Shown one piece after another: positions 1 through 64,000 of a stretch of 64,000 nt of DNA; positions within the stretch are counted from its first letter, which is position 1, and the number at the start of each line of letters is the position of its first letter. The notes under the pieces are model-generated. The model was not told where the DNA came from, did no database searches, and saw only the letters and a list, made by a program, of their open reading frames with translations. Made by a program: the position numbers and the translations under genes. This DNA comes from Muribaculaceae bacterium (GTDB lineage: Bacteria; Bacteroidota; Bacteroidia; Bacteroidales; Muribaculaceae), in the NCBI GenBank assembly GCA_022510385.1, contig JAFLTQ010000011.1, positions 1 through 64,000 of the forward strand, written 5' to 3'.

Positions 1-368
1 AATTGGCATTACTTGAAGATACGGCTCAAGTTATGATTGGATACCCTTCAGTTCCTTGTACTACTTGCGAATATTGTATGCCATGTCCTTATGGTATTAA
101 CATACCGGGAATTTTCGCGCATTACAACAAATGCATCAATGAAGGGAAGGTGACTTCATCAAATAAGGATCCAAATTATGCCCAAGCAAGGAAGGCTTTT
201 CTTGTAGGGTATGACAGATCAGTTCCGAAATTGCGTCAGGCAAGTCATTGCATTGCTTGTGACCAATGCAAGCCTCATTGTCCACAATCCATAGATATCC
301 CGAGTCAATTACATAGGATTGACCGTTATGTAGAATCTTTAAAACAAAATAAAGAAATAACAGCCTGA
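1..368 (+). CDS. 4Fe-4S aldo/keto reductase, C-terminal part (partial at left edge)
   Basis: Only the last ~121 residues are in the window and no start codon can be assigned. Visible are two ferredoxin-like cysteine clusters, CxxCxxCxxxCP (C19, C22, C25, C28 of the visible part) and a second CxxCxxCxxxCP (C83, C86, C89, C93), typical of the 4Fe-4S domain that follows the TIM barrel in iron-sulfur aldo/keto reductases of Bacteroidota. The barrel with its catalytic Tyr/Lys lies outside, so the substrate cannot be judged. The stop is 3 nt before the cupin gene and an SDR gene follows, so the three are probably one operon for redox conversion of a sugar-derived metabolite. Family call fairly sure; role inferred. 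Confidence 0.8.
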   Translation, partial: LALLEDTAQVMIGYPSVPCTTCEYCMPCPYGINIPGIFAHYNKCINEGKVTSSNKDPNYAQARKAFLVGYDRSVPKLRQASHCIACDQCKPHCPQSIDIPSQLHRIDRYVESLKQNKEITA

Positions 369-371
369 ATT

Positions 372-857
372 ATGATCAAGAAGAGTTTATTCCTTATAAT
401 AGCATTATTTTCCTTTAATTTAAATATTATGGCACAACAGACTAAAGAAGAATATCAGAAAGAAATATTCTTTCCAATCGGAGAACCTAATACCGGTTTT
501 GCCAAATATTTTATTGGTCAAAGCTATCTGGCACCAATAAGCACATCTCAGATACCATTCATGAATGTAACCTTTGAACCGGCTTGTAGGAACAACTGGC
601 ATATTCATCATGCCACTGAAGGTGGAGGTCAGATGTTGGTCGGAGTCGGTGGTAGAGGATGGTATCAGGAGGAAGGTAAAGAACCTGTTGAAATCCTTCC
701 CGGTACAGTAATTAATATCCCTGCGAATGTAAAACATTGGCATGGGGCTGCGAAAGACAGTTGGTTTTCTCATTTAGCTTTTTCTGTTCCCGGTGAAAAC
801 GAATCAACTGAATGGCTTGAACCGGTTGATGATGAAAATTACTACAACATTCAGTAA
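372..857 (+). CDS. Secreted cupin-fold protein
   Basis: 161 residues. The N-terminus is a typical Sec signal peptide (KK, hydrophobic run, cleavage likely after the Ala of IMA-QQ near residue 21), so the protein should be periplasmic. The core is one cupin barrel: H77, H79, H80 with E83 in the first motif and H122/H124 in the second (PANVKHWHG) are the likely metal ligands. Similar small cupins occur beside carboxymuconolactone-decarboxylase or quercetin-dioxygenase-like proteins, but the reaction is unknown. It starts 3 nt after the aldo/keto reductase stop and ends 20 nt before the SDR gene, hence the same transcript. No Shine-Dalgarno site is visible, which is normal for this phylum. Confidence 0.75.
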   Translation: MIKKSLFLIIALFSFNLNIMAQQTKEEYQKEIFFPIGEPNTGFAKYFIGQSYLAPISTSQIPFMNVTFEPACRNNWHIHHATEGGGQMLVGVGGRGWYQEEGKEPVEILPGTVINIPANVKHWHGAAKDSWFSHLAFSVPGENESTEWLEPVDDENYYNIQ

Positions 858-877
858 TTATCAAAAATATAGTGTAT

Positions 878-1639
878 ATGTTTAGTCTTAAAGGAAGAGT
901 TGCTGTTGTTTCCGGTGCCAGTAGTGGTCTGGGAGCTCAAATGGCAAAAGGATTTGCAGAACAAGGTGCTGATGTAGTAATAACAGCAAGAAGAATAGAA
1001 AAACTTCAAGCTTTGGCTGAGGAAATCAGTCTCAAATATGGTGTAAAATGTTTCCCGGTGAAATGCGATGTTACCAATACAGAATCTGTGAATGGAGCCG
1101 CTGCCATTGTTGAGGAAGAATTCGGCAAAGTGGATATTCTTGTAAACTGTGCAGGAGCCAACAAAGGTACAGGAGTTCTTGATACAACAGATGAAGAATG
1201 GGACTTTACAGTTGATACAGATTTTACAAGTGTCTTTAAAGTTTCAAGAGCTTTTGGCAATATAATGAAGAAGTATAATTATGGAAGAATTATCAACATT
1301 GCTTCCATGTATGGTTTAGTTGGCAATACAGCTATGGATGTAGTGGCTTACCATGCTACAAAAGGAGGAGTGGTGAACATGACTCGTGCTATGGCTGCAG
1401 AACTGGCTAAATATAACATTACATGCAATGCCATTTGTCCCGGATATTTTGCTACGGAACTGACAGTGGATACACTCGAAACAGAATTTTTCCAGGAATA
1501 TATGAAAAGAACCGTTCCATTAGGTCGTTATGGACGAGAAGGAGAATTAAATGCAGCCGCAATCTTTTTAGCAAGTGATGAAGCCTCATACGTTACCGGA
1601 ACAATAATCCCGGTTGATGGAGGTTACACTGCTGTTTAA
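878..1639 (+). CDS. SDR-family oxidoreductase (gluconate 5-dehydrogenase/KduD-like)
   Basis: 253 residues from ATG 878; an in-frame GTG at 872 is a less likely start because family proteins begin close to the sequence FSLKGRVAVVSG. The NAD(P)-binding motif GASSGLG is at residues 13-19, an NCAG motif near 90, the catalytic Ser near 143, and Tyr158/Lys162 in YHATKGG. The C-terminal VTGTIIPVDGGYT is the classical SDR ending. These features fit a cytoplasmic dehydrogenase of the gluconate-5/2-deoxygluconate type acting on sugar acids. As last gene of the AKR-cupin-SDR set it may process a sugar acid. The exact substrate is not readable; the family call is secure. Confidence 0.85.
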   Translation: MFSLKGRVAVVSGASSGLGAQMAKGFAEQGADVVITARRIEKLQALAEEISLKYGVKCFPVKCDVTNTESVNGAAAIVEEEFGKVDILVNCAGANKGTGVLDTTDEEWDFTVDTDFTSVFKVSRAFGNIMKKYNYGRIINIASMYGLVGNTAMDVVAYHATKGGVVNMTRAMAAELAKYNITCNAICPGYFATELTVDTLETEFFQEYMKRTVPLGRYGREGELNAAAIFLASDEASYVTGTIIPVDGGYTAV

Positions 1640-1748
1640 GGAACTTTGTACAATGCATTGCACTAAAGAGACTGCCTAAAACTTATTAGACAACCTCATT
1701 TACAATTTACATAGATATTGAGAGGTATATAGCCAAATTCCGGGATTT

Positions 1749-1955
1749 TTACATCACAAGATGAATGATTCCTCCTTCCCAAACAAAAGTCTGCCGGTTG
1801 CGAAAATAACATGCCCAGACCTGTTCTTCCGAAACCGGTAGTTTGTCTTTTCTGATGTGTAGCCGCTCTCGGTTAATGATATAAGCAATCTGTGGCACTG
1901 TCAAGCCCCGTGCCTCAGTCACCAAAACATAGACCATCGCCTCCTGCAGAGTCAT
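1749..1955 (-). CDS. Small winged-helix (HARE-HTH-like) protein
   Basis: 68 residues, one domain. The pattern 'LQEAMVYVL...RGLTVPQIAYIINRERL..RKDKLPVSEEQVWA' followed by a C-terminal wing (FVWEGGIIHL) matches the small HB1/ASXL/HARE-type helix-turn-helix domains common in Bacteroidales. Recognition is by pattern only. The gene stands alone between the SDR gene and rhaD. Its start is 15 nt from a perfect 16-bp inverted repeat that overlaps a promoter-like sequence, suggesting autoregulation. A DNA-binding or accessory role is inferred; no catalytic residues are visible. Confidence 0.6.
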   Translation of the reverse strand: MTLQEAMVYVLVTEARGLTVPQIAYIINRERLHIRKDKLPVSEEQVWACYFRNRQTFVWEGGIIHLVM

Positions 1956-1970
1956 ATCAGGGATAGGTTT

Positions 1971-2015
1971 AGTTCGTATGTTTATAACTAAAAAAAGTCT
2001 ATAAACATACGAACT
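1971..2015 (-). promoter_or_regulatory. 16-bp perfect inverted repeat, probable operator
   Basis: Arms 1971-1986 and 2000-2015 are exact reverse complements, with a 13-nt spacer holding an A-run. No T-tract follows on either strand, so a simple terminator is unlikely. It lies just upstream of the small HTH gene and overlaps its putative -7 box. Confidence 0.55.
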
Positions 2016-2024
2016 GTTATCAAA
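1994..2024 (-). promoter_or_regulatory. Putative Bacteroidota promoter of the small HTH gene
   Basis: On the minus strand TTTG (2024-2021), 19 nt, then TAGACTTT (2001-1994), one base off TAnnTTTG. The -7 box is inside the dyad at 1971-2015. Confidence 0.4.
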
Positions 2025-2077
2025 TTGTGAATGTTTAAGAGAATCCGTCTAAATTTGTCCGGATTGAAACTCTAAGT

Positions 2078-2890
2078 TTACTTAGGAAGATTGAAGGTTA
2101 CAGACAATTCTTTCATCTGTTCTTCTGACATCCCATCAGGTATGAATCCCATATTTCTGGCACACATATAAATTATTGCACTTTTATTAAGGACATCCAC
2201 CTGGTCAAAGGCTGCCATTATATCGGTTTCGACGGCAAAGACACCATGCTTTTCCCACATCACAACATCATAATCTTCATTGATGATTCTGATGGTTTCA
2301 TCTGCCAATTCCTTGGAAGATGGCATCATATAAGGCACTATCCCGAGGCCTTTTGGTGCAAATGCTTTTGTTTCGGGTATCATCGACCATAAAATCTTAG
2401 TGAGCACATCCTTCTTCAGATATTCGGGATTATGACTCATTGCTACCAATTCAATGGGATGGGTATGCAAGGAGGCCTTAAAATTGGAACCCTTAGCGAT
2501 CAAATCGTTGTGCACAGCCAAATGTGAGGGCAATTCTGAAGTGGGAGCCACCGGATGATCGGCCACAATCTCATAATGGGCACAGTCATCCAGAATCCGG
2601 ATTATACTGCCATTTTCCATAGGCCTACGTGCCAGGTCCCTCATTCGTTTCTGAGTGCCCTTACAATAAAAATAGCAACCCTTCAGATTAGGCAATGTGT
2701 CACCTATGGGAATTTTATTGCTTATAGCCTTTTTATTGCGTATTTCATCAGTGACATGTTCTGTGATATTTACGGTTATATTTCCGCCGTTACGCTCAGC
2801 CCATCCTTTTGTCCAAAGATAACCGGCTGCTTCAGCTATTTTATCTATTTCCTGCTTTAATTCAGGAGCGTTATCCAGTACTGAATTCAT
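2078..2890 (-). CDS. rhaD: Rhamnulose-1-phosphate aldolase
   Basis: 270 residues, the usual length. A class II aldolase that cleaves L-rhamnulose 1-phosphate into dihydroxyacetone phosphate and L-lactaldehyde in the cytoplasm. Visible hallmarks are WAERNGGNITVN near residues 31-42, the zinc-binding HTHP motif in SLHTHPIELVAM, and a further conserved histidine in VMWEKHGVFA. It is the last gene of the rhaB-rhaI-rhaT-rhaD operon. The ATG directly abuts the AAC-rich arm of a repeat element (0 nt spacing), so the leader of this gene is the repeat itself, with no ribosome-binding site. Confidence 0.95.
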   Translation of the reverse strand: MNSVLDNAPELKQEIDKIAEAAGYLWTKGWAERNGGNITVNITEHVTDEIRNKKAISNKIPIGDTLPNLKGCYFYCKGTQKRMRDLARRPMENGSIIRILDDCAHYEIVADHPVAPTSELPSHLAVHNDLIAKGSNFKASLHTHPIELVAMSHNPEYLKKDVLTKILWSMIPETKAFAPKGLGIVPYMMPSSKELADETIRIINEDYDVVMWEKHGVFAVETDIMAAFDQVDVLNKSAIIYMCARNMGFIPDGMSEEQMKELSVTFNLPK

Positions 2891-3030
2891 GTTGGAGTTG
2901 TTAGAGTTGTGGAAGTTGTTAGAGTTGTGGAAGTCGTTGAAGTTGTTGGAGTTCCTGTTCTGTAAAAACTATAAAAACTGTAAAAACTACAACAACTAAT
3001 AACTATAACAACTATAAAAACTAAAAACTA
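2891..3030 (-). repeat. Stop-to-start repeat element between rhaT and rhaD
   Basis: 2891-2953 is seven consecutive 9-bp units of type GTTGNNGTT (for example GTTGGAGTT, GTTAGAGTT, GTGGAAGTT). A 9-nt loop (2954-2962) follows, then about 68 nt of TAAAAACTA/TAACAACTA units. In mRNA sense the order is GUU arm, loop CAGAACAGG, AAC arm, AUG of rhaD. The arms are imperfectly complementary and can fold into a long hairpin. The element starts about 12 nt after the rhaT stop and fills the whole junction. Confidence 0.8.
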
Positions 3031-3041
3031 TCAAATCAAAA

Positions 3042-4067
3042 TCATATAATTTGCGGGAGGAATGTTGAGACCACAAGAATCGCAAGTCCAATTAATAAAA
3101 CCACTATAGTCTTATTTGAGCATCCTTTCCATTCCTTCAAAATTATACCCCATACGTTTGAGAAAACTACATTGAGAGCCATCAGGATACACCATGCGAA
3201 AGTAAGCAATACGGGAGAGTCAACAAGGAATCCTTTTGCAAGGGCGAGTCCGAAGAACTGACTATACCACAAAGCGCCGGCAATCAAACAAAAAAGAAGA
3301 TTATTGCCCCAGACAGCTCCCATCCCATAATCACTCCACGTTTTGTTTCTTGCATTTTGGGCAAAACAGTAAGCCATATTTGTGCAAAAACCACCACAAG
3401 TGACAAGGAAAGTAGCCGGCAATGTTTCATACATTGGGTCAACGCCTTCAAAATGAAGCTCGCCTCCTACAGCAAGTCCCACATTAAAGCATGCGCTCAT
3501 AAGCCCGCAAAGTAATGCCACTACAATTCCCTTAGGGAAATTGAACTCTTTTACGGCAGCTTTCTTTTCTTCTTCACTCAAAGAATTAGCTTTCATAGAA
3601 CCTGCGATGCCAATGACGGCGATGCCGACAAGAGTTACGATCACTCCTATGATAACCGACCAAGTGAGTTGTTGGAGGAAGCCCATCCCCGGATAAAGCC
3701 AGTTGAGTACTATAGGGCCTAAAATAGTACCAAGGCCCGCACATGTGCCTAAGGCAATCGACTGTCCTAAAGCGACTCCAAGATATCTCATTGAAAGGCC
3801 GAAAGTCAATCCTCCCACACCCCACAACATTCCGAAAAACACTGTGAGCCATGAGGCCTCCGGATTCCCGGCAAAAAGTTCTCCGAGCGAATGGCCTTGC
3901 GGCACAGCTAAGAAAGCTCCGAGCAACGGAAGTATAATCCATGCAAAGAGTCCCTGCACAATCCAATAGCTTTCCCAGCTCCATTGCTTAATTTTATTGA
4001 TGGGGACATAACAACTGGATTGGCAGAAGGCTCCCGCCGCTATAATTAGTAATCCTAAGACTATCAT
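3042..4067 (-). CDS. rhaT: L-rhamnose:H+ symporter
   Basis: 341 residues, matching the RhaT family length, with about ten hydrophobic segments across the protein and a short hydrophilic loop near residues 160-172 (SMKANSLSEEEKKA). Family landmarks include SSCYVPINKIKQWSWESYWI near residues 17-36 and the glycine-rich GMLWGVGGLTFGLSMRYLGVALG block. It imports L-rhamnose across the inner membrane. In the operon it lies between rhaI and rhaD, with repeat elements on both sides. The start ATG follows an AAC-rich arm. Confident assignment. Confidence 0.93.
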   Translation of the reverse strand: MIVLGLLIIAAGAFCQSSCYVPINKIKQWSWESYWIVQGLFAWIILPLLGAFLAVPQGHSLGELFAGNPEASWLTVFFGMLWGVGGLTFGLSMRYLGVALGQSIALGTCAGLGTILGPIVLNWLYPGMGFLQQLTWSVIIGVIVTLVGIAVIGIAGSMKANSLSEEEKKAAVKEFNFPKGIVVALLCGLMSACFNVGLAVGGELHFEGVDPMYETLPATFLVTCGGFCTNMAYCFAQNARNKTWSDYGMGAVWGNNLLFCLIAGALWYSQFFGLALAKGFLVDSPVLLTFAWCILMALNVVFSNVWGIILKEWKGCSNKTIVVLLIGLAILVVSTFLPQII

Positions 4068-4069
4068 AT

Positions 4070-4150
4070 TGAAAGTTGTGAGTTGTAAGCTTTAAGTTGT
4101 AAGTTGACAATTTTGAGTACCCATCCTCTCAACTCAAAACTTACAACTAC
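4070..4150 (-). repeat. Stop-to-start hairpin element between rhaI and rhaT
   Basis: Same architecture as the other junction elements but diverged sequence. In mRNA sense a GUUGUAAGUUUUGAGUU-type arm follows the rhaI stop, then a loop, then an arm of AACTTACAAC-type repeats up to the rhaT ATG. Exact pairing stretches are 4096-4105 with 4138-4147 (10 bp) and 4111-4118 with 4132-4139 (8 bp), giving a stable hairpin with a 13-nt loop. No T-tract, so not a standard terminator. Confidence 0.7.
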
Positions 4151-4155
4151 AAAGA

Positions 4156-5409
4156 TTATCGTTTTGAAGTAACGTCTTTTTCGTAGTTTTCAACCTCTTT
4201 CAAGTAGGCTTCACCCACCGGGACATTGTTCTTGAGGCAGAACATGTCATAAACGGCATTCCATGGCAAGTTTTTCGCTTCCTCAAGAAGTGCAAGGCGC
4301 TGGAATTTCTTGTCCATATTTTCATAGTCGCGCAGAGTATTAATAGGCTCAAGGAGAGCACGGCACATACATTTTTGAGCTGCACGGCTGCCGATTACAT
4401 AAGCACCTATACGGTTCATTGTTCCATCGAAATAGTCAAGTCCATAATGAACACGGTTGAGCGCGCCTGCTCTTACTATCTCGCTGAACAGATCCATCGT
4501 GGGATCATCCATGATCGTCACATGGTCAGAATCCCAACGGATCGGACGGCTTACATGAAGCATAAGTTCCGGCACAAACAATAGCATTGATGAAACCTTG
4601 TCGGCAACACTCTCAGTGGGATGGAAGTGACCTGTGTCAAGTGTAATCATCATATTTTTCTGTGCAGCATATGCCGTATAGAAGTCATTGCTACCCACAG
4701 TATAGCTTTCAAGACCGATGCCAAATACTTTTGACTCGACAGTGTCTTTCATCCAATCATATTTATGCTCAAAAATTTGGTCGAGCGAATCCTTTAGAAG
4801 CTCACGATAATAAAGACGGTTTACTGTGATATCCTTGCTTCCGTCATGCACCCATGTATTCATAATACATGGATCTTGCTGTGCCTCTCCCATAGCTTGG
4901 GAAATCTCACGACAACGTTTTGTATGTTCGATCCAGAAATCACGGATTCCCTTGTCGGGATTAGAGAGACTCAGGTCTCCGCTCTTTGCGTGTGAGAAAG
5001 ATGTGGAGTTAAAGTCAAGTTTAATGTCGTTAGCCTTTCCCCAGTCAATCCAGCTCTGGAAATGCTCCACGCTGCATTCATCACGGTCAATAAACTTGCC
5101 GCCGAAATCACCATATATTTCGTGAAGATTGAGGCGATGTTTGCCCGGGATAAGGCTCATTGCATAAAGGATATCTTTACGCACCTCATCTATATTGCGT
5201 GCTTTGCCCGGGTAGTTGCCGTTTACCTGGATTCCACCTGTGAGACCTCCCTCACGTTCTTCAAATCCTTCCACATCATCTGCCTGCCAGCAATGAATGC
5301 TGAGGTGAAAATCCTGCATCTGCTGCAATACTTTGTCAGTGTCTACTCCGAGTGAGGCATAGCGTTCTTTCGCTATTTCATACGCCTTTTGAATATTTTC
5401 TTTGTTCAT
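4156..5409 (-). CDS. rhaI: L-rhamnose isomerase
   Basis: 417 residues from ATG 5409 (MNKENIQKAYEIAKERY). The frame stays open upstream to 5517, but that extension only translates the 9-bp repeat as Asn/Asn/Tyr units and is not family-like, so I reject it. Metal-site landmarks are seen in NLHEIYGDFGG, KLDFNSTSFSHAKSG, TWVHDGSKD, ALDTGHFHPTE-like 'TLDTGHFHPTES' and 'RPIRWDSDHV'. The enzyme converts L-rhamnose to L-rhamnulose in the cytoplasm. Also called rhaA in enterobacteria. It is the second gene of the operon after rhaB, and the junctions on both sides hold repeat elements. Confidence 0.95.
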   Translation of the reverse strand: MNKENIQKAYEIAKERYASLGVDTDKVLQQMQDFHLSIHCWQADDVEGFEEREGGLTGGIQVNGNYPGKARNIDEVRKDILYAMSLIPGKHRLNLHEIYGDFGGKFIDRDECSVEHFQSWIDWGKANDIKLDFNSTSFSHAKSGDLSLSNPDKGIRDFWIEHTKRCREISQAMGEAQQDPCIMNTWVHDGSKDITVNRLYYRELLKDSLDQIFEHKYDWMKDTVESKVFGIGLESYTVGSNDFYTAYAAQKNMMITLDTGHFHPTESVADKVSSMLLFVPELMLHVSRPIRWDSDHVTIMDDPTMDLFSEIVRAGALNRVHYGLDYFDGTMNRIGAYVIGSRAAQKCMCRALLEPINTLRDYENMDKKFQRLALLEEAKNLPWNAVYDMFCLKNNVPVGEAYLKEVENYEKDVTSKR

Positions 5410-5413
5410 GATA

Positions 5414-5525
5414 TTGTAGTTTTTGTAGTTGTTGTAGTTGTTGTAGTTGTTGTAGTTGTTGTAGTTGTTGTAGTTGTTGGAGTTGTTGTTGTCTGTAACA
5501 ACTATAAAAACTAACAACTAACAAC
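5414..5525 (-). repeat. Stop-to-start repeat element between rhaB and rhaI
   Basis: 5414-5485 is eight 9-bp units; units two to seven (5423-5476) are identical TTGTAGTTG. A short loop region (about 5486-5495) follows, then about 30 nt of AAC-type repeat (5496-5525) that enters the rhaB coding region. In mRNA sense: GUU arm, loop with ACAGAC, AAC arm, AUG of rhaI. The last four codons and stop of rhaB (V-V-S-C-stop) are encoded by the GUU arm. Confidence 0.85.
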
Positions 5526-6956
5526 TTTCTTCGGATTATAGGTTTTTGTGGTTGTAGATGCTATAGCGACATTTCTCATTTCCTGAAGGTTTTTCACCTT
5601 CCCGCCGGCTTGAAGCTGAACTAAAATATTGCCCAATGCAGTTGATTCGGTGGGACCTGCCACTACGGGGATGCCCAACTCATCCGCAGCATATTGCATA
5701 AGATAGGGATTTAGGGAGCCCCCTCCTATGACATGAAGCCGCTTTACCTCAACCGGGCTACATTCTTTAAGCCAATCGAGCACCTCCTTATATCGTTTTG
5801 CAAGACTGCGATAAATTACACGGATAAAATCTGCCGGAGTTTTAGGAACTTCCTGACCCGTGTCTTCACAATAAACTTCTATGGCCTTTATCATGCTTGC
5901 CGGATGTGCAAACATTGAATGGTCCGGGTTAATTACACTTTCACATTTCGATTGCTCGCATAAAGCTGAAAGCTCCGATATATTTTCCGGCACTTCTCCC
6001 CATTTCTTATCTTTGAATTCTTCACGACACCTTTCAAAAATCCATAAACCACATATATTTTTCAGGAATCTTGTGGTGCCGTCTATACCTCCTTCATTAG
6101 TGAAATTATATTCACGGCTCTTGGGAGTGATGATGGCCTCCGGGGATTCTATGCCAAGAAGTGACCATGTGCCGCAACTTAGATAGGCATAGTTTTCATC
6201 GGGAGTTGGGACCGCTATGACAGCTGAGGCGGTGTCATGACCGGCCACAGCTACAACAGGCACTCCACCCAATCCTGTATAATCTTGTATTTGTTGTGTC
6301 AATAAGCCTATTATTTCTCCCGGCTTAACCATTGCTCCGAATTTTTCTCTATGTATGCCTAACGCACGCAGGATATCCTCATCGAGTTCACCGGTTTTTG
6401 GGTTGACCATTTGAGATGTCGAAGCAACCGTGTATTCCATTACGGCATGGCCGGTCAGCATATAACTCAATGCATCCGGAATAAACAGAATCCTGTCGGC
6501 AGATTCTATAGTTTCCGGTGAATTCTCCATCACTGTGAAGAGTTGGAAAACAGTATTGAAATCCATAAATTGAATACCTGTTTTCTCATAGAGTTTATCT
6601 TTGCTCATTCTGTAGCTGAACCTTTCTATCGCACCCTCAGTGTGGCTGTCTCTATAACAATAAGGGAGACCGGAGATAGTGCCGTTTTTATAGAAATAGG
6701 CTACATCACAGCCCCACGTATCGATGCCTATAGATGCAAGTTTTTCTTCTCCAAGTCTTTCCCCTGTCTTTTTAAGGGCAGAAATTATTTCCTGAAACAG
6801 GAATGGCAAATCCCAAAATAAATGGCCCGCGATTGGGAGCATCGGATATTTGAAACGAGAAATTTCCTCTGTCTCAACTTTTTTGCCATCGAATGTGGCA
6901 AGTATTGTCCGGCCCGAAGTAGCTCCCAAATCCACCGCCAGATGATAAGTTTTCAT
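5511..6956 (-). CDS. rhaB: Rhamnulokinase
   Basis: 481 residues, FGGY-type carbohydrate kinase. The N-terminal phosphate-binding segment is VDLGATSGRTILATF (residues 8-22); SIGIDTWGCDVAYF and VAGHDTASAVIAVP are conserved substrate/ATP motifs, and 'LHVIGGGSLNPYLMQYAAD' near residue 410 is the adenosine motif. It phosphorylates L-rhamnulose at O1. First gene of the rhaB-rhaI-rhaT-rhaD operon; the promoter lies about 100 nt upstream. Odd feature: the C-terminal VVSC and the TAG stop come from the repeat arm that fills the junction to rhaI, so the natural C-terminus has been replaced or extended by the element. Confidence 0.95.
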   Translation of the reverse strand: MKTYHLAVDLGATSGRTILATFDGKKVETEEISRFKYPMLPIAGHLFWDLPFLFQEIISALKKTGERLGEEKLASIGIDTWGCDVAYFYKNGTISGLPYCYRDSHTEGAIERFSYRMSKDKLYEKTGIQFMDFNTVFQLFTVMENSPETIESADRILFIPDALSYMLTGHAVMEYTVASTSQMVNPKTGELDEDILRALGIHREKFGAMVKPGEIIGLLTQQIQDYTGLGGVPVVAVAGHDTASAVIAVPTPDENYAYLSCGTWSLLGIESPEAIITPKSREYNFTNEGGIDGTTRFLKNICGLWIFERCREEFKDKKWGEVPENISELSALCEQSKCESVINPDHSMFAHPASMIKAIEVYCEDTGQEVPKTPADFIRVIYRSLAKRYKEVLDWLKECSPVEVKRLHVIGGGSLNPYLMQYAADELGIPVVAGPTESTALGNILVQLQAGGKVKNLQEMRNVAIASTTTKTYNPKKVVSC

Positions 6957-7052
6957 AGTCTGATTAGAGCTTTATAAACATGGTATTATATTATAGATTT
7001 AAGGATTGAGGCTTCATGAAAAAATGAATCATATCCTCTTTCTTCCCGTAAA

Positions 7053-7085
7053 CAAAGTTACAATAAAAAAATGAATAACTCTCAA
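7053..7085 (-). promoter_or_regulatory. Promoter of the rha operon
   Basis: Minus strand: TTG (7085-7083), 22 nt, TAACTTTG (7060-7053), a full match to the Bacteroidota -7 consensus TAnnTTTG. The predicted start near 7046 leaves a leader of about 90 nt before rhaB. The rest of 6957-7281 is AT-rich with no gene visible. Confidence 0.65.
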
Positions 7086-7240
7086 TTTTTAAATAATTGG
7101 CTATATAACAGCTTATTATTCAATCTCACAGATTTTTTATTTTTGAAGACACAATTTCCTCCCCTTCATGTTTCGAAGAGGAGTGTGATAATCTATAATC
7201 TTCATATCTTTTCCTGTTTCTCCATTTAAAATCGTGGAGA

Positions 7241-7253
7241 GGGGCAGAGCCCC
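7241..7253. other. GC-rich hairpin downstream of rhaM
   Basis: GGGGC-AGA-GCCCC, a perfect 5-bp stem with a 3-nt loop, 29 nt past the rhaM stop. It could end the esterase-rhaM transcript, but there is no T-tract on either side. Confidence 0.3.
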
Positions 7254-7281
7254 GGAAAATTCTTCACTTTATATTTTTACC

Positions 7282-7599
7282 TTAATCAAGATGGAAAACT
7301 TCCTTTAGAGGAATAGTGACAGGGGAATTGTCCGGATTGACATCCATAATATCAGCCATATAATCCCACCATTTGCGGGTGATTTCATCAGCTGCCTCGG
7401 CATCTTGAGAATTGGAATCTCCTTCCACTTCCTGATAGCCAAAGAGAATATTAGTATCTTTATCCCAAAATATGGAATAATTCTTTACTCCGCTTTCGGA
7501 AATCTGTTTACGAAGTTCAGGCCACAATTCAGCATGTCTCTTTTCATATTCTTTCTCAAACCCCGGTTTGAGATACATCTTGAAAGCAAATCTTTTCAT
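7282..7599 (-). CDS. rhaM: L-rhamnose mutarotase
   Basis: 105 residues, standard for RhaM. Recognised by MKRFAFKMYLKPGFEKEYEKRHAELWPEL, which holds the conserved histidine (H23) used in anomer interconversion, by NYSIFWDKDTNILFGYQE, and by the C-terminal TRKWWDYMADIMDVNPDNSP. It interconverts alpha- and beta-L-rhamnopyranose in the cytoplasm, feeding the isomerase. It starts 26 nt after the secreted esterase gene, so both are probably co-transcribed, separately from rhaB, whose promoter lies in the following gap. Confidence 0.95.
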   Translation of the reverse strand: MKRFAFKMYLKPGFEKEYEKRHAELWPELRKQISESGVKNYSIFWDKDTNILFGYQEVEGDSNSQDAEAADEITRKWWDYMADIMDVNPDNSPVTIPLKEVFHLD

Positions 7600-7625
7600 G
7601 GTAGTGTGTTTTAAATTTATTCTTA

Positions 7626-8414
7626 TTATTGGAGATTTTTCAACCAGGCAGTTAATTCCTGCAGCATTTGGTCACGGTGTTTAAAATTAGTCCTATATCC
7701 CCAACCATGTCCTTGGTCAGGATATATGAACATTGCTACCGGAACCCCGTTTTCTACTAATGAATTATAGTAAAGAATACTGTTAATAGGCTTCACTACA
7801 TTGTCATCGCTGCAAAGAGCCATGAATACTGGACTCGTTGTAGGAGTCACTTTCTTATCTGACGACCATTCCATAACTTCTTCCTCGGTTGGGTCATCAC
7901 CTAAAAAACCTTTTCTGGTGCCGGAATGGGTGATATCTTTATCCAGGGATATCACGGGATAAAAAAGGATCTGAAAAGCCGGATTGCACTCTTCAGTAGG
8001 GTGAGTGGCCAGAGTCGATGCCAAATGCCCACCTGCCGAAGAGCCCATGATACCAATCTTGTCGGGTTTTATATTCCAGTTTTCAGCGCTGTCTTTTAAA
8101 ATCACGAAAGCTTTCCTGATGTCGTTCATTGGAATATTTTTATCTCCGTTGGGTAAATCATATTCCACCACAGCATAGGTAAACCCTAAATTATTGAAAT
8201 AGGGTGCCCAGTAATATCCTTCATGATTTTGTGCAAGGTGAGAATAACCGCCACCGGGACAAGCCACGATTGTTTTCCCGTTTTCAGTTGTCTTGGGAGG
8301 GAGGAAAACTTTCATTTTCGGAGATTCGAATTCCACTACTTTTGATTGAGCAAAAAGCGTGTTACTTAAAGTAGTTAACCCTAAAATTAGAATTAAAGTG
8401 AGAGTTTTGATCAT
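7626..8414 (-). CDS. Secreted alpha/beta-hydrolase, acetylesterase-like
   Basis: 262 residues with a clear Sec signal peptide (residues 1-22, ending TLFAQ). The alpha/beta-hydrolase fold shows the oxyanion region CPGGGYSHLA near residue 51, the nucleophile elbow GSSAGGHLAS near residue 125, an acid in LCSDDNVVKP and the catalytic His in YPDQGHGWGY. This set is typical of acetyl/xylan esterases of the BD-FAE/hormone-sensitive-lipase-like group. It probably removes acetyl groups from rhamnogalacturonan or xylan oligosaccharides in the periplasm. The location upstream of rhaM supports a pectin link. Exact substrate not readable. Confidence 0.8.
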   Translation of the reverse strand: MIKTLTLILILGLTTLSNTLFAQSKVVEFESPKMKVFLPPKTTENGKTIVACPGGGYSHLAQNHEGYYWAPYFNNLGFTYAVVEYDLPNGDKNIPMNDIRKAFVILKDSAENWNIKPDKIGIMGSSAGGHLASTLATHPTEECNPAFQILFYPVISLDKDITHSGTRKGFLGDDPTEEEVMEWSSDKKVTPTTSPVFMALCSDDNVVKPINSILYYNSLVENGVPVAMFIYPDQGHGWGYRTNFKHRDQMLQELTAWLKNLQ

Positions 8415-8763
8415 GGTTCAAAAAGTTTATTGTAAAAATATACAGAATATTCTTATATAATATTGTTTTTATGTACATTTAAAGTGTAATGCAGTGTAAA
8501 TATAAGGATTTTATGGTATATGGACATAATTACAATAAAGATGAATAAAGCTTATGGGTTGATTCGCTTATTACTCCTTACTTTTGTGTCACTAAAACAG
8601 AATATTTAAAATATCTTGAAACTTAACAAATACCCTTTATAGTTAACCTCTTTGATAGAATTATAAGTGTTTCAAAGTACAATTTGAGAAAGACCCCTCC
8701 GTTTATCAAAAAGAGAATAGAAACAAAAACATACAGACAGTCTCACTCTTGATAAAACATCTG
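8415..8763. other. Divergent intergenic region (esterase / GH2)
   Basis: AT-rich, no gene visible. One -7-like box on the + strand, TACTTTTG at 8579-8586 with GTTG 17 nt upstream, could drive the GH2-uxuA operon with a leader of about 170 nt. No convincing promoter was found for the minus-strand esterase. Confidence 0.35.
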
Positions 8764-11172
8764 ATGAATAATAAGATATCCTCTATTTCCCGAGTAATTT
8801 CAGTCATAGCTTGTTTAATTATTTTCAACAATCTTCATGCTCGCCAGGTAATAAACTTCAATTCCGACTGGGAATTCAAATATCTTGATAACCCTTTAGA
8901 TACTCTGTGGAAACAGGTGAATTTACCCCATGACTTTCAGATTTCACAGCCATGGCAGGTTCCTTCAGTCGATGATAAGGGTGATTCTTCAAATCAGATG
9001 GCAAATATTGCTTCGCGTCTCAGTTCACGTGGATTCAAAGAGATGGGGAAAGGAATCTATAGAAAGACGTTTGTGCCTTCCAACGACTGGAAAGGGAAAA
9101 GAGTGTTAATAGATTTCGAAGGAATAATGCTCAGAGGTGATGCTTATTTGAATGGTGAAAGAATCGGAGGAACTGATTACGGGTATTTAGGGTTTGAATC
9201 AGATATCTCAAAAAAGTTGAAATTTGGAGAGGAGAATCTGATTGAGGTGATTAGCGATACAGGTGATCCTGAGAATTCAAGATGGTATACCGGAGGAGGT
9301 CTTTATCGAGATGTCAATCTAATATTGACAGATCCTGATGCATATTTTACCCGAAATTCCCTATATGTCACTACCCCTGAAATCTCGGATAATGAGGCTT
9401 TGATTGTTGTCAATGGCGAATTAAGTATGCAGCAGAAGCATCATCCGGATTCTGTGAATATAGGACTTAGGATACTGGATACGGAGGGTAGCTCCATCTA
9501 TGAATCGATAAAAAAACACAGACTGAATAAACGACAGAGAGTGAGGGAATTCTCTTTGGATTCCATAATTCTACATAATATCAACCTTTGGGATTTGGAG
9601 ACTCCTTATCTCTATACGCTTGAAGCCACTATATATGATGAAAATGGTAATACGGCTGATCAAGTTTCTAAAAGGTTCGGAATACGCGAAATAGAGTTCT
9701 CACCTGAATTCGGTTTCAAATTAAACGGGAAGAAAGTATTGTTGAAAGGTATTGCCAATCATCACACCCTTGGCGCTCTCGGAGCAGCTGCTTATCCGCG
9801 GGCTATGGAAAAACGCCTTGATTTGCTGAAAGAATTTGGGTTTAATCATGTTCGAACATCCCACAATCCCTATAGTGAGTCGTTTTTAGATTTATGTGAT
9901 GAAAAGGGAATCTTGGTGGTGGATGAGCTTTATGATAAGTGGACCACTCAATATGCCGGAGGTCGCAAAGAATGGAATGAGCAATGGCTGCATGATGTCC
10001 CGGAATGGATCAAAAGAGACCGGAACCATCCGTCTGTGGTCATCTGGAGTCTCGGAAACGAATTGCAACTTATTCCAAACTTGCCATATAACGACTGGGG
10101 AGTAACTCCTTATAAACTGCAAAAGACTCTTCTTAATAAATATGATACAACCCGTCCGGTCACTGTTGCCATGCATCCCCGAGGCCGAAATGAATTTACG
10201 GACTCTCTGCCGGCTCCATTAGTGATGGAAACTGATATTGCTGCCTACAATTATCGCTATATGTATTTTCCCGGGGATGGAGAAAAATTTCCTTGGATGA
10301 TGTTTTATCAGAGCGAGGCAAATGCTTCCGGGATGCCCGGTAATTTTTTCAACATGGATCTCGACCGAGTGATTGGTCTGGCATATTGGGGCGCTATTGA
10401 TTATCTGGGAGAATCAAAAGGCTGGCCTGCAAAAGGTTGGACAGAGGGAGTATTTGATATTTCCCTGCAACCTAAACCTACTGCTTATTTTCTTAAGAGT
10501 TATTTTAAGCCTGAAGAGCCTATGGTCAGAATCGGTATATTTGAAAGTGATGACAATCGTGAATGGAACGATGTCAAAGTGGGGACAACAAAACTATCAG
10601 AAAACTGGAACCGTCAACCGGATTCTTTTGTGAAGGTCTTTACATTCACCAACGGTGATGAGGTGGAATTGCAAGTTAACGGGCAAACCATAGGGAGAAA
10701 GCAAAATAACAAATCAGATAGCAATCAACGCAACAGCATAGTGTGGGAGAATGTGCCTTATTCACCCGGAGAAATTAAAGCTACTTCATTTCAAAACGGA
10801 GTGGCTGTAGCTACTCATTCTATAAAGACAGCGGATAAGCCGGTGGCTTTAAAAGCGGAGTTTGATAATGAAAACTGGAATGCAACGGGTCAAGACCTCC
10901 AGCATGTGGTCGTAACTGCAATTGATGGAAACGGAATTGTTAACCCGTTGGCTAATGGAATTGTCACTTTCGACGTGGAAGGACCCGCTGAAATAATAGG
11001 GGTCATAAATGGAGACATCTATTCAAATGAACTTTTTTCAGGCAAACAACATTCCCTGCATGAAGGCAGAGTCACTGCCATTCTTCGCTCAAAAAATCAA
11101 CCCGGAGAAATTACTCTTAAAGCCACATCCCCGGGTATGGCATCTGCTTTACTGAATTTACAAACTAATTAA
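8764..11172 (+). CDS. GH2 family glycoside hydrolase (beta-galactosidase-like), secreted
   Basis: 802 residues from ATG 8764; an in-frame TTG at 8749 is upstream of a complete signal peptide (MNNKISSISRVISVIACLII...HA) and is not needed. Domain order: jelly-roll sugar-binding domain (~25-200), Ig-like domain, TIM barrel with acid/base E433 in WSLGNELQL and the probable nucleophile E518 in FYQSEANAS, then DUF4982-type and Ig-like C-terminal domains (~590-802). The arrangement is typical of Bacteroidota exo-beta-galactosidase/glucuronidase-like enzymes acting on plant glycans in the periplasm. It precedes uxuA, so a uronide or galactoside from pectin is a reasonable guess. Specificity cannot be read. 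Confidence 0.85.
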   Translation: MNNKISSISRVISVIACLIIFNNLHARQVINFNSDWEFKYLDNPLDTLWKQVNLPHDFQISQPWQVPSVDDKGDSSNQMANIASRLSSRGFKEMGKGIYRKTFVPSNDWKGKRVLIDFEGIMLRGDAYLNGERIGGTDYGYLGFESDISKKLKFGEENLIEVISDTGDPENSRWYTGGGLYRDVNLILTDPDAYFTRNSLYVTTPEISDNEALIVVNGELSMQQKHHPDSVNIGLRILDTEGSSIYESIKKHRLNKRQRVREFSLDSIILHNINLWDLETPYLYTLEATIYDENGNTADQVSKRFGIREIEFSPEFGFKLNGKKVLLKGIANHHTLGALGAAAYPRAMEKRLDLLKEFGFNHVRTSHNPYSESFLDLCDEKGILVVDELYDKWTTQYAGGRKEWNEQWLHDVPEWIKRDRNHPSVVIWSLGNELQLIPNLPYNDWGVTPYKLQKTLLNKYDTTRPVTVAMHPRGRNEFTDSLPAPLVMETDIAAYNYRYMYFPGDGEKFPWMMFYQSEANASGMPGNFFNMDLDRVIGLAYWGAIDYLGESKGWPAKGWTEGVFDISLQPKPTAYFLKSYFKPEEPMVRIGIFESDDNREWNDVKVGTTKLSENWNRQPDSFVKVFTFTNGDEVELQVNGQTIGRKQNNKSDSNQRNSIVWENVPYSPGEIKATSFQNGVAVATHSIKTADKPVALKAEFDNENWNATGQDLQHVVVTAIDGNGIVNPLANGIVTFDVEGPAEIIGVINGDIYSNELFSGKQHSLHEGRVTAILRSKNQPGEITLKATSPGMASALLNLQTN

Positions 11173-11296
11173 TTTCCAACCGTTAACTCCATATAATAGT
11201 GAATAATGAGATTTAGAAAGGTTTGTCAAAACAGCGAATTATGGTGGCAAAATGTTTTATATCATCCCAAGAAAAAACACCCGATATGAAGTGTTA

Positions 11297-11320
11297 TAAC
11301 TCCAACAACTCTAATAACTA
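11297..11320 (+). repeat. Solo AAC-type arm upstream of uxuA
   Basis: A short run of AACTCCAAC/AACTCTAAT units ends 4 nt before the uxuA ATG (11325). No matching GTT arm is visible in the preceding 120 nt, so this looks like a half or decayed copy of the junction elements. Confidence 0.6.
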
Positions 11321-11324
11321 ATGT

Positions 11325-12491
11325 ATGCAAAAGACTTGGCGCTGGTTCGGACCAAAAGATCCCATCACTCTTGAAATGCTAAAACAAATAGGGGTGGAAG
11401 GTATCGTAACTTCTCTTCATCACATTCCCAATGGTGAAGTTTGGAGTCTTAAAGAAATCAACAAGATGAAGGATTTCATAGAGGAAAGAGGATTGAAATG
11501 GAGTGTGGTGGAATCTCTTCCCGTTTCCGAATCCATAAAATATGGAGGGGAAGATCGTGATGACCTTATAGAGAAATATAAGGAGAGTCTAAGAAATCTG
11601 GGTAAAGCCGGAGTTAAGACCATCTGTTATAATTTCATGCCGGTACTCGACTGGGCGCGTACCGACCTTGAATACCCGAATCCTGACGGCACTTCCAATC
11701 TCTATTTCAACCGGGCTGAATTTGCTTATTTCGATATAAATATTCTGAAGAGGGAGGGAGCTGAAAAAGATTATGACGAGGAGACGCTCCATAGAATGAG
11801 GGAAGAAATAGCCCCAAAAATGGATGCCGAAGCCGAACAAAGACTTGTTGAAAACATAATCGTGAAAACACAAGGGTTCGTCAACGGGAATATCTCTGAA
11901 AATGATCTCAATCCGGTGGAGAAATTCAAAGGACTCTTGGATTTATATAAGGGCATAGATAAGAAACAATTACAGGAGAATATGGCTTATTTTCTTAATG
12001 CCATAATGCCGGTTTGTGATGAATATGATATCAATATGTGTGTTCATCCGGATGATCCTCCGATGCCAATATTAGGTTTGCCGAGAATTGTGACATGTGA
12101 CCAAGATATTCAGGATTTCCTGGATTCTGTGCCAAATAAACATAATGGATTGACATTCTGTGCAGGCTCTTTAAGCGGGGGAGCACATAATGACGTTCCC
12201 GCTTTGGCAAAGAAATATGCCAAGCGAACGCATTTCGTGCATGCCCGCATCTGTAATGTTATGCCGAATGGCGACTTCAAAGAGTCTTCTCATCTTGATC
12301 CGAGATTAGTGGATATTGTCAGAACTTTTGAAAGAGAAAATCCAAATATACCTATGCGTGTTGACCATGCCCCACTTATGCTCGGAGATGAAAAGATGGG
12401 ATATAATGCCGGATATTCTTTCCATGGCAGGATGCTTGCCTTGGGAATGGTTTCCGGGATTATGGCAGCGGTTGCTTCGCAAAGTTGTTGA
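11325..12491 (+). CDS. uxuA: D-mannonate dehydratase
   Basis: 388 residues. Recognised by MQKTWRWFGPKDPITLEMLKQIGVEGIVTSLHHIPNGEVW at the N-terminus, 'YNFMPVLDWARTDL', the metal-binding 'MCVHPDDPP', the 'FCAGSLS' loop, and 'FVHARICN' and 'RVDHAPLM' near the end. It dehydrates D-mannonate to 2-keto-3-deoxygluconate in the cytoplasm (glucuronate branch). ATG 11325 is used; a nearer ATG at 11321 is out of frame. The last codons S-C and the TGA stop are encoded by the start of the GTT arm at 12483, the same phase as in rhaB. Downstream gene: SDR oxidoreductase after the four-helix-bundle insertion. Confidence 0.95.
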   Translation: MQKTWRWFGPKDPITLEMLKQIGVEGIVTSLHHIPNGEVWSLKEINKMKDFIEERGLKWSVVESLPVSESIKYGGEDRDDLIEKYKESLRNLGKAGVKTICYNFMPVLDWARTDLEYPNPDGTSNLYFNRAEFAYFDINILKREGAEKDYDEETLHRMREEIAPKMDAEAEQRLVENIIVKTQGFVNGNISENDLNPVEKFKGLLDLYKGIDKKQLQENMAYFLNAIMPVCDEYDINMCVHPDDPPMPILGLPRIVTCDQDIQDFLDSVPNKHNGLTFCAGSLSGGAHNDVPALAKKYAKRTHFVHARICNVMPNGDFKESSHLDPRLVDIVRTFERENPNIPMRVDHAPLMLGDEKMGYNAGYSFHGRMLALGMVSGIMAAVASQSC

Positions 12492-12547
12492 AGTTGTTGA
12501 AGTTGTTAAAGTTTTTATTGTTTTTATTGTTTTTATAGTTTTTATAG
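12483..12547 (+). repeat. GTT arm of the four-helix-bundle element
   Basis: Units GTTGTTGAA, GTTGTTGAA, GTTGTTAAA, then T-rich derivatives (GTTTTTATT, GTTTTTATA). The first 31 nt are the exact reverse complement of 12929-12959. The uxuA stop codon (TGA, 12489-12491) is inside the arm. Confidence 0.85.
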
Positions 12548-12555
12548 AAATTTAA

Positions 12556-12918
12556 ATGAAAACTTCTGATTATAAAGATTTAAAGATATGGATAAAATCC
12601 ATGGATTTAGCAAAAATAATTTATACATTAACTCAACGGTTCCCTAAGGAAGAGATATTTGGTCTGACATCTCAAATGAGAAGATGTGCTGTTTCAATTC
12701 CATCTAATATTGCTGAGGGACATGCAAGGAATTCAAAAAAAGATTTTATTCATTTTCTTAAAATATCTTTAGGGTCTAATGCTGAATTAGAAACTCAAGC
12801 AATATTGAGTCAAAATTTTGACTATATTACAATAGATGAGTTATCCCAAATACAAAAGGAGACCAAAGAAATTAGTAAAATGATAATTTCTCTTATACAT
12901 CATCTCCAACAACTCTAA
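12556..12918 (+). CDS. Four-helix-bundle protein (23S rRNA intervening-sequence / S23 family)
   Basis: 120 residues. The opening 'DYKDLKIWIKSMDLAKIIYTLTQRFPKEE' and the signature 'GLTSQMRRCAVSIPSNIAEGHARNSKKDFIHFLKISLGSNAELETQ' (residues ~34-80) are hallmarks of the S23/IVS four-helix-bundle family, which also includes Avd of diversity-generating retroelements. These proteins form basic pentameric barrels thought to bind nucleic acid; the function outside rRNA spacers is unknown. The gene is embedded in an operon between uxuA and an SDR gene, flanked by inverted repeat arms. Its last residues LQQL and the TAA stop are read from the AAC arm. No reverse transcriptase or variable repeat is nearby, so not a DGR. 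Confidence 0.9.
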   Translation: MKTSDYKDLKIWIKSMDLAKIIYTLTQRFPKEEIFGLTSQMRRCAVSIPSNIAEGHARNSKKDFIHFLKISLGSNAELETQAILSQNFDYITIDELSQIQKETKEISKMIISLIHHLQQL

Positions 12919-12986
12919 CAACTCTAACAACTTTAACAACTTCAACAACTTCAACAACTCCAACAACTCCAACAACTCTAACAACT
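12904..12986 (+). repeat. AAC arm of the four-helix-bundle element
   Basis: Nine consecutive 9-bp units of type CTYYAACAA (CTCCAACAA, CTCTAACAA, CTTTAACAA, CTTCAACAA) plus CT, ending at the base before ATG of the SDR gene. Units four to seven hold the 31-bp complement of the GTT arm. Confidence 0.88.
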
Positions 12987-13802
12987 ATGAACTTATTTGA
13001 TATAAAAGGGAACGTAACAGTGATAACCGGAGGTACGGGTGTATTGGGCCGTGCTATTGCCAAATATCTTGCCTGTAACGGAGCAAAAGTTATCATCCTC
13101 GGACGCAAGGAAGACGTCGGATCCGAGATAGTAAAAGAAATCGAGTCAGTGAAACCGGAGGGTTCCATTGAATTCATGAAGACAAATGTGCTTGACAGAG
13201 CTACTGTAGAAAAAAACTGTGCTGATATTGTAAGTAAATATGGAAAAGTCGACACATTGCTCAATGCAGCGGGCGGCAATATGCCGGGAGCGACAATAGC
13301 TCCGGATAAGAATTTCTTTGATCTTGACCCTGAACAGTTTGAGAAAGTTCTGACCCTTAATCTCACCGGAACTGTCATCCCGACCCAAGTTTTCCTGACC
13401 CCTATGGTAGCTCAAGGGAAAGGGAGCATTATAAATTTTTCTTCTATGTCAGCTTTCCGACCTCTCACCAGAGTTTGTGGTTACTCTGCAGCCAAAGCCG
13501 GCATCTCTAACTTCACAGCTTACATGGCAACTGAGTGTGCCCGCAAATTCGGAGAAGGCATCAGGGTGAATGCTATAGCTCCCGGATTTTTCCTTACAGA
13601 ACAGAATCGCTCTCTTTTGACAAATCCTGATGGAAGTTACACTCAGAGGGGTCAAGATGTGATCAGGCAGACTCCTTTCGGTCGAATGGGTAAACCGGAA
13701 GAACTATGCGGCACGATTCATTATCTAATGAGCGAGGCTTCAAAATTTGTCACCGGAACCGTAGCCATTGTCGATGGCGGTTTCAATGTCCTGGCTATGT
13801 AG
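12987..13802 (+). CDS. SDR oxidoreductase, probable D-mannonate/fructuronate oxidoreductase
   Basis: 271 residues. NAD(P) motif TGGTGVLG near residues 14-21 (ITGGTGVLGRAIAK), NAAGG near 93, catalytic Ser in INFSSMSAF and YSAAKAG (Tyr/Lys pair near residues 169-173), and the C-terminal VTGTVAIVDGGFN. SDR enzymes of this kind replace the long-chain UxuB in Bacteroidota and reduce D-fructuronate to D-mannonate, consistent with uxuA upstream. The ATG follows the AAC arm directly with no ribosome-binding site, exactly as for rhaD. Function inferred from family and neighbour; SDR membership is certain. Confidence 0.85.
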   Translation: MNLFDIKGNVTVITGGTGVLGRAIAKYLACNGAKVIILGRKEDVGSEIVKEIESVKPEGSIEFMKTNVLDRATVEKNCADIVSKYGKVDTLLNAAGGNMPGATIAPDKNFFDLDPEQFEKVLTLNLTGTVIPTQVFLTPMVAQGKGSIINFSSMSAFRPLTRVCGYSAAKAGISNFTAYMATECARKFGEGIRVNAIAPGFFLTEQNRSLLTNPDGSYTQRGQDVIRQTPFGRMGKPEELCGTIHYLMSEASKFVTGTVAIVDGGFNVLAM

Positions 13803-13829
13803 ATTAAAGAATCAGTTTATAAATTGTAT

Positions 13830-15230
13830 TTATTTGTTGAGGCCGGTTATCTCTCGGATAATCTCAGGAATATTTGTATTGTCATGAAGGCCGGCAAATT
13901 TGTCGGCTTCCACTCCTATAGCATATACGGGCACATAGTTGCCGGTGTGATTATAGGTAACCCATCCAATGCCGCAGATATCATTGAAGATATTAAAAAC
14001 AGTCGTTGAAAACTCATCAAAATTTTGATAAAGGGTTTTCTGATCCTCGCTATTCCGCATTTCGAAAGTCTTGGTAAATTTCTCTTCGAGCAAAGCTGTC
14101 TGTTTTTCATTCACAGGTACACCGGCCCAAAAACCTAAATTTTCTTTCAGCATCTCCTTCATATCATCCCATGTAAATACTCTGCGAGATTTAAGTATGG
14201 CCCGGCATTCATCATTGAAACGATCTTTTGAAATTTTCTGATAGTCGATATATTGAGGTTGCATGTTATAGCCGGTAAAAATACTACCTATTGCAAGTCC
14301 ACCGGTATCATGGTCGGCTGTCACTATGATAAGGGTCTCTTCAGGGTGTTCATTATAAAAATTATATGCGAGACGAAGTGTCTGATCAAAGTTCAGAACC
14401 TCTTTTATTGCCGTGCCACCATCATTGGAATGGCCTGCATAGTCAATGTTTCCTCCTTCCACCATCATAAAGAATTTTTCAGGACACCATTTCTGGAGGT
14501 GAGAAAGACATACTTCCGTCATTTCCGGAAGAGTCAAGGCGCCTGGTATGGAATCAACGGTGTAGCCGATCTGATAGGTGTCAATTCCTTCGGGGTTCAC
14601 CATCAGTATTCTTTCGCTTGTTGATGAACGCGCGGCATCAGCGCCCATCACATATTCCATGTTATACTGTTTTAGCACATCGATAAGGTCGTTGGGATTA
14701 CCATCTTTATCCTTTGTTCCCCTCAACTTCGAACCTCCCAGAAACTGATAGCCCGACTGAGCCGCCTGCACGGTTATATCGTAGTACATGCTCCTATGCG
14801 GAACATGAGCATAAAAAGCACCGGGGGTGGCATCATCGGGGGGTACAGATGTCACAAGGCCGATTCCGTAACCTTCAGAAAATAATTGAGCAGCTATTGA
14901 TTCTACGGCCACTGAATCAGTATCCATTCCGAGCATACCGTTTTTGGTCTTATTGCCTGTCGCGAGTGCTGTGCCTGCGGCTGCTGAATCTGTCACAGGT
15001 GAGGAGGCTGAATGGGTTGTCAACATTCCTGCCACCGGGAACTGCATCATTAAGAGCGGTTCCTCATCACTTAGAATCATACGCTTGTAAGCCTGAGTGG
15101 CTGCCACATGGCCCATGCCCATTCCGTCACCGATAAAATAGAAAATATACTTTGGGGATTCCTGTGCACTCAGATTTGAAAAAACAGCAAACAGGATGCT
15201 TGTAAGAAGTGCTGACTTTATTTTGTTCAT
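13830..15230 (-). CDS. Alkaline phosphatase, periplasmic
   Basis: 466 residues. Signal peptide of about 22 residues (ending NLSAQ). Alkaline-phosphatase superfamily motifs: metal-site FIGDGMGMGHV (~32-42), nucleophile segment PVTDSAAAGTALATG with the Ser near residue 82, 'DDATPGAFYAHV', 'EGGNIDYAGHSND' and 'VTADHDTGG' near residue 310, which supply the zinc ligands. It hydrolyses phosphomonoesters in the periplasm. The gene is convergent with the SDR gene (27-nt gap without a visible terminator). It is transcribed alone. Family call is secure; link to phosphate starvation is not shown by the sequence. Confidence 0.9.
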   Translation of the reverse strand: MNKIKSALLTSILFAVFSNLSAQESPKYIFYFIGDGMGMGHVAATQAYKRMILSDEEPLLMMQFPVAGMLTTHSASSPVTDSAAAGTALATGNKTKNGMLGMDTDSVAVESIAAQLFSEGYGIGLVTSVPPDDATPGAFYAHVPHRSMYYDITVQAAQSGYQFLGGSKLRGTKDKDGNPNDLIDVLKQYNMEYVMGADAARSSTSERILMVNPEGIDTYQIGYTVDSIPGALTLPEMTEVCLSHLQKWCPEKFFMMVEGGNIDYAGHSNDGGTAIKEVLNFDQTLRLAYNFYNEHPEETLIIVTADHDTGGLAIGSIFTGYNMQPQYIDYQKISKDRFNDECRAILKSRRVFTWDDMKEMLKENLGFWAGVPVNEKQTALLEEKFTKTFEMRNSEDQKTLYQNFDEFSTTVFNIFNDICGIGWVTYNHTGNYVPVYAIGVEADKFAGLHDNTNIPEIIREITGLNK

Positions 15231-15472
15231 AATGCTGACTATATTTTTTCACAAATAAGTTATTCCGATTTTCAGGAAAGTTCAAGTTATAGTTTTGCAT
15301 GACAAATATAACTCTAATTCTCTAAATTCAGAATCCTTCCAGTATTATATCTAACAAAATTTGATGGGTGAACACAATAAATTTATCTGCAATACGACTT
15401 TTGAAGATGTCGGAGCAAATTTTACACCTTCAGGAACACAACTATTTCAATATGCATTTTGAGATTGATGAC

Positions 15473-15521
15473 AATCCCTCATTGAGGGATTAAAATTTGA
15501 ATTTTGTTCCCTCATTGAAGG
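15473..15521 (+). promoter_or_regulatory. Two-copy palindromic operator in front of the ATPase gene
   Basis: Copy 1 is a perfect 8-bp inverted repeat AATCCCTC-ATT-GAGGGATT (15473-15491). Copy 2 is CCCTCATTGAAGG (15509-15521), one base off. The cores are 33 bp apart, about three helical turns, and the second copy lies between the -33 and -7 boxes. Elsewhere in 15231-15472 no gene is seen. Confidence 0.6.
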
Positions 15522-15537
15522 ATTTTGATTAGATTTG
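15503..15537 (+). promoter_or_regulatory. Promoter of the AAA/DUF4143 ATPase gene
   Basis: TTTG (15503-15506), 23 nt, TAGATTTG (15530-15537), an exact -7 match. ATG is 26 nt further. Confidence 0.6.
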
Positions 15538-15562
15538 CGTAAAATTATAATAGAATTTTATC

Positions 15563-16738
15563 ATGATTGATTTTTCCCTTATTGAATATATGGAGGCCCG
15601 AATTAAGCAGACGCCTCTACATTTTCAACGTTATATGTTTCCTTTAATAAATTGGGAGGCTCAAATGTTGGGATTGACCGGTCCTCGAGGAATAGGGAAA
15701 TCCACCCTAATGTTGCAATATCTTATAGAAAATCGGGGAAAGAAAGATTCTCTGTATGTGAGCGCAGACCATATTTGGTTTGCAACTCATACCTTGGTAG
15801 AACTTGCCGATAATTTCGTTAAAGAAGGTGGAAGATGGTTATGTATAGATGAAGTTCATCGTTATGAAGGATGGTCAAGAGAACTTAAACAGATCTATGA
15901 CACTTTCCCGAAACTGCAGGTAGCTTTTATCGGATCTTCAGTCTTGGATATTAATAAAGGGCAGGCTGACCTTAGTCGACGCGCATTGATGTATCACATG
16001 CAGGGGCTTTCATTTAGGGAATATTTGGAATTTAAACACAAGGTTAAAAATCAGGTTTACGGATTATATGAAATAATAGAAGGGAAAGTAAAATTAAATG
16101 GCATAGAGCATCCTCTTCCCTTATTCAGGGAATATCTTAAAGATGGGTATTATCCTTTTGCCGCGCAAGGTGATTTCCCACAAAGAATGTCTCAGATAAT
16201 AAGTCAAACAGTAGAAGCCGATATCCCTTTATATGCCGACATGAAAGCTTCAACGGCCCGGAAGATAAAACATATGTTGGGTATTATTTCGAATCAAGCT
16301 CCTTATAAACCAAGTTTTGAACACTTGGCTCAGGAAATTAAAGTGAGTAAAAACAATGTTCCCGATTATTTAACTTGGTTAGAGAAAGCCGGCATGATCA
16401 TGCAACTTCGAGACGGCACATTTGGAATGAGAAGTCTGGGTAAAGTTGAAAAAGTTTTCATTGACAATCCATCTTTGATGAATGTTCTGACTGGAGGAAA
16501 CCCCAATATCGGAAATATACGTGAGACTTTTTTCTTTAATCAAATGAGAGCAAATTACGAGGTATATTCCTCCAGAGAAGCAGATTTTAAGATTGATGAT
16601 TTTACTTTTGAAATTGGAGGCAAAAACAAATCTCAACGACAAATAGCTAATATTGAGAATGGAATAGTGGTAAAAGATGATATTGAGATTGCTTATAAGA
16701 ATATCATACCCCTATTCCAATTTGGATTTACTTATTAA
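15563..16738 (+). CDS. AAA-family ATPase with DUF4143 domain
   Basis: 391 residues. N-terminal AAA_14 ATPase with Walker A GPRGIGKST (residues 40-48) and Walker B-like WLCIDEVHRY (near 93-102), sensor 'AFIGSSVLD' and an arginine-rich 'DLSRRALMYHM' segment. The C-terminal part (~200-391) is the DUF4143 winged-helix/PD-(D/E)XK-like region. Such ATPases are abundant as orphan genes in Bacteroidales; the biological role is not established, with proposals including toxin-antitoxin-like or defence functions. Single-gene transcript with its own promoter carrying a duplicated palindrome. The paralogue at 28968-30104 is a distant relative. Confidence 0.85.
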   Translation: MIDFSLIEYMEARIKQTPLHFQRYMFPLINWEAQMLGLTGPRGIGKSTLMLQYLIENRGKKDSLYVSADHIWFATHTLVELADNFVKEGGRWLCIDEVHRYEGWSRELKQIYDTFPKLQVAFIGSSVLDINKGQADLSRRALMYHMQGLSFREYLEFKHKVKNQVYGLYEIIEGKVKLNGIEHPLPLFREYLKDGYYPFAAQGDFPQRMSQIISQTVEADIPLYADMKASTARKIKHMLGIISNQAPYKPSFEHLAQEIKVSKNNVPDYLTWLEKAGMIMQLRDGTFGMRSLGKVEKVFIDNPSLMNVLTGGNPNIGNIRETFFFNQMRANYEVYSSREADFKIDDFTFEIGGKNKSQRQIANIENGIVVKDDIEIAYKNIIPLFQFGFTY

Positions 16739-16988
16739 AGAAAGGAAGATTGGCTCTTAGTAAGTATCAGTAAGTGCCAATAAGTACAAAATTATCGCCT
16801 ATTAAGACGTGGTACAAATTTGGACCATTTATACGATAAAAAAATACCATAAACAAAAATAAAAATCCATAAACAAGGGAACAAATAGTCTTATCATTTT
16901 TTGTGACAGAGAAATTTTTTGTTATTAATTTTAATTCTGCCGTGATTTGGCATAATGTATGCTTATCTTTGCGAAAAAAATAGAGATT
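16739..16988 (+). other. Intergenic region with a promoter for the zinc-ribbon microprotein
   Basis: Starts with short AGTAAGT/CCAATAAGT repeats. A good -7 box TATCTTTG is at 16964-16971, 17 nt before ATG 16989; TTTG at 16946-16949 is only 14 nt upstream, so the -33 element is doubtful. Otherwise AT-rich without a gene. Confidence 0.45.
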
Positions 16989-17132
16989 ATGTTAGTTCCC
17001 ATAAAAAGAAAATGCCCCAAATGCGAACATGTGTTCGTTATATGGACAGGAGGATTTATTCTTAAAGATCCCCCCTTTAGTTTATGGACTCCATGTCCTT
17101 CCTGTCATCATTGGCGCACTAAAGTGATATGA
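16989..17132 (+). CDS. 47-residue zinc-ribbon microprotein
   Basis: Reads MLVPIKRKCPKCEHVFVIW, then a glycine-rich linker and a second pair CPSCHHW, ending in KVI. The two CxxC pairs (C9/C12 and C37/C40) form a classic zinc ribbon. The start is 17 nt downstream of a consensus -7 box and the stop is TGA at 17130-17132. Small proteins of this form are easily missed by gene callers. Function unknown; nucleic-acid or protein binding is the usual guess for single ribbons. It stands at the left end of the MORN/nuclease block and may belong to it. Confidence 0.6.
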   Translation: MLVPIKRKCPKCEHVFVIWTGGFILKDPPFSLWTPCPSCHHWRTKVI

Positions 17133-17186
17133 TGAGTTAATCAGAAGAAAAATGCCCCTAAAGTTATGATAATTAAAAATAATTCT

Positions 17187-17194
17187 TAACTTTG
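17187..17194 (+). promoter_or_regulatory. -7 box for the MORN/TM2 operon
   Basis: TAACTTTG, full match to TAnnTTTG. The real start codon is at 17471, giving a long leader of about 270 nt (17201-17470) that contains a GC-rich hairpin around 17236-17250 (AAAGCG-TTT-CGCTTT). Confidence 0.5.
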
Positions 17195-17470
17195 TAACGA
17201 AACCGAGCCGGAAGAGAAATGCCGGCCGGAAAGAAAAGCGTTTCGCTTTCTTCTCGTATGATGAAATCGCCAATTTTTGATATGAGAGAACGGAAGCCAA
17301 GACGCTCTTCCTGTTTGTATGGTATTCTTGTCGTATTACAAGATAATATACAGATCAGTGGGGGCATTTTCTTCTGTTTTTCAGTCATATCGGGCGTTTG
17401 GCGATGCCTATCATACCTGAAGAGCCGAAAGAAGTTCCCACTTTTTCTTAATGAAATCAAAAACGACAAA

Positions 17471-19609
17471 ATGAAAAAATCTTTATCCTACATATTAATC
17501 TTCTTATGTTTCTTAGGTCTGATATCTTGTTCTAAAGACAAACCTAAATGGGATGAAACGAAGAATGGAGTTAAAATATATCATCAATTTGACAATAAGT
17601 TGTTGGGCATCCCGTCTATAGAATGGATTGGTGATACTACTTATTTCGGGTTAGCACATGGCAAAGGGAAATTTATATATAAAGATAAAAACTATCCCGA
17701 AAACAATGTAACAAAAAATGTTTATGCACATTATGGTAGCATTGAAGAAATAGAAGATTTAGATAATTATATTGTGGGGCCACAAAATGAGAAGGGAGCT
17801 TTAGAAGGATTTGGGGTAAGAGTATTTAGAGGGCGGACCACAATAGGGAAGGCATCCGATGGTAAATTCAAAGGAGAGGGAATAATTCTAATAAAGGACA
17901 CCTTGTTTTATAAAGGGAAATTGAAAGATAGTGAACCTGATGGGAAAGGAATTTCTTATTATCCTAATGGTATTGTCAAATATGATGGAGAATGGAAAAA
18001 AGGATATTATAATGGTGAAGGCAAAGCGTTTCTACCCGATGGTAATCTTTATTATGAAGGGAAATGGAAAAACGATAAATTTAATGGATTGGGAACCCTA
18101 TACCAAGATGGCAAGCCAATTCAACATGTTTGGCATAATGGGGAACTTGATAAGGTAACGTTGGAATATTATAATAAAATAAAGGAAAATAAGAATCATT
18201 TTTCTGCTGCTTATCTTACTAAATTAGAATCTAGAGGACTATCCTGGGAGCGATATCATGCATGGTACTATATTGCAATATGGTTTTCATTGGTAGTTAT
18301 AATCTTAATTATTCTTTCTCTATTGATAGATATAAAAGATCTTGATCCTTACATGAAATTAAAACCATGGAAACCATGGATTCCGTATACTTTATGGATA
18401 ATTTTTGGAGCCATTGGCGGTCATAGGGTTTATTTAAAAAGTAACGGAGTCTTCATATATCTTTTAGCTTTTTCAACGGCCGTATGTATTGAAACACGTG
18501 ATATCTGTCATTATTTGTTCTGGCCTTCCACATGGTTTATGTGGAATGTATCGGTAATCACCATGTGTGCAGTTGGAGTGATCGGTTTGATGTTGCTCTT
18601 CGATATTGTATGGATACCCTGGAGATGTTATATATTGAATTTCAATTATTTCAGAAAGGATAGGTTTGAAACACCAATTATAAAACAAAAGAGTATTCCG
18701 GTATTGGTACAAACATATGAAAAATTGCCAGCAATTGTAAATCAGGCGGCTACAGAATTCCCTATAGATTTACAGACTGCAGAAAGTATACAAAAGACAT
18801 CATATTCAGGGAACACAGGTTTTTGGGCAAGGACCGGACGAGTATTAAAAGGCGATAACTCCGGAGTGGAGTTTGAGGTGAATAAATTAAAAAAAATAGA
18901 GGATGTGAGAAAACGAGCTGTTACCCTCTATAATGAACTTGCCAAAATATCTAAAGATTTGAATCTATATTTGCTTCAATCACGAGCTGCAGCTTATAGA
19001 AATCTTTATCTAGCCAAAGAATTGATAGCGAAAATAAAATACACAAAAAGTCAGGAACAGAAATTGCAAACTGACTTAAAATTAGATGATAAGCAAATTC
19101 AAGAACTGGAAAACTTATCTAATTATATTGATACTAATGTTTCCATGGATTGGAGTAATACTGCAAATATGGCCATTGATAATGTTGACGTTCTGATGAA
19201 TTCAGGTCTCAAAACAGGGTGGGCGATAGGTATTGGAGTTGCAACCTCAATCCTGAGTAATGCTATGGATGCTTTACAAAGAGAACAGCGTGCGCGTGAG
19301 GCCGCAGTTAATGCTTCGGCTGAAGTAGTGGATCATTTAGATAAATTGACCAGGGAAATCACAAAAAATCAAGCAAAGATATTACGAAGCGGAGAAATTT
19401 TAAAAGCCTTATATAATGCCAACAAAGCATTTGTATTAGCTTATGTGCCTCTTCGTGACGAATTATATGGACTCTCACCTTCATTAAAAGGCTTTATCAG
19501 AGATGGTAAGCCAACAAAAGAAATTTTGGATAATAAAGAATTTATACAAAATGTGTGGCATTTGGCTCAAGTTTGTTCAGAATATAATAAAATAAATAAA
19601 GCAAAATAA
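17471..19609 (+). CDS. MORN-repeat lipoprotein with TM2 domain and long helical C-terminus
   Basis: 712 residues from ATG 17471, chosen because MKKSLSYILIFLCFLGLISC is a textbook lipoprotein signal with lipobox Cys20; the open frame upstream to 17219 is Arg/Ser-rich and unlikely. Order: MORN-type repeats (~115-205: 'YDGEWKKGYYNGEGKAFLPDG', 'YEGKWKNDKFNGLGTLYQDG'-like units), a transmembrane helix (~257-280), a TM2-type segment (IPYTLWIIFGAIGGHRVYL) with two to three further hydrophobic spans (~295-395), then a ~300-residue mostly helical tail with a Gly/Ala-rich hydrophobic stretch (~580-600). Function unknown. It heads a run of four + strand genes ending in a nuclease-like protein, so a role in an effector or defence assembly is speculative. 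Confidence 0.7.
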   Translation: MKKSLSYILIFLCFLGLISCSKDKPKWDETKNGVKIYHQFDNKLLGIPSIEWIGDTTYFGLAHGKGKFIYKDKNYPENNVTKNVYAHYGSIEEIEDLDNYIVGPQNEKGALEGFGVRVFRGRTTIGKASDGKFKGEGIILIKDTLFYKGKLKDSEPDGKGISYYPNGIVKYDGEWKKGYYNGEGKAFLPDGNLYYEGKWKNDKFNGLGTLYQDGKPIQHVWHNGELDKVTLEYYNKIKENKNHFSAAYLTKLESRGLSWERYHAWYYIAIWFSLVVIILIILSLLIDIKDLDPYMKLKPWKPWIPYTLWIIFGAIGGHRVYLKSNGVFIYLLAFSTAVCIETRDICHYLFWPSTWFMWNVSVITMCAVGVIGLMLLFDIVWIPWRCYILNFNYFRKDRFETPIIKQKSIPVLVQTYEKLPAIVNQAATEFPIDLQTAESIQKTSYSGNTGFWARTGRVLKGDNSGVEFEVNKLKKIEDVRKRAVTLYNELAKISKDLNLYLLQSRAAAYRNLYLAKELIAKIKYTKSQEQKLQTDLKLDDKQIQELENLSNYIDTNVSMDWSNTANMAIDNVDVLMNSGLKTGWAIGIGVATSILSNAMDALQREQRAREAAVNASAEVVDHLDKLTREITKNQAKILRSGEILKALYNANKAFVLAYVPLRDELYGLSPSLKGFIRDGKPTKEILDNKEFIQNVWHLAQVCSEYNKINKAK

Positions 19610-19615
19610 ATAGTT

Positions 19616-20182
19616 ATGGCATTTTCATTATTTAAAAGAAACAAAGGAAATTCCAAAGAATTGATAGCTAACCAATCCTCATATGAGACATCCTATTCGG
19701 AGGAAATTAAAAAAGAGTATAAGGATTATGAGTTAAATAATCGTGTACTTGATACTTATCAATCCAAGATTGATTCGGACAGAGATGTGGCCTTAGCTTC
19801 ATTAAATACTATTAACAATGTAGGAGGTATGGTAACTGGACTAATTAACAAAGGTTTGGATGTTTGGCATACAAGTATGATTGTGGAGCAAAATATTGCA
19901 GCCATTAATTCACAAACCACAGTTCAATTAGCTGAGATAGCTGCAAGATACACAACAATTCAACAGGCATTAATGTCTATGTATGGCGAAAGACACGGAG
20001 CTTTACAAAAGCACTACGATGTTTTGGATAAGGCTTTGGCCTCTAATGACAGAGATTTAATTATTGCTTCGTTGAAAGGTGTAAGCTCTATTGTTGTTTC
20101 GAATCCTTTTGAGGATTTTGCTAAATTTATGGATGCATGGGAAAACAATAGCAAAGACAAACCTTTGGAACTTGATTTTTAA
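19616..20182 (+). CDS. Hypothetical helical protein, 188 residues
   Basis: Not recognised. It starts 6 nt after the MORN/TM2 gene, so it is probably co-translated with it. The N-terminal 70 residues are charged (many K/E/D), the middle (~65-110) has a Gly-rich weakly hydrophobic segment 'NTINNVGGMVTGLINKGLDVW' reminiscent of the tail of the upstream protein, and the rest is predicted helical. No signal peptide, no cysteines, no catalytic motif. The similar stretch in both proteins suggests they may pack together. Confidence 0.6.
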   Translation: MAFSLFKRNKGNSKELIANQSSYETSYSEEIKKEYKDYELNNRVLDTYQSKIDSDRDVALASLNTINNVGGMVTGLINKGLDVWHTSMIVEQNIAAINSQTTVQLAEIAARYTTIQQALMSMYGERHGALQKHYDVLDKALASNDRDLIIASLKGVSSIVVSNPFEDFAKFMDAWENNSKDKPLELDF

Positions 20183-20231
20183 CTTATTAATTGTTTCTTT
20201 TTAAAGGAATGACCTGTTAATTGATTTTATT

Positions 20232-20459
20232 ATGGCTTTACACAAGGTATGGGAAATTATACCCAAGAAAGTGAGGCAGATTAACGGTGAATCGCTTTCT
20301 CCGGCTATGAGAGTGGTGGTGACTACCAAGAATTATGTAGGCAATCCTTTCAATAATGGAGCAGAGGAAATATTTGAAACCTATAAAAGGATTTATAATT
20401 TTGATTATAAGAAATGTGGCTGTATGCCTATAGATTTCGATTTCAGACCCCTAGATTGA
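20232..20459 (+). CDS. DUF6140-like small protein
   Basis: 75 residues, cytoplasmic. The pattern 'MALHKV...INGESLSPAMRVVVTTKNYVGNPFNNGAEEIFETYKRIYNFDYKKCGCMP' resembles the small Bacteroidales family I know as DUF6140; this is by memory of the pattern only. No function is known. Stop codon 20457-20459 is 2 nt before the ATG of the nuclease-like gene, implying translational coupling, as for a toxin with a small partner. Confidence 0.55.
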   Translation: MALHKVWEIIPKKVRQINGESLSPAMRVVVTTKNYVGNPFNNGAEEIFETYKRIYNFDYKKCGCMPIDFDFRPLD

Positions 20460-20461
20460 AT

Positions 20462-21160
20462 ATGTTCTGGTTTGGTAACAATGACCCGAAAAGTCGTATA
20501 TTGGATTGGGAGAAGAAACTTTATTCTCCCGGTAAGGTCGCTGATAAGTATAATATCCTTGAAAGGATAAGGCTTGAATTAGACAGACTTTATAAGGAAG
20601 ACAGGCAAAAATACGATGAACTTGAGAAAGCATTGAAACCGAACACTTGGGAGGGTTTGGAGGATAACTGGACTCTATGGAATCCGGTTCCGAAAAGCCA
20701 TGCCGAATGGGTTGGACCCGGAGAAATGACGTGCCGGCTCAAACCCTCTCATCCAAGCTATCATGAATGTGCTGACCAAAATTTTACTCAATGCACATAC
20801 GATGAACATGGCAGTCCTGACTTTGACAAAGTGACTTTCCCGGGGTCAATAGTTGATATTTCCGATCTTTATGATTCTCTTTCTGCAGATAATATTCAGA
20901 AAAGAGGGGGGAATTCCAAAAGTTTCCAAGAAATTGCACAAATGAGAATGATTCCCAATTTAAAGGCTGCCATAAGAAAATGGGCTAAAGAAACCGGTAA
21001 TCCGGAAGACTTTTGGGAATGGAGAAATGCTTTGAATCTTGTGCCACATGAAGATACTAATTGTCGTACCATGCGATTGGTGTATCGCCCCGTGCATATA
21101 GTATTCAAGCATCGTGGGGGAGTTGCTAATGCCATCAATATCAAGAATCATTTTTCTTGA
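20462..21160 (+). CDS. HNH/LHH-like nuclease-domain protein
   Basis: 232 residues from ATG 20462; an upstream in-frame start at 20414 overlaps the preceding gene and lacks support. The C-terminal ~40 residues read 'LVPHEDTNCRTMRLVYRPVHIVFKHRGGVA', which follows the layout of WHH/LHH-type toxin nucleases of the HNH/EndoVII superfamily (H-E-D...TM-LV...H...HTGG). 'GSPDFDKVTFPGS' in the middle also fits that group. A WxxPVPKSHAEWVGPGE block lies near residue 78. No signal peptide or delivery domain, so it could be a stand-alone toxin or effector. Fold assignment is by motif only and the first catalytic His is degenerate. Confidence 0.55.
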   Translation: MFWFGNNDPKSRILDWEKKLYSPGKVADKYNILERIRLELDRLYKEDRQKYDELEKALKPNTWEGLEDNWTLWNPVPKSHAEWVGPGEMTCRLKPSHPSYHECADQNFTQCTYDEHGSPDFDKVTFPGSIVDISDLYDSLSADNIQKRGGNSKSFQEIAQMRMIPNLKAAIRKWAKETGNPEDFWEWRNALNLVPHEDTNCRTMRLVYRPVHIVFKHRGGVANAINIKNHFS

Positions 21161-22068
21161 TAAAGTTTCAGGATTTCTTCGGCTTGCCAACGGATTTCAT
21201 CGCGAAGCCATTGGGGAGACAGTACCTCGGCGTTATAACCCATCTTCAAGATTTCATGCTGAAACTCATATTCCGGACGCAGTTTGAAAATGTATTCGGA
21301 ATATTCTTTTTCACTTTTCCGTAATTTCTGGGATTTATGAAGAGGAAGGCTCTCGATATAGTGACGCTGATGACCATAAACCCTGATTCTTACATCTTCG
21401 CAATCATAGTCATCCTCAAGATTTACACCCATCACCTCATCAAAATATGAGTCGAGATTCCAATTCTTGTCAAATTCAAAATTATCATCCGTTATATCAA
21501 TGCTCTCTATCCTGTCGAGCGCTAATACAGTCAAGGTTTCATAATCAGGAATATGGGCTATCAGATACCATCTTCGTGAAGCTTGTTTCAGCCCATAAGG
21601 TTCAACTTTAAATTCTTTTAATCTCCGGTCATTAAAACTTCTATAGGTTAACTTTATAAGTAAATTTTTGGCAATAGCCTCAATTATAACAGGGAGATAT
21701 TTGCTGCCACCGGGTGTTTGCTCATATTGAATCCTCTCTTTTACATTAGGGTTGTCTATAAGCAGATTATCGATTGCAAGTCCGTTAAAAAGCGACGACG
21801 TAAAAGATGGTTTATCGAGAATCTCTTCATCACCGATATAATAGACATTTCCGTTAGATCGGCCGCACAGAATCTCAATGCCAAATAAGTCGGATATGGC
21901 CTCCCTATGGCGATGGAAAGTTCGTTCAGGGAGATCAGAATCTTTTTCATCGTGCAATGAAGAATTAATCCATTTTTTATTGATATCTTCAAGAGAAATC
22001 CGTCCGGCCCTACGTATTGTCTCAACCAACCAGACATATCTCCTTATAAGTCTAACCGATGTAGCCAT
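21148..22068 (-). CDS. WYL-domain transcriptional regulator
   Basis: 306 residues from ATG 22068; a longer frame to 22107 reads through the promoter and is rejected. N-terminal winged helix (~1-75: 'RLIRRYVWLVETIRRAGRISLEDINKKW', 'LPERTFHRHREAISDLFGIEI'), then the WYL domain (~125-215) with 'LTYRSFND' and 'VEPYGLKQASRRWYLIAH', and a WCX-like C-terminus. WYL regulators sense ligands and often control defence or mobile modules. It is convergent with the nuclease gene (13-nt overlap). A dyad overlaps its promoter, suggesting autorepression. Confidence 0.88.
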   Translation of the reverse strand: MATSVRLIRRYVWLVETIRRAGRISLEDINKKWINSSLHDEKDSDLPERTFHRHREAISDLFGIEILCGRSNGNVYYIGDEEILDKPSFTSSLFNGLAIDNLLIDNPNVKERIQYEQTPGGSKYLPVIIEAIAKNLLIKLTYRSFNDRRLKEFKVEPYGLKQASRRWYLIAHIPDYETLTVLALDRIESIDITDDNFEFDKNWNLDSYFDEVMGVNLEDDYDCEDVRIRVYGHQRHYIESLPLHKSQKLRKSEKEYSEYIFKLRPEYEFQHEILKMGYNAEVLSPQWLRDEIRWQAEEILKLYQEK

Positions 22069-22082
22069 TCTCAATTTTTTTA

Positions 22083-22123
22083 CAAATATAAACAATAATC
22101 CTGCCATTTCACGACAGGATTAT
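22083..22123 (-). promoter_or_regulatory. Promoter plus operator of the WYL regulator gene
   Basis: Minus-strand -7 box TATATTTG at 22090-22083. Directly upstream a 9-bp perfect inverted repeat, ATAATCCTG (22095-22103) and CAGGATTAT (22115-22123), 11-nt spacer, covers the -33 region. The predicted transcript start is about 8 nt before the ATG. Confidence 0.6.
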
Positions 22124-22557
22124 ATGTTATTATAAAATTCTCTTCAGCAAAAATGAAGAAACTTATTAAAATATCCCTTCAAAAACAAATCAGAAATGTG
22201 ATTTCTGTTGTTCCATAAAAATACCTTACCGGAGCCATGCATTCAAGGATTATTAGATTGTGATTTTGTAATGTCCCTTCCCGAAACTATTTTGTAGATC
22301 CCCTTATCTGGTAAACCAGTGTCCGGAATGGCTGCCGGTTTTGCAAAAATTATTGAATGAAAAACTTCTAAAATATAATCTACGTATATGAAGTTCCTCC
22401 CGGAATATGATGTTGATAAAAAATCACCACTCTATTTCTTATTGATAAATTAGAATTAAAGATGATGAAGAAATGTAATTATACTTTTTAAGAAAAAGGA
22501 TAAACCAGACTACTTATTAATATCTGTTGGGATGAGATAAAGAATCTTTATCTACAG
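22124..22557. other. Intergenic, no gene seen
   Basis: AT-rich, no ORF with family features, no clear terminator. A short dyad-like stretch is present around 22306-22322 (TGGTAAACCA). Confidence 0.4.
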
Positions 22558-23595
22558 TTAACTTACTTTGTATTGTAATTTCTTTGATGTATTCTTGCCA
22601 CGAACTTTTCCCTTACCAAATATGGTTTTAAAAATAAGTGAGGACATTTTCTTCTTTTTTAAATATGAAAATATATTTTCTTTCGAAGGGAGAAAATCAT
22701 TTTTATAGATAGTGTCCGGAGAAATATAACAGTAACTTATATCTTCGAGCAGGGCACTCACATCATCTTGAATATCAAAATTATTTTTCAGCGAATCGAT
22801 AGTTGGGGCTAAACAAGTAATATCTCTTTGTTTCGCCCTTTCTATCACATTACCGACAGTTTCATTATAATTTTTTTCTAAAAAAGATAAGTCAAAATCT
22901 TTCCATTCACTTTCACCAATTTTTTGAACAGGTCGCAATTGTATTATATCGATTTTACAATTCCCATCATCCCAAGGGCTAAAAAAGCAGTTACCTCTTA
23001 AATTTTCTATATTTAGAGAATTGATTGTAAAATTAACCCTTATTAATGGTTTACCTGTGTTAGACTTTATGATCCCAAGTTTATGAATCAATTCAGTAAG
23101 TAGTTCGAACTTGGCGCCCGGCATCAGTTCTTCATAAATTTCTTTGGTTGTTCCATGTACAGAAATTGTAATTTCATCCAGCCCTGCCTCTATTAAAGCA
23201 TCTAAACTAATTTTGTTTTGTGCAATTAATTGACCATTAGTGGTTATACTAATATATGGTACGCCTTTATTTTTGCTTTTTTTAATTAATAGGGCCAAAT
23301 TGGGATATAATGTCGGTTCGGTACCACATCCTATCTGCATCTTAAGGGCATATGGTAATATTTTATTTTCAAGTGTAGTTAGTTTATCTTCGGATATAGT
23401 GCCTTTTAATTGAGATCGCTTTTGAGGATTACTAAAATAACACATCTTACATCTTAAGTTACATGCAGCAACAGGATCAATAAATACTCCTAAAAATCTT
23501 CGTTTCAGTTTAATAAGACTCCAAAGCCCCAAGAGTTTCACAAACCCAGGCACTTTATTTATTCCTACTAACTTGATTATTTTATATATATCCAT
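22558..23595 (-). CDS. Radical SAM protein
   Basis: 345 residues. The cluster motif CNLRCKMCYF (C46, C50, C53) at the start of the barrel, followed by 'GCGTEPTLYPNL' (a GGEP-like SAM-binding segment with GCGTEP) and 'ISITTNGQLI', identifies a radical SAM enzyme. There is no SPASM-like multi-cysteine C-terminus; only C266 and C288 occur later. No peptide precursor was found in the 420 nt upstream or downstream, and the gene stands alone with its own promoter, so the substrate is unknown. An extremely basic C-terminal tail (KKKK...GKGKVRGKN) is unusual. Confidence 0.85.
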   Translation of the reverse strand: MDIYKIIKLVGINKVPGFVKLLGLWSLIKLKRRFLGVFIDPVAACNLRCKMCYFSNPQKRSQLKGTISEDKLTTLENKILPYALKMQIGCGTEPTLYPNLALLIKKSKNKGVPYISITTNGQLIAQNKISLDALIEAGLDEITISVHGTTKEIYEELMPGAKFELLTELIHKLGIIKSNTGKPLIRVNFTINSLNIENLRGNCFFSPWDDGNCKIDIIQLRPVQKIGESEWKDFDLSFLEKNYNETVGNVIERAKQRDITCLAPTIDSLKNNFDIQDDVSALLEDISYCYISPDTIYKNDFLPSKENIFSYLKKKKMSSLIFKTIFGKGKVRGKNTSKKLQYKVS

Positions 23596-23769
23596 TAAGA
23601 ATAAATCATTAGGAAAATTTCCGACAACTTCTCTAATCTAAACTATGATGAGTTATTGATTAAAGTTATTTATAGTCTGAAAAAAGCTATTTAAGCTATT
23701 TGTATTGAGCTTCAAAAAAGCTATGCGTAATAAACCTTCTAAAAATTTAGAATAGTCAAAACGTCTTTG

Positions 23770-23777
23770 CAAATATA
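23770..23777 (-). promoter_or_regulatory. -7 box upstream of the radical SAM gene
   Basis: TATATTTG on the minus strand, exact consensus. Leader about 170 nt with AAGCT-rich short dyads (about 23682-23720). No small ORF worth calling in the leader. Confidence 0.5.
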
Positions 23778-23965
23778 ACTAAATTTTGTAAATGATTATC
23801 CACCTGCCGAAGGAGATAGAGACATCTCATTTTTCATTAGGTATAAGCTCCGGTTTGCCTCTTCTTATCCTTTGTTTCTCTCTACTTCAGTTAATGCTTA
23901 CACAATTCATAAGTCGTTTGGAATGTATGAGTGCGTAAGAAGTCGATAAACACAAAAACTAAAAT

Positions 23966-23998
23966 AGGAGATAACCCAACAATCAAGGGTTACCTCCT
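23966..23998 (-). terminator. Terminator of the C10 protease gene
   Basis: Arms AGGAGATAACCC (23966-23977) and GGGTTACCTCCT (23987-23998) pair with one mismatch around a 9-nt loop. On the minus strand a T-rich tail (ATTTTAGTTTTTGTG) follows. Confidence 0.75.
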
Positions 23999-24018
23999 AC
24001 TCGATTAATTAATAAGAT

Positions 24019-26892
24019 TTATTTTATAACTACTTTCTTATTCCCAATTATGTAAATTCCCGGGTTTAGAGAATTCAAATCATCTTTGGATGCTTTGTCG
24101 AGGACTTTCATACCTTGAGTATTATATACACTTACATTTTCATTATCATAATCGATTATGGTATCAACTCCGGCTCCCAAAGTAACACTCTTAATTGAAT
24201 TATTATAGTCTGGAGAATAAATGGTCTGCATATTTTGATTACCATTCACTGTATAATTTATCGTTACTTCCATAGCCATCAGAGCTTCTGAAGGTATGGG
24301 ATAGTAGCCGTCTTGATTTATAGAAATCGTCTGTCCATTAACAGCAACACTTTCAATTTTCACTATATCAATAATATTTGATATTGCCAATAAATATTTG
24401 TCTTTATCAATTTCATATTCCCACATCTGAGTGAAAGGAAGCTCAAAAGATTCCAATAACGGAACATAGGTATTTCCTACTCCGGGAAGGTTGAGAGAGC
24501 TATAGGAATTATCAAGCAGTTTAATGCCCTCTTTTATTTTCCTGAACGAATCAAAAGTAACCTGAAGATTAGGGTCATCCGGCAGAGAACTGAAATAGAA
24601 GTTCATATCCGATCGTTCAATATTAGCTCTATCCATATTAATGTAATAAGCTCCGGATAAAGCACAAAGTTCGTTGTAAGAGAAAAATTTGTTGGAATAT
24701 AAATTTGATAATGAAGATTGCAGGAGAGGACTTACAAACCATTCCTCAATAATATTGTCATTTAAGTTCGTAATCCGCAAATCTTCAATATTTCTCATGC
24801 CAGCTAAGCCCATTCTACCTATATTGGTAAGATTTTTGGCATCAATCGTCAAAGATTTTATGGGTGCAAGAAGTAGAGCTTCTCTTGCAATTTCCACTAC
24901 TTTATAATCATTACCATCTTTGGAAACCATTGAAGGAACCGAAATGACCGGTTGAATCAATTCAAGATCATACCCTATTAAACTACAATTTTCACCATCT
25001 ATTTTGAATATCAAGCCATCTTTTTCTATCAATTTGTCGACATCAATTCCTTCGGTTCTTTTAGGATCTGCCGGATTGTATTTGAAATAAACTTCATAGT
25101 ATGGTTCATAAGCACTTATAGTAAAATCGAATAGAAACTTCTCATAGTTTTCTTGATCGTAGATTGCTACATAAAGTGGTGTTTTATCATTTCCATTTTC
25201 ATCTTTTGCATACACTTCCATTGATACGCCACTTGAAGGTACGAAAAAGTTTTCTGTAATGTCATCATATCTTAGCCTTTCAAATGTAAATTCATGGTCG
25301 AATATACAATTCTGTTGTCCCATATAAGGCAAGTTTTCATCGATATGGAAGTTGGCATAGGAATAAATAGAAGTGTTGTTTTTTGCATAGAAATATGAAG
25401 GATTCAGCATACCTCCGAGTACAATTTTATAATCAGTGGGGTCGTTGGATGGATATTCAGGAGAAAGGATTCCCCACTCTTTGTCTACTAATTTTGCATC
25501 CTGAGACACCAATTGATATCTTTGTCCTTCTTTAAGAGGAGGAAAAACAACATTAAAATAAAGATCCATTCCCGGATGAGCACAATAAGGAGCATCATCA
25601 ACCGCATTGATATAATTAACCCCCAATTCTGGCTCGTCACCTATCAATTTAATTATTTTATCATTTTCGTCAACCACAGCCAATCTGAAAAAACCTTGTT
25701 GACCGTTCAGGGTTACGACAGGTGCAATTAAATATACATTCTCTCCGGTATCGATATCAGGCGTTGAGAAATTCCAAATTGAGGATGTGTAACCACCGAT
25801 GTTATAAACATTTGCGTTGGGAAAAAAAGCCTTGGAATATTCTTTTCTTTCCTTATCCGGCTTGATGTTGATAATCATACCTTGATATTCACCGAAATTC
25901 ATACCTCCGACATCAGAAAAATCCAATGCATAATAACCATTGGATTGACCATCCCATCCCCAGTTCACATGATAAAAACCTTCGTTGTCATAACCGTCTA
26001 TGACAAAACAGTGAGCAGTAACGGATCCGCCACGATAAATAACAGGACCTACCTCATCCAGTTGTTGTCTTAGCATTTGATTCCATTGAGAGTCATCAAA
26101 ACTTTCTTTTTCAATATATTGACAATCTTTATCGTAGGCATAAAGTTCAATCATACGGTTACCAATAGCCCATACTTCTGCACCACTTTCATTGAATTCA
26201 TTCATGCCATACAACATGTGTGATGCGATACCGGCGCTTTTCATGAGCAATGATACTTCATCATCGAATTGAGGATCATTTTTATCGCTTAATACGTGCC
26301 AATTGATTTTGTAATCATCAAAATTCAATTTGAAATCAGGGAAATACCAATCAAACAGTTCTCCTCCCCGTGTGTATTCAGGCCATTGGTGATATTGCAT
26401 TGTTATTGCCATTGCGGTTGCAACACAACCGGTTGCTGCATTATTAGGTGCAAGGTTGTTAAATGGTGCACCTTGACCCCATTCAGCTGTTTGATGTAGT
26501 ATTCCGTTTGCAGTGGCCCGAGTAGAGAAACGAGGATAACCTTCTTTGAAATAAGTTGTGTTTCCCAATATTCCATTAAGTTGAGGAGGTAGATTTTTCA
26601 AATCAAAACTACCTTTATCGGAATATCCTAAAATTTTTGGTTTTTCACCAACAGCTGAGACCAAAATAAATCCATCTGTTTCTCCGACATTAAATATATG
26701 TACTGAGGAAAAGGATTTATTATCAATAAATTTCAAGTCCTTTACGGTTGCATCATTCATTCCACGGGTAAGCATCTCAGATTTTGAAGAGAGAAAATTC
26801 TGTGCTACCTCTTTGGCCTCGTCCACAGGAATCTGTCGTGCAAAAGCACTAAAAATTCCAAAAATCAGCGATAATGTAATTAATAGCCTCAT
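24019..26892 (-). CDS. Secreted C10 (streptopain-type) cysteine protease with BspA-like region
   Basis: 957 residues. Signal peptide (~1-19), then a Spi-like inhibitory propeptide (~20-115: 'VDEAKEVAQNFLSSK', 'FILVSAVGEKPKILGYSDKGSF'). The catalytic domain has Cys156 in NNAATGCVATAMA and the active His in VTAHCFVIDGYD, followed by VNWGWDGQSNGYY. The middle (~330-600) is unassigned beta-rich sequence; ~640-760 resembles BspA-type leucine-rich repeats ('IKSLTIDAKNLTNIG'). The last ~70 residues end in NPGIYIIGNKKVVIK, like a type IX sorting tail. Role: extracellular proteolysis, as in streptopain and interpain. Transcribed alone with its own terminator. Confidence 0.88.
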   Translation of the reverse strand: MRLLITLSLIFGIFSAFARQIPVDEAKEVAQNFLSSKSEMLTRGMNDATVKDLKFIDNKSFSSVHIFNVGETDGFILVSAVGEKPKILGYSDKGSFDLKNLPPQLNGILGNTTYFKEGYPRFSTRATANGILHQTAEWGQGAPFNNLAPNNAATGCVATAMAITMQYHQWPEYTRGGELFDWYFPDFKLNFDDYKINWHVLSDKNDPQFDDEVSLLMKSAGIASHMLYGMNEFNESGAEVWAIGNRMIELYAYDKDCQYIEKESFDDSQWNQMLRQQLDEVGPVIYRGGSVTAHCFVIDGYDNEGFYHVNWGWDGQSNGYYALDFSDVGGMNFGEYQGMIINIKPDKERKEYSKAFFPNANVYNIGGYTSSIWNFSTPDIDTGENVYLIAPVVTLNGQQGFFRLAVVDENDKIIKLIGDEPELGVNYINAVDDAPYCAHPGMDLYFNVVFPPLKEGQRYQLVSQDAKLVDKEWGILSPEYPSNDPTDYKIVLGGMLNPSYFYAKNNTSIYSYANFHIDENLPYMGQQNCIFDHEFTFERLRYDDITENFFVPSSGVSMEVYAKDENGNDKTPLYVAIYDQENYEKFLFDFTISAYEPYYEVYFKYNPADPKRTEGIDVDKLIEKDGLIFKIDGENCSLIGYDLELIQPVISVPSMVSKDGNDYKVVEIAREALLLAPIKSLTIDAKNLTNIGRMGLAGMRNIEDLRITNLNDNIIEEWFVSPLLQSSLSNLYSNKFFSYNELCALSGAYYINMDRANIERSDMNFYFSSLPDDPNLQVTFDSFRKIKEGIKLLDNSYSSLNLPGVGNTYVPLLESFELPFTQMWEYEIDKDKYLLAISNIIDIVKIESVAVNGQTISINQDGYYPIPSEALMAMEVTINYTVNGNQNMQTIYSPDYNNSIKSVTLGAGVDTIIDYDNENVSVYNTQGMKVLDKASKDDLNSLNPGIYIIGNKKVVIK

Positions 26893-27848
26893 ATATTTTA
26901 AAATTAGAATATAAATTAATGAGTTTATTTTTAAGTAAGAGTTTGTTTAATACTTGGATAAATGAAAAAGCGTGATAGCCATTCATCGTTGATCGCTCCC
27001 ACAATCTGAGGCTCTAGCTTGCCCACTTAGGTTGAAACGAGCAACCGGAGCCTCACGTTGATAAGATTTTAATTGACTAAAGAGAAAATTTAGCCAAGAG
27101 TATCATACCAATGAAGGCGCCTATCGTTGCCTCATTCCTGACCTAAGCTTGAAATTGCCAAATTTCAGATTGTCAAGAATTAGCGCGATAACGCTTTTTG
27201 TCAATATGTCTTGCACCCCCCTCATTGCCCTCATACCGGAGGCTCCAAGAATCGGCATGCTTTGCAAATTCAATGATTTTTAATAATAACGTATAACTTA
27301 CAGATATTATTCTATTTATATTGTATGAAATCTATAAATTAGTGTATCAAATCCAAGTCTTATCTTCTGATTGTTCTTTTTGAAGGAGTACGAATATACT
27401 TTACAGCTGCAAGAAGACATCTTCTTTGATAAGCATTTGGAGGTCGGTCATTTTGAGGTCGATAACTTTTCTTCGAACCGCTACCCGGGCTATCTTTTCA
27501 CAAAGCAAAAGATGCCCGACGTACGCTAAGTTTCGACACTCGATTGTTAATTGCCTTCGGCATCGAGCACCAGTCTGGCTTTTTACATTGCTTCGCTCTG
27601 CAAAAGCCGTCTGACGTTTCTCTAAATGTCGACACTCAATTTCACAATTGTGGAGTCCTTGGGGGTGTTCAGAATTTCGTTGGGCTCTATTCTCATATGC
27701 CTGAAATCTAATTTTACAAAAATGCATTATAAAATTTTGAAAAAAAATATCCGAACACAGGTATGTTATTACGGTTTCCATATATGGGCTGAAATTTGTA
27801 GATTATAAATTAATTACTAACTTAAAGGCCTAATAATTTGATAATTTT
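26893..27848. other. Repeat-rich intergenic region, about 950 nt
   Basis: No convincing gene. 27007-27014 and 27048-27055 are an 8-bp inverted repeat (TGAGGCTC/GAGCCTCA) enclosing GC-rich sequence, suggesting a structured RNA or a decayed mobile element. Two tandem degenerate units with CTTTT-loop-AAAAG hairpins occupy about 27487-27640, and a related copy sits at 30178. A minus-strand frame over 27401-27781 is only a translation of these repeats. Confidence 0.55.
27487..27640. repeat. Dispersed hairpin repeat, tandem pair
   Basis: Unit 1 (~27487-27545) and unit 2 (~27551-27637) each hold a hairpin and end in TCGACACTC-ATT. In unit 2 GGCTTTTT (27577-27584) pairs with AAAAGCC (27602-27608) around GCTTCGC, preceded by TTGCCTTCGGCATCGAG. 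Unit 2 is clearly homologous to 30178-30252. Confidence 0.65.
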
Positions 27849-28520
27849 ATGAAGAGGATTTTCTTAATAATATGTATTGCAGTCTTGGCAATAGTTTCGG
27901 TCAATGCGGATGAACCATTTAACGGAATTATTTATGATGCCCAAGGGAACCCCATTAAGAATGCTAAAGTCTATGTGAATGATAGCCGTCGCTATGCCAC
28001 CTCTGATAAGATGGGAAGATTCGGCCTTACAAATGTTCTGCCCGACGATACCATACATGTTTTGGTGAAGAAAAGAAAATATCCTTATTTAATACCTGTA
28101 GAAAACCGTAAAAGCATGAAGATATTTCTGGCGGATGAAAATCCCAGGGTGGAGGAGGATGAAGAACTTGTAAATTTTGGATATGGTTTTGTTAAGAGAC
28201 GTGAATACTTAGGCACCTCCAACGGTATTTCGGGCGAGGAACTGCTTCGCACAGGTCGCTCCGACATTATGTCGGCGCTTGTGGGCAAAGTGCCCGGTCT
28301 TGACATAACTCGGTCACGGGTCACAATAAGAGGTGAAAGCAGCCTTATAGGGAGCAACGAACCCCTTTACATCGTGGATGGAAATATAGTGGCAAGTTTC
28401 AATGGAATAAATCTACACGATGTAGACCATGTAGAGGTGCTTAAAGATGCTTCGATATATGGTTCGCGGGGCACGAATGGCGCAATACTGGTTTTCACCA
28501 AGACCGGAGTGTCCAAATAA
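27849..28520 (+). CDS. Truncated SusC-like protein: carboxypeptidase-like domain plus TonB plug only
   Basis: 223 residues. Signal peptide (~1-20). Residues ~24-95 are a carboxypeptidase-regulatory-like domain ('GIIYDAQGNPIKNAKVYVNDSRRYATSDKMGRFGL'). Residues ~105-220 are a plug domain with SusC landmarks ('GISGEELLRTGRSDIMSALVGKVPGLDI', 'PLYIVDGNIVASFNGI', 'VEVLKDASIYGSRGTNGAILVFTK'). It stops where the beta-barrel would start, and no barrel-coding sequence follows before 28967. Stand-alone plug proteins of this length are seen in Bacteroidales, so it may be functional rather than broken. No SusD partner nearby. Confidence 0.85.
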   Translation: MKRIFLIICIAVLAIVSVNADEPFNGIIYDAQGNPIKNAKVYVNDSRRYATSDKMGRFGLTNVLPDDTIHVLVKKRKYPYLIPVENRKSMKIFLADENPRVEEDEELVNFGYGFVKRREYLGTSNGISGEELLRTGRSDIMSALVGKVPGLDITRSRVTIRGESSLIGSNEPLYIVDGNIVASFNGINLHDVDHVEVLKDASIYGSRGTNGAILVFTKTGVSK

Positions 28521-28621
28521 TTCAGGATCAGGATCCCATCAATTTCATACGGGGTATAAAATTTAATAAAAATAAATGTAGCAGTAAGTAGGCCTCTATC
28601 TCGACTATACAGTAAGAAACC

Positions 28622-28852
28622 CTAATGAACAAGATCCACCGACTTATCAAATATGTTTATCAGTTCATCTTCGAGAATTTGATTTGTTTCTGATAGACTT
28701 TGGTTCTACTCTCTCAATGACCAATGTACTTTATAATCTGCCATGGCATTCTGCTTGTAAACATCTACTTGTTGTTGTGCATCATTACGGAATAATGCTT
28801 CAAGCTTACGAATGGCAGCATAAAATGCGGATGCTAATTTCTTGTTCTGCTC
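28622..28852 (-). pseudogene. Remnant of a helical protein gene, internal stop
   Basis: Minus strand reads from 28852 'EQNKKLASAFYAAIRKLEALF...' through 'AMADYKVHWSLRE', an in-frame TAG, then 'NQSLSETNQILEDELINIF' to a TAG at 28624-28622. The protein-like composition and the same frame before and after the stop point to a decayed gene; no start codon is visible. Family not recognised (helical, heptad-like). Confidence 0.4.
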
Positions 28853-28883
28853 TTATAGATAATTATTTATTTATCCTTTAATA

Positions 28884-28941
28884 TTTGTAAAGTCAGCAGA
28901 TTTTGCATATTTTTGCGCATATTGAAACTCTGACTTTCAAT
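28884..28941 (+). promoter_or_regulatory. Promoter and dyad of the second ATPase gene
   Basis: TTTG (28884-28887), 20 nt, TATTTTTG (28908-28915), a good -33/-7 pair. Just after the predicted start is a perfect 7-bp inverted repeat ATTGAAA / TTTCAAT (28921-28927 and 28935-28941), a possible operator. ATG follows at 28968. Confidence 0.55.
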
Positions 28942-28967
28942 TTGAGAAGTCTAAACTTAAAGTAAAT

Positions 28968-30104
28968 ATGGAATATATTAGAAGGATAATTTCCAATAAA
29001 ATCTTAGAGGCTTTCCCTTTTTATTCAGTGATAATTATTACGGGACCTCGACAATCCGGGAAAACAACTCTATGTAGAAATCTTTTCCCTGATTATAAAT
29101 ATTTCAATCTTGAAAATCCGTCGACCCGGGACATTATTAATCATGACCCATCGAAATTTATTTTTGATGATAAGGATGGGATGGTGATTGATGAGGTGCA
29201 ATATCTACCGGTATTATTATCTTACATACAGGTTTGTGTGGATGAGAACCCGGAGAAAAAATTTATACTTACCGGAAGCAGCGATTTTGCTCTTATGGAA
29301 AGTATCACCCAATCTCTGGCGGGAAGAGCTGCTCTTTTCACTTTATTACCTTTTTCATTTAAGGAGGTCAATAATTATGTCAAAGATAACGGGATCGACA
29401 AGATAATGCTAAATGGGTTTTATCCGGGTGTTATTGTTAAGAAGACCCCGGTTGAGATTTTCTATTCTAATTATGTCTCTACTTATATAGAAAGGGATGT
29501 AAGGAAAATTAAAAATATTGAAAATCTTGATTTATTCCGGTTGTTTATCAAGATTCTGGCATCAAGAGCCTCTTGTGAATTCAATGCTTCTTCGATTTCT
29601 GCTGAAATAGGGGTTTCAGCCACTACAATTAGAAAATGGCTTGGATTATTGAAAGCAAGTTACATCGCATTTTCACTCTATCCTTACTACACAAATGTAG
29701 GGAAAAGACTAAGCAAAACCCCCAAGATTTATTTTTATGATACAGGTCTCTTATGCTATATGTTAGACATTCATAATGAATCACAACTACAAAACCATCC
29801 ATTAAGGGGAGCGATTTTTGAGAATCTTGTTTTAACTCAGTTCATCAAGGAAAAATTTAATAAGAAGGAGAATTGGGAATTGTATTTCTATAGAGAAAAC
29901 AAAGGTCGGGAAATAGATGTAGTTAAATCTGAAGGATTACATTTGGATCTATATGAAATTAAGTCATCCAAAACATTTAATAAAGATTTTACCAAAAACT
30001 TAAATCAAGTTAAAAATCTTTTAGGAGACAAAGTTTCATCAACAACATTAATTTATGATGGTGAAAGTTTCCTGCCTGATATCATCAATGTCCGAGATAT
30101 ATGA
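28968..30104 (+). CDS. AAA-family ATPase with DUF4143 domain (second copy)
   Basis: 378 residues. Walker A GPRQSGKTT (residues 26-34), Walker B-like 'GMVIDEVQYLP' (~72-82), sensor 'FILTGSSDFALM', 'SLAGRAALFTLLPFSF', then the DUF4143 region with 'YVSTYIERDVRKIKNIENLDLFRLF' and a nuclease-like end 'FYRENKGREIDVV...YEIKSSKTF' (D..ExK). This is the widespread orphan ATPase family of Bacteroidales whose function remains unsettled. It differs from the copy at 15563 in Walker A context and C-terminus. Single-gene unit with its own promoter and a strong terminator. Confidence 0.88.
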   Translation: MEYIRRIISNKILEAFPFYSVIIITGPRQSGKTTLCRNLFPDYKYFNLENPSTRDIINHDPSKFIFDDKDGMVIDEVQYLPVLLSYIQVCVDENPEKKFILTGSSDFALMESITQSLAGRAALFTLLPFSFKEVNNYVKDNGIDKIMLNGFYPGVIVKKTPVEIFYSNYVSTYIERDVRKIKNIENLDLFRLFIKILASRASCEFNASSISAEIGVSATTIRKWLGLLKASYIAFSLYPYYTNVGKRLSKTPKIYFYDTGLLCYMLDIHNESQLQNHPLRGAIFENLVLTQFIKEKFNKKENWELYFYRENKGREIDVVKSEGLHLDLYEIKSSKTFNKDFTKNLNQVKNLLGDKVSSTTLIYDGESFLPDIINVRDI

Positions 30105-30109
30105 AAAAA

Positions 30110-30139
30110 TCCCGAAAGGAAAAACTTTCGGGACTTTTT
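30110..30139 (+). terminator. Rho-independent terminator of the second ATPase gene
   Basis: TCCCGAAAG (30110-30118), loop GAAAAA, CTTTCGGGA (30125-30133), then CTTTTT. Perfect 9-bp stem. Confidence 0.88.
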
Positions 30140-30177
30140 AAAATATAATTGTTTTTTTAGTATTTGAGTCAATCATT

Positions 30178-30252
30178 TTGCCTTCGGCATCGAGATCCGG
30201 CTTGGCTTTTCACGTCGCTTCGCTTTGCAAAAGCCCCGACATTCTCTAAATG
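30178..30252. repeat. Dispersed hairpin repeat, second location
   Basis: Starts TTGCCTTCGGCATCGAG and holds GGCTTTT / AAAAGCC around GCTTCGC, ending in TTCTCTAAATG. It aligns over its whole length to 27551-27630. It lies between the convergent ATPase and dnaK genes. Confidence 0.7.
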
Positions 30253-30277
30253 ATCTCCTCGAATTCGCTACGCTTAA

Positions 30278-32176
30278 TTACTTAACTTCTTCGAAGTCCA
30301 CGTCGGTTACTTCGGGCTCGTTAGGGTTCTGCGGACCTGCCTGAGCTCCCGGTTGAGGGCCGGCTTGTGCGCCTGCTGCTTGAGCATTGGCGATGTCCTG
30401 AGCTGCAGCCTGGAATGCATCGTTGACTGCCTTTTCTGCTGAGTCAATGTCTTCAATAAGCTGAGCTTTGTGAACTTCTTTGAGCTTGTCGATAGCTGCC
30501 TGAATTGTAGCTTTCTTGTCGGCCGGAATCTTGTCGCCAAGTTCATTGAGCTGTTTCTCGCTTTGGAAGATCATGGAGTCTGCATGATTCAATTTGTCAG
30601 CACGCTCTTTTGCCTTCTTATCAGCTTCTTCATTAGCCTTAGCCTCATCGCGCATTCTTTGAATCTCTTGTTCGCTAAGACCGCTGGAAGCCTCGATACG
30701 GATGCTCTGTTCCTTACCTGTAGCCTTATCTTTTGCAGAAACGTTCAATATACCGTTAGCGTCTACTTCAAAAGTTACCTCAATCTGAGGAACTCCACGA
30801 GGTGCGGGAGCTATACCTGCAAGATTGAATTCACCAAGCAGTTTGTCGTCGGCTGCCATTGGACGTTCACCTTGAAGAACACGGATTGTAACTTCAGGCT
30901 GGTTGTCGGCTGCAGTTGAGAAAGTTTCACTCTTACGGGTAGGTATTGTAGTGTTGGCTTCAATGAGTTTAGTCATCACGCCGCCAAGAGTCTCGATACC
31001 AATTGAAAGAGGCACGACGTCAAGAAGAAGCACATCTTTCACATCACCGCTGAGCACACCACCCTGAATAGCAGCACCAATAGCTACAACTTCATCCGGG
31101 TTAACGCTCTTGTTTGGCTCTTTGCCGAAAATCTCTTTAACCTTGGCTTGGATAGCCGGGATACGAGTTGAACCACCCACGAGGATCACTTCATTGATTT
31201 CTGCTGCAGTGTAGCCTGCATCTTTCAAAGCGCTCACACAAGGAGCAGCAACTGCATCAATAAGTTTTTCTGCCAATTGTTCGAATTTAGCACGTGTAAG
31301 AGTAGTCACCAAGTGCTTCGGGCCTGAAGGAGTGGCTGTGATATAAGGAAGGTTGATTTCTGTTGAAGTAGAGCTTGAAAGTTCCACTTTAGCTTTTTCG
31401 GCAGCTTCCTTAAGACGTTGCATAGCCATAGGATCCTGACGAAGATCCACACCTTCATTCTTCTTGAATTCATCGGCAAGCCAGTCGATGATTACATTAT
31501 CAAAGTCATCACCGCCAAGGTGAGTGTCACCGTTGGTTGACTTAACTTCAAACACACCGTCGCCGAGTTCGAGGATGGAGATATCAAAAGTACCGCCACC
31601 AAGGTCGAATACAGCTATTTTCTGTTCTTTGGTTGATTTATCAAGACCGTAAGCAAGAGCTGCAGCTGTCGGTTCATTTACTATACGGCGCACCTTAAGA
31701 CCTGCGATTTCACCGGCTTCTTTTGTAGCCTGACGTTGAGAATCGTCAAAATATGCAGGCACTGTGATAACGGCTTCTGTCACTTCTTGTCCAAGATAAT
31801 CTTCGGCTGTCTTTTTCATCTTCTGGAGAATCATTGCAGAAATCTCCTGAGGAGTATAATCACGACCGTCGATGTCTACTTTAGGCATATTATTTTGGCA
31901 AACCACCTTGTAAGGCACTCGCTTAATTTCATCTTCAACCTGGCTGCAGGTTTCGCCCATGAAACGTTTGATACTATAAATGGTTCTTGTAGGATTAGTT
32001 ATTGCCTGACGCTTTGCAGGGTCACCAACCTTACGTTCACCACCGTCTACGAATGCAACTACTGATGGAGTAGTGTTTCTACCTTCGTTATTCGGAATAA
32101 CAACCGGATCTTTACCTTCAAGAACTGCCACACAACTGTTAGTGGTTCCTAAGTCTATACCTATAATCTTTCCCAT
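30278..32176 (-). CDS. dnaK: Chaperone DnaK (Hsp70)
   Basis: 632 residues, full length. N-terminal actin-like ATPase begins [21 protein letters not shown] and has '[15 protein letters not shown]' and '[13 protein letters not shown]'. The linker '[19 protein letters not shown]' leads to the substrate-binding domain and a helical lid, ending in a Gln/Ala/Pro-rich tail and a C-terminal [11 protein letters not shown], the conserved ending. It folds proteins in the cytoplasm with DnaJ and GrpE, neither of which is adjacent here. Transcribed alone; no heat-shock operator (CIRCE) seen in 32177-32350. Confidence 0.98.
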
Positions 32177-32350
32177 AATTTTGTTTTTATTAATTTTGTT
32201 TTATTTGATTCATTTTTATTACAACTCGTTTTTGCGTTGCTTCTAAAATATAAACAAATAGCATGCTAAATGTTTCATAAAAAAATAAAAAAGTTGAATA
32301 AAGAATTATAAGAGTTTGATTATCAGGGATAATTAAGGCCTTTATAATAT

Positions 32351-32388
32351 AAAAAAAGAAGGGAATCATTTAAGATCCCTTCCTTTTT
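32351..32388 (-). terminator. Bidirectional-type terminator after the GLUG lipoprotein gene
   Basis: GAAGGGA (32358-32364) pairs with TCCCTTC (32376-32382), with T-runs on both sides: seven T on the minus strand and five on the plus. It ends the long minus-strand unit coming from tamB/prs. The rest of 32177-32350 is AT-rich dnaK upstream DNA. Confidence 0.8.
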
Positions 32389-32414
32389 ATATGACAATTT
32401 TGTCAATGCTGAAG

Positions 32415-34679
32415 TTAATTGAAAGGAGTTGCTACAATAGAGGGGTCAGTCATTGAATTATTTTCTACTGTAGTGTTTGCCGGAGAGTTTACATAGATAA
32501 AATCGGCTTTAGCTCCTCCTGTCATTGCAGTTTGAGATGTGGTGGAATAATTATATTCCACATAAAGCATATCTTTATTCCCTGTAACATTAGAAGAGGG
32601 TCCGCTTTCAGTCCATTGGCTTGTTCCGACAATTCCTGCCACAAATTGATTTGTAGCGGACAGGGACGCAGCAGTATTTGTATTATTTGTACATATTCCG
32701 CATGCATACCAGACTCCTACAATGCCGCCCACTCCTATGGCTCCGGAAACGGAAGCGGTGTTTTTACAATGTGAGACTGTTATAATATTTTGCAAAGCGT
32801 AGGCAGATGAATTAGTGTATCTCACCCAACCTACAATCCCGCCGGCTCCATAGTTGTTTCCTCCGACCACTTTACCTGAGTTGGTGCAATTGGTTATGCT
32901 TCCTGCATCATTTTGCTGTCCTACAATGCCGCCTGTGGAGGTAGTGGCGCCGGTAACCGTTCCTTCATTGGAACAACCTGTCACCACAGCAGAGCTCAGA
33001 CCGACAATTCCCCCGATGCCCTGGCTTGAGCCGGTGACATTTCCATAGTTTGCGCAATTGCTGACAGTGGCAGTTACACCTGAAGCGGTTCTATAAGCAG
33101 CCCCGACAATACCTCCTCCATTTGTGCCCGTGTTGATTGTAGCATAATTGGAGCATTGGTCGATAGTGCCATTCTCAATTAAGCGCCCTGTCACACCACC
33201 GGCACCTTCAGCAGCAGTAATTGTGCCGGATTTCACCATTACATTTGAAACTGTGGCACCGTTAGTGACAGTTGCAACGGCTCCAACTTGTTCATTGGAG
33301 GGTGCATTGATTATAAGATTATTGAAAATTACATTCTTTACCACAGCAGCCGATCCGTCGAGATTCGGAATAAACCCGATTGCATCACCACTGTTAGTTG
33401 ACCCGCTAATATTAAGGTTGCTGATTGTGTGTCCTTGTCCGTCAAAAGTTCCTCTGAAAGAGTTTCCGTTAATGTCAGCGCCTGAACGGGTCCCCGAACC
33501 TAATGTAGGGAATTCCAGATTATTCATATCAAAATCGGCGTTCAGAGTTATGACAAAATCTTTAAAATCAGTCGGAGAAGTAGAGCTATTAACTAACGCG
33601 GCAAGCCCGGCAAGATCCGACGGAGAGTTAAGGGATACAGTTTTGTTTGTCTGATTGATAGTGGGGGTAGTTGCAGTTCCGTCCCAAGTTTGAGGTTCAT
33701 TGTAAGTGTTCCAATTTGCACCCTGCTCTTTGCTAATAGTCAGATTAGTTGCGGCAGCCAGAAGGCTTCCATATATGTTCGTTTGATAATCTGCCTGAAC
33801 AGGGGCATTAGAGACTGTTATAGTTTGATTGTAAGTGCCAGATGTGTTATTACCTCCATTGTTTCTTATAGTAAGGTCAAGATCGTAGGTAGCGGGCGTC
33901 TCACTTGGAGCTAACACATATTGCATGGCCACATATCTATAGTTGCTGACCGGATAAGAGATTCCGGGCAAAGTGGCAGGAGAAGCCATAGAATTGATGT
34001 TCACTTCTGTTTCACCTCCATAAGTCCCCTTTATTAGGTTGAAGGTGGTATATGCGCTTGCAATTTTGAGATCTGTCAGAATATAATCACCGTTTGCACC
34101 AAACTCAGTCTCGAAATTAGAGTTAGCGCTAAGTCCGGTAGTCCCCCAGTTCAATTGTGCAACCGGCCGAGTGAGATTCACTGTACCTGAGATAGAAGAA
34201 TTTCCCACCAAACCTGTCGCATAGGTTCCGTTGAAGCAATCATAGGCATCCAAGAGATTATTGGAAGAAGACATTGCTGAATAATCCACAGAAAGCTCCC
34301 CGGTTGTTGTGTCGACAGTGTAAGCACCGGATGAATTTGAAGAAGATGCAAAGAAAGCAATGAAATAGCTTTTCCCGGTTACAAGTTCTAAGGTGATAGT
34401 GGTCGTATAACTATCATTTGCGAAGGTTGAATGACCGGTGAAGATATAATTGTAACTGTTTTCAGCATTTTGAGTTGTGACCTCATAAACGTATGCAGAA
34501 AGTTGGGTGGCTGTAAGACCGTCGCCAATGCTACGCGTGGAAAAATCTTTTGGCAGATTTATAGAGAAATTTGCAATTGTCGGTTCGCCTGATTCAGGTG
34601 TCGGAGATAAAGCTTCCTGACTGCAAGAGGCCAGCATAATAGAAGAAATGCCAAGCAATATATATTTGAAATTTTTCAT
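32415..34679 (-). CDS. Surface lipoprotein with fimbrillin/DUF6562-like and GLUG-type repeats
   Basis: 754 residues. Lipoprotein signal with lipobox LASC (Cys19). Residues ~30-320 are Ser/Thr/Asn-rich and contain 'NLTRPVAQLNWGT', the conserved strand of fimbrillin/DUF6562-like proteins. From ~470 onward there are repeated GLUG-type units of the form 'NxGxVTGxxxGGIVGxxxxxVTxCxN' (at least six: e.g. CSNYATI, CANYGNVTG, CSNEGTVTG, CTNSGKVVG, CKNTASVSG). A cell-surface or fimbria-like adhesin is inferred. The Gly/Thr-rich repeats generate long antisense open frames that are not genes. Co-directional with the next lipoprotein gene (34-nt gap). Confidence 0.75.
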   Translation of the reverse strand: MKNFKYILLGISSIMLASCSQEALSPTPESGEPTIANFSINLPKDFSTRSIGDGLTATQLSAYVYEVTTQNAENSYNYIFTGHSTFANDSYTTTITLELVTGKSYFIAFFASSSNSSGAYTVDTTTGELSVDYSAMSSSNNLLDAYDCFNGTYATGLVGNSSISGTVNLTRPVAQLNWGTTGLSANSNFETEFGANGDYILTDLKIASAYTTFNLIKGTYGGETEVNINSMASPATLPGISYPVSNYRYVAMQYVLAPSETPATYDLDLTIRNNGGNNTSGTYNQTITVSNAPVQADYQTNIYGSLLAAATNLTISKEQGANWNTYNEPQTWDGTATTPTINQTNKTVSLNSPSDLAGLAALVNSSTSPTDFKDFVITLNADFDMNNLEFPTLGSGTRSGADINGNSFRGTFDGQGHTISNLNISGSTNSGDAIGFIPNLDGSAAVVKNVIFNNLIINAPSNEQVGAVATVTNGATVSNVMVKSGTITAAEGAGGVTGRLIENGTIDQCSNYATINTGTNGGGIVGAAYRTASGVTATVSNCANYGNVTGSSQGIGGIVGLSSAVVTGCSNEGTVTGATTSTGGIVGQQNDAGSITNCTNSGKVVGGNNYGAGGIVGWVRYTNSSAYALQNIITVSHCKNTASVSGAIGVGGIVGVWYACGICTNNTNTAASLSATNQFVAGIVGTSQWTESGPSSNVTGNKDMLYVEYNYSTTSQTAMTGGAKADFIYVNSPANTTVENNSMTDPSIVATPFN

Positions 34680-34713
34680 AAAAGGAATGTCTCTATTTTT
34701 TCTTTAAATAATT

Positions 34714-35703
34714 TTAATTGTATTCAATATTATGTTGACCTTTGAAAGTCGGATCTAATGTGATTTCTCCGTTGCTGGAGGTTGTAAGGAATTTACCATA
34801 CACAATGGTAGTACGGTTGCGTTTGATAGGGATATTAATGGTTCCTCCACTGTCGCTGACCCCCTTTCCTTCGGCGTCGCTGATTTGAAGGGCAACTTGA
34901 ACGCTCGACTCTTCTCCATTGATAAATACATAGTCAAAACCGACTAAAGCCTGTCCATTGCCTATTGGAGATATTTGAGCCTGATAACTCATGTCGTTCC
35001 ATGAATCAATCGGCCGATTAGTGAAATTATTGAAAACAGCCGGCATAAATAAAGGATACGAAATTGTTGCCGAGTAATTTTCAAAAAAGTTTCCTTGAGA
35101 TTCCAAAGCGCGGAGATCGCTGTCGTCAGAAGATGTTTGCAGAAAATCAGATAAGTCTGTAGCCACAAGCATATATTTTGCCAAAGGTCTCTCAAGCACC
35201 ACTTGAGCATTTATCGATTGACCATACATTGAGTCATCGATAATCAGGGAGGTCATGCCGCGGAATGCATCCTTATTATCCGAGTCAGCCTGATAGGGGA
35301 GAAGATAAGAAATTGCTGAGAAATTTTCCGTATTGTAATAGAGAGATTTTCCTGAAGAGGAATCATAAAAATCGCTCCATACAAATATCTCATAATTCCC
35401 TTCCCTTAACGAGAAATCAATGGAGAAATCTTGTCGGGTCAGATCATCGCTATAAAAAATTTCCTCTATAACCGGTGAAGATGTTTCTCCCGCATTGTAG
35501 ATTCTGAATAAATATTCCACTCCGATTTCAGAAGCTCTTCCTGAATTCATTTCATAATCAGGAAGCCATTCAGTGGAAGAATGAACAGTAAGAGTGACCT
35601 TAAAGATACATTTTTCCGGATCCGGAGTCTCATTTATACAGGAACTCAGGCCAAAGGCGAGCCCTATAGACAGGAAAGCAATAAATTTGCAGATATATCT
35701 CAT
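34714..35703 (-). CDS. DUF6562-like lipoprotein
   Basis: 329 residues from ATG 35703 (a GTG at 35706 is one codon earlier). Signal peptide ends in LSSC (Cys near 22), so a membrane-anchored lipoprotein. 'FKVTLTVHSSTEWLPDY', 'NYEIFVWSDFYD', and 'VVLERPLAKYMLVATDLSDFL' follow the pattern of Bacteroidales DUF6562/fimbrillin-like accessory proteins. Its ATG overlaps the M13 peptidase stop in a TGATG, meaning translational coupling. Probably works with the GLUG lipoprotein downstream as a surface pair. Role inferred only. Confidence 0.7.
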   Translation of the reverse strand: MRYICKFIAFLSIGLAFGLSSCINETPDPEKCIFKVTLTVHSSTEWLPDYEMNSGRASEIGVEYLFRIYNAGETSSPVIEEIFYSDDLTRQDFSIDFSLREGNYEIFVWSDFYDSSSGKSLYYNTENFSAISYLLPYQADSDNKDAFRGMTSLIIDDSMYGQSINAQVVLERPLAKYMLVATDLSDFLQTSSDDSDLRALESQGNFFENYSATISYPLFMPAVFNNFTNRPIDSWNDMSYQAQISPIGNGQALVGFDYVFINGEESSVQVALQISDAEGKGVSDSGGTINIPIKRNRTTIVYGKFLTTSSNGEITLDPTFKGQHNIEYN

Positions 35704-37742
35704 CACCAGATAATCACCTGTTCAGATTCGGGGATAAACATAGCGTCACCTTCTGTGATACCGAAAGCCTCGAAGAAGGGTTGGATATTCTTGAGGGAAA
35801 CGTTAACACGATTTTTACCTAAAGAGTGAACGTCACCGATTGTGAGCCTGCGAATCTCCTCATCTCTGATATTCTGCCCCCATAGATTGGCAAAATTCAT
35901 ATAGAAAACTTGAGTCGGGTCGAAGCCATCAATTTTAGCCTCTTCTGAATTAATGTCGACACCTTTCTTTTTCTGGGAATCTTTGAAAGCAGTGTAAGCT
36001 ATTCTGAGACCACCTTGGTCAGCAATATTTTCACCGAGGGTGTATTGTCCGTTAGCGAAGAGGCCCGGAAGCACTTCCACTGCGCTATATTGGTCGGCAA
36101 GACCCTGAGTTAAAGCCTGGAAAGCGGCAGCATCTTCGGGAGTCCACCAATTTACCATGTTTCCCTCTGCATCGAATTGCGAGCCTTGATCGTCGAACCC
36201 ATGTGTCAATTCGTGACCGATGACTACTCCGATTCCACCATAATTTTCGGCATCGCTCGACTCCGGATCAAAGAAAGGAGCCTGAAGGATTCCTGCCGGG
36301 AAAACTATTTCATTGGCTACCGGATTATAATAGGCATTGATTGTCTGAGGAGTCATACCCCATTCGCTCTTATCTACCGGTTTCCCCCATTTGTCAAGAT
36401 ACTGTTGTTGAGCCCACATATTGGCATTATGCACATTCTCCCAATATGAAAGAGAGGGGTCAAGTTCCATTGCTGAATAATCTTTCCACTTGTCGGGATA
36501 TCCGATTTTTACCGTGAAAGAGTTTAGTTTTTTCATGGCTGCCACCTTAGTGTCATCGCTCATCCAAGGAAGATTAATAATATGTTTGCCAAGAGCAGTA
36601 CGAAGGTTTTCCACGAGTCCTATCATATACTCCTTAGAACTTTCCGGGAAATACTCAGCAACGTAGAGTTCGCCAACAGCTTCTCCGAGACTTCTTTCAG
36701 TCACACCGAGAGAACGTTTCCAACGTGGCTGTTGTTCCTGCACACCGCTCAACACTTTGTTAAACTCAAAAGCAGCCTGGCTGAAATCATCGCTCAAAAA
36801 TGGTGAGGCACTTCTGACAATCTGCCAAAGATAATAATCTTTTTTCTCGCGGTCGGTAAGGCTGCCCAGGAGATTATCCCCCTGTTTTATGGTATTGATA
36901 GTTGTTACAATAAATTGGTCAGGAGTTTCAAATCCCATAGTTTCAACAAAGAAACGATCCCAAGGTACATTCGGATACATTTCTTTTACTTGCTCGAGGG
37001 AGCGGGGATTATACATCGCAGGTATATTGCGGCTTTCCTCACGCGTCCATGTAGAATCAGCGATAAGATTTTCAATCTTCATCACATTGTTCACGATTCT
37101 CTTAGCCTCCTTCTTAGAATAACCGGCATTAGTCATCTGTTTTTCTATGAGCTTCATATAAGCCTCTCTGACTTCCTTGTTTCTCTTGTCGTTAAGGAGA
37201 TAATAATCGCGGTCGCCGAGGCCGAGACCCGGTCCATCGATATACATTGCATAAACGTTACTGTTAGCGAGGTCTTCCTGATGGCCCACATTTAAGAAAG
37301 GTGAAGAATAATTCTTATGAAGCCATAGGAAAAGATCGGTCATACCGTCCGGCTGAGTGTTTTCGATTTTTGCGAGCAAAGGTTTGATAGGAGCAGCCCC
37401 TTCATTATTTCTTCTGACTGAATCCATTCCGGCCTCATAAAGAGTTGAAATCAAGAATGCATTTGAACCTTTCTTAGGATTAGTCTTTGCGAGATTAGTC
37501 ACGATTCTCTGCACGCGGTTGTTGCTTGAATCTTGGAGCACATTAAACTGACCATAGCGGGAGTATTCCGGAGTCAGAGGGTGTTCATTCATCCATTCCT
37601 GATTTACGAACAGGTAGAAATCCTCACCCGGTTTCACGTTTTTATCAAGCCCGTTGCCGTTAAGGCTCTTGAGATGTTCAGCTTGCAAGGCTCCACAACC
37701 GGCAAGAGCGATCATGGCGATCGCAAATATTAATTTTTTCAT
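35703..37742 (-). CDS. M13-family metallopeptidase, lipoprotein
   Basis: 679 residues, typical for bacterial neprilysin-like (PepO) enzymes. Lipobox LAGC (Cys16). The zinc motif HELTH in GVVIGHELTHGFDDQG (~515-525) and the second motif GENIADQGGLRIAY supply the ligands; 'NAYYNPVANEIVFPAGIL' and the C-terminal DVHSLGKNRVNV are family hallmarks. It cleaves oligopeptides in the periplasm. It starts 7 nt after prs and overlaps the next gene by one base, so it is part of a multi-gene transcript. Confidence 0.95.
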   Translation of the reverse strand: MKKLIFAIAMIALAGCGALQAEHLKSLNGNGLDKNVKPGEDFYLFVNQEWMNEHPLTPEYSRYGQFNVLQDSSNNRVQRIVTNLAKTNPKKGSNAFLISTLYEAGMDSVRRNNEGAAPIKPLLAKIENTQPDGMTDLFLWLHKNYSSPFLNVGHQEDLANSNVYAMYIDGPGLGLGDRDYYLLNDKRNKEVREAYMKLIEKQMTNAGYSKKEAKRIVNNVMKIENLIADSTWTREESRNIPAMYNPRSLEQVKEMYPNVPWDRFFVETMGFETPDQFIVTTINTIKQGDNLLGSLTDREKKDYYLWQIVRSASPFLSDDFSQAAFEFNKVLSGVQEQQPRWKRSLGVTERSLGEAVGELYVAEYFPESSKEYMIGLVENLRTALGKHIINLPWMSDDTKVAAMKKLNSFTVKIGYPDKWKDYSAMELDPSLSYWENVHNANMWAQQQYLDKWGKPVDKSEWGMTPQTINAYYNPVANEIVFPAGILQAPFFDPESSDAENYGGIGVVIGHELTHGFDDQGSQFDAEGNMVNWWTPEDAAAFQALTQGLADQYSAVEVLPGLFANGQYTLGENIADQGGLRIAYTAFKDSQKKKGVDINSEEAKIDGFDPTQVFYMNFANLWGQNIRDEEIRRLTIGDVHSLGKNRVNVSLKNIQPFFEAFGITEGDAMFIPESEQVIIW

Positions 37743-37749
37743 AGTTTCT

Positions 37750-38694
37750 TTATTTGAATAGATATTGGGAAGAGATGCTTTGATTATTATGAATTCTTCG
37801 AATTGTGTCGGCGAAGAGTTTGGCTACCGGGAGCACTACAGCCTTATGATTCTCCTTCCCGTAAGGGATGGAATCGGTGAAAACAATTTCATTAAGGCCG
37901 GAATCAAGCACCCTCTGGGTAGCAGGCCCGCTCATAAGGGCATGGCTGCAGAGAGCTCTCACAGATTTAGCACCTTTTTCTAAAAGGAGGTCAGCAGCTT
38001 TTGTGATTGTTCCTGCAGTGTCGCTAATATCATCTATGAGGACAACATTTTTGTCTTGGACATCACCGATAACCGTCATTTTTTCGACTACATTTGCTTT
38101 AGCCCTTTGTTTATGGCAAAGCACGAGGGGCACGTCGAAATATTTGGCATAAGAGTTAGCTCTTTTCGCCCCTCCCACATCCGGAGATGCGATTACAAGG
38201 TCTTTGAGATGGAGACTCTTAATATATGGAATAAATATTGAAGAGGCATAGAGATGGTCGACCGGTACATTGAAAAATCCTTGAATCTGGTCGGCATGGA
38301 GATCCATTGTAACAAGACGGCTAATACCGGCGACGCTAAGAAGATCTGCTACAAGTTTCGCAGCGATAGATACACGCGGTTTGTCTTTTCTGTCTTGTCT
38401 GGCCCATCCGAAATATGGAACAACAGCCACGACGGTAGCTGCTGAGGCCCTTTTGGCAGCATCTATCATCAACAGAAGCTCCATAAGGTTGTCGGTGTTA
38501 GGGAATGTGCTTTGAACGAGATAGACTTCAGCGCCACGAATACTCTCTTCAAAAGAGATTTCAAATTCTCCGTCGGCAAATTTCTCGATTTTCATTTTAC
38601 CGAGCTCTATGCCCAGCTCCTTGCAGATAGACTCTCCCAAATAATGACTCTTAGTGCCTGCAAACACTTTGATGGGAGGTAGATAATTACTCAT
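37750..38694 (-). CDS. prs: Ribose-phosphate pyrophosphokinase
   Basis: 314 residues. Makes PRPP from ribose 5-phosphate and ATP for nucleotide, His and Trp synthesis. Visible motifs: 'FADGEFEISFEESIRGAEVYLVQST', the DLHADQIQGFF metal/substrate loop, 'SPDVGGAKRA', and the PRPP-binding 'VVLIDDISDTAGTITKAADLL'. Class I length and motifs. It sits between GH13 (6-nt gap upstream) and the M13 peptidase (7-nt gap downstream), an unusual mixture of functions in one apparent transcript. Confidence 0.98.
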   Translation of the reverse strand: MSNYLPPIKVFAGTKSHYLGESICKELGIELGKMKIEKFADGEFEISFEESIRGAEVYLVQSTFPNTDNLMELLLMIDAAKRASAATVVAVVPYFGWARQDRKDKPRVSIAAKLVADLLSVAGISRLVTMDLHADQIQGFFNVPVDHLYASSIFIPYIKSLHLKDLVIASPDVGGAKRANSYAKYFDVPLVLCHKQRAKANVVEKMTVIGDVQDKNVVLIDDISDTAGTITKAADLLLEKGAKSVRALCSHALMSGPATQRVLDSGLNEIVFTDSIPYGKENHKAVVLPVAKLFADTIRRIHNNQSISSQYLFK

Positions 38695-38700
38695 AGATAA

Positions 38701-40482
38701 TTACTTAGGCTTTTTTTCAACCTTTGATTTTTGAGTCTTGGTTATTTTGGCTTTTGATGCTGCAAAATTACCTTTTTTATTTGATTTCCCCAACGATTGG
38801 GAAGTGGTCAGAGGTAGAATTATTGCATCTGCGGCACCGATATTGACAGATATGGCTTGATCGGGCACTAAAGTCAGTTTATAGGGTTTATCCCAAAGCA
38901 AATCATGAGTTGTGAGAGTGCCGGTCGGGAGATGAGCCATATTGAAAGCCAAAGAGGGAATTATTACTTTAATAGCTTCCTGTTCATTGGAGAAATTGAC
39001 TATGATTAGCAGTATATCCTCTTTGGAGTATCTCAGAAAAGCAAAATGCCTGTGGGGGTTGAAATCCGGATTTCTAAGATTGACATACATGAGGTCGAAA
39101 AATTCCCCGTCTGAAATAGCCTTGCGAGAATTGCAAAGGGTCAATACCTTTTTATAAAGGTTTCTAAGGAATCTTTCATGGGGAGTGAGGTTTACATCAC
39201 CCCAATCCCCTTTATTGATCCATCTTCTAAGGGAAGAGAGGCTCCAATAGTCAAAAATAGTTGTGCGATGGTTTTGTCCGGCAAATCCTTCATTCTCTTC
39301 ACCTCTTTCCCCGAGTTCCTGTCCATAATAAATCATGAAAGGACCCTTGGAGATCATAGAACTAACCACGAGTGAAGGTACCACTCTCAAAGAATCTTTT
39401 GCATATTCATCGGAGGCGAATCTCACTTCGTCGTGGTTTTCGAGGAAATTAAGCATTCTATCGCCTATCCCGTCGACAGTCTGCCAACATCCTGTAAGCT
39501 GTGCTGCGCTCCATCCTTTAGTTTCGATTCCTACAAGAGTGTCATAGAGGTTGACTTTGTCATAGAGATAATCGAAACAGCCATAATCAAGGAAAGGACG
39601 ATATTGAGCCACATCATAAATTTCACCTATGAATATAATATTGGGGAAATTGGCCTTTACTTGAGGAATGGCCCAATGCCAGAATTCAAGAGGTACCATA
39701 AACACCATATCACAACGGAATCCATCGATACCTTTGGCACACCAGTAGCGCAATATATGCAGCATCTTAAGCCATGTGTCTGGTACGGGATGGAAATGAT
39801 CGGAATGATCGTTATAATCATGACCATAATTAAGTTTTACGGTCTCATACCAATCGTTTTTGTTGCAAAATGCTGTAAAACAATCATTTCCTGTAGCTTT
39901 CGCTGGGAATTCCACAAATGGCTTATCTCCTTCGGCTGCCAAATCAAAATCGGGATAAAACTGCTGATTGGAGATATAATAATAATTGTTATCCCGCGCG
40001 AAATTCATACTGATATCGTCGTCACTGCCAAAATCTTCAATTCCTGCAGGAGCCATATCTGAATGGTAGACACGTGCCGTATGGTTGGGAACAAAATCTA
40101 TAATAAATTTCATCCCTGCCATATGAATTCTTTTTACAAGTGACTCGAATTCTTCAATACGCTTGTCAACCCGTGTTGCCAAAGCAGGGTCAACATCATA
40201 ATAATCCTTTATGGCATAGGGAGAGCCGGCCTCACCTTTCACTACGTTTGGATTATCCGGTATTATGCCATATTTTGAAAAATCAGTTTTAGTGGCATGT
40301 TCGATAATTCCGGTCATCCAAAGACAATTAACCCCAAGATCTTTGATTCCTGCGAGTAGGGAAGGGGTGAAATCTTCAAATTTTCCGCTACCGTTTCTTT
40401 GTAACGGGCCCCAGGGCACACAATTTTCTGTAGGATTTGAAAATATTCTGGGAAAGAGTTGATATATAATTAATTTTTCCAT
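38701..40482 (-). CDS. GH13-family alpha-amylase-like glycosidase
   Basis: 593 residues, no signal peptide, so cytoplasmic. GH13 region I 'FIIDFVPNHTA' (~124-134), region II 'GIDGFRCDMVFMV' with the catalytic Asp, region III 'IIFIGEIYDVAQY' with the acid/base Glu, and region IV 'MLNFLENHDEVRFA'. C-terminal beta domain from ~480, then a basic Lys/Ser/Thr tail (KKGNFAASKAKITKTQKSKVEKKPK in part), unusual for an enzyme. It may act on maltodextrin or glycogen fragments. Upstream patatin gene ends 7 nt before its start. Confidence 0.88.
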   Translation of the reverse strand: MEKLIIYQLFPRIFSNPTENCVPWGPLQRNGSGKFEDFTPSLLAGIKDLGVNCLWMTGIIEHATKTDFSKYGIIPDNPNVVKGEAGSPYAIKDYYDVDPALATRVDKRIEEFESLVKRIHMAGMKFIIDFVPNHTARVYHSDMAPAGIEDFGSDDDISMNFARDNNYYYISNQQFYPDFDLAAEGDKPFVEFPAKATGNDCFTAFCNKNDWYETVKLNYGHDYNDHSDHFHPVPDTWLKMLHILRYWCAKGIDGFRCDMVFMVPLEFWHWAIPQVKANFPNIIFIGEIYDVAQYRPFLDYGCFDYLYDKVNLYDTLVGIETKGWSAAQLTGCWQTVDGIGDRMLNFLENHDEVRFASDEYAKDSLRVVPSLVVSSMISKGPFMIYYGQELGERGEENEGFAGQNHRTTIFDYWSLSSLRRWINKGDWGDVNLTPHERFLRNLYKKVLTLCNSRKAISDGEFFDLMYVNLRNPDFNPHRHFAFLRYSKEDILLIIVNFSNEQEAIKVIIPSLAFNMAHLPTGTLTTHDLLWDKPYKLTLVPDQAISVNIGAADAIILPLTTSQSLGKSNKKGNFAASKAKITKTQKSKVEKKPK

Positions 40483-40489
40483 AAGTCAT

Positions 40490-41293
40490 TTATAAATTCT
40501 CCCTTTTTTCAAGCACTTTCATGGCAGCATCATATCCGGCCATAACCCCTTTCTGAAGAGAGGAAAGATCGAACGTCGACACCTGACTGAGCTCATTCAC
40601 CTGTATCACTTTGTCACATAAACGTATATCTTGCGCGATATTTGCCTTAAGCATGAGATGATAGCTTCTTAAAGCGATATCCAATAAAGTCTTTTTCCCA
40701 TTATAGGAATGTCGTAAAGGAGAACAGTTGCATCCATAGAGAGTGGAGCAGTAGGGACGTATAGCCCAGGCCGGAAGATTGCGAAGCACTCCTCCGTCGA
40801 CATAGCTCACGCCGTTGACAACCCTTGGGTTGAAAACTATCGGAATGCTGCAGGAAGCCAGCACACGAGGTACAATCTCACCCTTACTCCAGCCCACCGA
40901 TTTTCCATGGTCAAGGTCTGTGGCACACACAATAGTCGGAATATTCAGATCTTCAAGCCGTTTAACAGGGAGCCAAGAGTCGAGAAGTTTGCCAAACCTG
41001 TCGAGTTTCATGAATCCCGTTTTGGGAATTGCCCATTCAGTAAACTCGCTAAGACTGGAAGCTTCGGAGAAACATTGGACAATATCTGACGGGGAGAGGC
41101 CTGCTGAATATAGCACGCTTGCAATCGATCCGGCAGAAACACCTGAGAGGATATCCGGTTTGATGCCACATCTATTGAAAGCCATCAACACTCCGATATG
41201 GGAGAAGCCTTTAGCTCCACCACCGCTTAAGGCAAGCCCGATTGTCTTGTCTTTACTTATTCCTAAGCGTTCCAGTAAGCTGTCTATTTTCAT
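40490..41293 (-). CDS. Patatin-like phospholipase
   Basis: 267 residues from ATG 41293 (a TTG at 41296 precedes it). Oxyanion-hole motif GGGAKG (~24-29), the nucleophile elbow GVSAGS with the Ser near residue 53, and the catalytic Asp in 'YVDGGVLRNLP' (~166). This Ser-Asp dyad set is that of bacterial patatin/RssA-type lipases. Expected to hydrolyse phospholipids or acyl esters at the inner membrane. It lies between tamB and the GH13 gene in a tight run. Substrate unknown. Confidence 0.9.
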   Translation of the reverse strand: MKIDSLLERLGISKDKTIGLALSGGGAKGFSHIGVLMAFNRCGIKPDILSGVSAGSIASVLYSAGLSPSDIVQCFSEASSLSEFTEWAIPKTGFMKLDRFGKLLDSWLPVKRLEDLNIPTIVCATDLDHGKSVGWSKGEIVPRVLASCSIPIVFNPRVVNGVSYVDGGVLRNLPAWAIRPYCSTLYGCNCSPLRHSYNGKKTLLDIALRSYHLMLKANIAQDIRLCDKVIQVNELSQVSTFDLSSLQKGVMAGYDAAMKVLEKRENL

Positions 41294-41341
41294 CAAAAAT
41301 AAAGAATAATTCGGTCTTTGGATTCTCCATGACCGGTGTTT

Positions 41342-44300
41342 TTATTTTTTCTTGAGAAATTTGAACATATCGTCAAAGTCTTTTCTATAGACCACCCCGA
41401 TTCCTTGAGTGGTCAAAGCTTCGCGAAGATAATAATTTTGATCGTTAAAATGGTTATAAGCCTTCAATCTAAGGTTGCCATTTTTACTCAAAAGATACTC
41501 CACATCAAAATCACCCACAAAAGTGGTGGATGAATTGCTTCTGTCCCTATATCCGAAATTACCATTGATCAGCAATCTATTATTGAGCAATTTGGAAGAT
41601 AGAGCCACGTCAACCTCAATGTCGGAGAAATCTCCCTTGTCGCTTCTGAAGGAAGGAGAAACCGAGAATTTATCTGTGAGTTGAGCAAGAATATTAGATA
41701 ATTGAGAGGATATAGTTGAGGAGGCAACAGCAGCAAGTTCGCCTCCATTTCCTGAGACTCCCATATATTCGGGAGTATAGAAACGGTTAAGCGCTAGAAG
41801 ATAGATGATCTGTCGGTTCATCATATCATCGGTTGAAATTATGCTCTTAACTTTTCTTTCCACATCTTGGGTCAGGGTGGGGAGTTCTATATCAAACGTT
41901 ATATTTGGAGAAGTCATGTTCCCGTCGACTGAGAGCACAGCATCCACCGGCACGTTTGTCCGGTTAAGATCTCTGTCAGTTGAAAAGCTCTTGTCAAGGT
42001 CGGAGAGATTTGTATTGACTCTGTAAGTAGCGCTGATGTCGAGATCGGCAGCCAGGGGATTCCCATTAAACGATATGGAGCTACCCTCTTTGATTTTGAA
42101 ATCTCGGAGGATAATATCCTGAAGAGAAAAGTTATAGTTGCCTTCATCAAGTTCATACTTCCCATACATCAACATCTCATCATCATCGCTATCATATTTC
42201 ACTTGCAAAGCACCACTTCCGCGAGCAGTGATTTTATCACCTGCTGCGGGATCCATAACCAAAGTGAAAAGCACTTGCGGTGTGACGGTAGCTCTGATAT
42301 CAATGCCGAATTTTGAGAGAGAGCCTTCATCGTTTCTCAGACGTTGTTTGAGCATTTCCTTTATGTCATTGGCCGTCATCTCCTGATTTTTCTTTGCCTC
42401 TTCGGCGCGCTTGTCGGAGAATGTGAGGAACTGATAATCGCGGGCATATTGAGTGTCGTTGAGCACGAAGGTAAATACAGAATTCCCTGAAACGGTCATA
42501 TCCGCTGAAATATCGGTGATTCCCGGGGTTCCGTTAAGGTAAGCCGACCCCGAGCCATAAAGAGTGCCAAACCAATCCGGGTTTAGCTCCTGGGAAGTGT
42601 CGTAACAAAGAAAATTCTCAGCATCTGAAAGGCGAAAAGTGAAAGAAGGGTCATGGAAATACCTATGTGTTAACTCGCCTGTCAGCATGGCAGAATTCCC
42701 GAATTTATCATAAAGCCGGAAATGAGGGATTTCAATCTTTCCGGGATTAAGATAAACGGAGTCGCTGCCGTGATAGGTTGTATTTGTATAATCAAGTTTT
42801 ACAGCCACAGAATCGGCGAAAATCTTTCCTGTCATATCAATATCATGGAAAGTTCCGAATAATTTCACATCTCCGGTTGCGAATCCCCCGACATGGGAGG
42901 AAAAAACTGCCATAAAAGGTTGAACGAAATCCACCGGAACTTTTCTTGCAGCGATGTCAAAGCTCAAGGAGTCACGTCCGAGCCATATACCACCTGCAGC
43001 CTCTACAGTCTGCTCCCCGTTCTGTGTTATCTTGGCACCAATCTCAATTTCTTTTTCATCATTGTTCCAGCGGCTGGTTGCGACACAATCTCCTAAAGCG
43101 GCACCATTGTAGGTGAATTCTTTTATGAATAGGGATTCTGTTTCTGCTACCGGGTTGCCGCTAAGAAGAGCATGGCCGATGATTTCACCGGTGGCAGTCC
43201 CTCCAAAAGTGACGTAATTGATTTGCAGCATATCGAAAACATAATCCACATCTATATCAGCCAATTTCAATGTCACTATATCAGAATATTGAGGAGAGGC
43301 GATTCCTTCTATTTCCACAAACTGTTCCTCATCGTGGCTAATCCTGAATCCTTTGATAATGACTGAATCGTCGGCGTATGTTATATAGCTTTTGGCAAGG
43401 TGCCAGTCGGCGGTTCCCATCTGAAGCAAGGATGGTTGGAATTGCAGGGCTATCTCCAGAAGATTAGAAAGATGATTCCTGCTAATCCTGCTATCCAAAA
43501 GGAGGTGACCTTTAAAGTCGGAATTCTCTGTGTTAATCCAGTGAATGTCAGTTGTGAGTGAGTTGTCATATCCGCCAAGATGCACGTTAAGGGAGAGGTC
43601 TCCTCTTTTGACGGGAAGATTGGTTTCAATCAGAGCATCGAAAAGACCCGCATTCCCGTCAATATTGGCGTTGAGTCGTGTGTCATAAATGAGTTTGTCT
43701 CTCACTTGTTGGAGATAGGGGAGGTCTAAGGTGATCCATGCGGAATTACTTCCTCCGTTAATATTCCCCGCTATATTTATAGGGACAAGAAGGCGGAATG
43801 GTAAATTAAAGAATTCAGGTATACTGTTGTTTTTCTTTATTTGGAAATCGAAATCAAGATTTGCTGAAGATTCCGGGAACTCTTCAGCGGGAAGAAGAGC
43901 CGGCACTACTGAGGCCACCAAACCCTTTATCTGAGGGAGGAGATCTTTAGCGGAGTAAGTGCCTTCCAAATTGGCATCCAACCAATCGCTCTTTAGATTA
44001 ATAGATTGCAAAGAATCCTCACGACTTGCCAAAATCTTGAGCTGCTTGAGTCGGAGATTTTTGGTTAAATCGGGAGAAGCGAAAGAAAAATTATTAAGGT
44101 TTAGTTCCCCGATAAGTTCGCTTGTTCCCACAGCCTCCATATCGAGATTGAGGGTGCCGGAAATCAGATAATCGTTAAATTTTTTCATTTCGATAGCTTC
44201 AGAAAGATCTACTCTTTGGAAGTCCATATCCAATTTTAGATCTTTCTCTTCTCCCTCGATATCGCCTTCAAAACGAGCTTCTATATCTGCTATTGCATTA

Positions 44301-45832
44301 TGCATCAGAAAATCCCCCTCGATATTTTCCGATGATTTGTTAAGATTCAGAGAAAATCCATCGTAAGTTTTCTGATTCATGTCGAAATCTTCCACAACAA
44401 GGCTTACCATTCCTTCCGGTTGTCCTTTTAGGATTTCACCTTCTGCTATAATATTTGCATTTATATTGGCGACCGGCATTTTGGGAAAGAATTCATTTAA
44501 TCTCAAATCGGAAATATTTACCTCACATTGACTTCCAATACTTTTCTCTTTCTTTTGCGAGAAGTCTCCCTCGATAGCGATATTGAAAAGCTCGGAAAAA
44601 ATTGAAAGTTGGGCCTTGGCTGATTTTTCCGGCATTGAAGCCGCCAGATCTCCGGAGAGCTTTAGAATCCCCATGTTGCCTATTGCCTTTGAATAGGAGG
44701 AAATATTTCTGACTTTCTTAAAGAAATCTTCATTCTTGATTACTTCCAGTGACCGGTTTAAAATAGTTTGTGACAATTCTAATTCAAATCCCGAAAGATT
44801 CCCTTTGATTGCTCCTTTTTCTGAGAAATCATCAAGTTGACCTTTAAAAGTCAACCGGAGAATATCCTGAATTCCAAACCTGAAATTCTCTATATCAAGA
44901 TGATTCAGATTCCCGTTCAGACTCAATTCTAAAGGTAATTGTTCGGTAAACGGTGAGAGGAAAGGGAAGAGGGGAGAGAAATCAGATGGGGTGATGTAAG
45001 AGTCACTGATTTCAAGAGTATGATTATCTTCCGATAGAGGAGTTTTGAAATCTCCTGTAGGAGAGGCATTGAGACTAAACTGCGGGATGAAGATTTTGGA
45101 ATTGAGGAGTGATATTGAAATTTCGTCTGCATGAATTTTTTCATTTGAGAATTCTCCTTTGAGCCCGATTTTATTGATAATGGCAACTTCCGGAATATTC
45201 ATAGAGAGGCGTCTAAGGTCTACCGCAATACCATTATTGCTGATTTTAGGAAAGGATATATCGGCGGCAAGGTCAATGACAGAGAGATTGGCAAGATCAA
45301 GATTACCTATCTTCTTCTCATTCAACCAGGGACGAGAGAATGAAATGGAACTTTTTCTCAGGACAACATTTTTAAGAGCCAATTCAAAATTTTTCTTTTC
45401 CTTTTTATCATCTTTAGAAGCAAAGGCCTTGATAATAAAGTCGATATTTAGAGGTGCTCCCTCCTCCTTTTGTTCTATAAAAGCGTTTAGACCAATTATT
45501 TCTCCATATGTGATTTCGATTTTTCCTTCTGTTATCAATTTCCAAAGCCTGATTCCGGCTCCTATTGTTTCCACCTCAAGACATTTTTCTCCTTCAGGAG
45601 TGAAAACCTCAAGTCCCTTAATATTCAATTCATTAAAGGGATAAACGTTTAATTCTCTAACCCTTACGTCTCCGCCAAGGAGGGTTGAAAGCTCCTGAGT
45701 AACGAGGTTGACGACTTTGTTGGTGCAATAAGGAATTGAAAAGAAAACATAACAAACCACATAAAGCCCGACGACAAGAAGAGTCACCGTGAAAATTATG
45801 CTTCGAAGGGCTTTATAAATAGTGGTAAGCAA
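41342..45832 (-). CDS. tamB: TamB-like translocation/assembly protein (DUF490)
   Basis: 1496 residues. N-terminal transmembrane anchor (~10-32, IIFTVTLLVVGLYVVCYVF), then a very long beta-strand-rich AsmA-like body with repeated short strands, and the C-terminal DUF490/TamB domain ('GKYELDEGNYNFSLQDIILRDFKIKEGSSISFNGNPLAADLDISATYRV'). It spans the periplasm and supports outer-membrane protein assembly or lipid transport. The TTG at 45832 must be the start because no in-frame ATG precedes the anchor. First gene of the long minus-strand run; promoter overlaps the divergent tsaD promoter. Confidence 0.92.
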   Translation of the reverse strand: MLTTIYKALRSIIFTVTLLVVGLYVVCYVFFSIPYCTNKVVNLVTQELSTLLGGDVRVRELNVYPFNELNIKGLEVFTPEGEKCLEVETIGAGIRLWKLITEGKIEITYGEIIGLNAFIEQKEEGAPLNIDFIIKAFASKDDKKEKKNFELALKNVVLRKSSISFSRPWLNEKKIGNLDLANLSVIDLAADISFPKISNNGIAVDLRRLSMNIPEVAIINKIGLKGEFSNEKIHADEISISLLNSKIFIPQFSLNASPTGDFKTPLSEDNHTLEISDSYITPSDFSPLFPFLSPFTEQLPLELSLNGNLNHLDIENFRFGIQDILRLTFKGQLDDFSEKGAIKGNLSGFELELSQTILNRSLEVIKNEDFFKKVRNISSYSKAIGNMGILKLSGDLAASMPEKSAKAQLSIFSELFNIAIEGDFSQKKEKSIGSQCEVNISDLRLNEFFPKMPVANINANIIAEGEILKGQPEGMVSLVVEDFDMNQKTYDGFSLNLNKSSENIEGDFLMHNAIADIEARFEGDIEGEEKDLKLDMDFQRVDLSEAIEMKKFNDYLISGTLNLDMEAVGTSELIGELNLNNFSFASPDLTKNLRLKQLKILASREDSLQSINLKSDWLDANLEGTYSAKDLLPQIKGLVASVVPALLPAEEFPESSANLDFDFQIKKNNSIPEFFNLPFRLLVPINIAGNINGGSNSAWITLDLPYLQQVRDKLIYDTRLNANIDGNAGLFDALIETNLPVKRGDLSLNVHLGGYDNSLTTDIHWINTENSDFKGHLLLDSRISRNHLSNLLEIALQFQPSLLQMGTADWHLAKSYITYADDSVIIKGFRISHDEEQFVEIEGIASPQYSDIVTLKLADIDVDYVFDMLQINYVTFGGTATGEIIGHALLSGNPVAETESLFIKEFTYNGAALGDCVATSRWNNDEKEIEIGAKITQNGEQTVEAAGGIWLGRDSLSFDIAARKVPVDFVQPFMAVFSSHVGGFATGDVKLFGTFHDIDMTGKIFADSVAVKLDYTNTTYHGSDSVYLNPGKIEIPHFRLYDKFGNSAMLTGELTHRYFHDPSFTFRLSDAENFLCYDTSQELNPDWFGTLYGSGSAYLNGTPGITDISADMTVSGNSVFTFVLNDTQYARDYQFLTFSDKRAEEAKKNQEMTANDIKEMLKQRLRNDEGSLSKFGIDIRATVTPQVLFTLVMDPAAGDKITARGSGALQVKYDSDDDEMLMYGKYELDEGNYNFSLQDIILRDFKIKEGSSISFNGNPLAADLDISATYRVNTNLSDLDKSFSTDRDLNRTNVPVDAVLSVDGNMTSPNITFDIELPTLTQDVERKVKSIISTDDMMNRQIIYLLALNRFYTPEYMGVSGNGGELAAVASSTISSQLSNILAQLTDKFSVSPSFRSDKGDFSDIEVDVALSSKLLNNRLLINGNFGYRDRSNSSTTFVGDFDVEYLLSKNGNLRLKAYNHFNDQNYYLREALTTQGIGVVYRKDFDDMFKFLKKK

Positions 45833-45860
45833 TCCTTTGTTTCTTGAGAAGTGGACTTCG

Positions 45861-45891
45861 TTGCAAAATTAAACAAAAACGCGTAATTTTG
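45861..45891 (+). promoter_or_regulatory. Overlapping divergent promoters of tamB and tsaD
   Basis: + strand: TTG (45861-45863), 20 nt, TAATTTTG (45884-45891) for tsaD. - strand: TAATTTTG at 45871-45864 for tamB. The two -7 boxes are 12 nt apart, so the polymerases should compete. Confidence 0.55.
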
Positions 45892-45917
45892 TAGGAAATA
45901 ATCCGGCAAATAAGCCC

Positions 45918-46928
45918 ATGTATATTTTAGGAATAGAATCCTCTTGTGATGACACTTCTGCAGCTGTTATAAGCGACGGCAGGTTGCTTAGCAATGTAAT
46001 AGCGAGTCAGAAGGTACATGAACGATATGGTGGAGTAGTGCCGGAGCTTGCATCAAGGGCTCATCAGGAGAATATAGTTCCGGTAGTTTCAGAGGCGTTG
46101 CGGGAGGCCGGGATTAGTAAAGAAGAACTCTCCGCCATAGCCTTCACGCGGGGTCCCGGACTTTTGGGATCTCTTTTGGTTGGCACATCATTTGCTAAAG
46201 GATTGTCGATAGCTCTATCAATTCCCCTTATAGATGTGAATCATCTTCATGGCCATGTATTATCTCATTTCATCAGGAGAAATGAAGGGGATGAGGTTCC
46301 GGAATTTCCTTTTATTTGCTTATTGATTTCGGGAGGGAATTCTCAGATAGTATTGGCAAGAAGTGAAAATGACATGGAGATTTTGGGGAAGACGATAGAT
46401 GATGCTGCCGGCGAGGCATTTGATAAATGTGCAAAGTTGATGGGGCTTCCCTATCCGGGAGGGCCTCATATCGACAGACTTGCGGCGGAAGGAGACCCTG
46501 ACAAGTTTAAATTTGCGAAACCACATATTCCCGGTTTAGACTATTCATTTAGCGGATTGAAAACCTCTTTTCTCTATACTGTGAGGGATGAATTGAAAAA
46601 GGATCCGGATTTCATAGAAAAAAACAGGGCTGATTTGGCGGCCTCTCTTCAGAAGACGATAATCGAAATCCTTTTAGACAAGCTTGGTAAAGCAGTTAAA
46701 GAGCATACTGTAAAACATATTGCAATAGGAGGCGGAGTGTCGGCTAATAGTGGAGTGAGGCAAGCGGTCAAAGATTTTTGCGATAAGAGAGGAATCCGGG
46801 CATGGATTCCGGAGAGAGTATTTACCACGGATAATGCAGCCATGGTGGCGCAGGCCGGATTTTTCAAAATGAAAACGGGGGAATTCTGTTCTCTGGAGGC
46901 TCCTCCCTATTCAAGGGTGAGCATATAG
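45918..46928 (+). CDS. tsaD: tRNA N6-adenosine threonylcarbamoyltransferase
   Basis: 336 residues, standard length. Begins MYILGIESSCDDTSAAVI; 'ELASRAHQENIVPVV' and 'HLHGHVLSHF' hold the metal-binding histidines (HxxxH region), 'LLISGGNSQI' and 'GVSANSGVRQAV' are ASKHA nucleotide-site motifs. With TsaB/C/E it installs t6A37 in ANN-decoding tRNAs; the partners are not in this window. Followed 42 nt later by a CinA-like gene on the same strand. Confidence 0.98.
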   Translation: MYILGIESSCDDTSAAVISDGRLLSNVIASQKVHERYGGVVPELASRAHQENIVPVVSEALREAGISKEELSAIAFTRGPGLLGSLLVGTSFAKGLSIALSIPLIDVNHLHGHVLSHFIRRNEGDEVPEFPFICLLISGGNSQIVLARSENDMEILGKTIDDAAGEAFDKCAKLMGLPYPGGPHIDRLAAEGDPDKFKFAKPHIPGLDYSFSGLKTSFLYTVRDELKKDPDFIEKNRADLAASLQKTIIEILLDKLGKAVKEHTVKHIAIGGGVSANSGVRQAVKDFCDKRGIRAWIPERVFTTDNAAMVAQAGFFKMKTGEFCSLEAPPYSRVSI

Positions 46929-46970
46929 AAATAGAAAAGTAAAGTCAAAAAAGACTTACAAAAACAAGCT

Positions 46971-47771
46971 ATGAAGAAAAAACTCGATATAACTAATTCT
47001 AATAGGGCGAAACTTGGTGACAGCTACACTGAGACACGTCATATAGTGATTTATGGCTACACACGTCAGGAACTGTCCCGAGTGATTCGTCATTTTGAGG
47101 CGCAGTTGCCCGAATTTGTAAAGATAACCATTGAGAACACCCATCTTGTCACAAATATCACCCTGACAGGAGAGAACACCGGAGTAGAGTTGCTACGATT
47201 TCAGATGAATCGTTATCACAATAATCTCAACAGTATTTTCACTCGGGATGTGGTGTCGATGGAGAACAAGACGGTTGCAGAGGTGTTGGGAGGCTTGCTT
47301 CATGAAAGGGAACTTACAGTAGCATGTGCCGAGAGTTGCACGGGAGGGAATCTGGCTCATCGGATAGTGCAGGTGCCCGGTTCTTCGGCATATTTCTTAG
47401 GGAGCGTAGTAAGTTATTCGAATGATGTTAAGGCGCGTGTCTTAGGGGTTTCTCGAAGCGATATCTCAAGTTATGGCGCCGTTTCATGTGAGGTTGTAGA
47501 AAGTATGGCAAAAGGAGTGGCATCATTAATGCGCAGTGATTGCGCGATAGCAACCTCAGGGATAGCAGGTCCGGATGGAGGAACTTCGCTGAAGCCTGTA
47601 GGAACAGTCTGGATTGCAGTGAAATATAGAGAAAAAATAGTGAGTGAATGTCTGCATTTCAAAGGTGACAGAAACACGGTCATAGAAAGCGCCACAAATC
47701 ATGGTATTGTGATGCTCATTAATCTCTTGCGTAATTCTTATATTGTTCAGGAAGAAGTCAACGATGACTGA
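46971..47771 (+). CDS. CinA-C domain protein (NMN amidohydrolase) with KH-like N-terminus
   Basis: 266 residues. Residues ~105-260 are the CinA C-terminal nicotinamide-nucleotide amidohydrolase domain ('ACAESCTGGNLAHRIVQVPGSSAYFLGSVVSYSNDVKARVLGV', 'ATSGIAGPDGGT'). Residues ~22-95 ('RHIVIYGYTRQELSRVIRHFEAQLPEF...') look like the KH-type middle domain of full-length CinA, while the N-terminal MoaB-like domain is absent, so the architecture is reduced. Expected to deamidate NMN in pyridine-nucleotide recycling. Gene symbol left blank because the architecture differs from standard cinA/pncC. Probably co-transcribed with tsaD. Confidence 0.85.
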   Translation: MKKKLDITNSNRAKLGDSYTETRHIVIYGYTRQELSRVIRHFEAQLPEFVKITIENTHLVTNITLTGENTGVELLRFQMNRYHNNLNSIFTRDVVSMENKTVAEVLGGLLHERELTVACAESCTGGNLAHRIVQVPGSSAYFLGSVVSYSNDVKARVLGVSRSDISSYGAVSCEVVESMAKGVASLMRSDCAIATSGIAGPDGGTSLKPVGTVWIAVKYREKIVSECLHFKGDRNTVIESATNHGIVMLINLLRNSYIVQEEVNDD

Positions 47772-47792
47772 TTCCTACATCATCTAAACATA

Positions 47793-49100
47793 TTATTTTT
47801 TGAGATGGGAGAGAATCCAGTCAAGGTGAGCTCTCTCGGTGGCCTCGGATGTCCAATGCTCGTTGATGGGAGTTATGAGCGCCTCTTTGGGTGAGGAGAT
47901 TACATTATAGACAGCATAGCTTGTTGTGGGAGGGCAGGTATTGTCATTGTAGCCCCAAGTTAAAAAAACAGGTACATTTAGATTTCTTGCGAAATTAACT
48001 ACATCATAGTAAGCCATCGTCTCGAGTTTTTCCGGAGTATCCATTCCGGGAGTATTAAAGAAATGGGGATATCCCCCTGCTCTTCCCGCTTTATAACCTG
48101 CCATATCACTGAGAGCCGGGTGGTTGGCTACGCAAAGAGTCACCCTCGGGTCGAGAGCGGCGGTGACGATTGATAGAGCACCTCCCTGGCTACCACCTTG
48201 CACCGCTACATTCTTGCCGTCCCATTCGGGAAGGGATGTCAAGAAATCTACTGCTTTCACACAGGCCAGATAGACCCTTTTCATATAATAGTTATCCTTA
48301 TTGTCAAGACCATTCTGTAGATATCCGTTTTCTTTGCCATTGAAAGCTTTACTAATTTCAGCAAATTGCTCTTCTGTCATTTCCGGATTCAAACCATGTA
48401 TTTCCATTTCAAACCGGATACAACCATTTTCTCCATAATACTTATGGCGCAATGGTTCTTTTATAGTCTTTATCCCCGCTCCGGGAGGACATAAAACAAT
48501 CGGACAAGACCCGGGTTTTGCATCTTTAGGCATGGAAAGGTAGCCATAAATAGCTTGCCCCTGTTTGTTTACAATTAGTTTCACTAAATAGCAATCCATC
48601 TTGTCGGTGGAATATTCCGGCGCAGACTTAATGGTATATTGTAATGGCAGATTGTTAAGTTCGTCTATGTTTTTTTGCCAGAAATCATTAAAGTCTTGAG
48701 GCATCTGAGTGTATGGTTCAATTTTGTCCGGAGAAAAGCCCACTTTCACGTGATGCTTATAAGTTGTGCCGTCAATATTTGCTGAAAGTCTGCAATCACG
48801 GAAACCGGGTGATTTCATTGTCCCGGTCTTGATTTTAGCTCTTCCGTTTTTCAGGATCACGGATCCTTTAGAATCGGAAGGCATCATATCTCCTCCGATT
48901 TCATAATCCAACGTTACGTTATCAACCGGGATTCCATATTTATAAAGCTGCACCTCAATTTCAGGATTCTCCCCGGTCTCATAAATCCAATCGGCATGGT
49001 CGGGCACCGTCACCCATAAAACATCACTTCTATAGGGATAATTTTCAGCGGCAGCAATAGTTATACAGAAGAACAGTAATAAAGAAAGATAATTTTTCAT
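47793..49100 (-). CDS. Secreted acetyl-xylan-esterase-like (CE7/AXE1 type) hydrolase
   Basis: 435 residues from ATG 49100 (a second ATG two codons upstream is possible). Signal peptide ends AAA-ENY. An Ig-like N-terminal part (~25-130) precedes the alpha/beta-hydrolase domain: 'CPIVLCPPGAG', the nucleophile elbow AVQGGSQGGALS (near residue 295), the acid in 'WGYNDNTCPP' and His in the terminal INEHWTS region. CE7 enzymes deacetylate xylan and cephalosporin C, and related enzymes act on pectin oligosaccharides. Last gene of the pectin operon. Substrate inferred from context. Confidence 0.85.
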   Translation of the reverse strand: MKNYLSLLLFFCITIAAAENYPYRSDVLWVTVPDHADWIYETGENPEIEVQLYKYGIPVDNVTLDYEIGGDMMPSDSKGSVILKNGRAKIKTGTMKSPGFRDCRLSANIDGTTYKHHVKVGFSPDKIEPYTQMPQDFNDFWQKNIDELNNLPLQYTIKSAPEYSTDKMDCYLVKLIVNKQGQAIYGYLSMPKDAKPGSCPIVLCPPGAGIKTIKEPLRHKYYGENGCIRFEMEIHGLNPEMTEEQFAEISKAFNGKENGYLQNGLDNKDNYYMKRVYLACVKAVDFLTSLPEWDGKNVAVQGGSQGGALSIVTAALDPRVTLCVANHPALSDMAGYKAGRAGGYPHFFNTPGMDTPEKLETMAYYDVVNFARNLNVPVFLTWGYNDNTCPPTTSYAVYNVISSPKEALITPINEHWTSEATERAHLDWILSHLKK

Positions 49101-49226
49101 GGTCATTTTTAGATGTTGATTGCCGGTTTTAGTACTGTGTCGTTTATTCCGAAGGTCCTAATGATATTGAAGAGTATTGATTATATGGATGAGTTTTCTG
49201 GTAGGGAAATACAACAATGCTCAGGT

Positions 49227-50372
49227 TTAGAGCCATTTGTCGAAGAAATTTTTCACTTCCTCTTGCACTTCGGGTCCGCAATAATGAGGCATATCCCATA
49301 TCTGTGTGGAAATTTTATCACCGGCATTTTGGCTTTCCCAGACATCATGCATTATGTTGAAAGAATCTTCAACTCCCGAAGGAAAGAAAAGTTTATCCGT
49401 TTTCCCATTAATGAATAACATTGGTTTGGGACATGCAATTGATGCGATATGTGGATGATCCATATAAAGGCGAATGGAAGGCAGAGTATTTGCATAACCT
49501 CCATTTTCACGACCATGTTCCCAGGAAAACTGACTATCTGTTGTTGTCATCCAGCAAACGGCAGCTCCGGCTTTTACCTTATCGGTTAAAGCAGAAAGCA
49601 TCCATGTGCGGTAGCCACCCATTGAGAACCCCATACAACCTACCCTGTCGGCATCCACTTCCGGAAGAGATGCGAAATAATCAGTGATGTATGAATCTTC
49701 ATGAGTCATTATTCCGCTCAGACATCTGCCTAACCCCATAAGGTTACCGGCAAATTCACTGAGTTTTGTTTTGTCAACTCCCTCTTTCCTGCCCCTGTCT
49801 CCCCAGAAAATTGCATCGGCACTTATCACAGCATACCCCTTTGAAGCGAGATAATCACCCACGTATTGACCACCGTAGCATTGGTCTACCCACATATCGG
49901 CATCCTTTATCACTGTTGAATCCACATCAAATGGCTTTATCATCTTCTCCTTTCCGATGAAGAAATGTCCTCCATGGTCGTGGAGTAAGACAATTCCGGG
50001 ATGAGGACCGGGAGTGTCAGGAATAAGCATAAGCACGTCAGCTCGGGTGTATTTGCTTATATTTAGGCGGATTTTTTTGGCTGTATATCCTTCGCGCTTC
50101 TCCTCAGCGATAAGTTCCGGATTAAATTCATCAGGAGGAGGCGGAGGTACAAGCATCGCTTCTTTTAGCACACTACGGGCTGAGTCGCGCCATTGGTTGA
50201 AGTCGGAGATGTCGCTGTTTCCCCATGCCATGGGGTAGGTGAGTTCCTTTTTGATGTCGTCAAGAAATGCCGGCATCTGACGTTCCACCCCATATGGTAA
50301 ATATTCCTGAGCCGTCGTGCAGAGGAATGTGCTGACGACGGCCCAGGTTATAGATAGAATGTATTTATACAC
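49227..50372 (-). CDS. Secreted alpha/beta-hydrolase (dienelactone hydrolase/acetylesterase-like)
   Basis: 381 residues. Signal peptide ends TTAQEY. 'HPGIVLLHDHGGHF' (oxyanion region), nucleophile elbow GCMGFSMGGYRTWM (Ser near 245), acid in 'LFINGKTDKLFF' and His in 'DMPHYCGPEVQEE' near the C-terminus. A full Ser-Asp-His triad is thus visible. Together with the neighbouring CE7 gene it is probably a periplasmic deacetylase or feruloyl-type esterase for decorated pectin oligosaccharides. Starts 7 nt after PL1, so tightly coupled. Confidence 0.85.
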   Translation of the reverse strand: MYKYILSITWAVVSTFLCTTAQEYLPYGVERQMPAFLDDIKKELTYPMAWGNSDISDFNQWRDSARSVLKEAMLVPPPPPDEFNPELIAEEKREGYTAKKIRLNISKYTRADVLMLIPDTPGPHPGIVLLHDHGGHFFIGKEKMIKPFDVDSTVIKDADMWVDQCYGGQYVGDYLASKGYAVISADAIFWGDRGRKEGVDKTKLSEFAGNLMGLGRCLSGIMTHEDSYITDYFASLPEVDADRVGCMGFSMGGYRTWMLSALTDKVKAGAAVCWMTTTDSQFSWEHGRENGGYANTLPSIRLYMDHPHIASIACPKPMLFINGKTDKLFFPSGVEDSFNIMHDVWESQNAGDKISTQIWDMPHYCGPEVQEEVKNFFDKWL

Positions 50373-50379
50373 TATGTTA

Positions 50380-52176
50380 TTATTTGATTACTTTATCTGC
50401 TTCTCTTGAACCATCCTCAAAGTAGATAACGCGGATATTGATACCTTTTTGAGGTTCTGACAACTTGCGGCCGTCGATTGTGTAATATTCTATAGAACGA
50501 ATTGCAGAAGGAGCCTTATCAATTTCGATTTCATCTACCCCGGCAATATATGTGAATTCGGGGAAATACTCTTCAAAATTAGCGGTGGCCTTTTCATTCT
50601 GTGCCTTAACGATATGTTCCACTATAGAATTGGCATAAACTTCAATGTTTAGATACCATCCCTTGGGGTCAAGAGAGTAGGTTAAAGCATCTGATGGATC
50701 ATTGGGGTCAAGACCGTTTTGGATTTCCCAGTCATCGGGTATACCGTCTCCGTCAGTATCAAAGTCTGCGGGACGAGTCACTGTTCTGAGAGACGGGAAA
50801 CTTGCAGTCTTTGGATTCTCTTCTCCATCCGGATCATTGATATAGTCAAGGATCCCTTGGGTGCCGGATTTAGCCGTAGAACCGGGAACCGGGGCATCGC
50901 CAAGATAAGTGACAGTACCTGTGCGAGCCTCCTCCATTAGGCGTTCATCAACAGCGTCGCGAATCAAGCTTGCGCCTACATAATCAAGCACAGCGTTGTA
51001 AGCTTCTGTTGCTGAATGAGTGGATATATCACCTCCATCGATCGGTTCGTCAAGTTTAAGTTTAACGCAATCCATTCCGTCAATGTTCACATAATCTACT
51101 TTAGACCCGTAATTGTGAAGAGTGTCGACTATAAATCTCTCTCCATCTTTTGTTTTCCCACTGTCATATATAACACCGGCCCAGTCATAATTCTCCGGCT
51201 TATCAGCAGCAGTAACATAGTTGCCATTGATATAATAGCGGGAGCCGAGTCCTTTTAACGAACTATCTTCTCCACTACCTACAGAAGTCATAAAGGAAAC
51301 TTGAGTCACACGAGTCTTATTTTTAGTTCCCGGGCCTGCCTTGTAATAGTTGTTTATCATATTGATGTAGCCACCGCCGGGGCCGCCATAGCAACCGTTG
51401 CCATTACCCCAGTTATACATCACACAATTACGGAAATCCACACGCTCAGCATCAACGTGGTTGATAAATTTAGTCTGGTCATATCCGGCCCATTTATAGC
51501 GGGCGCCGTTGAAACGTGGAGCGCGGTTCTGAACATGGGCAATGAAATTATGGTGGAAGGAAGCCTCCTTACCCCCCCAAATACCTCCGTAAGAGTGAGC
51601 TCCCTTAGAGTGTCCGGGATTTGCAAGACCTTCAGTGATTGTACACCATTGCATCGTGAAATTCCTGTTGTTGTAGAAAGAGGCCACTTCATCGATACTC
51701 CAAGACATCGATACATGGTCGAGAATCATATCATGTTTTTCACGTTGCCAAGTGGCGTCAGCGCCATCGTTTACATCCTTCACCTGAGAGCGGCGGAAAC
51801 GGATGAAACGGATGATATTCTGGTTACCCTCACGGATTGTGCGATAGCGAAGAGTTATACCATCACCGGGAGCTGTCTGACCGAGGATAGTGGTGTTGTC
51901 GCCAATGGTAAGGTCAGATTTCAGGTCAATGTATCCACCAACGTCAAAAACAACAATCTTAGGATTACTTCCATTTACAGCTTTACGGAAAGAACCTTCG
52001 CCATCATTGTCAAGATTAGTGACATGGCGTATTTCAGGAGTTTTGGTACCATCGCCGCGACCACCCTGGGTGTATCGCCCATGTCCCTCGGCTCCGGGGA
52101 ATGCCGGGGCGAGTTCCTGAGCGTATAGGCCCGTTGCTATTGCGGCAATACTTACTAAAGTAAAAAATCTTTTCAT
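50380..52176 (-). CDS. Pectate lyase (PL1) with C-terminal sorting-like tail
   Basis: 598 residues. Signal peptide ~1-19. A parallel beta-helix pectate-lyase domain with 'AFPGAEGHGRYTQGGRGDGT' at the start, 'VVFDVGGYIDL', 'DMILDHVSMSWSIDEVASFY' (Ca2+/substrate region) and 'ASFHHNFIAHVQNRAPRF' with the catalytic Arg. It cleaves de-esterified homogalacturonan by beta-elimination. Around 480-500 is a Ca-binding-like 'FDTDGDGIPDDWEIQNGLDPNDPSD' (partial quote), and the last ~40 residues (YYTIDGRKLSEPQKG...) resemble a type IX sorting tail. Neighbours are UxaA and an esterase in the pectin operon. Confidence 0.93.
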   Translation of the reverse strand: MKRFFTLVSIAAIATGLYAQELAPAFPGAEGHGRYTQGGRGDGTKTPEIRHVTNLDNDGEGSFRKAVNGSNPKIVVFDVGGYIDLKSDLTIGDNTTILGQTAPGDGITLRYRTIREGNQNIIRFIRFRRSQVKDVNDGADATWQREKHDMILDHVSMSWSIDEVASFYNNRNFTMQWCTITEGLANPGHSKGAHSYGGIWGGKEASFHHNFIAHVQNRAPRFNGARYKWAGYDQTKFINHVDAERVDFRNCVMYNWGNGNGCYGGPGGGYINMINNYYKAGPGTKNKTRVTQVSFMTSVGSGEDSSLKGLGSRYYINGNYVTAADKPENYDWAGVIYDSGKTKDGERFIVDTLHNYGSKVDYVNIDGMDCVKLKLDEPIDGGDISTHSATEAYNAVLDYVGASLIRDAVDERLMEEARTGTVTYLGDAPVPGSTAKSGTQGILDYINDPDGEENPKTASFPSLRTVTRPADFDTDGDGIPDDWEIQNGLDPNDPSDALTYSLDPKGWYLNIEVYANSIVEHIVKAQNEKATANFEEYFPEFTYIAGVDEIEIDKAPSAIRSIEYYTIDGRKLSEPQKGINIRVIYFEDGSREADKVIK

Positions 52177-52280
52177 ATGGTTGTTAGTTATTGGTTTTTT
52201 ATGGTTTGTATTTTATGGTTTATTTATTATTGTTGGAACTTATTCCAGACTTTCGGTTTCTAATTCTTAATTTCTAATTG

Positions 52281-53792
52281 TTAAAGCGTTACTCCATTCT
52301 TGAATATTGCGATTTCATGAATACCGCTCTTTTCAGAATTTACTTTTTCACCTGAAGCTACATTAATGACGTAGGAGATGAAATTATTGAGTACCTCCTG
52401 CATAGACGCATCTTCCACAAGAGTTCCTGCATTGAAGTCAATCCATTTAGGTTTGCGTTGAGCAAGACCGGAATTTGTTGATACTTTTATTGTCGGCACG
52501 AAAGTACCGAAGGGTGTACCTCTTCCAGTTGTGAAGAGCACCAACTGGCATCCGGCAGCAGCAAGAGCTGTAGCAGCCACAAGGTCGTTGCCCGGTGCAG
52601 AAAGAAGATTGAGGCCGTGATTCTTGATACGTTCTCCATATTCGAGAACACCAAAGACAGGACTTTTCCCCGATTTCTGAGTGCATCCCAAAGCTTTTTC
52701 TTCAAGAGTTGAAATTCCTCCCGCCTTGTTACCCGGAGATGGATTTTCTCCCACAGGCTCGCCATGGCTCAGGAAGTATTCCTTGAAGTTGTTTATAAGG
52801 GAGATTGTTTCTCCTAAAAGTTCATTGGAAGCACATCTCTGCATTAGGATTGTTTCAGCACCAAACATTTCCGGCACCTCAGTAAGAACGGTTGTACCCC
52901 CCTGCACATTGCATAACCAGTCGGAAAATTCGCCAAGTAAAGGATTAGCCGTGATACCGGAGAAACCGTCGGAACCACCACACTTAAGTCCGATACGCAA
53001 TTTTGAAGCGGGTTGTTCGCTACGTTTAAAGTTTCGGGCATTTTCATATAGCTCACGAAGAAGTTGCACGCCATATTCTACTTCATCACCCTCCACTTCC
53101 TGGCACACCATGAATTTCACACGTGAATGATCATAATCACCACAGAATTTTTCAAAATCCTTAGGCTGATTATTTTCGCATCCTAGACCAACTACCAACA
53201 CACCTCCTGCATTTGGGTGACTAACCATGTCTCGAAGAATCTTCTTTGTGTTTTCATGATCACCTCCAAGTTGAGAGCATCCGAAATTATGGGGGAAACC
53301 GAAAATTCCATCTACACCTTCTGCTCCGGTCTCTGCTACAACTTGATCTACTATCTGTTTTACAATGCCATTGACACATCCAACGGTCGGGATTACCCAA
53401 ATCTCATTACGTATTCCAACCTGACCATCGGGACGCTCATAACCCATGAAGGAAACCTCTTTCCCTTTTCCGGAAGTTCCGGGAGAGTCAGGTGAAGCAT
53501 TATCAATTGCAATGCCGGAATAATCCAGAGTCCCTGCAAGGTTGGTCTTAATATCATTATGATCTAAAAAATCACCTTGCTGTATATTGTGGCGTGCGTG
53601 TCCTATCGGGAAACCATATTTTATGATATTTTTTCCTTCCGGAATTTCTATAAGGGCAAATTTATGGCCTGCAGGAATGTCAGACCCGAGGGTGATATCC
53701 ACTCCGTCTACAGTAATTATCATCCCTTTGGGAAGAGGCCGGATTGCCACGGCTACATTATCTGCCGGATTTATCTTGATAAAGTCTTTCAT
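52281..53792 (-). CDS. uxaA: Altronate dehydratase
   Basis: 503 residues. N-terminal SAF domain (~1-90, 'DNVAVAIRPLPKGMIITVDGVDI' in part, then 'GHKFALIEIPEGKNIIKYGFPIGHA'), then the D-galactarate/altronate dehydratase domain with 'GYERPDGQVGIRNEIWVIPTVGCVNG', 'FPHNFGCSQLGGDHE', 'GLKCGGSDGFSGITANP' and the end 'TTGRGTPFGTFVPTIKVSTN'. Its conserved Cys/His residues bind the metal. It turns D-altronate into 2-keto-3-deoxygluconate, the galacturonate branch; inside a pectin operon this is the expected cytoplasmic step. Confidence 0.95.
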   Translation of the reverse strand: MKDFIKINPADNVAVAIRPLPKGMIITVDGVDITLGSDIPAGHKFALIEIPEGKNIIKYGFPIGHARHNIQQGDFLDHNDIKTNLAGTLDYSGIAIDNASPDSPGTSGKGKEVSFMGYERPDGQVGIRNEIWVIPTVGCVNGIVKQIVDQVVAETGAEGVDGIFGFPHNFGCSQLGGDHENTKKILRDMVSHPNAGGVLVVGLGCENNQPKDFEKFCGDYDHSRVKFMVCQEVEGDEVEYGVQLLRELYENARNFKRSEQPASKLRIGLKCGGSDGFSGITANPLLGEFSDWLCNVQGGTTVLTEVPEMFGAETILMQRCASNELLGETISLINNFKEYFLSHGEPVGENPSPGNKAGGISTLEEKALGCTQKSGKSPVFGVLEYGERIKNHGLNLLSAPGNDLVAATALAAAGCQLVLFTTGRGTPFGTFVPTIKVSTNSGLAQRKPKWIDFNAGTLVEDASMQEVLNNFISYVINVASGEKVNSEKSGIHEIAIFKNGVTL

Positions 53793-53844
53793 TTTTTGAT
53801 TTTATATTAGACACCGTAAAACAATAAAAGTTAAAACATGAGTC

Positions 53845-54804
53845 TCATTCTTGCGGAATCCAAACGGATCCGACGGAAAACACGTTAGCGAGATTTCTAT
53901 ATTCAGCCACCTCTTCAGGTGTGAGTTGATGAGCCCATTTAACGCGGGCATCAGGATTTGCTCCCGGGCCTGTCGAATTATATTCCCCATATCGGGCTGT
54001 CGATTCATTTGCCGGGTCGCTCCAGTTGTTCCATCCCTGCGCCACAATCTGCGGGGCAAGATCGCAGTCGATAAATACAGTGGCTGCGTAGGGACGCCAG
54101 GGTCTTCCCAAATAAAGTTTTTCAACATTATCAAGAGCTTTGATTTTACACCCGTCAAATATATATCCAAACTTAACTTCTTTGGGCGTTGAGGCGGCAG
54201 TGATAAATGAGTTGGCTTTCCCGACTATTTCACAATTCTTGAAATAAGCAGTTGCCGGTCCGAAAATAAAGTCTGTTGTTCCTTCTATATAACAATCTTC
54301 AAAATAGACGCGGCTAAAATTCCCTGCCGTGAAGATCGTGTCCTGGTTGCCGAGGAAACGGCAATGGCGAAATATCAGCCGGTCGCCTTCCGTATGCAGT
54401 GCCACCGCCTGGCCTAATTTCGGGGCATCGTTTTCTATCGTAAGGTTTTCAAATGTAGCATCGCAGGCATCCACTTTCACTGTGTATGTGCGGAACGTTC
54501 CCATCTTGTCGATATTGGCATGATGATTATAGGTGATAATGGTGCTATCCATATTTTCGCCTATAAACCTCACATTATGCAGCCAAGCCGGGATAACAAT
54601 CTTTTCCTTGTAGACACCGTTTGCGATATGAACCGTGACGGTATAGTCCATATATGCGCGGATGAGTTCAAGAGCTTCTGTAATTGTCTTGCAGTCGCCC
54701 GAGCCATTCTGATTCACGTAGATATCTCTCTTCCATTCGGCTGCCGACATCCCTGACATTGCAGAGATGAAGAGAAGTAGCAGCGCTGTGATACGTGATT
54801 TCAT
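53845..54804 (-). CDS. Pectinesterase (CE8)
   Basis: 319 residues. Signal peptide ~1-22. Parallel beta-helix with family signatures: 'ALHTEGDRLIFRHCRFLGNQDTIFT' (Gln and catalytic Asp), 'EGTTDFIFGPATAYFKNCEI' (second catalytic Asp), and 'LYLGRPWRPYAATVFIDC' (catalytic Arg). It removes methyl esters from homogalacturonan, making it accessible to pectate lyase PL1 in the same operon. Followed by uxaA after 52 nt and preceded by GH43 after 26 nt. Confidence 0.95.
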   Translation of the reverse strand: MKSRITALLLLFISAMSGMSAAEWKRDIYVNQNGSGDCKTITEALELIRAYMDYTVTVHIANGVYKEKIVIPAWLHNVRFIGENMDSTIITYNHHANIDKMGTFRTYTVKVDACDATFENLTIENDAPKLGQAVALHTEGDRLIFRHCRFLGNQDTIFTAGNFSRVYFEDCYIEGTTDFIFGPATAYFKNCEIVGKANSFITAASTPKEVKFGYIFDGCKIKALDNVEKLYLGRPWRPYAATVFIDCDLAPQIVAQGWNNWSDPANESTARYGEYNSTGPGANPDARVKWAHQLTPEEVAEYRNLANVFSVGSVWIPQE

Positions 54805-54830
54805 ACAGTTTTTTACAAGTTTCTTTATTC

Positions 54831-56516
54831 TTATTTTGTGATTCTGAACCAGTCAACATTTAGCCATCCACTGTCGTTACTTTCCCAGTCTCTGACGCAG
54901 AAGAGTCCGACCTTGGCCCCTATCCAATGTCCTTCAGTCACTTGAAGTGGTTTGCCGAAGGTGGTGAATTTTTTCCCGTCAAAACTATAAGAGAATATGG
55001 CCTCACATTTATAATCTTCTTTCTTAGTCGGTTTTTTGCCTGTCATTTTGACATTTACCCTAAGATAGAGGGGCTTGTTTTCATCAAGTTTCAGGGAAGC
55101 TGTTTCAGTCTCTTTTCCTCCCTTGTTAGATTTCAAACTCTCTACCTCAGAAAGATAGATTCCATCTTCACGGCTCACAAGCTGGATGGCACCGAGGTTA
55201 TAACCGGCGATCACAAGACCGGCTCTTTCGCCCGGCATGATTTTCCCGTTGTTTACACGTGGGACAAATTCAACTTTTGCAGTAGCAGTGAAATTTTCTG
55301 CAGGGAATTTTTGAAGCAGAAGGTTTGAAGAGTCGTAAAGGCGTCCGCTGTCCGCAGTCTTTTGGGAGAAAAGACGCAGTTGGGAATTGTTTGCATCGGC
55401 AAAATACCATAACGCATTGGGATTCCCCTTCCATTGCCATTGTTTGCCAAGTTCCACGCTGTCGAATTCATCGCTTTCCACAGGATTATTCTTGGTGTAG
55501 TTGGCTCCGACATTAGGTTTTTTATATTCCTTCACTGGTTCCCCGCGCCCATCACCATCGGGGTCTACTCCGATCACAGGCCACCCATCGCTGTTCCATA
55601 CCATTGGTTGCAGATGCACAACCCTTCCGTAAGGACCTTTGTCTTGGAAATGGATAAACCAATCTTCGTTGCCGTCCGGAGTATCGATCCATGCTCCTTG
55701 ATGAGGCCCGTTGATGTCAGTTGTTCCCTGATCCATAACGTTTCTGACCTCATAAGGTCCCCATGGAGATTTTGAACGAAGCACCTCCTGCCAACCTGTG
55801 GCAACTCCTCCGGCCGGGGAGAAGATATAATACCAGTCGCCCCGTTTATACATTTTTGCTCCCTCGATAGTTTCATTTTCGATATGGCCATCATAGATCA
55901 CTCTGTCCTGTCCAATTGTCTGTGTGCCGTCGGGAGTCATCTCAATCATTCCCAAAATACTCTTAACACCGGCCCTGCTTCCGGCATATCCATGAGCGAT
56001 GTAGGCTTTCCCGTCTTCATCCCAGAAAGGGCAGGTGTCGATAACGCCTTTAGCTTTGTAAACGTGCACCAAAGGTTCCCATGGTCCCGCAGGGTCTTTT
56101 GTCTTTGTCATGAAGATACCCAAGTCCGGGTCTCCATAATATATATAGAATTCACCGTTATGAAAGCGGATTGACGGAGCCCATACATGGTTGCCATGGC
56201 TGGGGTCGGGAGCAGCTTGTGCATATTCGGGCATTTCTGCAATAGCATGACCGATGATTTCCCAGTTAACAAGATCTTTCGAATGAAGAATCGGCAATCC
56301 CGGAATATCACAGAAACTTGAAGCGGTCATATAATAGTCGTCACCTACCCTTACTACATCCGGATCCGAATAATCTGCATTTACAACAGGATTCTTATAT
56401 TTCCCATTGCCGAGATCCGGTTGCCACACCTCTGATGTATATTGTTTTGCAAAGACCGGAATTGCTGATATCAACATCATGGCAATCGCGGGAAGAATTT
56501 TACAGTTTTTTTTCAT
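54831..56516 (-). CDS. GH43-family glycosidase, secreted
   Basis: 561 residues from ATG 56516 (MKKNCKILPAIAMMLISAIPVFA is a signal peptide); an extension to 56576 is not supported. Five-bladed propeller with 'NPVVNADYSDPDVVRVGDDYYMTASSF' (catalytic base Asp), 'GVIDTCPFWDEDGKAYI' (pKa modulator) and 'ETIEGAKMYKRGDWYYIF' (acid Glu). A C-terminal beta-sandwich (~360-561, 'SDEFDSVELGKQWQWKGNPN') is as in GH43_12-like enzymes. Likely an alpha-L-arabinofuranosidase or beta-xylosidase working on pectin side chains. In the pectin operon between PL11 and CE8. Confidence 0.9.
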   Translation of the reverse strand: MKKNCKILPAIAMMLISAIPVFAKQYTSEVWQPDLGNGKYKNPVVNADYSDPDVVRVGDDYYMTASSFCDIPGLPILHSKDLVNWEIIGHAIAEMPEYAQAAPDPSHGNHVWAPSIRFHNGEFYIYYGDPDLGIFMTKTKDPAGPWEPLVHVYKAKGVIDTCPFWDEDGKAYIAHGYAGSRAGVKSILGMIEMTPDGTQTIGQDRVIYDGHIENETIEGAKMYKRGDWYYIFSPAGGVATGWQEVLRSKSPWGPYEVRNVMDQGTTDINGPHQGAWIDTPDGNEDWFIHFQDKGPYGRVVHLQPMVWNSDGWPVIGVDPDGDGRGEPVKEYKKPNVGANYTKNNPVESDEFDSVELGKQWQWKGNPNALWYFADANNSQLRLFSQKTADSGRLYDSSNLLLQKFPAENFTATAKVEFVPRVNNGKIMPGERAGLVIAGYNLGAIQLVSREDGIYLSEVESLKSNKGGKETETASLKLDENKPLYLRVNVKMTGKKPTKKEDYKCEAIFSYSFDGKKFTTFGKPLQVTEGHWIGAKVGLFCVRDWESNDSGWLNVDWFRITK

Positions 56517-56606
56517 TTTATTGGTTTGTGTTGGTTGTCGTGGGTGTTGAAAAACCATCATTGGGAGGTGTGCCAAAACTCACGTTTGGCACACCCGAAA
56601 AGGGTA

Positions 56607-59600
56607 TTATCGTTTGATAAACTTATAGTTTTCAACTTTGGATCCGTTTTCTATCACGATGATATATACACCGGGGTCAAGAGAATCCATTATGTCGAAA
56701 CGATTTTCTCCAATAGCTGAGCATACCACTATGCCGCTCATGGCATTGACTACTGTGAAGCGGGAATTTCCGGTAGCAAAGATGCTATTCACGGATGCAG
56801 CATTGGCTTCATAATCAGCTTTGATTTTTGAAGAAGAGAGGGCTCCTTTGTAGATATAAAGGTCATCAAGGAGACCGTTGTAGGAATCATCAAAGTTATA
56901 TGTGTTTGTGCCGCCAATCACTAATTTTTCTCCCGGACAAACTATCGGTCCGGTCATTACATCTGCTTTGCTCTCAGCAAGTTCACCGTCAATGTAGAAT
57001 GCAAGAGTTTTAGCATCAAAGTCGCGCACCGCTGCAATATGATGCCAGTTCCCGTCGAATACCCTTGTAGAGGCATCAGAAATACCGACCTCTGTCTTTG
57101 TTACATCGTCGTCGATTGAGAAGCGGAAGGTATCGCCATTCTTATGCTCAAAGCCAAACCAGTTGCCTGTCGGGGTTGCAATCGAACCGTAAAGAAGGAG
57201 ATAAGCGTCTGCTTTGCTTGAAGAGTTCATCCAGAATTCAACTGAGAATGAATTATCGTTAATATCAAACTCTTCGTATGCATCTTGAACAAATACAGAA
57301 GATCCGAACAATCTCAAGGCATTCCCCACCTTGCCACCGGTAACTTCAGCCTCTTTATAAGTGCCTGCGTATGCGCCGTTGGATTTTGCCTGCACAGCTT
57401 TTTGTGAAGCGACGTTGTTAGTAATTGTGTTTCCAATACCCTTGCTTTTTTCCTCGGTGGAGCCAACCGCATCAATCTCGTCAAACGGGAAGTAAGCTAT
57501 AAGTTCAACTTTTGAAGGTTCGAGAACTATAATGTTAATTTCAACCGAAGTGTTGTCATCATCTTCAGCACCGGTAGTAGTAAGGGTAAATGTATATTCA
57601 CCGATTTCCTGAAGTTCTCCTGTTATTGACCCTTGGAGAGTGGTGCTATCGAAGTTGAGGACAAGGCCATCAGGCATTTCTGATGATGTAACGCCGGTTG
57701 CATTCTTCACTCTGAATATAATAGGTTGAATTTCATCTCCTTGATAAATCACCTGATTCAGAGAACCGGAACTTACAGATATAACACCTTTGGTGTTGAA
57801 ATAATCTTCCGGGCAGAAAGAAAGGTGAGGAGGCTGGTTGTAGGCACAGTTCTGCCAAGCCACAGCGAGACGATACTGACGGTCTTGCATCAGACACGGA
57901 ATCTTGTAGCTGGAAGGTATTGTAGTGGTGAAGATGAGGAGGTCTGACTCTGTGCTGCCGTCGTGAAGTATAATCTCCTCACGCCAGTCTCCGAAGATGT
58001 CGGCCTGGAGGTTTGGAGTTGCTTTTGTGGAATTACAAGATGCTGCATTGCTGTATTTGCCAAGTTCAAGCACGGTATTTACGCTTGAGAGAGCGTTAGT
58101 GGGTTTTGATATGGTTGTACCGTCAAGAAGTTCGTCGAGAAGGTCTCCATCCCAATAAACGCGGAAGTTGACAGAGGGACGTTTAGCTCCTGAAACGATT
58201 TCCTGACCACCCCATACATTCCCTGTTGAAGACCACCATTCGTAGCCCGGATATGTGGAGGATACATTGGCAGCGAGACCACGGCCTACGTCGCCGCCAG
58301 TCTGTTTCTCGAAATAGATCACTTCTCCTGTTTTAGCATCACGCACGCTGACATCGTAAGGGTTTGATTTCTCCTCATGGGGCATCATTACCTGAAGACC
58401 TTCGCGATCCGGCAACATCTTTGCGAGATGGAGAGCGTCGCCATGGCCGCCGCCGGTGCGGTACATGAATTTACCGTTATGGTCGAGAGCTGCTGAGCCG
58501 AAGATAATTTCATCGCAACCGTCGGCATCTACATCGCCCACTGTGATGGAGTGGGTGCCTTGGCCATAAAGTTCCTTGCTCTTAGGAGAGGAGTAAAACC
58601 ATTTTTCAGTCAGTTTGCTGCCGTCGAAGTCCACAGCCCATACATATGCGTAGGTGTAATAACCGCGACACATAACTGCTGAAGGCTTCCTGCCGTCAAG
58701 ATAAGCCACACAGGCAAGATATCTATCGGAACGGTTGGCATTACTGTCACCCCAGCCGCTATTGTTTTGAATGGAACGCGGGGGATTATAAGCGATCGTG
58801 TTGATTTCGGCACCGGTTTCACCATTGAAGACTGTGAGATATTCCGGGCCGGAATTTACAATACCTGCATTAGATTCGGTTTTTTTTCTGTAATCGTCGG
58901 TGACTTTGTCGTTGCCCATCAATACGGCTTTCCCTTTACCGTCGATTGTTCCGGGAGCAGTCTTGCAGATGAGTTCTGCCTTCCCGTCCCCGTCGAAGTC
59001 ATAGACGAGGAATTGAGTGTAGTGGTTACCGGAACGGATATTCTGGCCGAGGTCAATGCGCCATAGTTTGGTTCCGTCAAGTTTATAACAGTCGAGGATG
59101 GTGTTGCCGGTGAAACGGAACTGGTCGCCGTTATCAGCCTGATTTGTCGGGAACCATTTCACCACGAGTTCCCATTGACCGTCGCCGTCAACATCGGCAA
59201 CCGACACATCATCGGGGGTATAAACATAGTCACGTTGCTGTTTGGAGCCACCTGCCGGTGATGTACCGCCTGCGGGGCGGTCGAGGTGTACTTTCATGTA
59301 GGGAGTGTCCCATGCTTCAACGGGGGCGGAAGTTTCCAGCTCCACATCATTTTGAATGGCCTTTACAGTGTAAGCAACACCGGTTGTGCCATTCGGGTCT
59401 GTAAAATTAGTGCCTGATTTAATTGGCGTATCATTTAGTTTTGTATCCCCACGATAAACATCGAAAGTGAGATCTTTGGGATCATCGATAAGTGAACGCC
59501 AGGATAGGAACACTCCTTTGTCGGTTTTTACAGCTACAAGGCCTCGGTCGAGCTTTTCAGCTTTCACAGTAGGGCTGTAATTGCCTTGCGCGAATGCTCC

Positions 59601-59645
59601 CAAAGTGAAGAGCAGGGCAAGACAGGTTAAGTAAACTTTTTTCAT
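56607..59645 (-). CDS. Rhamnogalacturonan lyase (PL11) with LamG-like domain and sorting tail
   Basis: 1012 residues. Signal peptide ~1-19. Eight-bladed PL11 propeller begins after a fibronectin-like start: 'SVADVDGDGQWELVVKWFPTN', 'FLVYDFDGDGKAELICKTAPGT', 'SITVGDVDADGCDEIIFGSAALDHNG', 'DIFGDWREEIILHDGST'. These DxDGDG calcium motifs are characteristic. A cadherin-like region (~640-710), a LamG/concanavalin domain (~740-930) and a C-terminal tail (LDPGVYIIVIENGS...) follow. It cleaves the rhamnose-galacturonate backbone of RG-I, supplying the rhamnose used by the rha operon. First gene of the pectin operon. Confidence 0.95.
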   Translation of the reverse strand: MKKVYLTCLALLFTLGAFAQGNYSPTVKAEKLDRGLVAVKTDKGVFLSWRSLIDDPKDLTFDVYRGDTKLNDTPIKSGTNFTDPNGTTGVAYTVKAIQNDVELETSAPVEAWDTPYMKVHLDRPAGGTSPAGGSKQQRDYVYTPDDVSVADVDGDGQWELVVKWFPTNQADNGDQFRFTGNTILDCYKLDGTKLWRIDLGQNIRSGNHYTQFLVYDFDGDGKAELICKTAPGTIDGKGKAVLMGNDKVTDDYRKKTESNAGIVNSGPEYLTVFNGETGAEINTIAYNPPRSIQNNSGWGDSNANRSDRYLACVAYLDGRKPSAVMCRGYYTYAYVWAVDFDGSKLTEKWFYSSPKSKELYGQGTHSITVGDVDADGCDEIIFGSAALDHNGKFMYRTGGGHGDALHLAKMLPDREGLQVMMPHEEKSNPYDVSVRDAKTGEVIYFEKQTGGDVGRGLAANVSSTYPGYEWWSSTGNVWGGQEIVSGAKRPSVNFRVYWDGDLLDELLDGTTISKPTNALSSVNTVLELGKYSNAASCNSTKATPNLQADIFGDWREEIILHDGSTESDLLIFTTTIPSSYKIPCLMQDRQYRLAVAWQNCAYNQPPHLSFCPEDYFNTKGVISVSSGSLNQVIYQGDEIQPIIFRVKNATGVTSSEMPDGLVLNFDSTTLQGSITGELQEIGEYTFTLTTTGAEDDDNTSVEINIIVLEPSKVELIAYFPFDEIDAVGSTEEKSKGIGNTITNNVASQKAVQAKSNGAYAGTYKEAEVTGGKVGNALRLFGSSVFVQDAYEEFDINDNSFSVEFWMNSSSKADAYLLLYGSIATPTGNWFGFEHKNGDTFRFSIDDDVTKTEVGISDASTRVFDGNWHHIAAVRDFDAKTLAFYIDGELAESKADVMTGPIVCPGEKLVIGGTNTYNFDDSYNGLLDDLYIYKGALSSSKIKADYEANAASVNSIFATGNSRFTVVNAMSGIVVCSAIGENRFDIMDSLDPGVYIIVIENGSKVENYKFIKR

Positions 59646-59719
59646 GTTATTAATTTATAAGGTAATATAATATTATATTTAGGCAGGATAAAAAAATCGA
59701 TTCTTCCCAATTCAACCAA

Positions 59720-59750
59720 CAAAATTACAAAATTTAGTTGAAAAGACAAT
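59720..59750 (-). promoter_or_regulatory. Promoter of the pectin operon
   Basis: Minus strand ATTG (59750-59747), 19 nt, TAATTTTG (59727-59720). Predicted start about 70 nt before the PL11 ATG. Confidence 0.6.
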
Positions 59751-59827
59751 AAAATGAGTTTTTTAAATTAAAAAGATCCCACAAAAATCTAATATCTCGG
59801 TCATATATGCTATACAACATATATAAG

Positions 59828-59862
59828 TTTGAAAGATGAATTAATAAAAAGATTTAAATTTG
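59828..59862 (+). promoter_or_regulatory. Promoter of the secreted 271-residue protein gene
   Basis: TTTG (59828-59831), 23 nt, TAAATTTG (59855-59862). ATG at 59919. An alternative -7-like TAAGTTTG overlaps the -33 (59824-59831). Confidence 0.55.
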
Positions 59863-59918
59863 CGCGATTTTTGAGAAAAAAGTTAAAACAACCTTAAATT
59901 AACCTTAAAATTTAATCT

Positions 59919-60734
59919 ATGAAGAAACTTTTTACTTCTATTTTCACCCTACTCCTTGCCTCAGGAGGTATGGTAAGTGCCCAACACACTTATGACTTCA
60001 CAAATTGGAGCGAAACAACAGTAGCAAACCTTAAAGCTGATGCGGCAAACGACGCCTTAACCGGGTGGAGCGACATCGAAAAAGTGGCTGATGCTGAAAA
60101 TAATGCGAATGCTGTTGACGGCAAATGTTTCTGGATGGCCGGGGAAAACACATCTGTAGGTAATAACGGCAATCTTTATGCAAAAGACGAACTTATCCCT
60201 GAACTTGAAGGCCTTGACTTCTCTTCCCTAACTTCAGGTAAACGTAGCCTTGCAATCGCAATTGACTATCCTTCAACCTCTTTGGGTACATATGAAGGCC
60301 CCTCCTATTTATGGCTTGGCAGCAAGGAATTGAATTATTTTATAATCCACAACGTAAAATCCGGCGCGACTATAACTATGGGAGTTGAATCACATAAGCC
60401 GGCAGAAGCCCGAGGTGTGAAATTATTTGTGGGAGACAATGAACTGAAAGACCCCGATGGGAATGCTGTTGCGGTACCAACCACATATCAGGAACAGACA
60501 TGGCAAGTGCCCGAAGGTGATGATCCCGTTGACATTACAGTTTATAACACAAACGGATGTCATGTTTATTTTATAGACATTAATGATGGTTCTTCTGCAA
60601 TCTCAGGAATCGAAGATCCACAGGATGTAGCACCTGTATATTACAACCTGAATGGAGTGCGTGTAGATAATCCTGCCAACGGCATTTACGTACGAGTTCG
60701 CGGCGACAAGGTTGACAAGGTGATTGTACGGTAA
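59919..60734 (+). CDS. Secreted protein of unknown function with C-terminal sorting-like tail
   Basis: 271 residues. Signal peptide ~1-21 (ending VSAQ). Residues ~25-215 are a beta-rich domain without recognised family ('TYDFTNWSETTVANLK', 'GKCFWMAGENTSV', 'YNTNGCHVYFIDIND'). This start is common in predicted Bacteroidales secreted carbohydrate-binding modules. The last ~35 residues 'YYNLNGVRVDNPANGIYVRV' plus a basic end are of type IX sorting-tail form, shared with the PL1 gene. It lies between the pectin operon and a SusC gene, so glycan binding is plausible. Confidence 0.65.
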   Translation: MKKLFTSIFTLLLASGGMVSAQHTYDFTNWSETTVANLKADAANDALTGWSDIEKVADAENNANAVDGKCFWMAGENTSVGNNGNLYAKDELIPELEGLDFSSLTSGKRSLAIAIDYPSTSLGTYEGPSYLWLGSKELNYFIIHNVKSGATITMGVESHKPAEARGVKLFVGDNELKDPDGNAVAVPTTYQEQTWQVPEGDDPVDITVYNTNGCHVYFIDINDGSSAISGIEDPQDVAPVYYNLNGVRVDNPANGIYVRVRGDKVDKVIVR

Positions 60735-60755
60735 TCAGCAACTTACACATAAAGA

Positions 60756-60806
60756 TGAGTCCTAAATGCCCTTCAATGCTTTTAGGGCTCATTTCACTTG
60801 TTTTTT
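60756..60806 (+). terminator. Terminator after the secreted protein gene
   Basis: TGAGTCCTAAA (60756-60766) pairs with TTTAGGGCTCA (60781-60791) with one G-T pair, 14-nt loop, followed by T-rich sequence with TTTTTT. Confidence 0.7.
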
Positions 60807-60825
60807 ATGTAAAAAGGGAAAGGGT

Positions 60826-60857
60826 TTTGTGGATAAAATTAAATTTCTATAAATTTG
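60826..60857 (+). promoter_or_regulatory. Promoter of the SusC-like receptor gene
   Basis: TTTG (60826-60829), 20 nt, TAAATTTG (60850-60857): one of the best matches in the window. Leader about 143 nt to ATG 61007, as expected for polysaccharide-utilisation operons with regulated leaders. Confidence 0.65.
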
Positions 60858-61006
60858 CATTATTGTGACACAAGTTTTTACGAATTTCTAAGACGACGAT
60901 CCTAATAAGTCGGTCTTAACTGTATAAATTGTGACCTGGAAAACTCAGCAAATTTTAACCTTATATTATACTTACATCTAATACTTTGAACTAACTAAAC
61001 GAGCGT

Positions 61007-64000
61007 ATGAAATTCAGGCAGAAAAAACGTCATTGGCTAATGCTTCTGCTTGCCATGACATTCTCAATTTCAGTCTACGCCCAAAACATCACTGTGACAG
61101 GAACCGTCACAGATGAGACAGGCGAACCGTTGATAGGAGCCACCATCATGCAAAAAGGATCTTCAAACGGGACTGCAACAGATATCGATGGGAACTACAG
61201 GATTTCGGTACCACCCAAGACAACACTGATTTTTTCGTATGTCGGCTATACCAACAGGGATATAGCAGTAGACGGACGTACAAAAATCGACGTAACTCTT
61301 CAACCCAATTCCACAGTGCTTGATGAATTTGTAGCCATCGGTTACGGCACAGTGCGTAAAAAAGATCTGACCGGTTCGGTGTCCCAAGTCTCAGGTAAGG
61401 AGCTTGCCGAGGCACCGGTGGTATCTGCCGCACAGGCTTTATCGGGGAAGGCAGCCGGAGTAAATATCGTGACTCAGAGCGGTGCACCCGGTGCCGGAGT
61501 AAATATTACTGTGCGAGGTGGTGCTTCTATTACTCAAAGCACCAAACCTCTTTATATCGTAGACGGGTTCCCGATGGATGATGCCCTTTCTAATATAGAT
61601 ATCAACGACATCGCCACAATAGACGTTCTGAAGGATGCCTCCTCAACAGCCATCTACGGTGCGAGAGGTTCAAACGGTATCATTGTAATCACTACCAAGT
61701 CTTCAAAAGAGGGTAAGACAAGGGTAGATTACAACGGTTTCGTTTCAATCGACGTGCTCCCCAAGCAACTCGACGTTATGGACAACGCCCTTAATTACGT
61801 GAATTATCAATATGAGCTCATAGCTCTCAGGAACAATTACGGGCTCTTCACTCAGGTTTATGATAATAACTACGACTATTCAGATCCGTCGTTTTTCACC
61901 GGTGTATACGGTAGAATGAACTCTCTATATGGGGCCGGAGGTCCGCTCGATTATGCCCTCAACATGCAGAAAGAGGGTTTCGGTGGCTCAGCCGTTACCC
62001 AAAACCATAGTGTTTCTATAACCGGCGGGAACGACAGGATCAATTATTTGGTCTCTTACAACTTTATTGGCAACAATGGTCTACTCGCCAACCATGATTA
62101 TAAGAGAAACTCCGTCAGAGCAAAGATAAACTCTGAACTATGGAAGGGTGTGAAACTCGATTTCTCGACCTTCTTTTACGGAGCCTCAACACATGGTGGA
62201 GGAGCTTTCGCCGGACTCGATGATCTTGTGAAATATCCTATCAATGGAGGTACGATGCTTACGGAAGACGAGCTTCTCAACACCCAGACACTCGGAATAT
62301 TCCGAACAATGACCTCTCTCTATTCGGCTACCAACCAATTGGTGCAGAATCGTGCGGCCACAAGCGACAGACGCAACAGACGTCTTGAACTCAACGGTGG
62401 AATTACAGTGGATTTTGCAAATCATTTCACTTGGCGAACTTCAGGCAATTATGTTGCTTCTTGGAATAAATCAACATCATTTGCCGGCCCTAACGGCACG
62501 GGTTATCTACTTGACCCGGTGAATACCGGTATGACCGGCTCTATCGCAAATACCGAGGGTTACAACTGGCATATAGCAAACGTGCTTACATATCAACAGC
62601 TCTTCAATGAAAAGCATGACCTCAGCATAATGGTTGGCCAGGAATATTCTTATAGCGAAAGCGAAGGTAATTCTATTTGGCTTAAGAAATTCCCGAATCC
62701 CAATCACGGACTTGATTATATCACAACAGCTGAGGTATCAGACAAGTCTACTTCCCACTCTCATAGCAATATGTTGTCTTTCTTTGCTCGCGGCACATAT
62801 ATCTATGATGAACGTTACATTCTGACAGCAACAATGCGTGCCGACGGTAGCTCCAAGTTTGCAAAAGGGAACAAGTGGGGTTTCTTCCCCTCAATTTCAG
62901 GAGCATGGCGTGTGAGCCAGGAAAAATTCTGGGAGGAAGCTTCGATCAACACTTGGTTTAACAATCTGAAACTTCGTGCGGGATATGGAGTGACCGGTAA
63001 TAACGGGATCGGAGACAATCTATATACAACAGCCGTGACTCTTGGCAGCTATCCTATGGATAATAACTTGAACAACACCGGGTTCGTTCTTTCAAACGAA
63101 CTGGGTAACCGTGATCTTAAATGGGAAACATTGCATGCCGCCAATGTGGGTCTTGATTTGGGATTGTTTAACAACAGATTAAGCATCTCTGTAGACTGGT
63201 ATAACAACCAGATATCAGATATGCTTATGGAGGCTACTATTCCATCTACCACAGGTTATACAAAACAGATGCAAAATGTGGGTAAGATGCGAAACCGTGG
63301 ATGGGAAGTTGCTATTAACACCGTAAATATTGCCACTCGAGACTTTACCTGGAGCACTGTTTTAAACCTTTCGTTTAACCGTTCTAAGGTGATTGCCCTA
63401 AACAATGGACTTGATTACAAGACATTCAATGCCGGAAGTTCATTACAAGGGCAGGTAACTTATTATGCAATGGTGGGTCAGCCTCTCGGTGATATGTTCG
63501 GTTACAAATATATAGGGATTTATACCACAGATGATTTTGAACCAACCTATGATGCCGCAGGCAACGAGACCGGCTATCAACTCAAAAAGGGTGTGGTGCT
63601 TCCGTTTGATGGTATTGCAAAGCCGGGTGACATGAAGTTTGCCGCCGACAATGAGGATGGCACTCAGTTTACCCGCCAGCTTCAAAAAATTGGTAATGGT
63701 ACTCCTCTTTGCGTCGGTGGATTCGGAAATACATTCTCTTTCAAAGGATTTGATTTGAATGTGTTTATGAATTTCGCTATTGGTAACGACATCTATAATG
63801 CCACAGCACAAGCTTTGAGCCCTTACGGTCCGTTCCAAAACACCCTCAAAAAGTTTGGAGACAACCATTATCAGTTAATAGATCCGACAACGGGTAGAGA
63901 GGCTACCACACTTTCAAGACTTAAGGAGCTTAATCCCGATGAAAATTCCCGTCTATGGTCGCTCACTGAGTCTAATTCCGGCAATATTATCTATCCTTCC
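61007..64000 (+). CDS. SusC-like TonB-dependent outer-membrane receptor (partial at right edge)
   Basis: 998 codons are open to the window edge, no stop. Signal peptide ~1-26 (ending VYAQ). Carboxypeptidase-like domain (~28-100, 'VTGTVTDETGEPLIGATIMQKGSSNGTATDIDG' in part), then the SusC signature 'YGTVRKKDLTGSVSQVSG' and the plug ('TKPLYIVDGFPMDD', 'DVLKDASSTAIYGARGSNG'). The barrel runs from ~225 on and the last part seen matches the late barrel of a ~1,000-1,050-residue protein. It imports oligosaccharides over the outer membrane with a SusD partner, expected just outside the window. Together with the pectin operon it likely forms a pectin utilisation locus. Confidence 0.96.
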   Translation, partial: MKFRQKKRHWLMLLLAMTFSISVYAQNITVTGTVTDETGEPLIGATIMQKGSSNGTATDIDGNYRISVPPKTTLIFSYVGYTNRDIAVDGRTKIDVTLQPNSTVLDEFVAIGYGTVRKKDLTGSVSQVSGKELAEAPVVSAAQALSGKAAGVNIVTQSGAPGAGVNITVRGGASITQSTKPLYIVDGFPMDDALSNIDINDIATIDVLKDASSTAIYGARGSNGIIVITTKSSKEGKTRVDYNGFVSIDVLPKQLDVMDNALNYVNYQYELIALRNNYGLFTQVYDNNYDYSDPSFFTGVYGRMNSLYGAGGPLDYALNMQKEGFGGSAVTQNHSVSITGGNDRINYLVSYNFIGNNGLLANHDYKRNSVRAKINSELWKGVKLDFSTFFYGASTHGGGAFAGLDDLVKYPINGGTMLTEDELLNTQTLGIFRTMTSLYSATNQLVQNRAATSDRRNRRLELNGGITVDFANHFTWRTSGNYVASWNKSTSFAGPNGTGYLLDPVNTGMTGSIANTEGYNWHIANVLTYQQLFNEKHDLSIMVGQEYSYSESEGNSIWLKKFPNPNHGLDYITTAEVSDKSTSHSHSNMLSFFARGTYIYDERYILTATMRADGSSKFAKGNKWGFFPSISGAWRVSQEKFWEEASINTWFNNLKLRAGYGVTGNNGIGDNLYTTAVTLGSYPMDNNLNNTGFVLSNELGNRDLKWETLHAANVGLDLGLFNNRLSISVDWYNNQISDMLMEATIPSTTGYTKQMQNVGKMRNRGWEVAINTVNIATRDFTWSTVLNLSFNRSKVIALNNGLDYKTFNAGSSLQGQVTYYAMVGQPLGDMFGYKYIGIYTTDDFEPTYDAAGNETGYQLKKGVVLPFDGIAKPGDMKFAADNEDGTQFTRQLQKIGNGTPLCVGGFGNTFSFKGFDLNVFMNFAIGNDIYNATAQALSPYGPFQNTLKKFGDNHYQLIDPTTGREATTLSRLKELNPDENSRLWSLTESNSGNIIYPS

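Follow-up and report, generated by a model that had tools for sequence, protein, structure and literature searches.

The gap between uxuA and the following SDR gene, in the 64,000-nucleotide stretch of Muribaculaceae DNA analysed here (the window), is probably occupied by one copy of a mobile element resembling the intervening sequences (IVSs) of rRNA, whose arms would act mainly as a hairpin of DNA or of a single strand. Such an S23 element would consist of one S23 gene set between two self-complementary, short-period tandem arrays. Sequence comparison supports this on four counts: relatives differ in whether one and the same site is filled, the gene and its arms recur as a pair elsewhere, S23 is under coding constraint, and arm complementarity is far above that of controls, the arm sequence itself being free. 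The locus is laid out as follows:

11295..11320, + strand: lone short AAC-type array right in front of the uxuA start, with no sign of a partner arm
11325..12491, + strand: uxuA (mannonate dehydratase), upstream neighbour; PF03786 378.3 bits, TIGR00695 411.4 bits
12483..12549, + strand: left arm (5', G-rich), 9-nt tandem array whose unit drifts from AGTTGTTGA to AGTTTTTAT
12556..12918, + strand: S23 (23S-rRNA-intervening-sequence-type four-helix-bundle) gene, 120 aa, frame intact
12904..12986, + strand: right arm (3', C-rich), 9-nt tandem array of unit AACAACTCC, from a tandem-repeat search
12987..13802, + strand: SDR gene, downstream neighbour; D-mannonate oxidoreductase is the best model (NF006132, 356.8 bits, cut-off 281)

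S23 is the sole gene between the arms. Its placement in the S23/IVS-type family, first proposed in the initial annotation, is borne out by PF05635 (140.1 bits, cut-off 33.8) and TIGR02436 (137.3 bits, cut-off 24), and 12929-12959 is, as had also been claimed, the exact reverse complement of 12483-12513, giving a perfect 31-bp pairing. The full arms are longer than this core and imperfect (12483-12549 against 12893-12959, 67 nt, 79%). When 1264 stretches of the window were scanned, they scored 34.5, for a 99th percentile of 13.5, and form the strongest inverted pair there; the runner-up, with a score of 17, lies at a rhamnose-operon junction. The predicted RNA fold of the region is a long stem of -120.8 kcal/mol (z -6.0), equalled by none of 100 shuffles, and a search of 2000-14000 with Rfam gave no match at gathering score. 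The right array begins inside the 3' end of the S23 gene and stops at the SDR start codon, while the uxuA stop (12489-12491) falls within the left array; the element thus reaches the SDR start as initially described, but does not begin at the uxuA stop. The C-terminal end of UxuA is altered, reading AAVASQSC in the window and ATVNSEK in a relative (L107). An S23 ORF inside a long inverted repeat is the layout of an IVS, here found between uxuA and the SDR gene and so outside the rRNA genes. The locus does not qualify as a MITE or an insertion sequence, since arm units vary by locus and no transposase lies between the window arms.

Is the S23 gene a settled member of this operon or a newcomer? 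Among 61 genomes of the window's genus, uxuA is present in 16, and 15 junctions other than the window's were read, one being excluded because its contig ends at the junction. Only the window has S23 there; the other 14 are readable and lack it. The SDR gene is retained next to uxuA in six of the genus junctions read: one overlaps stop and start as TAATG, one is spaced by a single base, two are separated by short, plain sequence and the remaining two by small repeats. In L109, with a different gene downstream of uxuA, an ORF-less hairpin of another unit was recognised by eye. A second site comes from pckA, present in 47 of the 61 genomes: among the 30 pckA loci fetched, only that of genome G032 carries S23, placed before the gene and after a stretch that looks by eye like a promoter. 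The PckA of G006 is 98.5% identical to that of G032, and the stretch upstream is similar, with a different leader. When 149 S23 proteins were compared by tblastn with all 16 uxuA and these 30 pckA loci, matches were found only in the window and in G032. Of the S23 proteins found, that of G032 is the closest to the window's in the tree (63% identical, its only starred partner), and its arms, of the 9-nt kind, are homologous to the window's. Filled and empty sites at one place, the mark of a transposable element, were thus found at the uxuA junction and in the pckA leader, as well as in the fad operon described below. As far as sequences can tell, S23 and its arms at uxuA-SDR are an insertion. 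The initial annotation had suggested an IVS-like element at an operon junction, and had held that mobility would be refuted if relatives all had the gene at one fixed site and never an empty one, or if the arms had no relation to four-helix genes elsewhere. Relatives do have empty sites and the same design recurs around S23 genes at other loci, which supports the suggestion.

Movement is best seen in the fad operon of two Flavobacteria. In Flavobacterium fluvii the fadB-fadA junction carries the S23 element, and no such arrays are present between marR and fadB. In the Flavobacteriales MAG UWPOB_FLAVO2 the element is at marR-fadB, with an S23 86% identical to that of F. fluvii and similar arms of the TGTATAATGTA type; the fadB-fadA junction of this MAG contains an ORF-less pair of arrays similar to the S23 arms, although its fold z is only -2.3. 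Gene and arms thus appear to move together as a unit that occupies two junctions of one operon, in line with the mobility first proposed for the window. Even if two ancestral copies had been lost differently in the two lineages, an earlier copying event would still be required. Comparison of S23 elements across loci allowed neither a target duplication nor a conserved end to be defined, and we know of no mobility enzyme for them; reverse transcriptase was rejected as a helper, being present in 14 of 32 S23 genomes and 12 of 28 others (p 1). Two further loci show additional genes. At fadB-fadA of a Flavobacterium MAG (G086, L245:2478-3439), a single insertion contains a left array, a putAbiC-like gene and S23, which would fit an S23 element able to carry cargo; the putAbiC-like gene is in two open pieces, of which the second matches PF16872 (58.6 bits) and the first does not. 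In L090:2525-3408 (G059 C67), two tandem S23 genes, 99% identical and inside the same repeats, represent a local duplication.

Complementary flanks are a general companion of S23 genes. PF05635 finds matches in 47 of 60 genomes of relatives, with 32 over cut-off. About 94 S23 genes over cut-off come from the window's order, of which 69 were analysed (mostly higher scorers, joined by genes that share their stretches and by the three of the window's own genome), both flanks being present for 66. A second, named set comprises the best 80 of at least 584 S23 loci from many phyla, 77 with both flanks. Flanks were counted as arms when their local complementarity score exceeded the 95% level of flanks swapped between loci, and neighbour genes in flank, orientation and gap counts were mechanical ORFs, not annotation. 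In the order, 37 of 66 S23 genes have self-complementary flanks, against 10 of 137 other ORFs of these loci (p 6.5e-14); in the named set (best 80 of at least 584) the proportions are 50/77 and 10/118 (p 5.9e-17). Swapped flanks pass rarely (32/785 and, for the same best 80 of at least 584, 34/916), and 29 of 66 and 27 of 77 S23 genes, respectively, stay below the threshold. S23-like ORFs had been removed from the control by blastp, before which it stood at 20/153 (order) and 15/122 (named); 12 of 15 of those taken out are also flanked by arms.

The arms have a common polarity and no common sequence. They are commonly short-period arrays in inverted orientation, with a unit that varies from locus to locus. 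On the S23 strand the 5' arm is the G-richer in 32 of 37 order genes with arms and 46 of 50 in the named set (best 80 of at least 584), in 90 of 105 of all genes where both neighbours are co-directional, and in 18/20, 6/7 and 4/5 beside one or both antisense neighbours. The commonest left-arm period is 7 or 14 (19/36 order; 15/47 among the best 80 of at least 584 named loci), followed by 8; 12/36 and 25/47, respectively, have no clear period. S23 is mostly transcribed with its neighbours: the downstream gene is co-directional in 58 of 65 order and 71 of 77 named loci, the upstream gene in 55 of 67 and 62 of 77 (named again being the best 80 of at least 584). Five cyanobacterial plasmid copies were read out of 28 matching plasmid records. 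Four show clear arms by eye, such as GGGAGTA and TACTCCC on a Nostoc plasmid, the Calothrix copy being weak, and two of the five are antisense to both neighbours. In viral contigs (L248-L270), 18 of 23 S23 loci, several of them near-copies, have flanks over the named-set threshold; a search of annotated phage records gave no S23 match. The window's own genome contains a second, internally shortened S23 gene (L036, C5:12285-12521), with arms GAGTTGT / AACTCAA and, presumably, hpt-like and adk-like neighbours.

The arms could instead be working in RNA. If they paired in the mRNA and the stem were a substrate of RNase III or of some other nuclease, cutting would remove the S23 piece and separate the cistrons, as in 23S rRNA. 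Excision or processing, for example by RNase III, was suggested in the initial annotation; we consider this unlikely, although it is the best placed of the alternatives. The very stable predicted stem (z -6.0) and the mostly co-directional neighbours speak for it, and so does, in the part of PMC4990558 available, the Coxiella IVS, whose S23 ORF and 28-bp stem are cut out by RNase III in vitro. No recognisable copy of the enzyme, however, was found where it would be needed. PF00636 is over cut-off in 0 of 37 genus genomes and in 21 of 23 others of the order, and TIGR02191 in 0 of 25 and 12 of 15; in the genome of the window PF14622 matches nothing. Several of the 37 negative genomes are 97-100% complete, and two genomes of the order outside the genus (G037 and G044) also lack an RNase III match. 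Complementary arms are nevertheless equally good inside the genus (15/27) and outside it (22/39). Nor are G-U pairs favoured over A-C among arm mismatches: they make up 66 of 170 in the order, a deficit (p 0.004), and 105 of 231 among the best 80 of at least 584 named loci, both counts being uncorrected for composition. That G-U is not in excess argues against selection for pairing in the sense RNA but is no proof of a DNA role. Some copies are antisense to both neighbours. The missing enzyme matches, the equal arms and the lack of G-U excess all speak against RNase III excision in the genus, and the suggestion to that effect is not supported, though another nuclease might act. The case is strong but not final, as a recent loss of the enzyme in the genus could leave older arms behind. 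These same observations favour a DNA or single-strand hairpin.

The protein, for its part, does not seem to read a particular arm sequence. Arm sequence follows the S23 tree no further than close relatives (Mantel r 0.09, for 0.10 in control flanks), so nothing shows S23 recognising its arms, and recognition of a conserved arm sequence found no support. Within 14 hand-chosen pairs of close relatives, own arms beat crossed arms in seven (p 0.04), too weak a result for arm covariation to be taken as decisive proof. In one case, the pair L081/L089, TTAATGATT/AATCATTAA has changed into TCAATGATC/GATCATTGA. The S23 gene itself evolves under coding constraint, as its substitution rates show: dN is 0.032 for a dS of 0.76 in one pair and 0.092 for 0.96 in another, and three further pairs have reached, or almost reached, saturation at synonymous sites. 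Solved relatives of the protein, 2gsc and 2rld, have five chains each. Avd of diversity-generating retroelements is of a related fold family, as described in excerpts of PMC10053308, and the bAvd and Avd models match the window S23 weakly. Both nonetheless remain below cut-off (Avd 36 bits, cut-off 80), and RVT_1 has no match in the window's genome, on which grounds a diversity-generating retroelement was rejected.

Hairpins without a gene raise another question, since the rhamnose operon of the window, in the order rhaB-rhaA-rhaT-rhaD, has one at each of its three junctions:

2888..3035, - strand: ORF-less hairpin at the rhaT-rhaD junction, of the 9-nt design of the S23 arms; fold z -3.9
4064..4160, - strand: ORF-less hairpin at the rhaA-rhaT junction, unit TTGTAAG / CTTACAA; fold z -4.4
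5408..5535, - strand: ORF-less hairpin at the rhaB-rhaA junction, entered by the rhaB 3' end; fold z -4.7

Two of them score 15 and 14 in the window scan, where 15 is also reached at 17126 and 24354; being unexceptional there, they owe their case to position and fold z. At 5511-5526 the rhaB frame enters the repeat array before stopping, like uxuA, and since both frames end inside arrays, the end of a gene can be extended or replaced by an array. Other gaps of the window's genome (C3:87264, C20 and twice in C45) show the 9-nt pattern too, in some cases with one arm. Its strict form has 39 matches there against 0 in the reversed control, and a looser form 38 against 6. The proposed tie between arms and S23 gene is therefore upheld in that arms are common around S23, and loosened in that arm hairpins without the gene also exist.

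Such hairpins might serve the host in regulation, acting between cistrons as attenuators, translation spacers or mRNA stabilisers, with S23 as a passenger caught in one of them, a reading to which we give somewhat less credence than to excision from the mRNA. It accounts for three consecutive rhamnose junctions and for lone arrays before start codons, and tandem heptamers before start codons have been proposed as translational sites (PMC4679880, in part). Yet strong hairpins are rare at ordinary same-strand gaps of the fetched loci (3/79, two of these inside the window, and 5/87), S23 genes are surrounded by arms in many phyla, and S23 is under coding constraint. At other gaps of these loci strong hairpins number 1/18 and 4/23, several of them unlike S23 arms. 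That S23 is an ordinary small orphan gene in unstable, low-complexity DNA, its inverted layout due to chance slippage, is very improbable: the arrays are indeed of low complexity and variable between close relatives, but own flanks far exceed both swapped flanks and the flanks of other ORFs.

If the mobile-element reading is correct, a mechanism can be sketched. S23 elements would insert into transcribed but untranslated gaps, that is, operon stop-to-start junctions and 5' leaders, mostly along the direction of transcription. They would be tolerated because they lie between stop and start codons and their 3' arm serves as a G-poor leader of the next gene. The arms would form a functional hairpin, in DNA or in a single-stranded nucleic acid, and copying inside this hairpin, by slippage and template switching, would keep them matched while the unit changes. 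The S23 protein may be the binding part, holding the hairpin so that it can be copied into a new junction by enzymes of the host. If the S23 gene were then lost, an ORF-less hairpin would be left, and in the genus RNase III excision would be unnecessary.

How does this compare with known systems? IVSs of rRNA with an S23 ORF and RNase III processing are already known (PMC4990558), and 23S_rRNA_IVP ORFs within rRNA insertions are reported from CPR bacteria (PMC11270868). In the portions of both sources at hand, the rRNA IVSs of Coxiella and others share with the S23 element the protein family, a long inverted repeat whose loop contains the ORF, a sporadic distribution and insertion where the transcript tolerates it. 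The S23 element differs by its place in mRNA gaps, by short-period arms that differ from locus to locus and by a genus in which no RNase III was found; also, the Coxiella IVS ORF is described as under reductive evolution (PMC4990558, in part), whereas S23 is constrained here. The heptamers GGGAATC of Xanthomonas and GGGGA(C/T)T of Nostoc, in what is accessible of PMC4692102, resemble S23 arms in being intergenic and in matching position and polarity, the G-rich strand lying just after stops and the opposite strand just before starts. Inverted pairs number 70 and 75 in two Xanthomonas genomes and are few in Nostoc; unlike S23 arms, these arrays have one fixed unit, and they occupy conserved places, generally not with mobile elements (PMC4692102). 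A term search of the same partial text for S23, xcc0516 and four helix returned no mention. TAACTGA repeats of Beggiatoaceae, Cyanobacteria and some Bacteroidetes are likewise tandem heptamers near starts, and their author considered a protein binding the repeats as a possible mobile component; they differ in being direct repeats, with one inverted pair in about 170 sets of the main genome, and S23 is not mentioned in the searched portion of that source (PMC4679880). BrickBuilt MITEs of Porphyromonas gingivalis are also short, intergenic and made of tandem repeats, but are built on one unit of 23 nt and end in small inverted repeats (PMC4596501, in extract), whereas no conserved ends were found in S23 elements. 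In the open-licence PMC literature we found no description of S23 genes inside self-complementary arrays at mRNA gaps.

A wider view can be put forward tentatively: S23 elements might form a cross-phylum class of tiny mobile elements, of which rRNA IVSs would be a special case and the heptamer arrays (TAACTGA, GGGAATC, cyanobacterial) ORF-less remnants. The class would then possibly be defined by the gene of a pentamer-forming protein together with arms that have no fixed sequence, are self-complementary only and are rebuilt at each site. The Xanthomonas arrays, whose positions are conserved and which were not found with mobile elements, argue against this wider view.

S23 genes are common, 32 of the 60 relatives having one over cut-off, and to our knowledge their proteins have no known role beyond rRNA IVSs. 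If the reading given here is true, many genes annotated as four helix bundle protein would be hitchhikers, including those in cas loci. The text available from PMC3936711 lists 18 23S-rRNA-intervening-type genes in such loci. On plasmid pANA02 of Anabaena sp. 90 (L230), S23 lies with arms between cas6 and cas4, which suggests hitchhiking, and cas-associated S23 genes may be insertions. Puzzling intergenic repeat arrays may likewise gain an origin, and a mobile element that marks its ends by complementarity in place of sequence would be doing so in a new way. The window copy looks like an example of a widespread, little-recognised small mobile element living in the gaps between genes.
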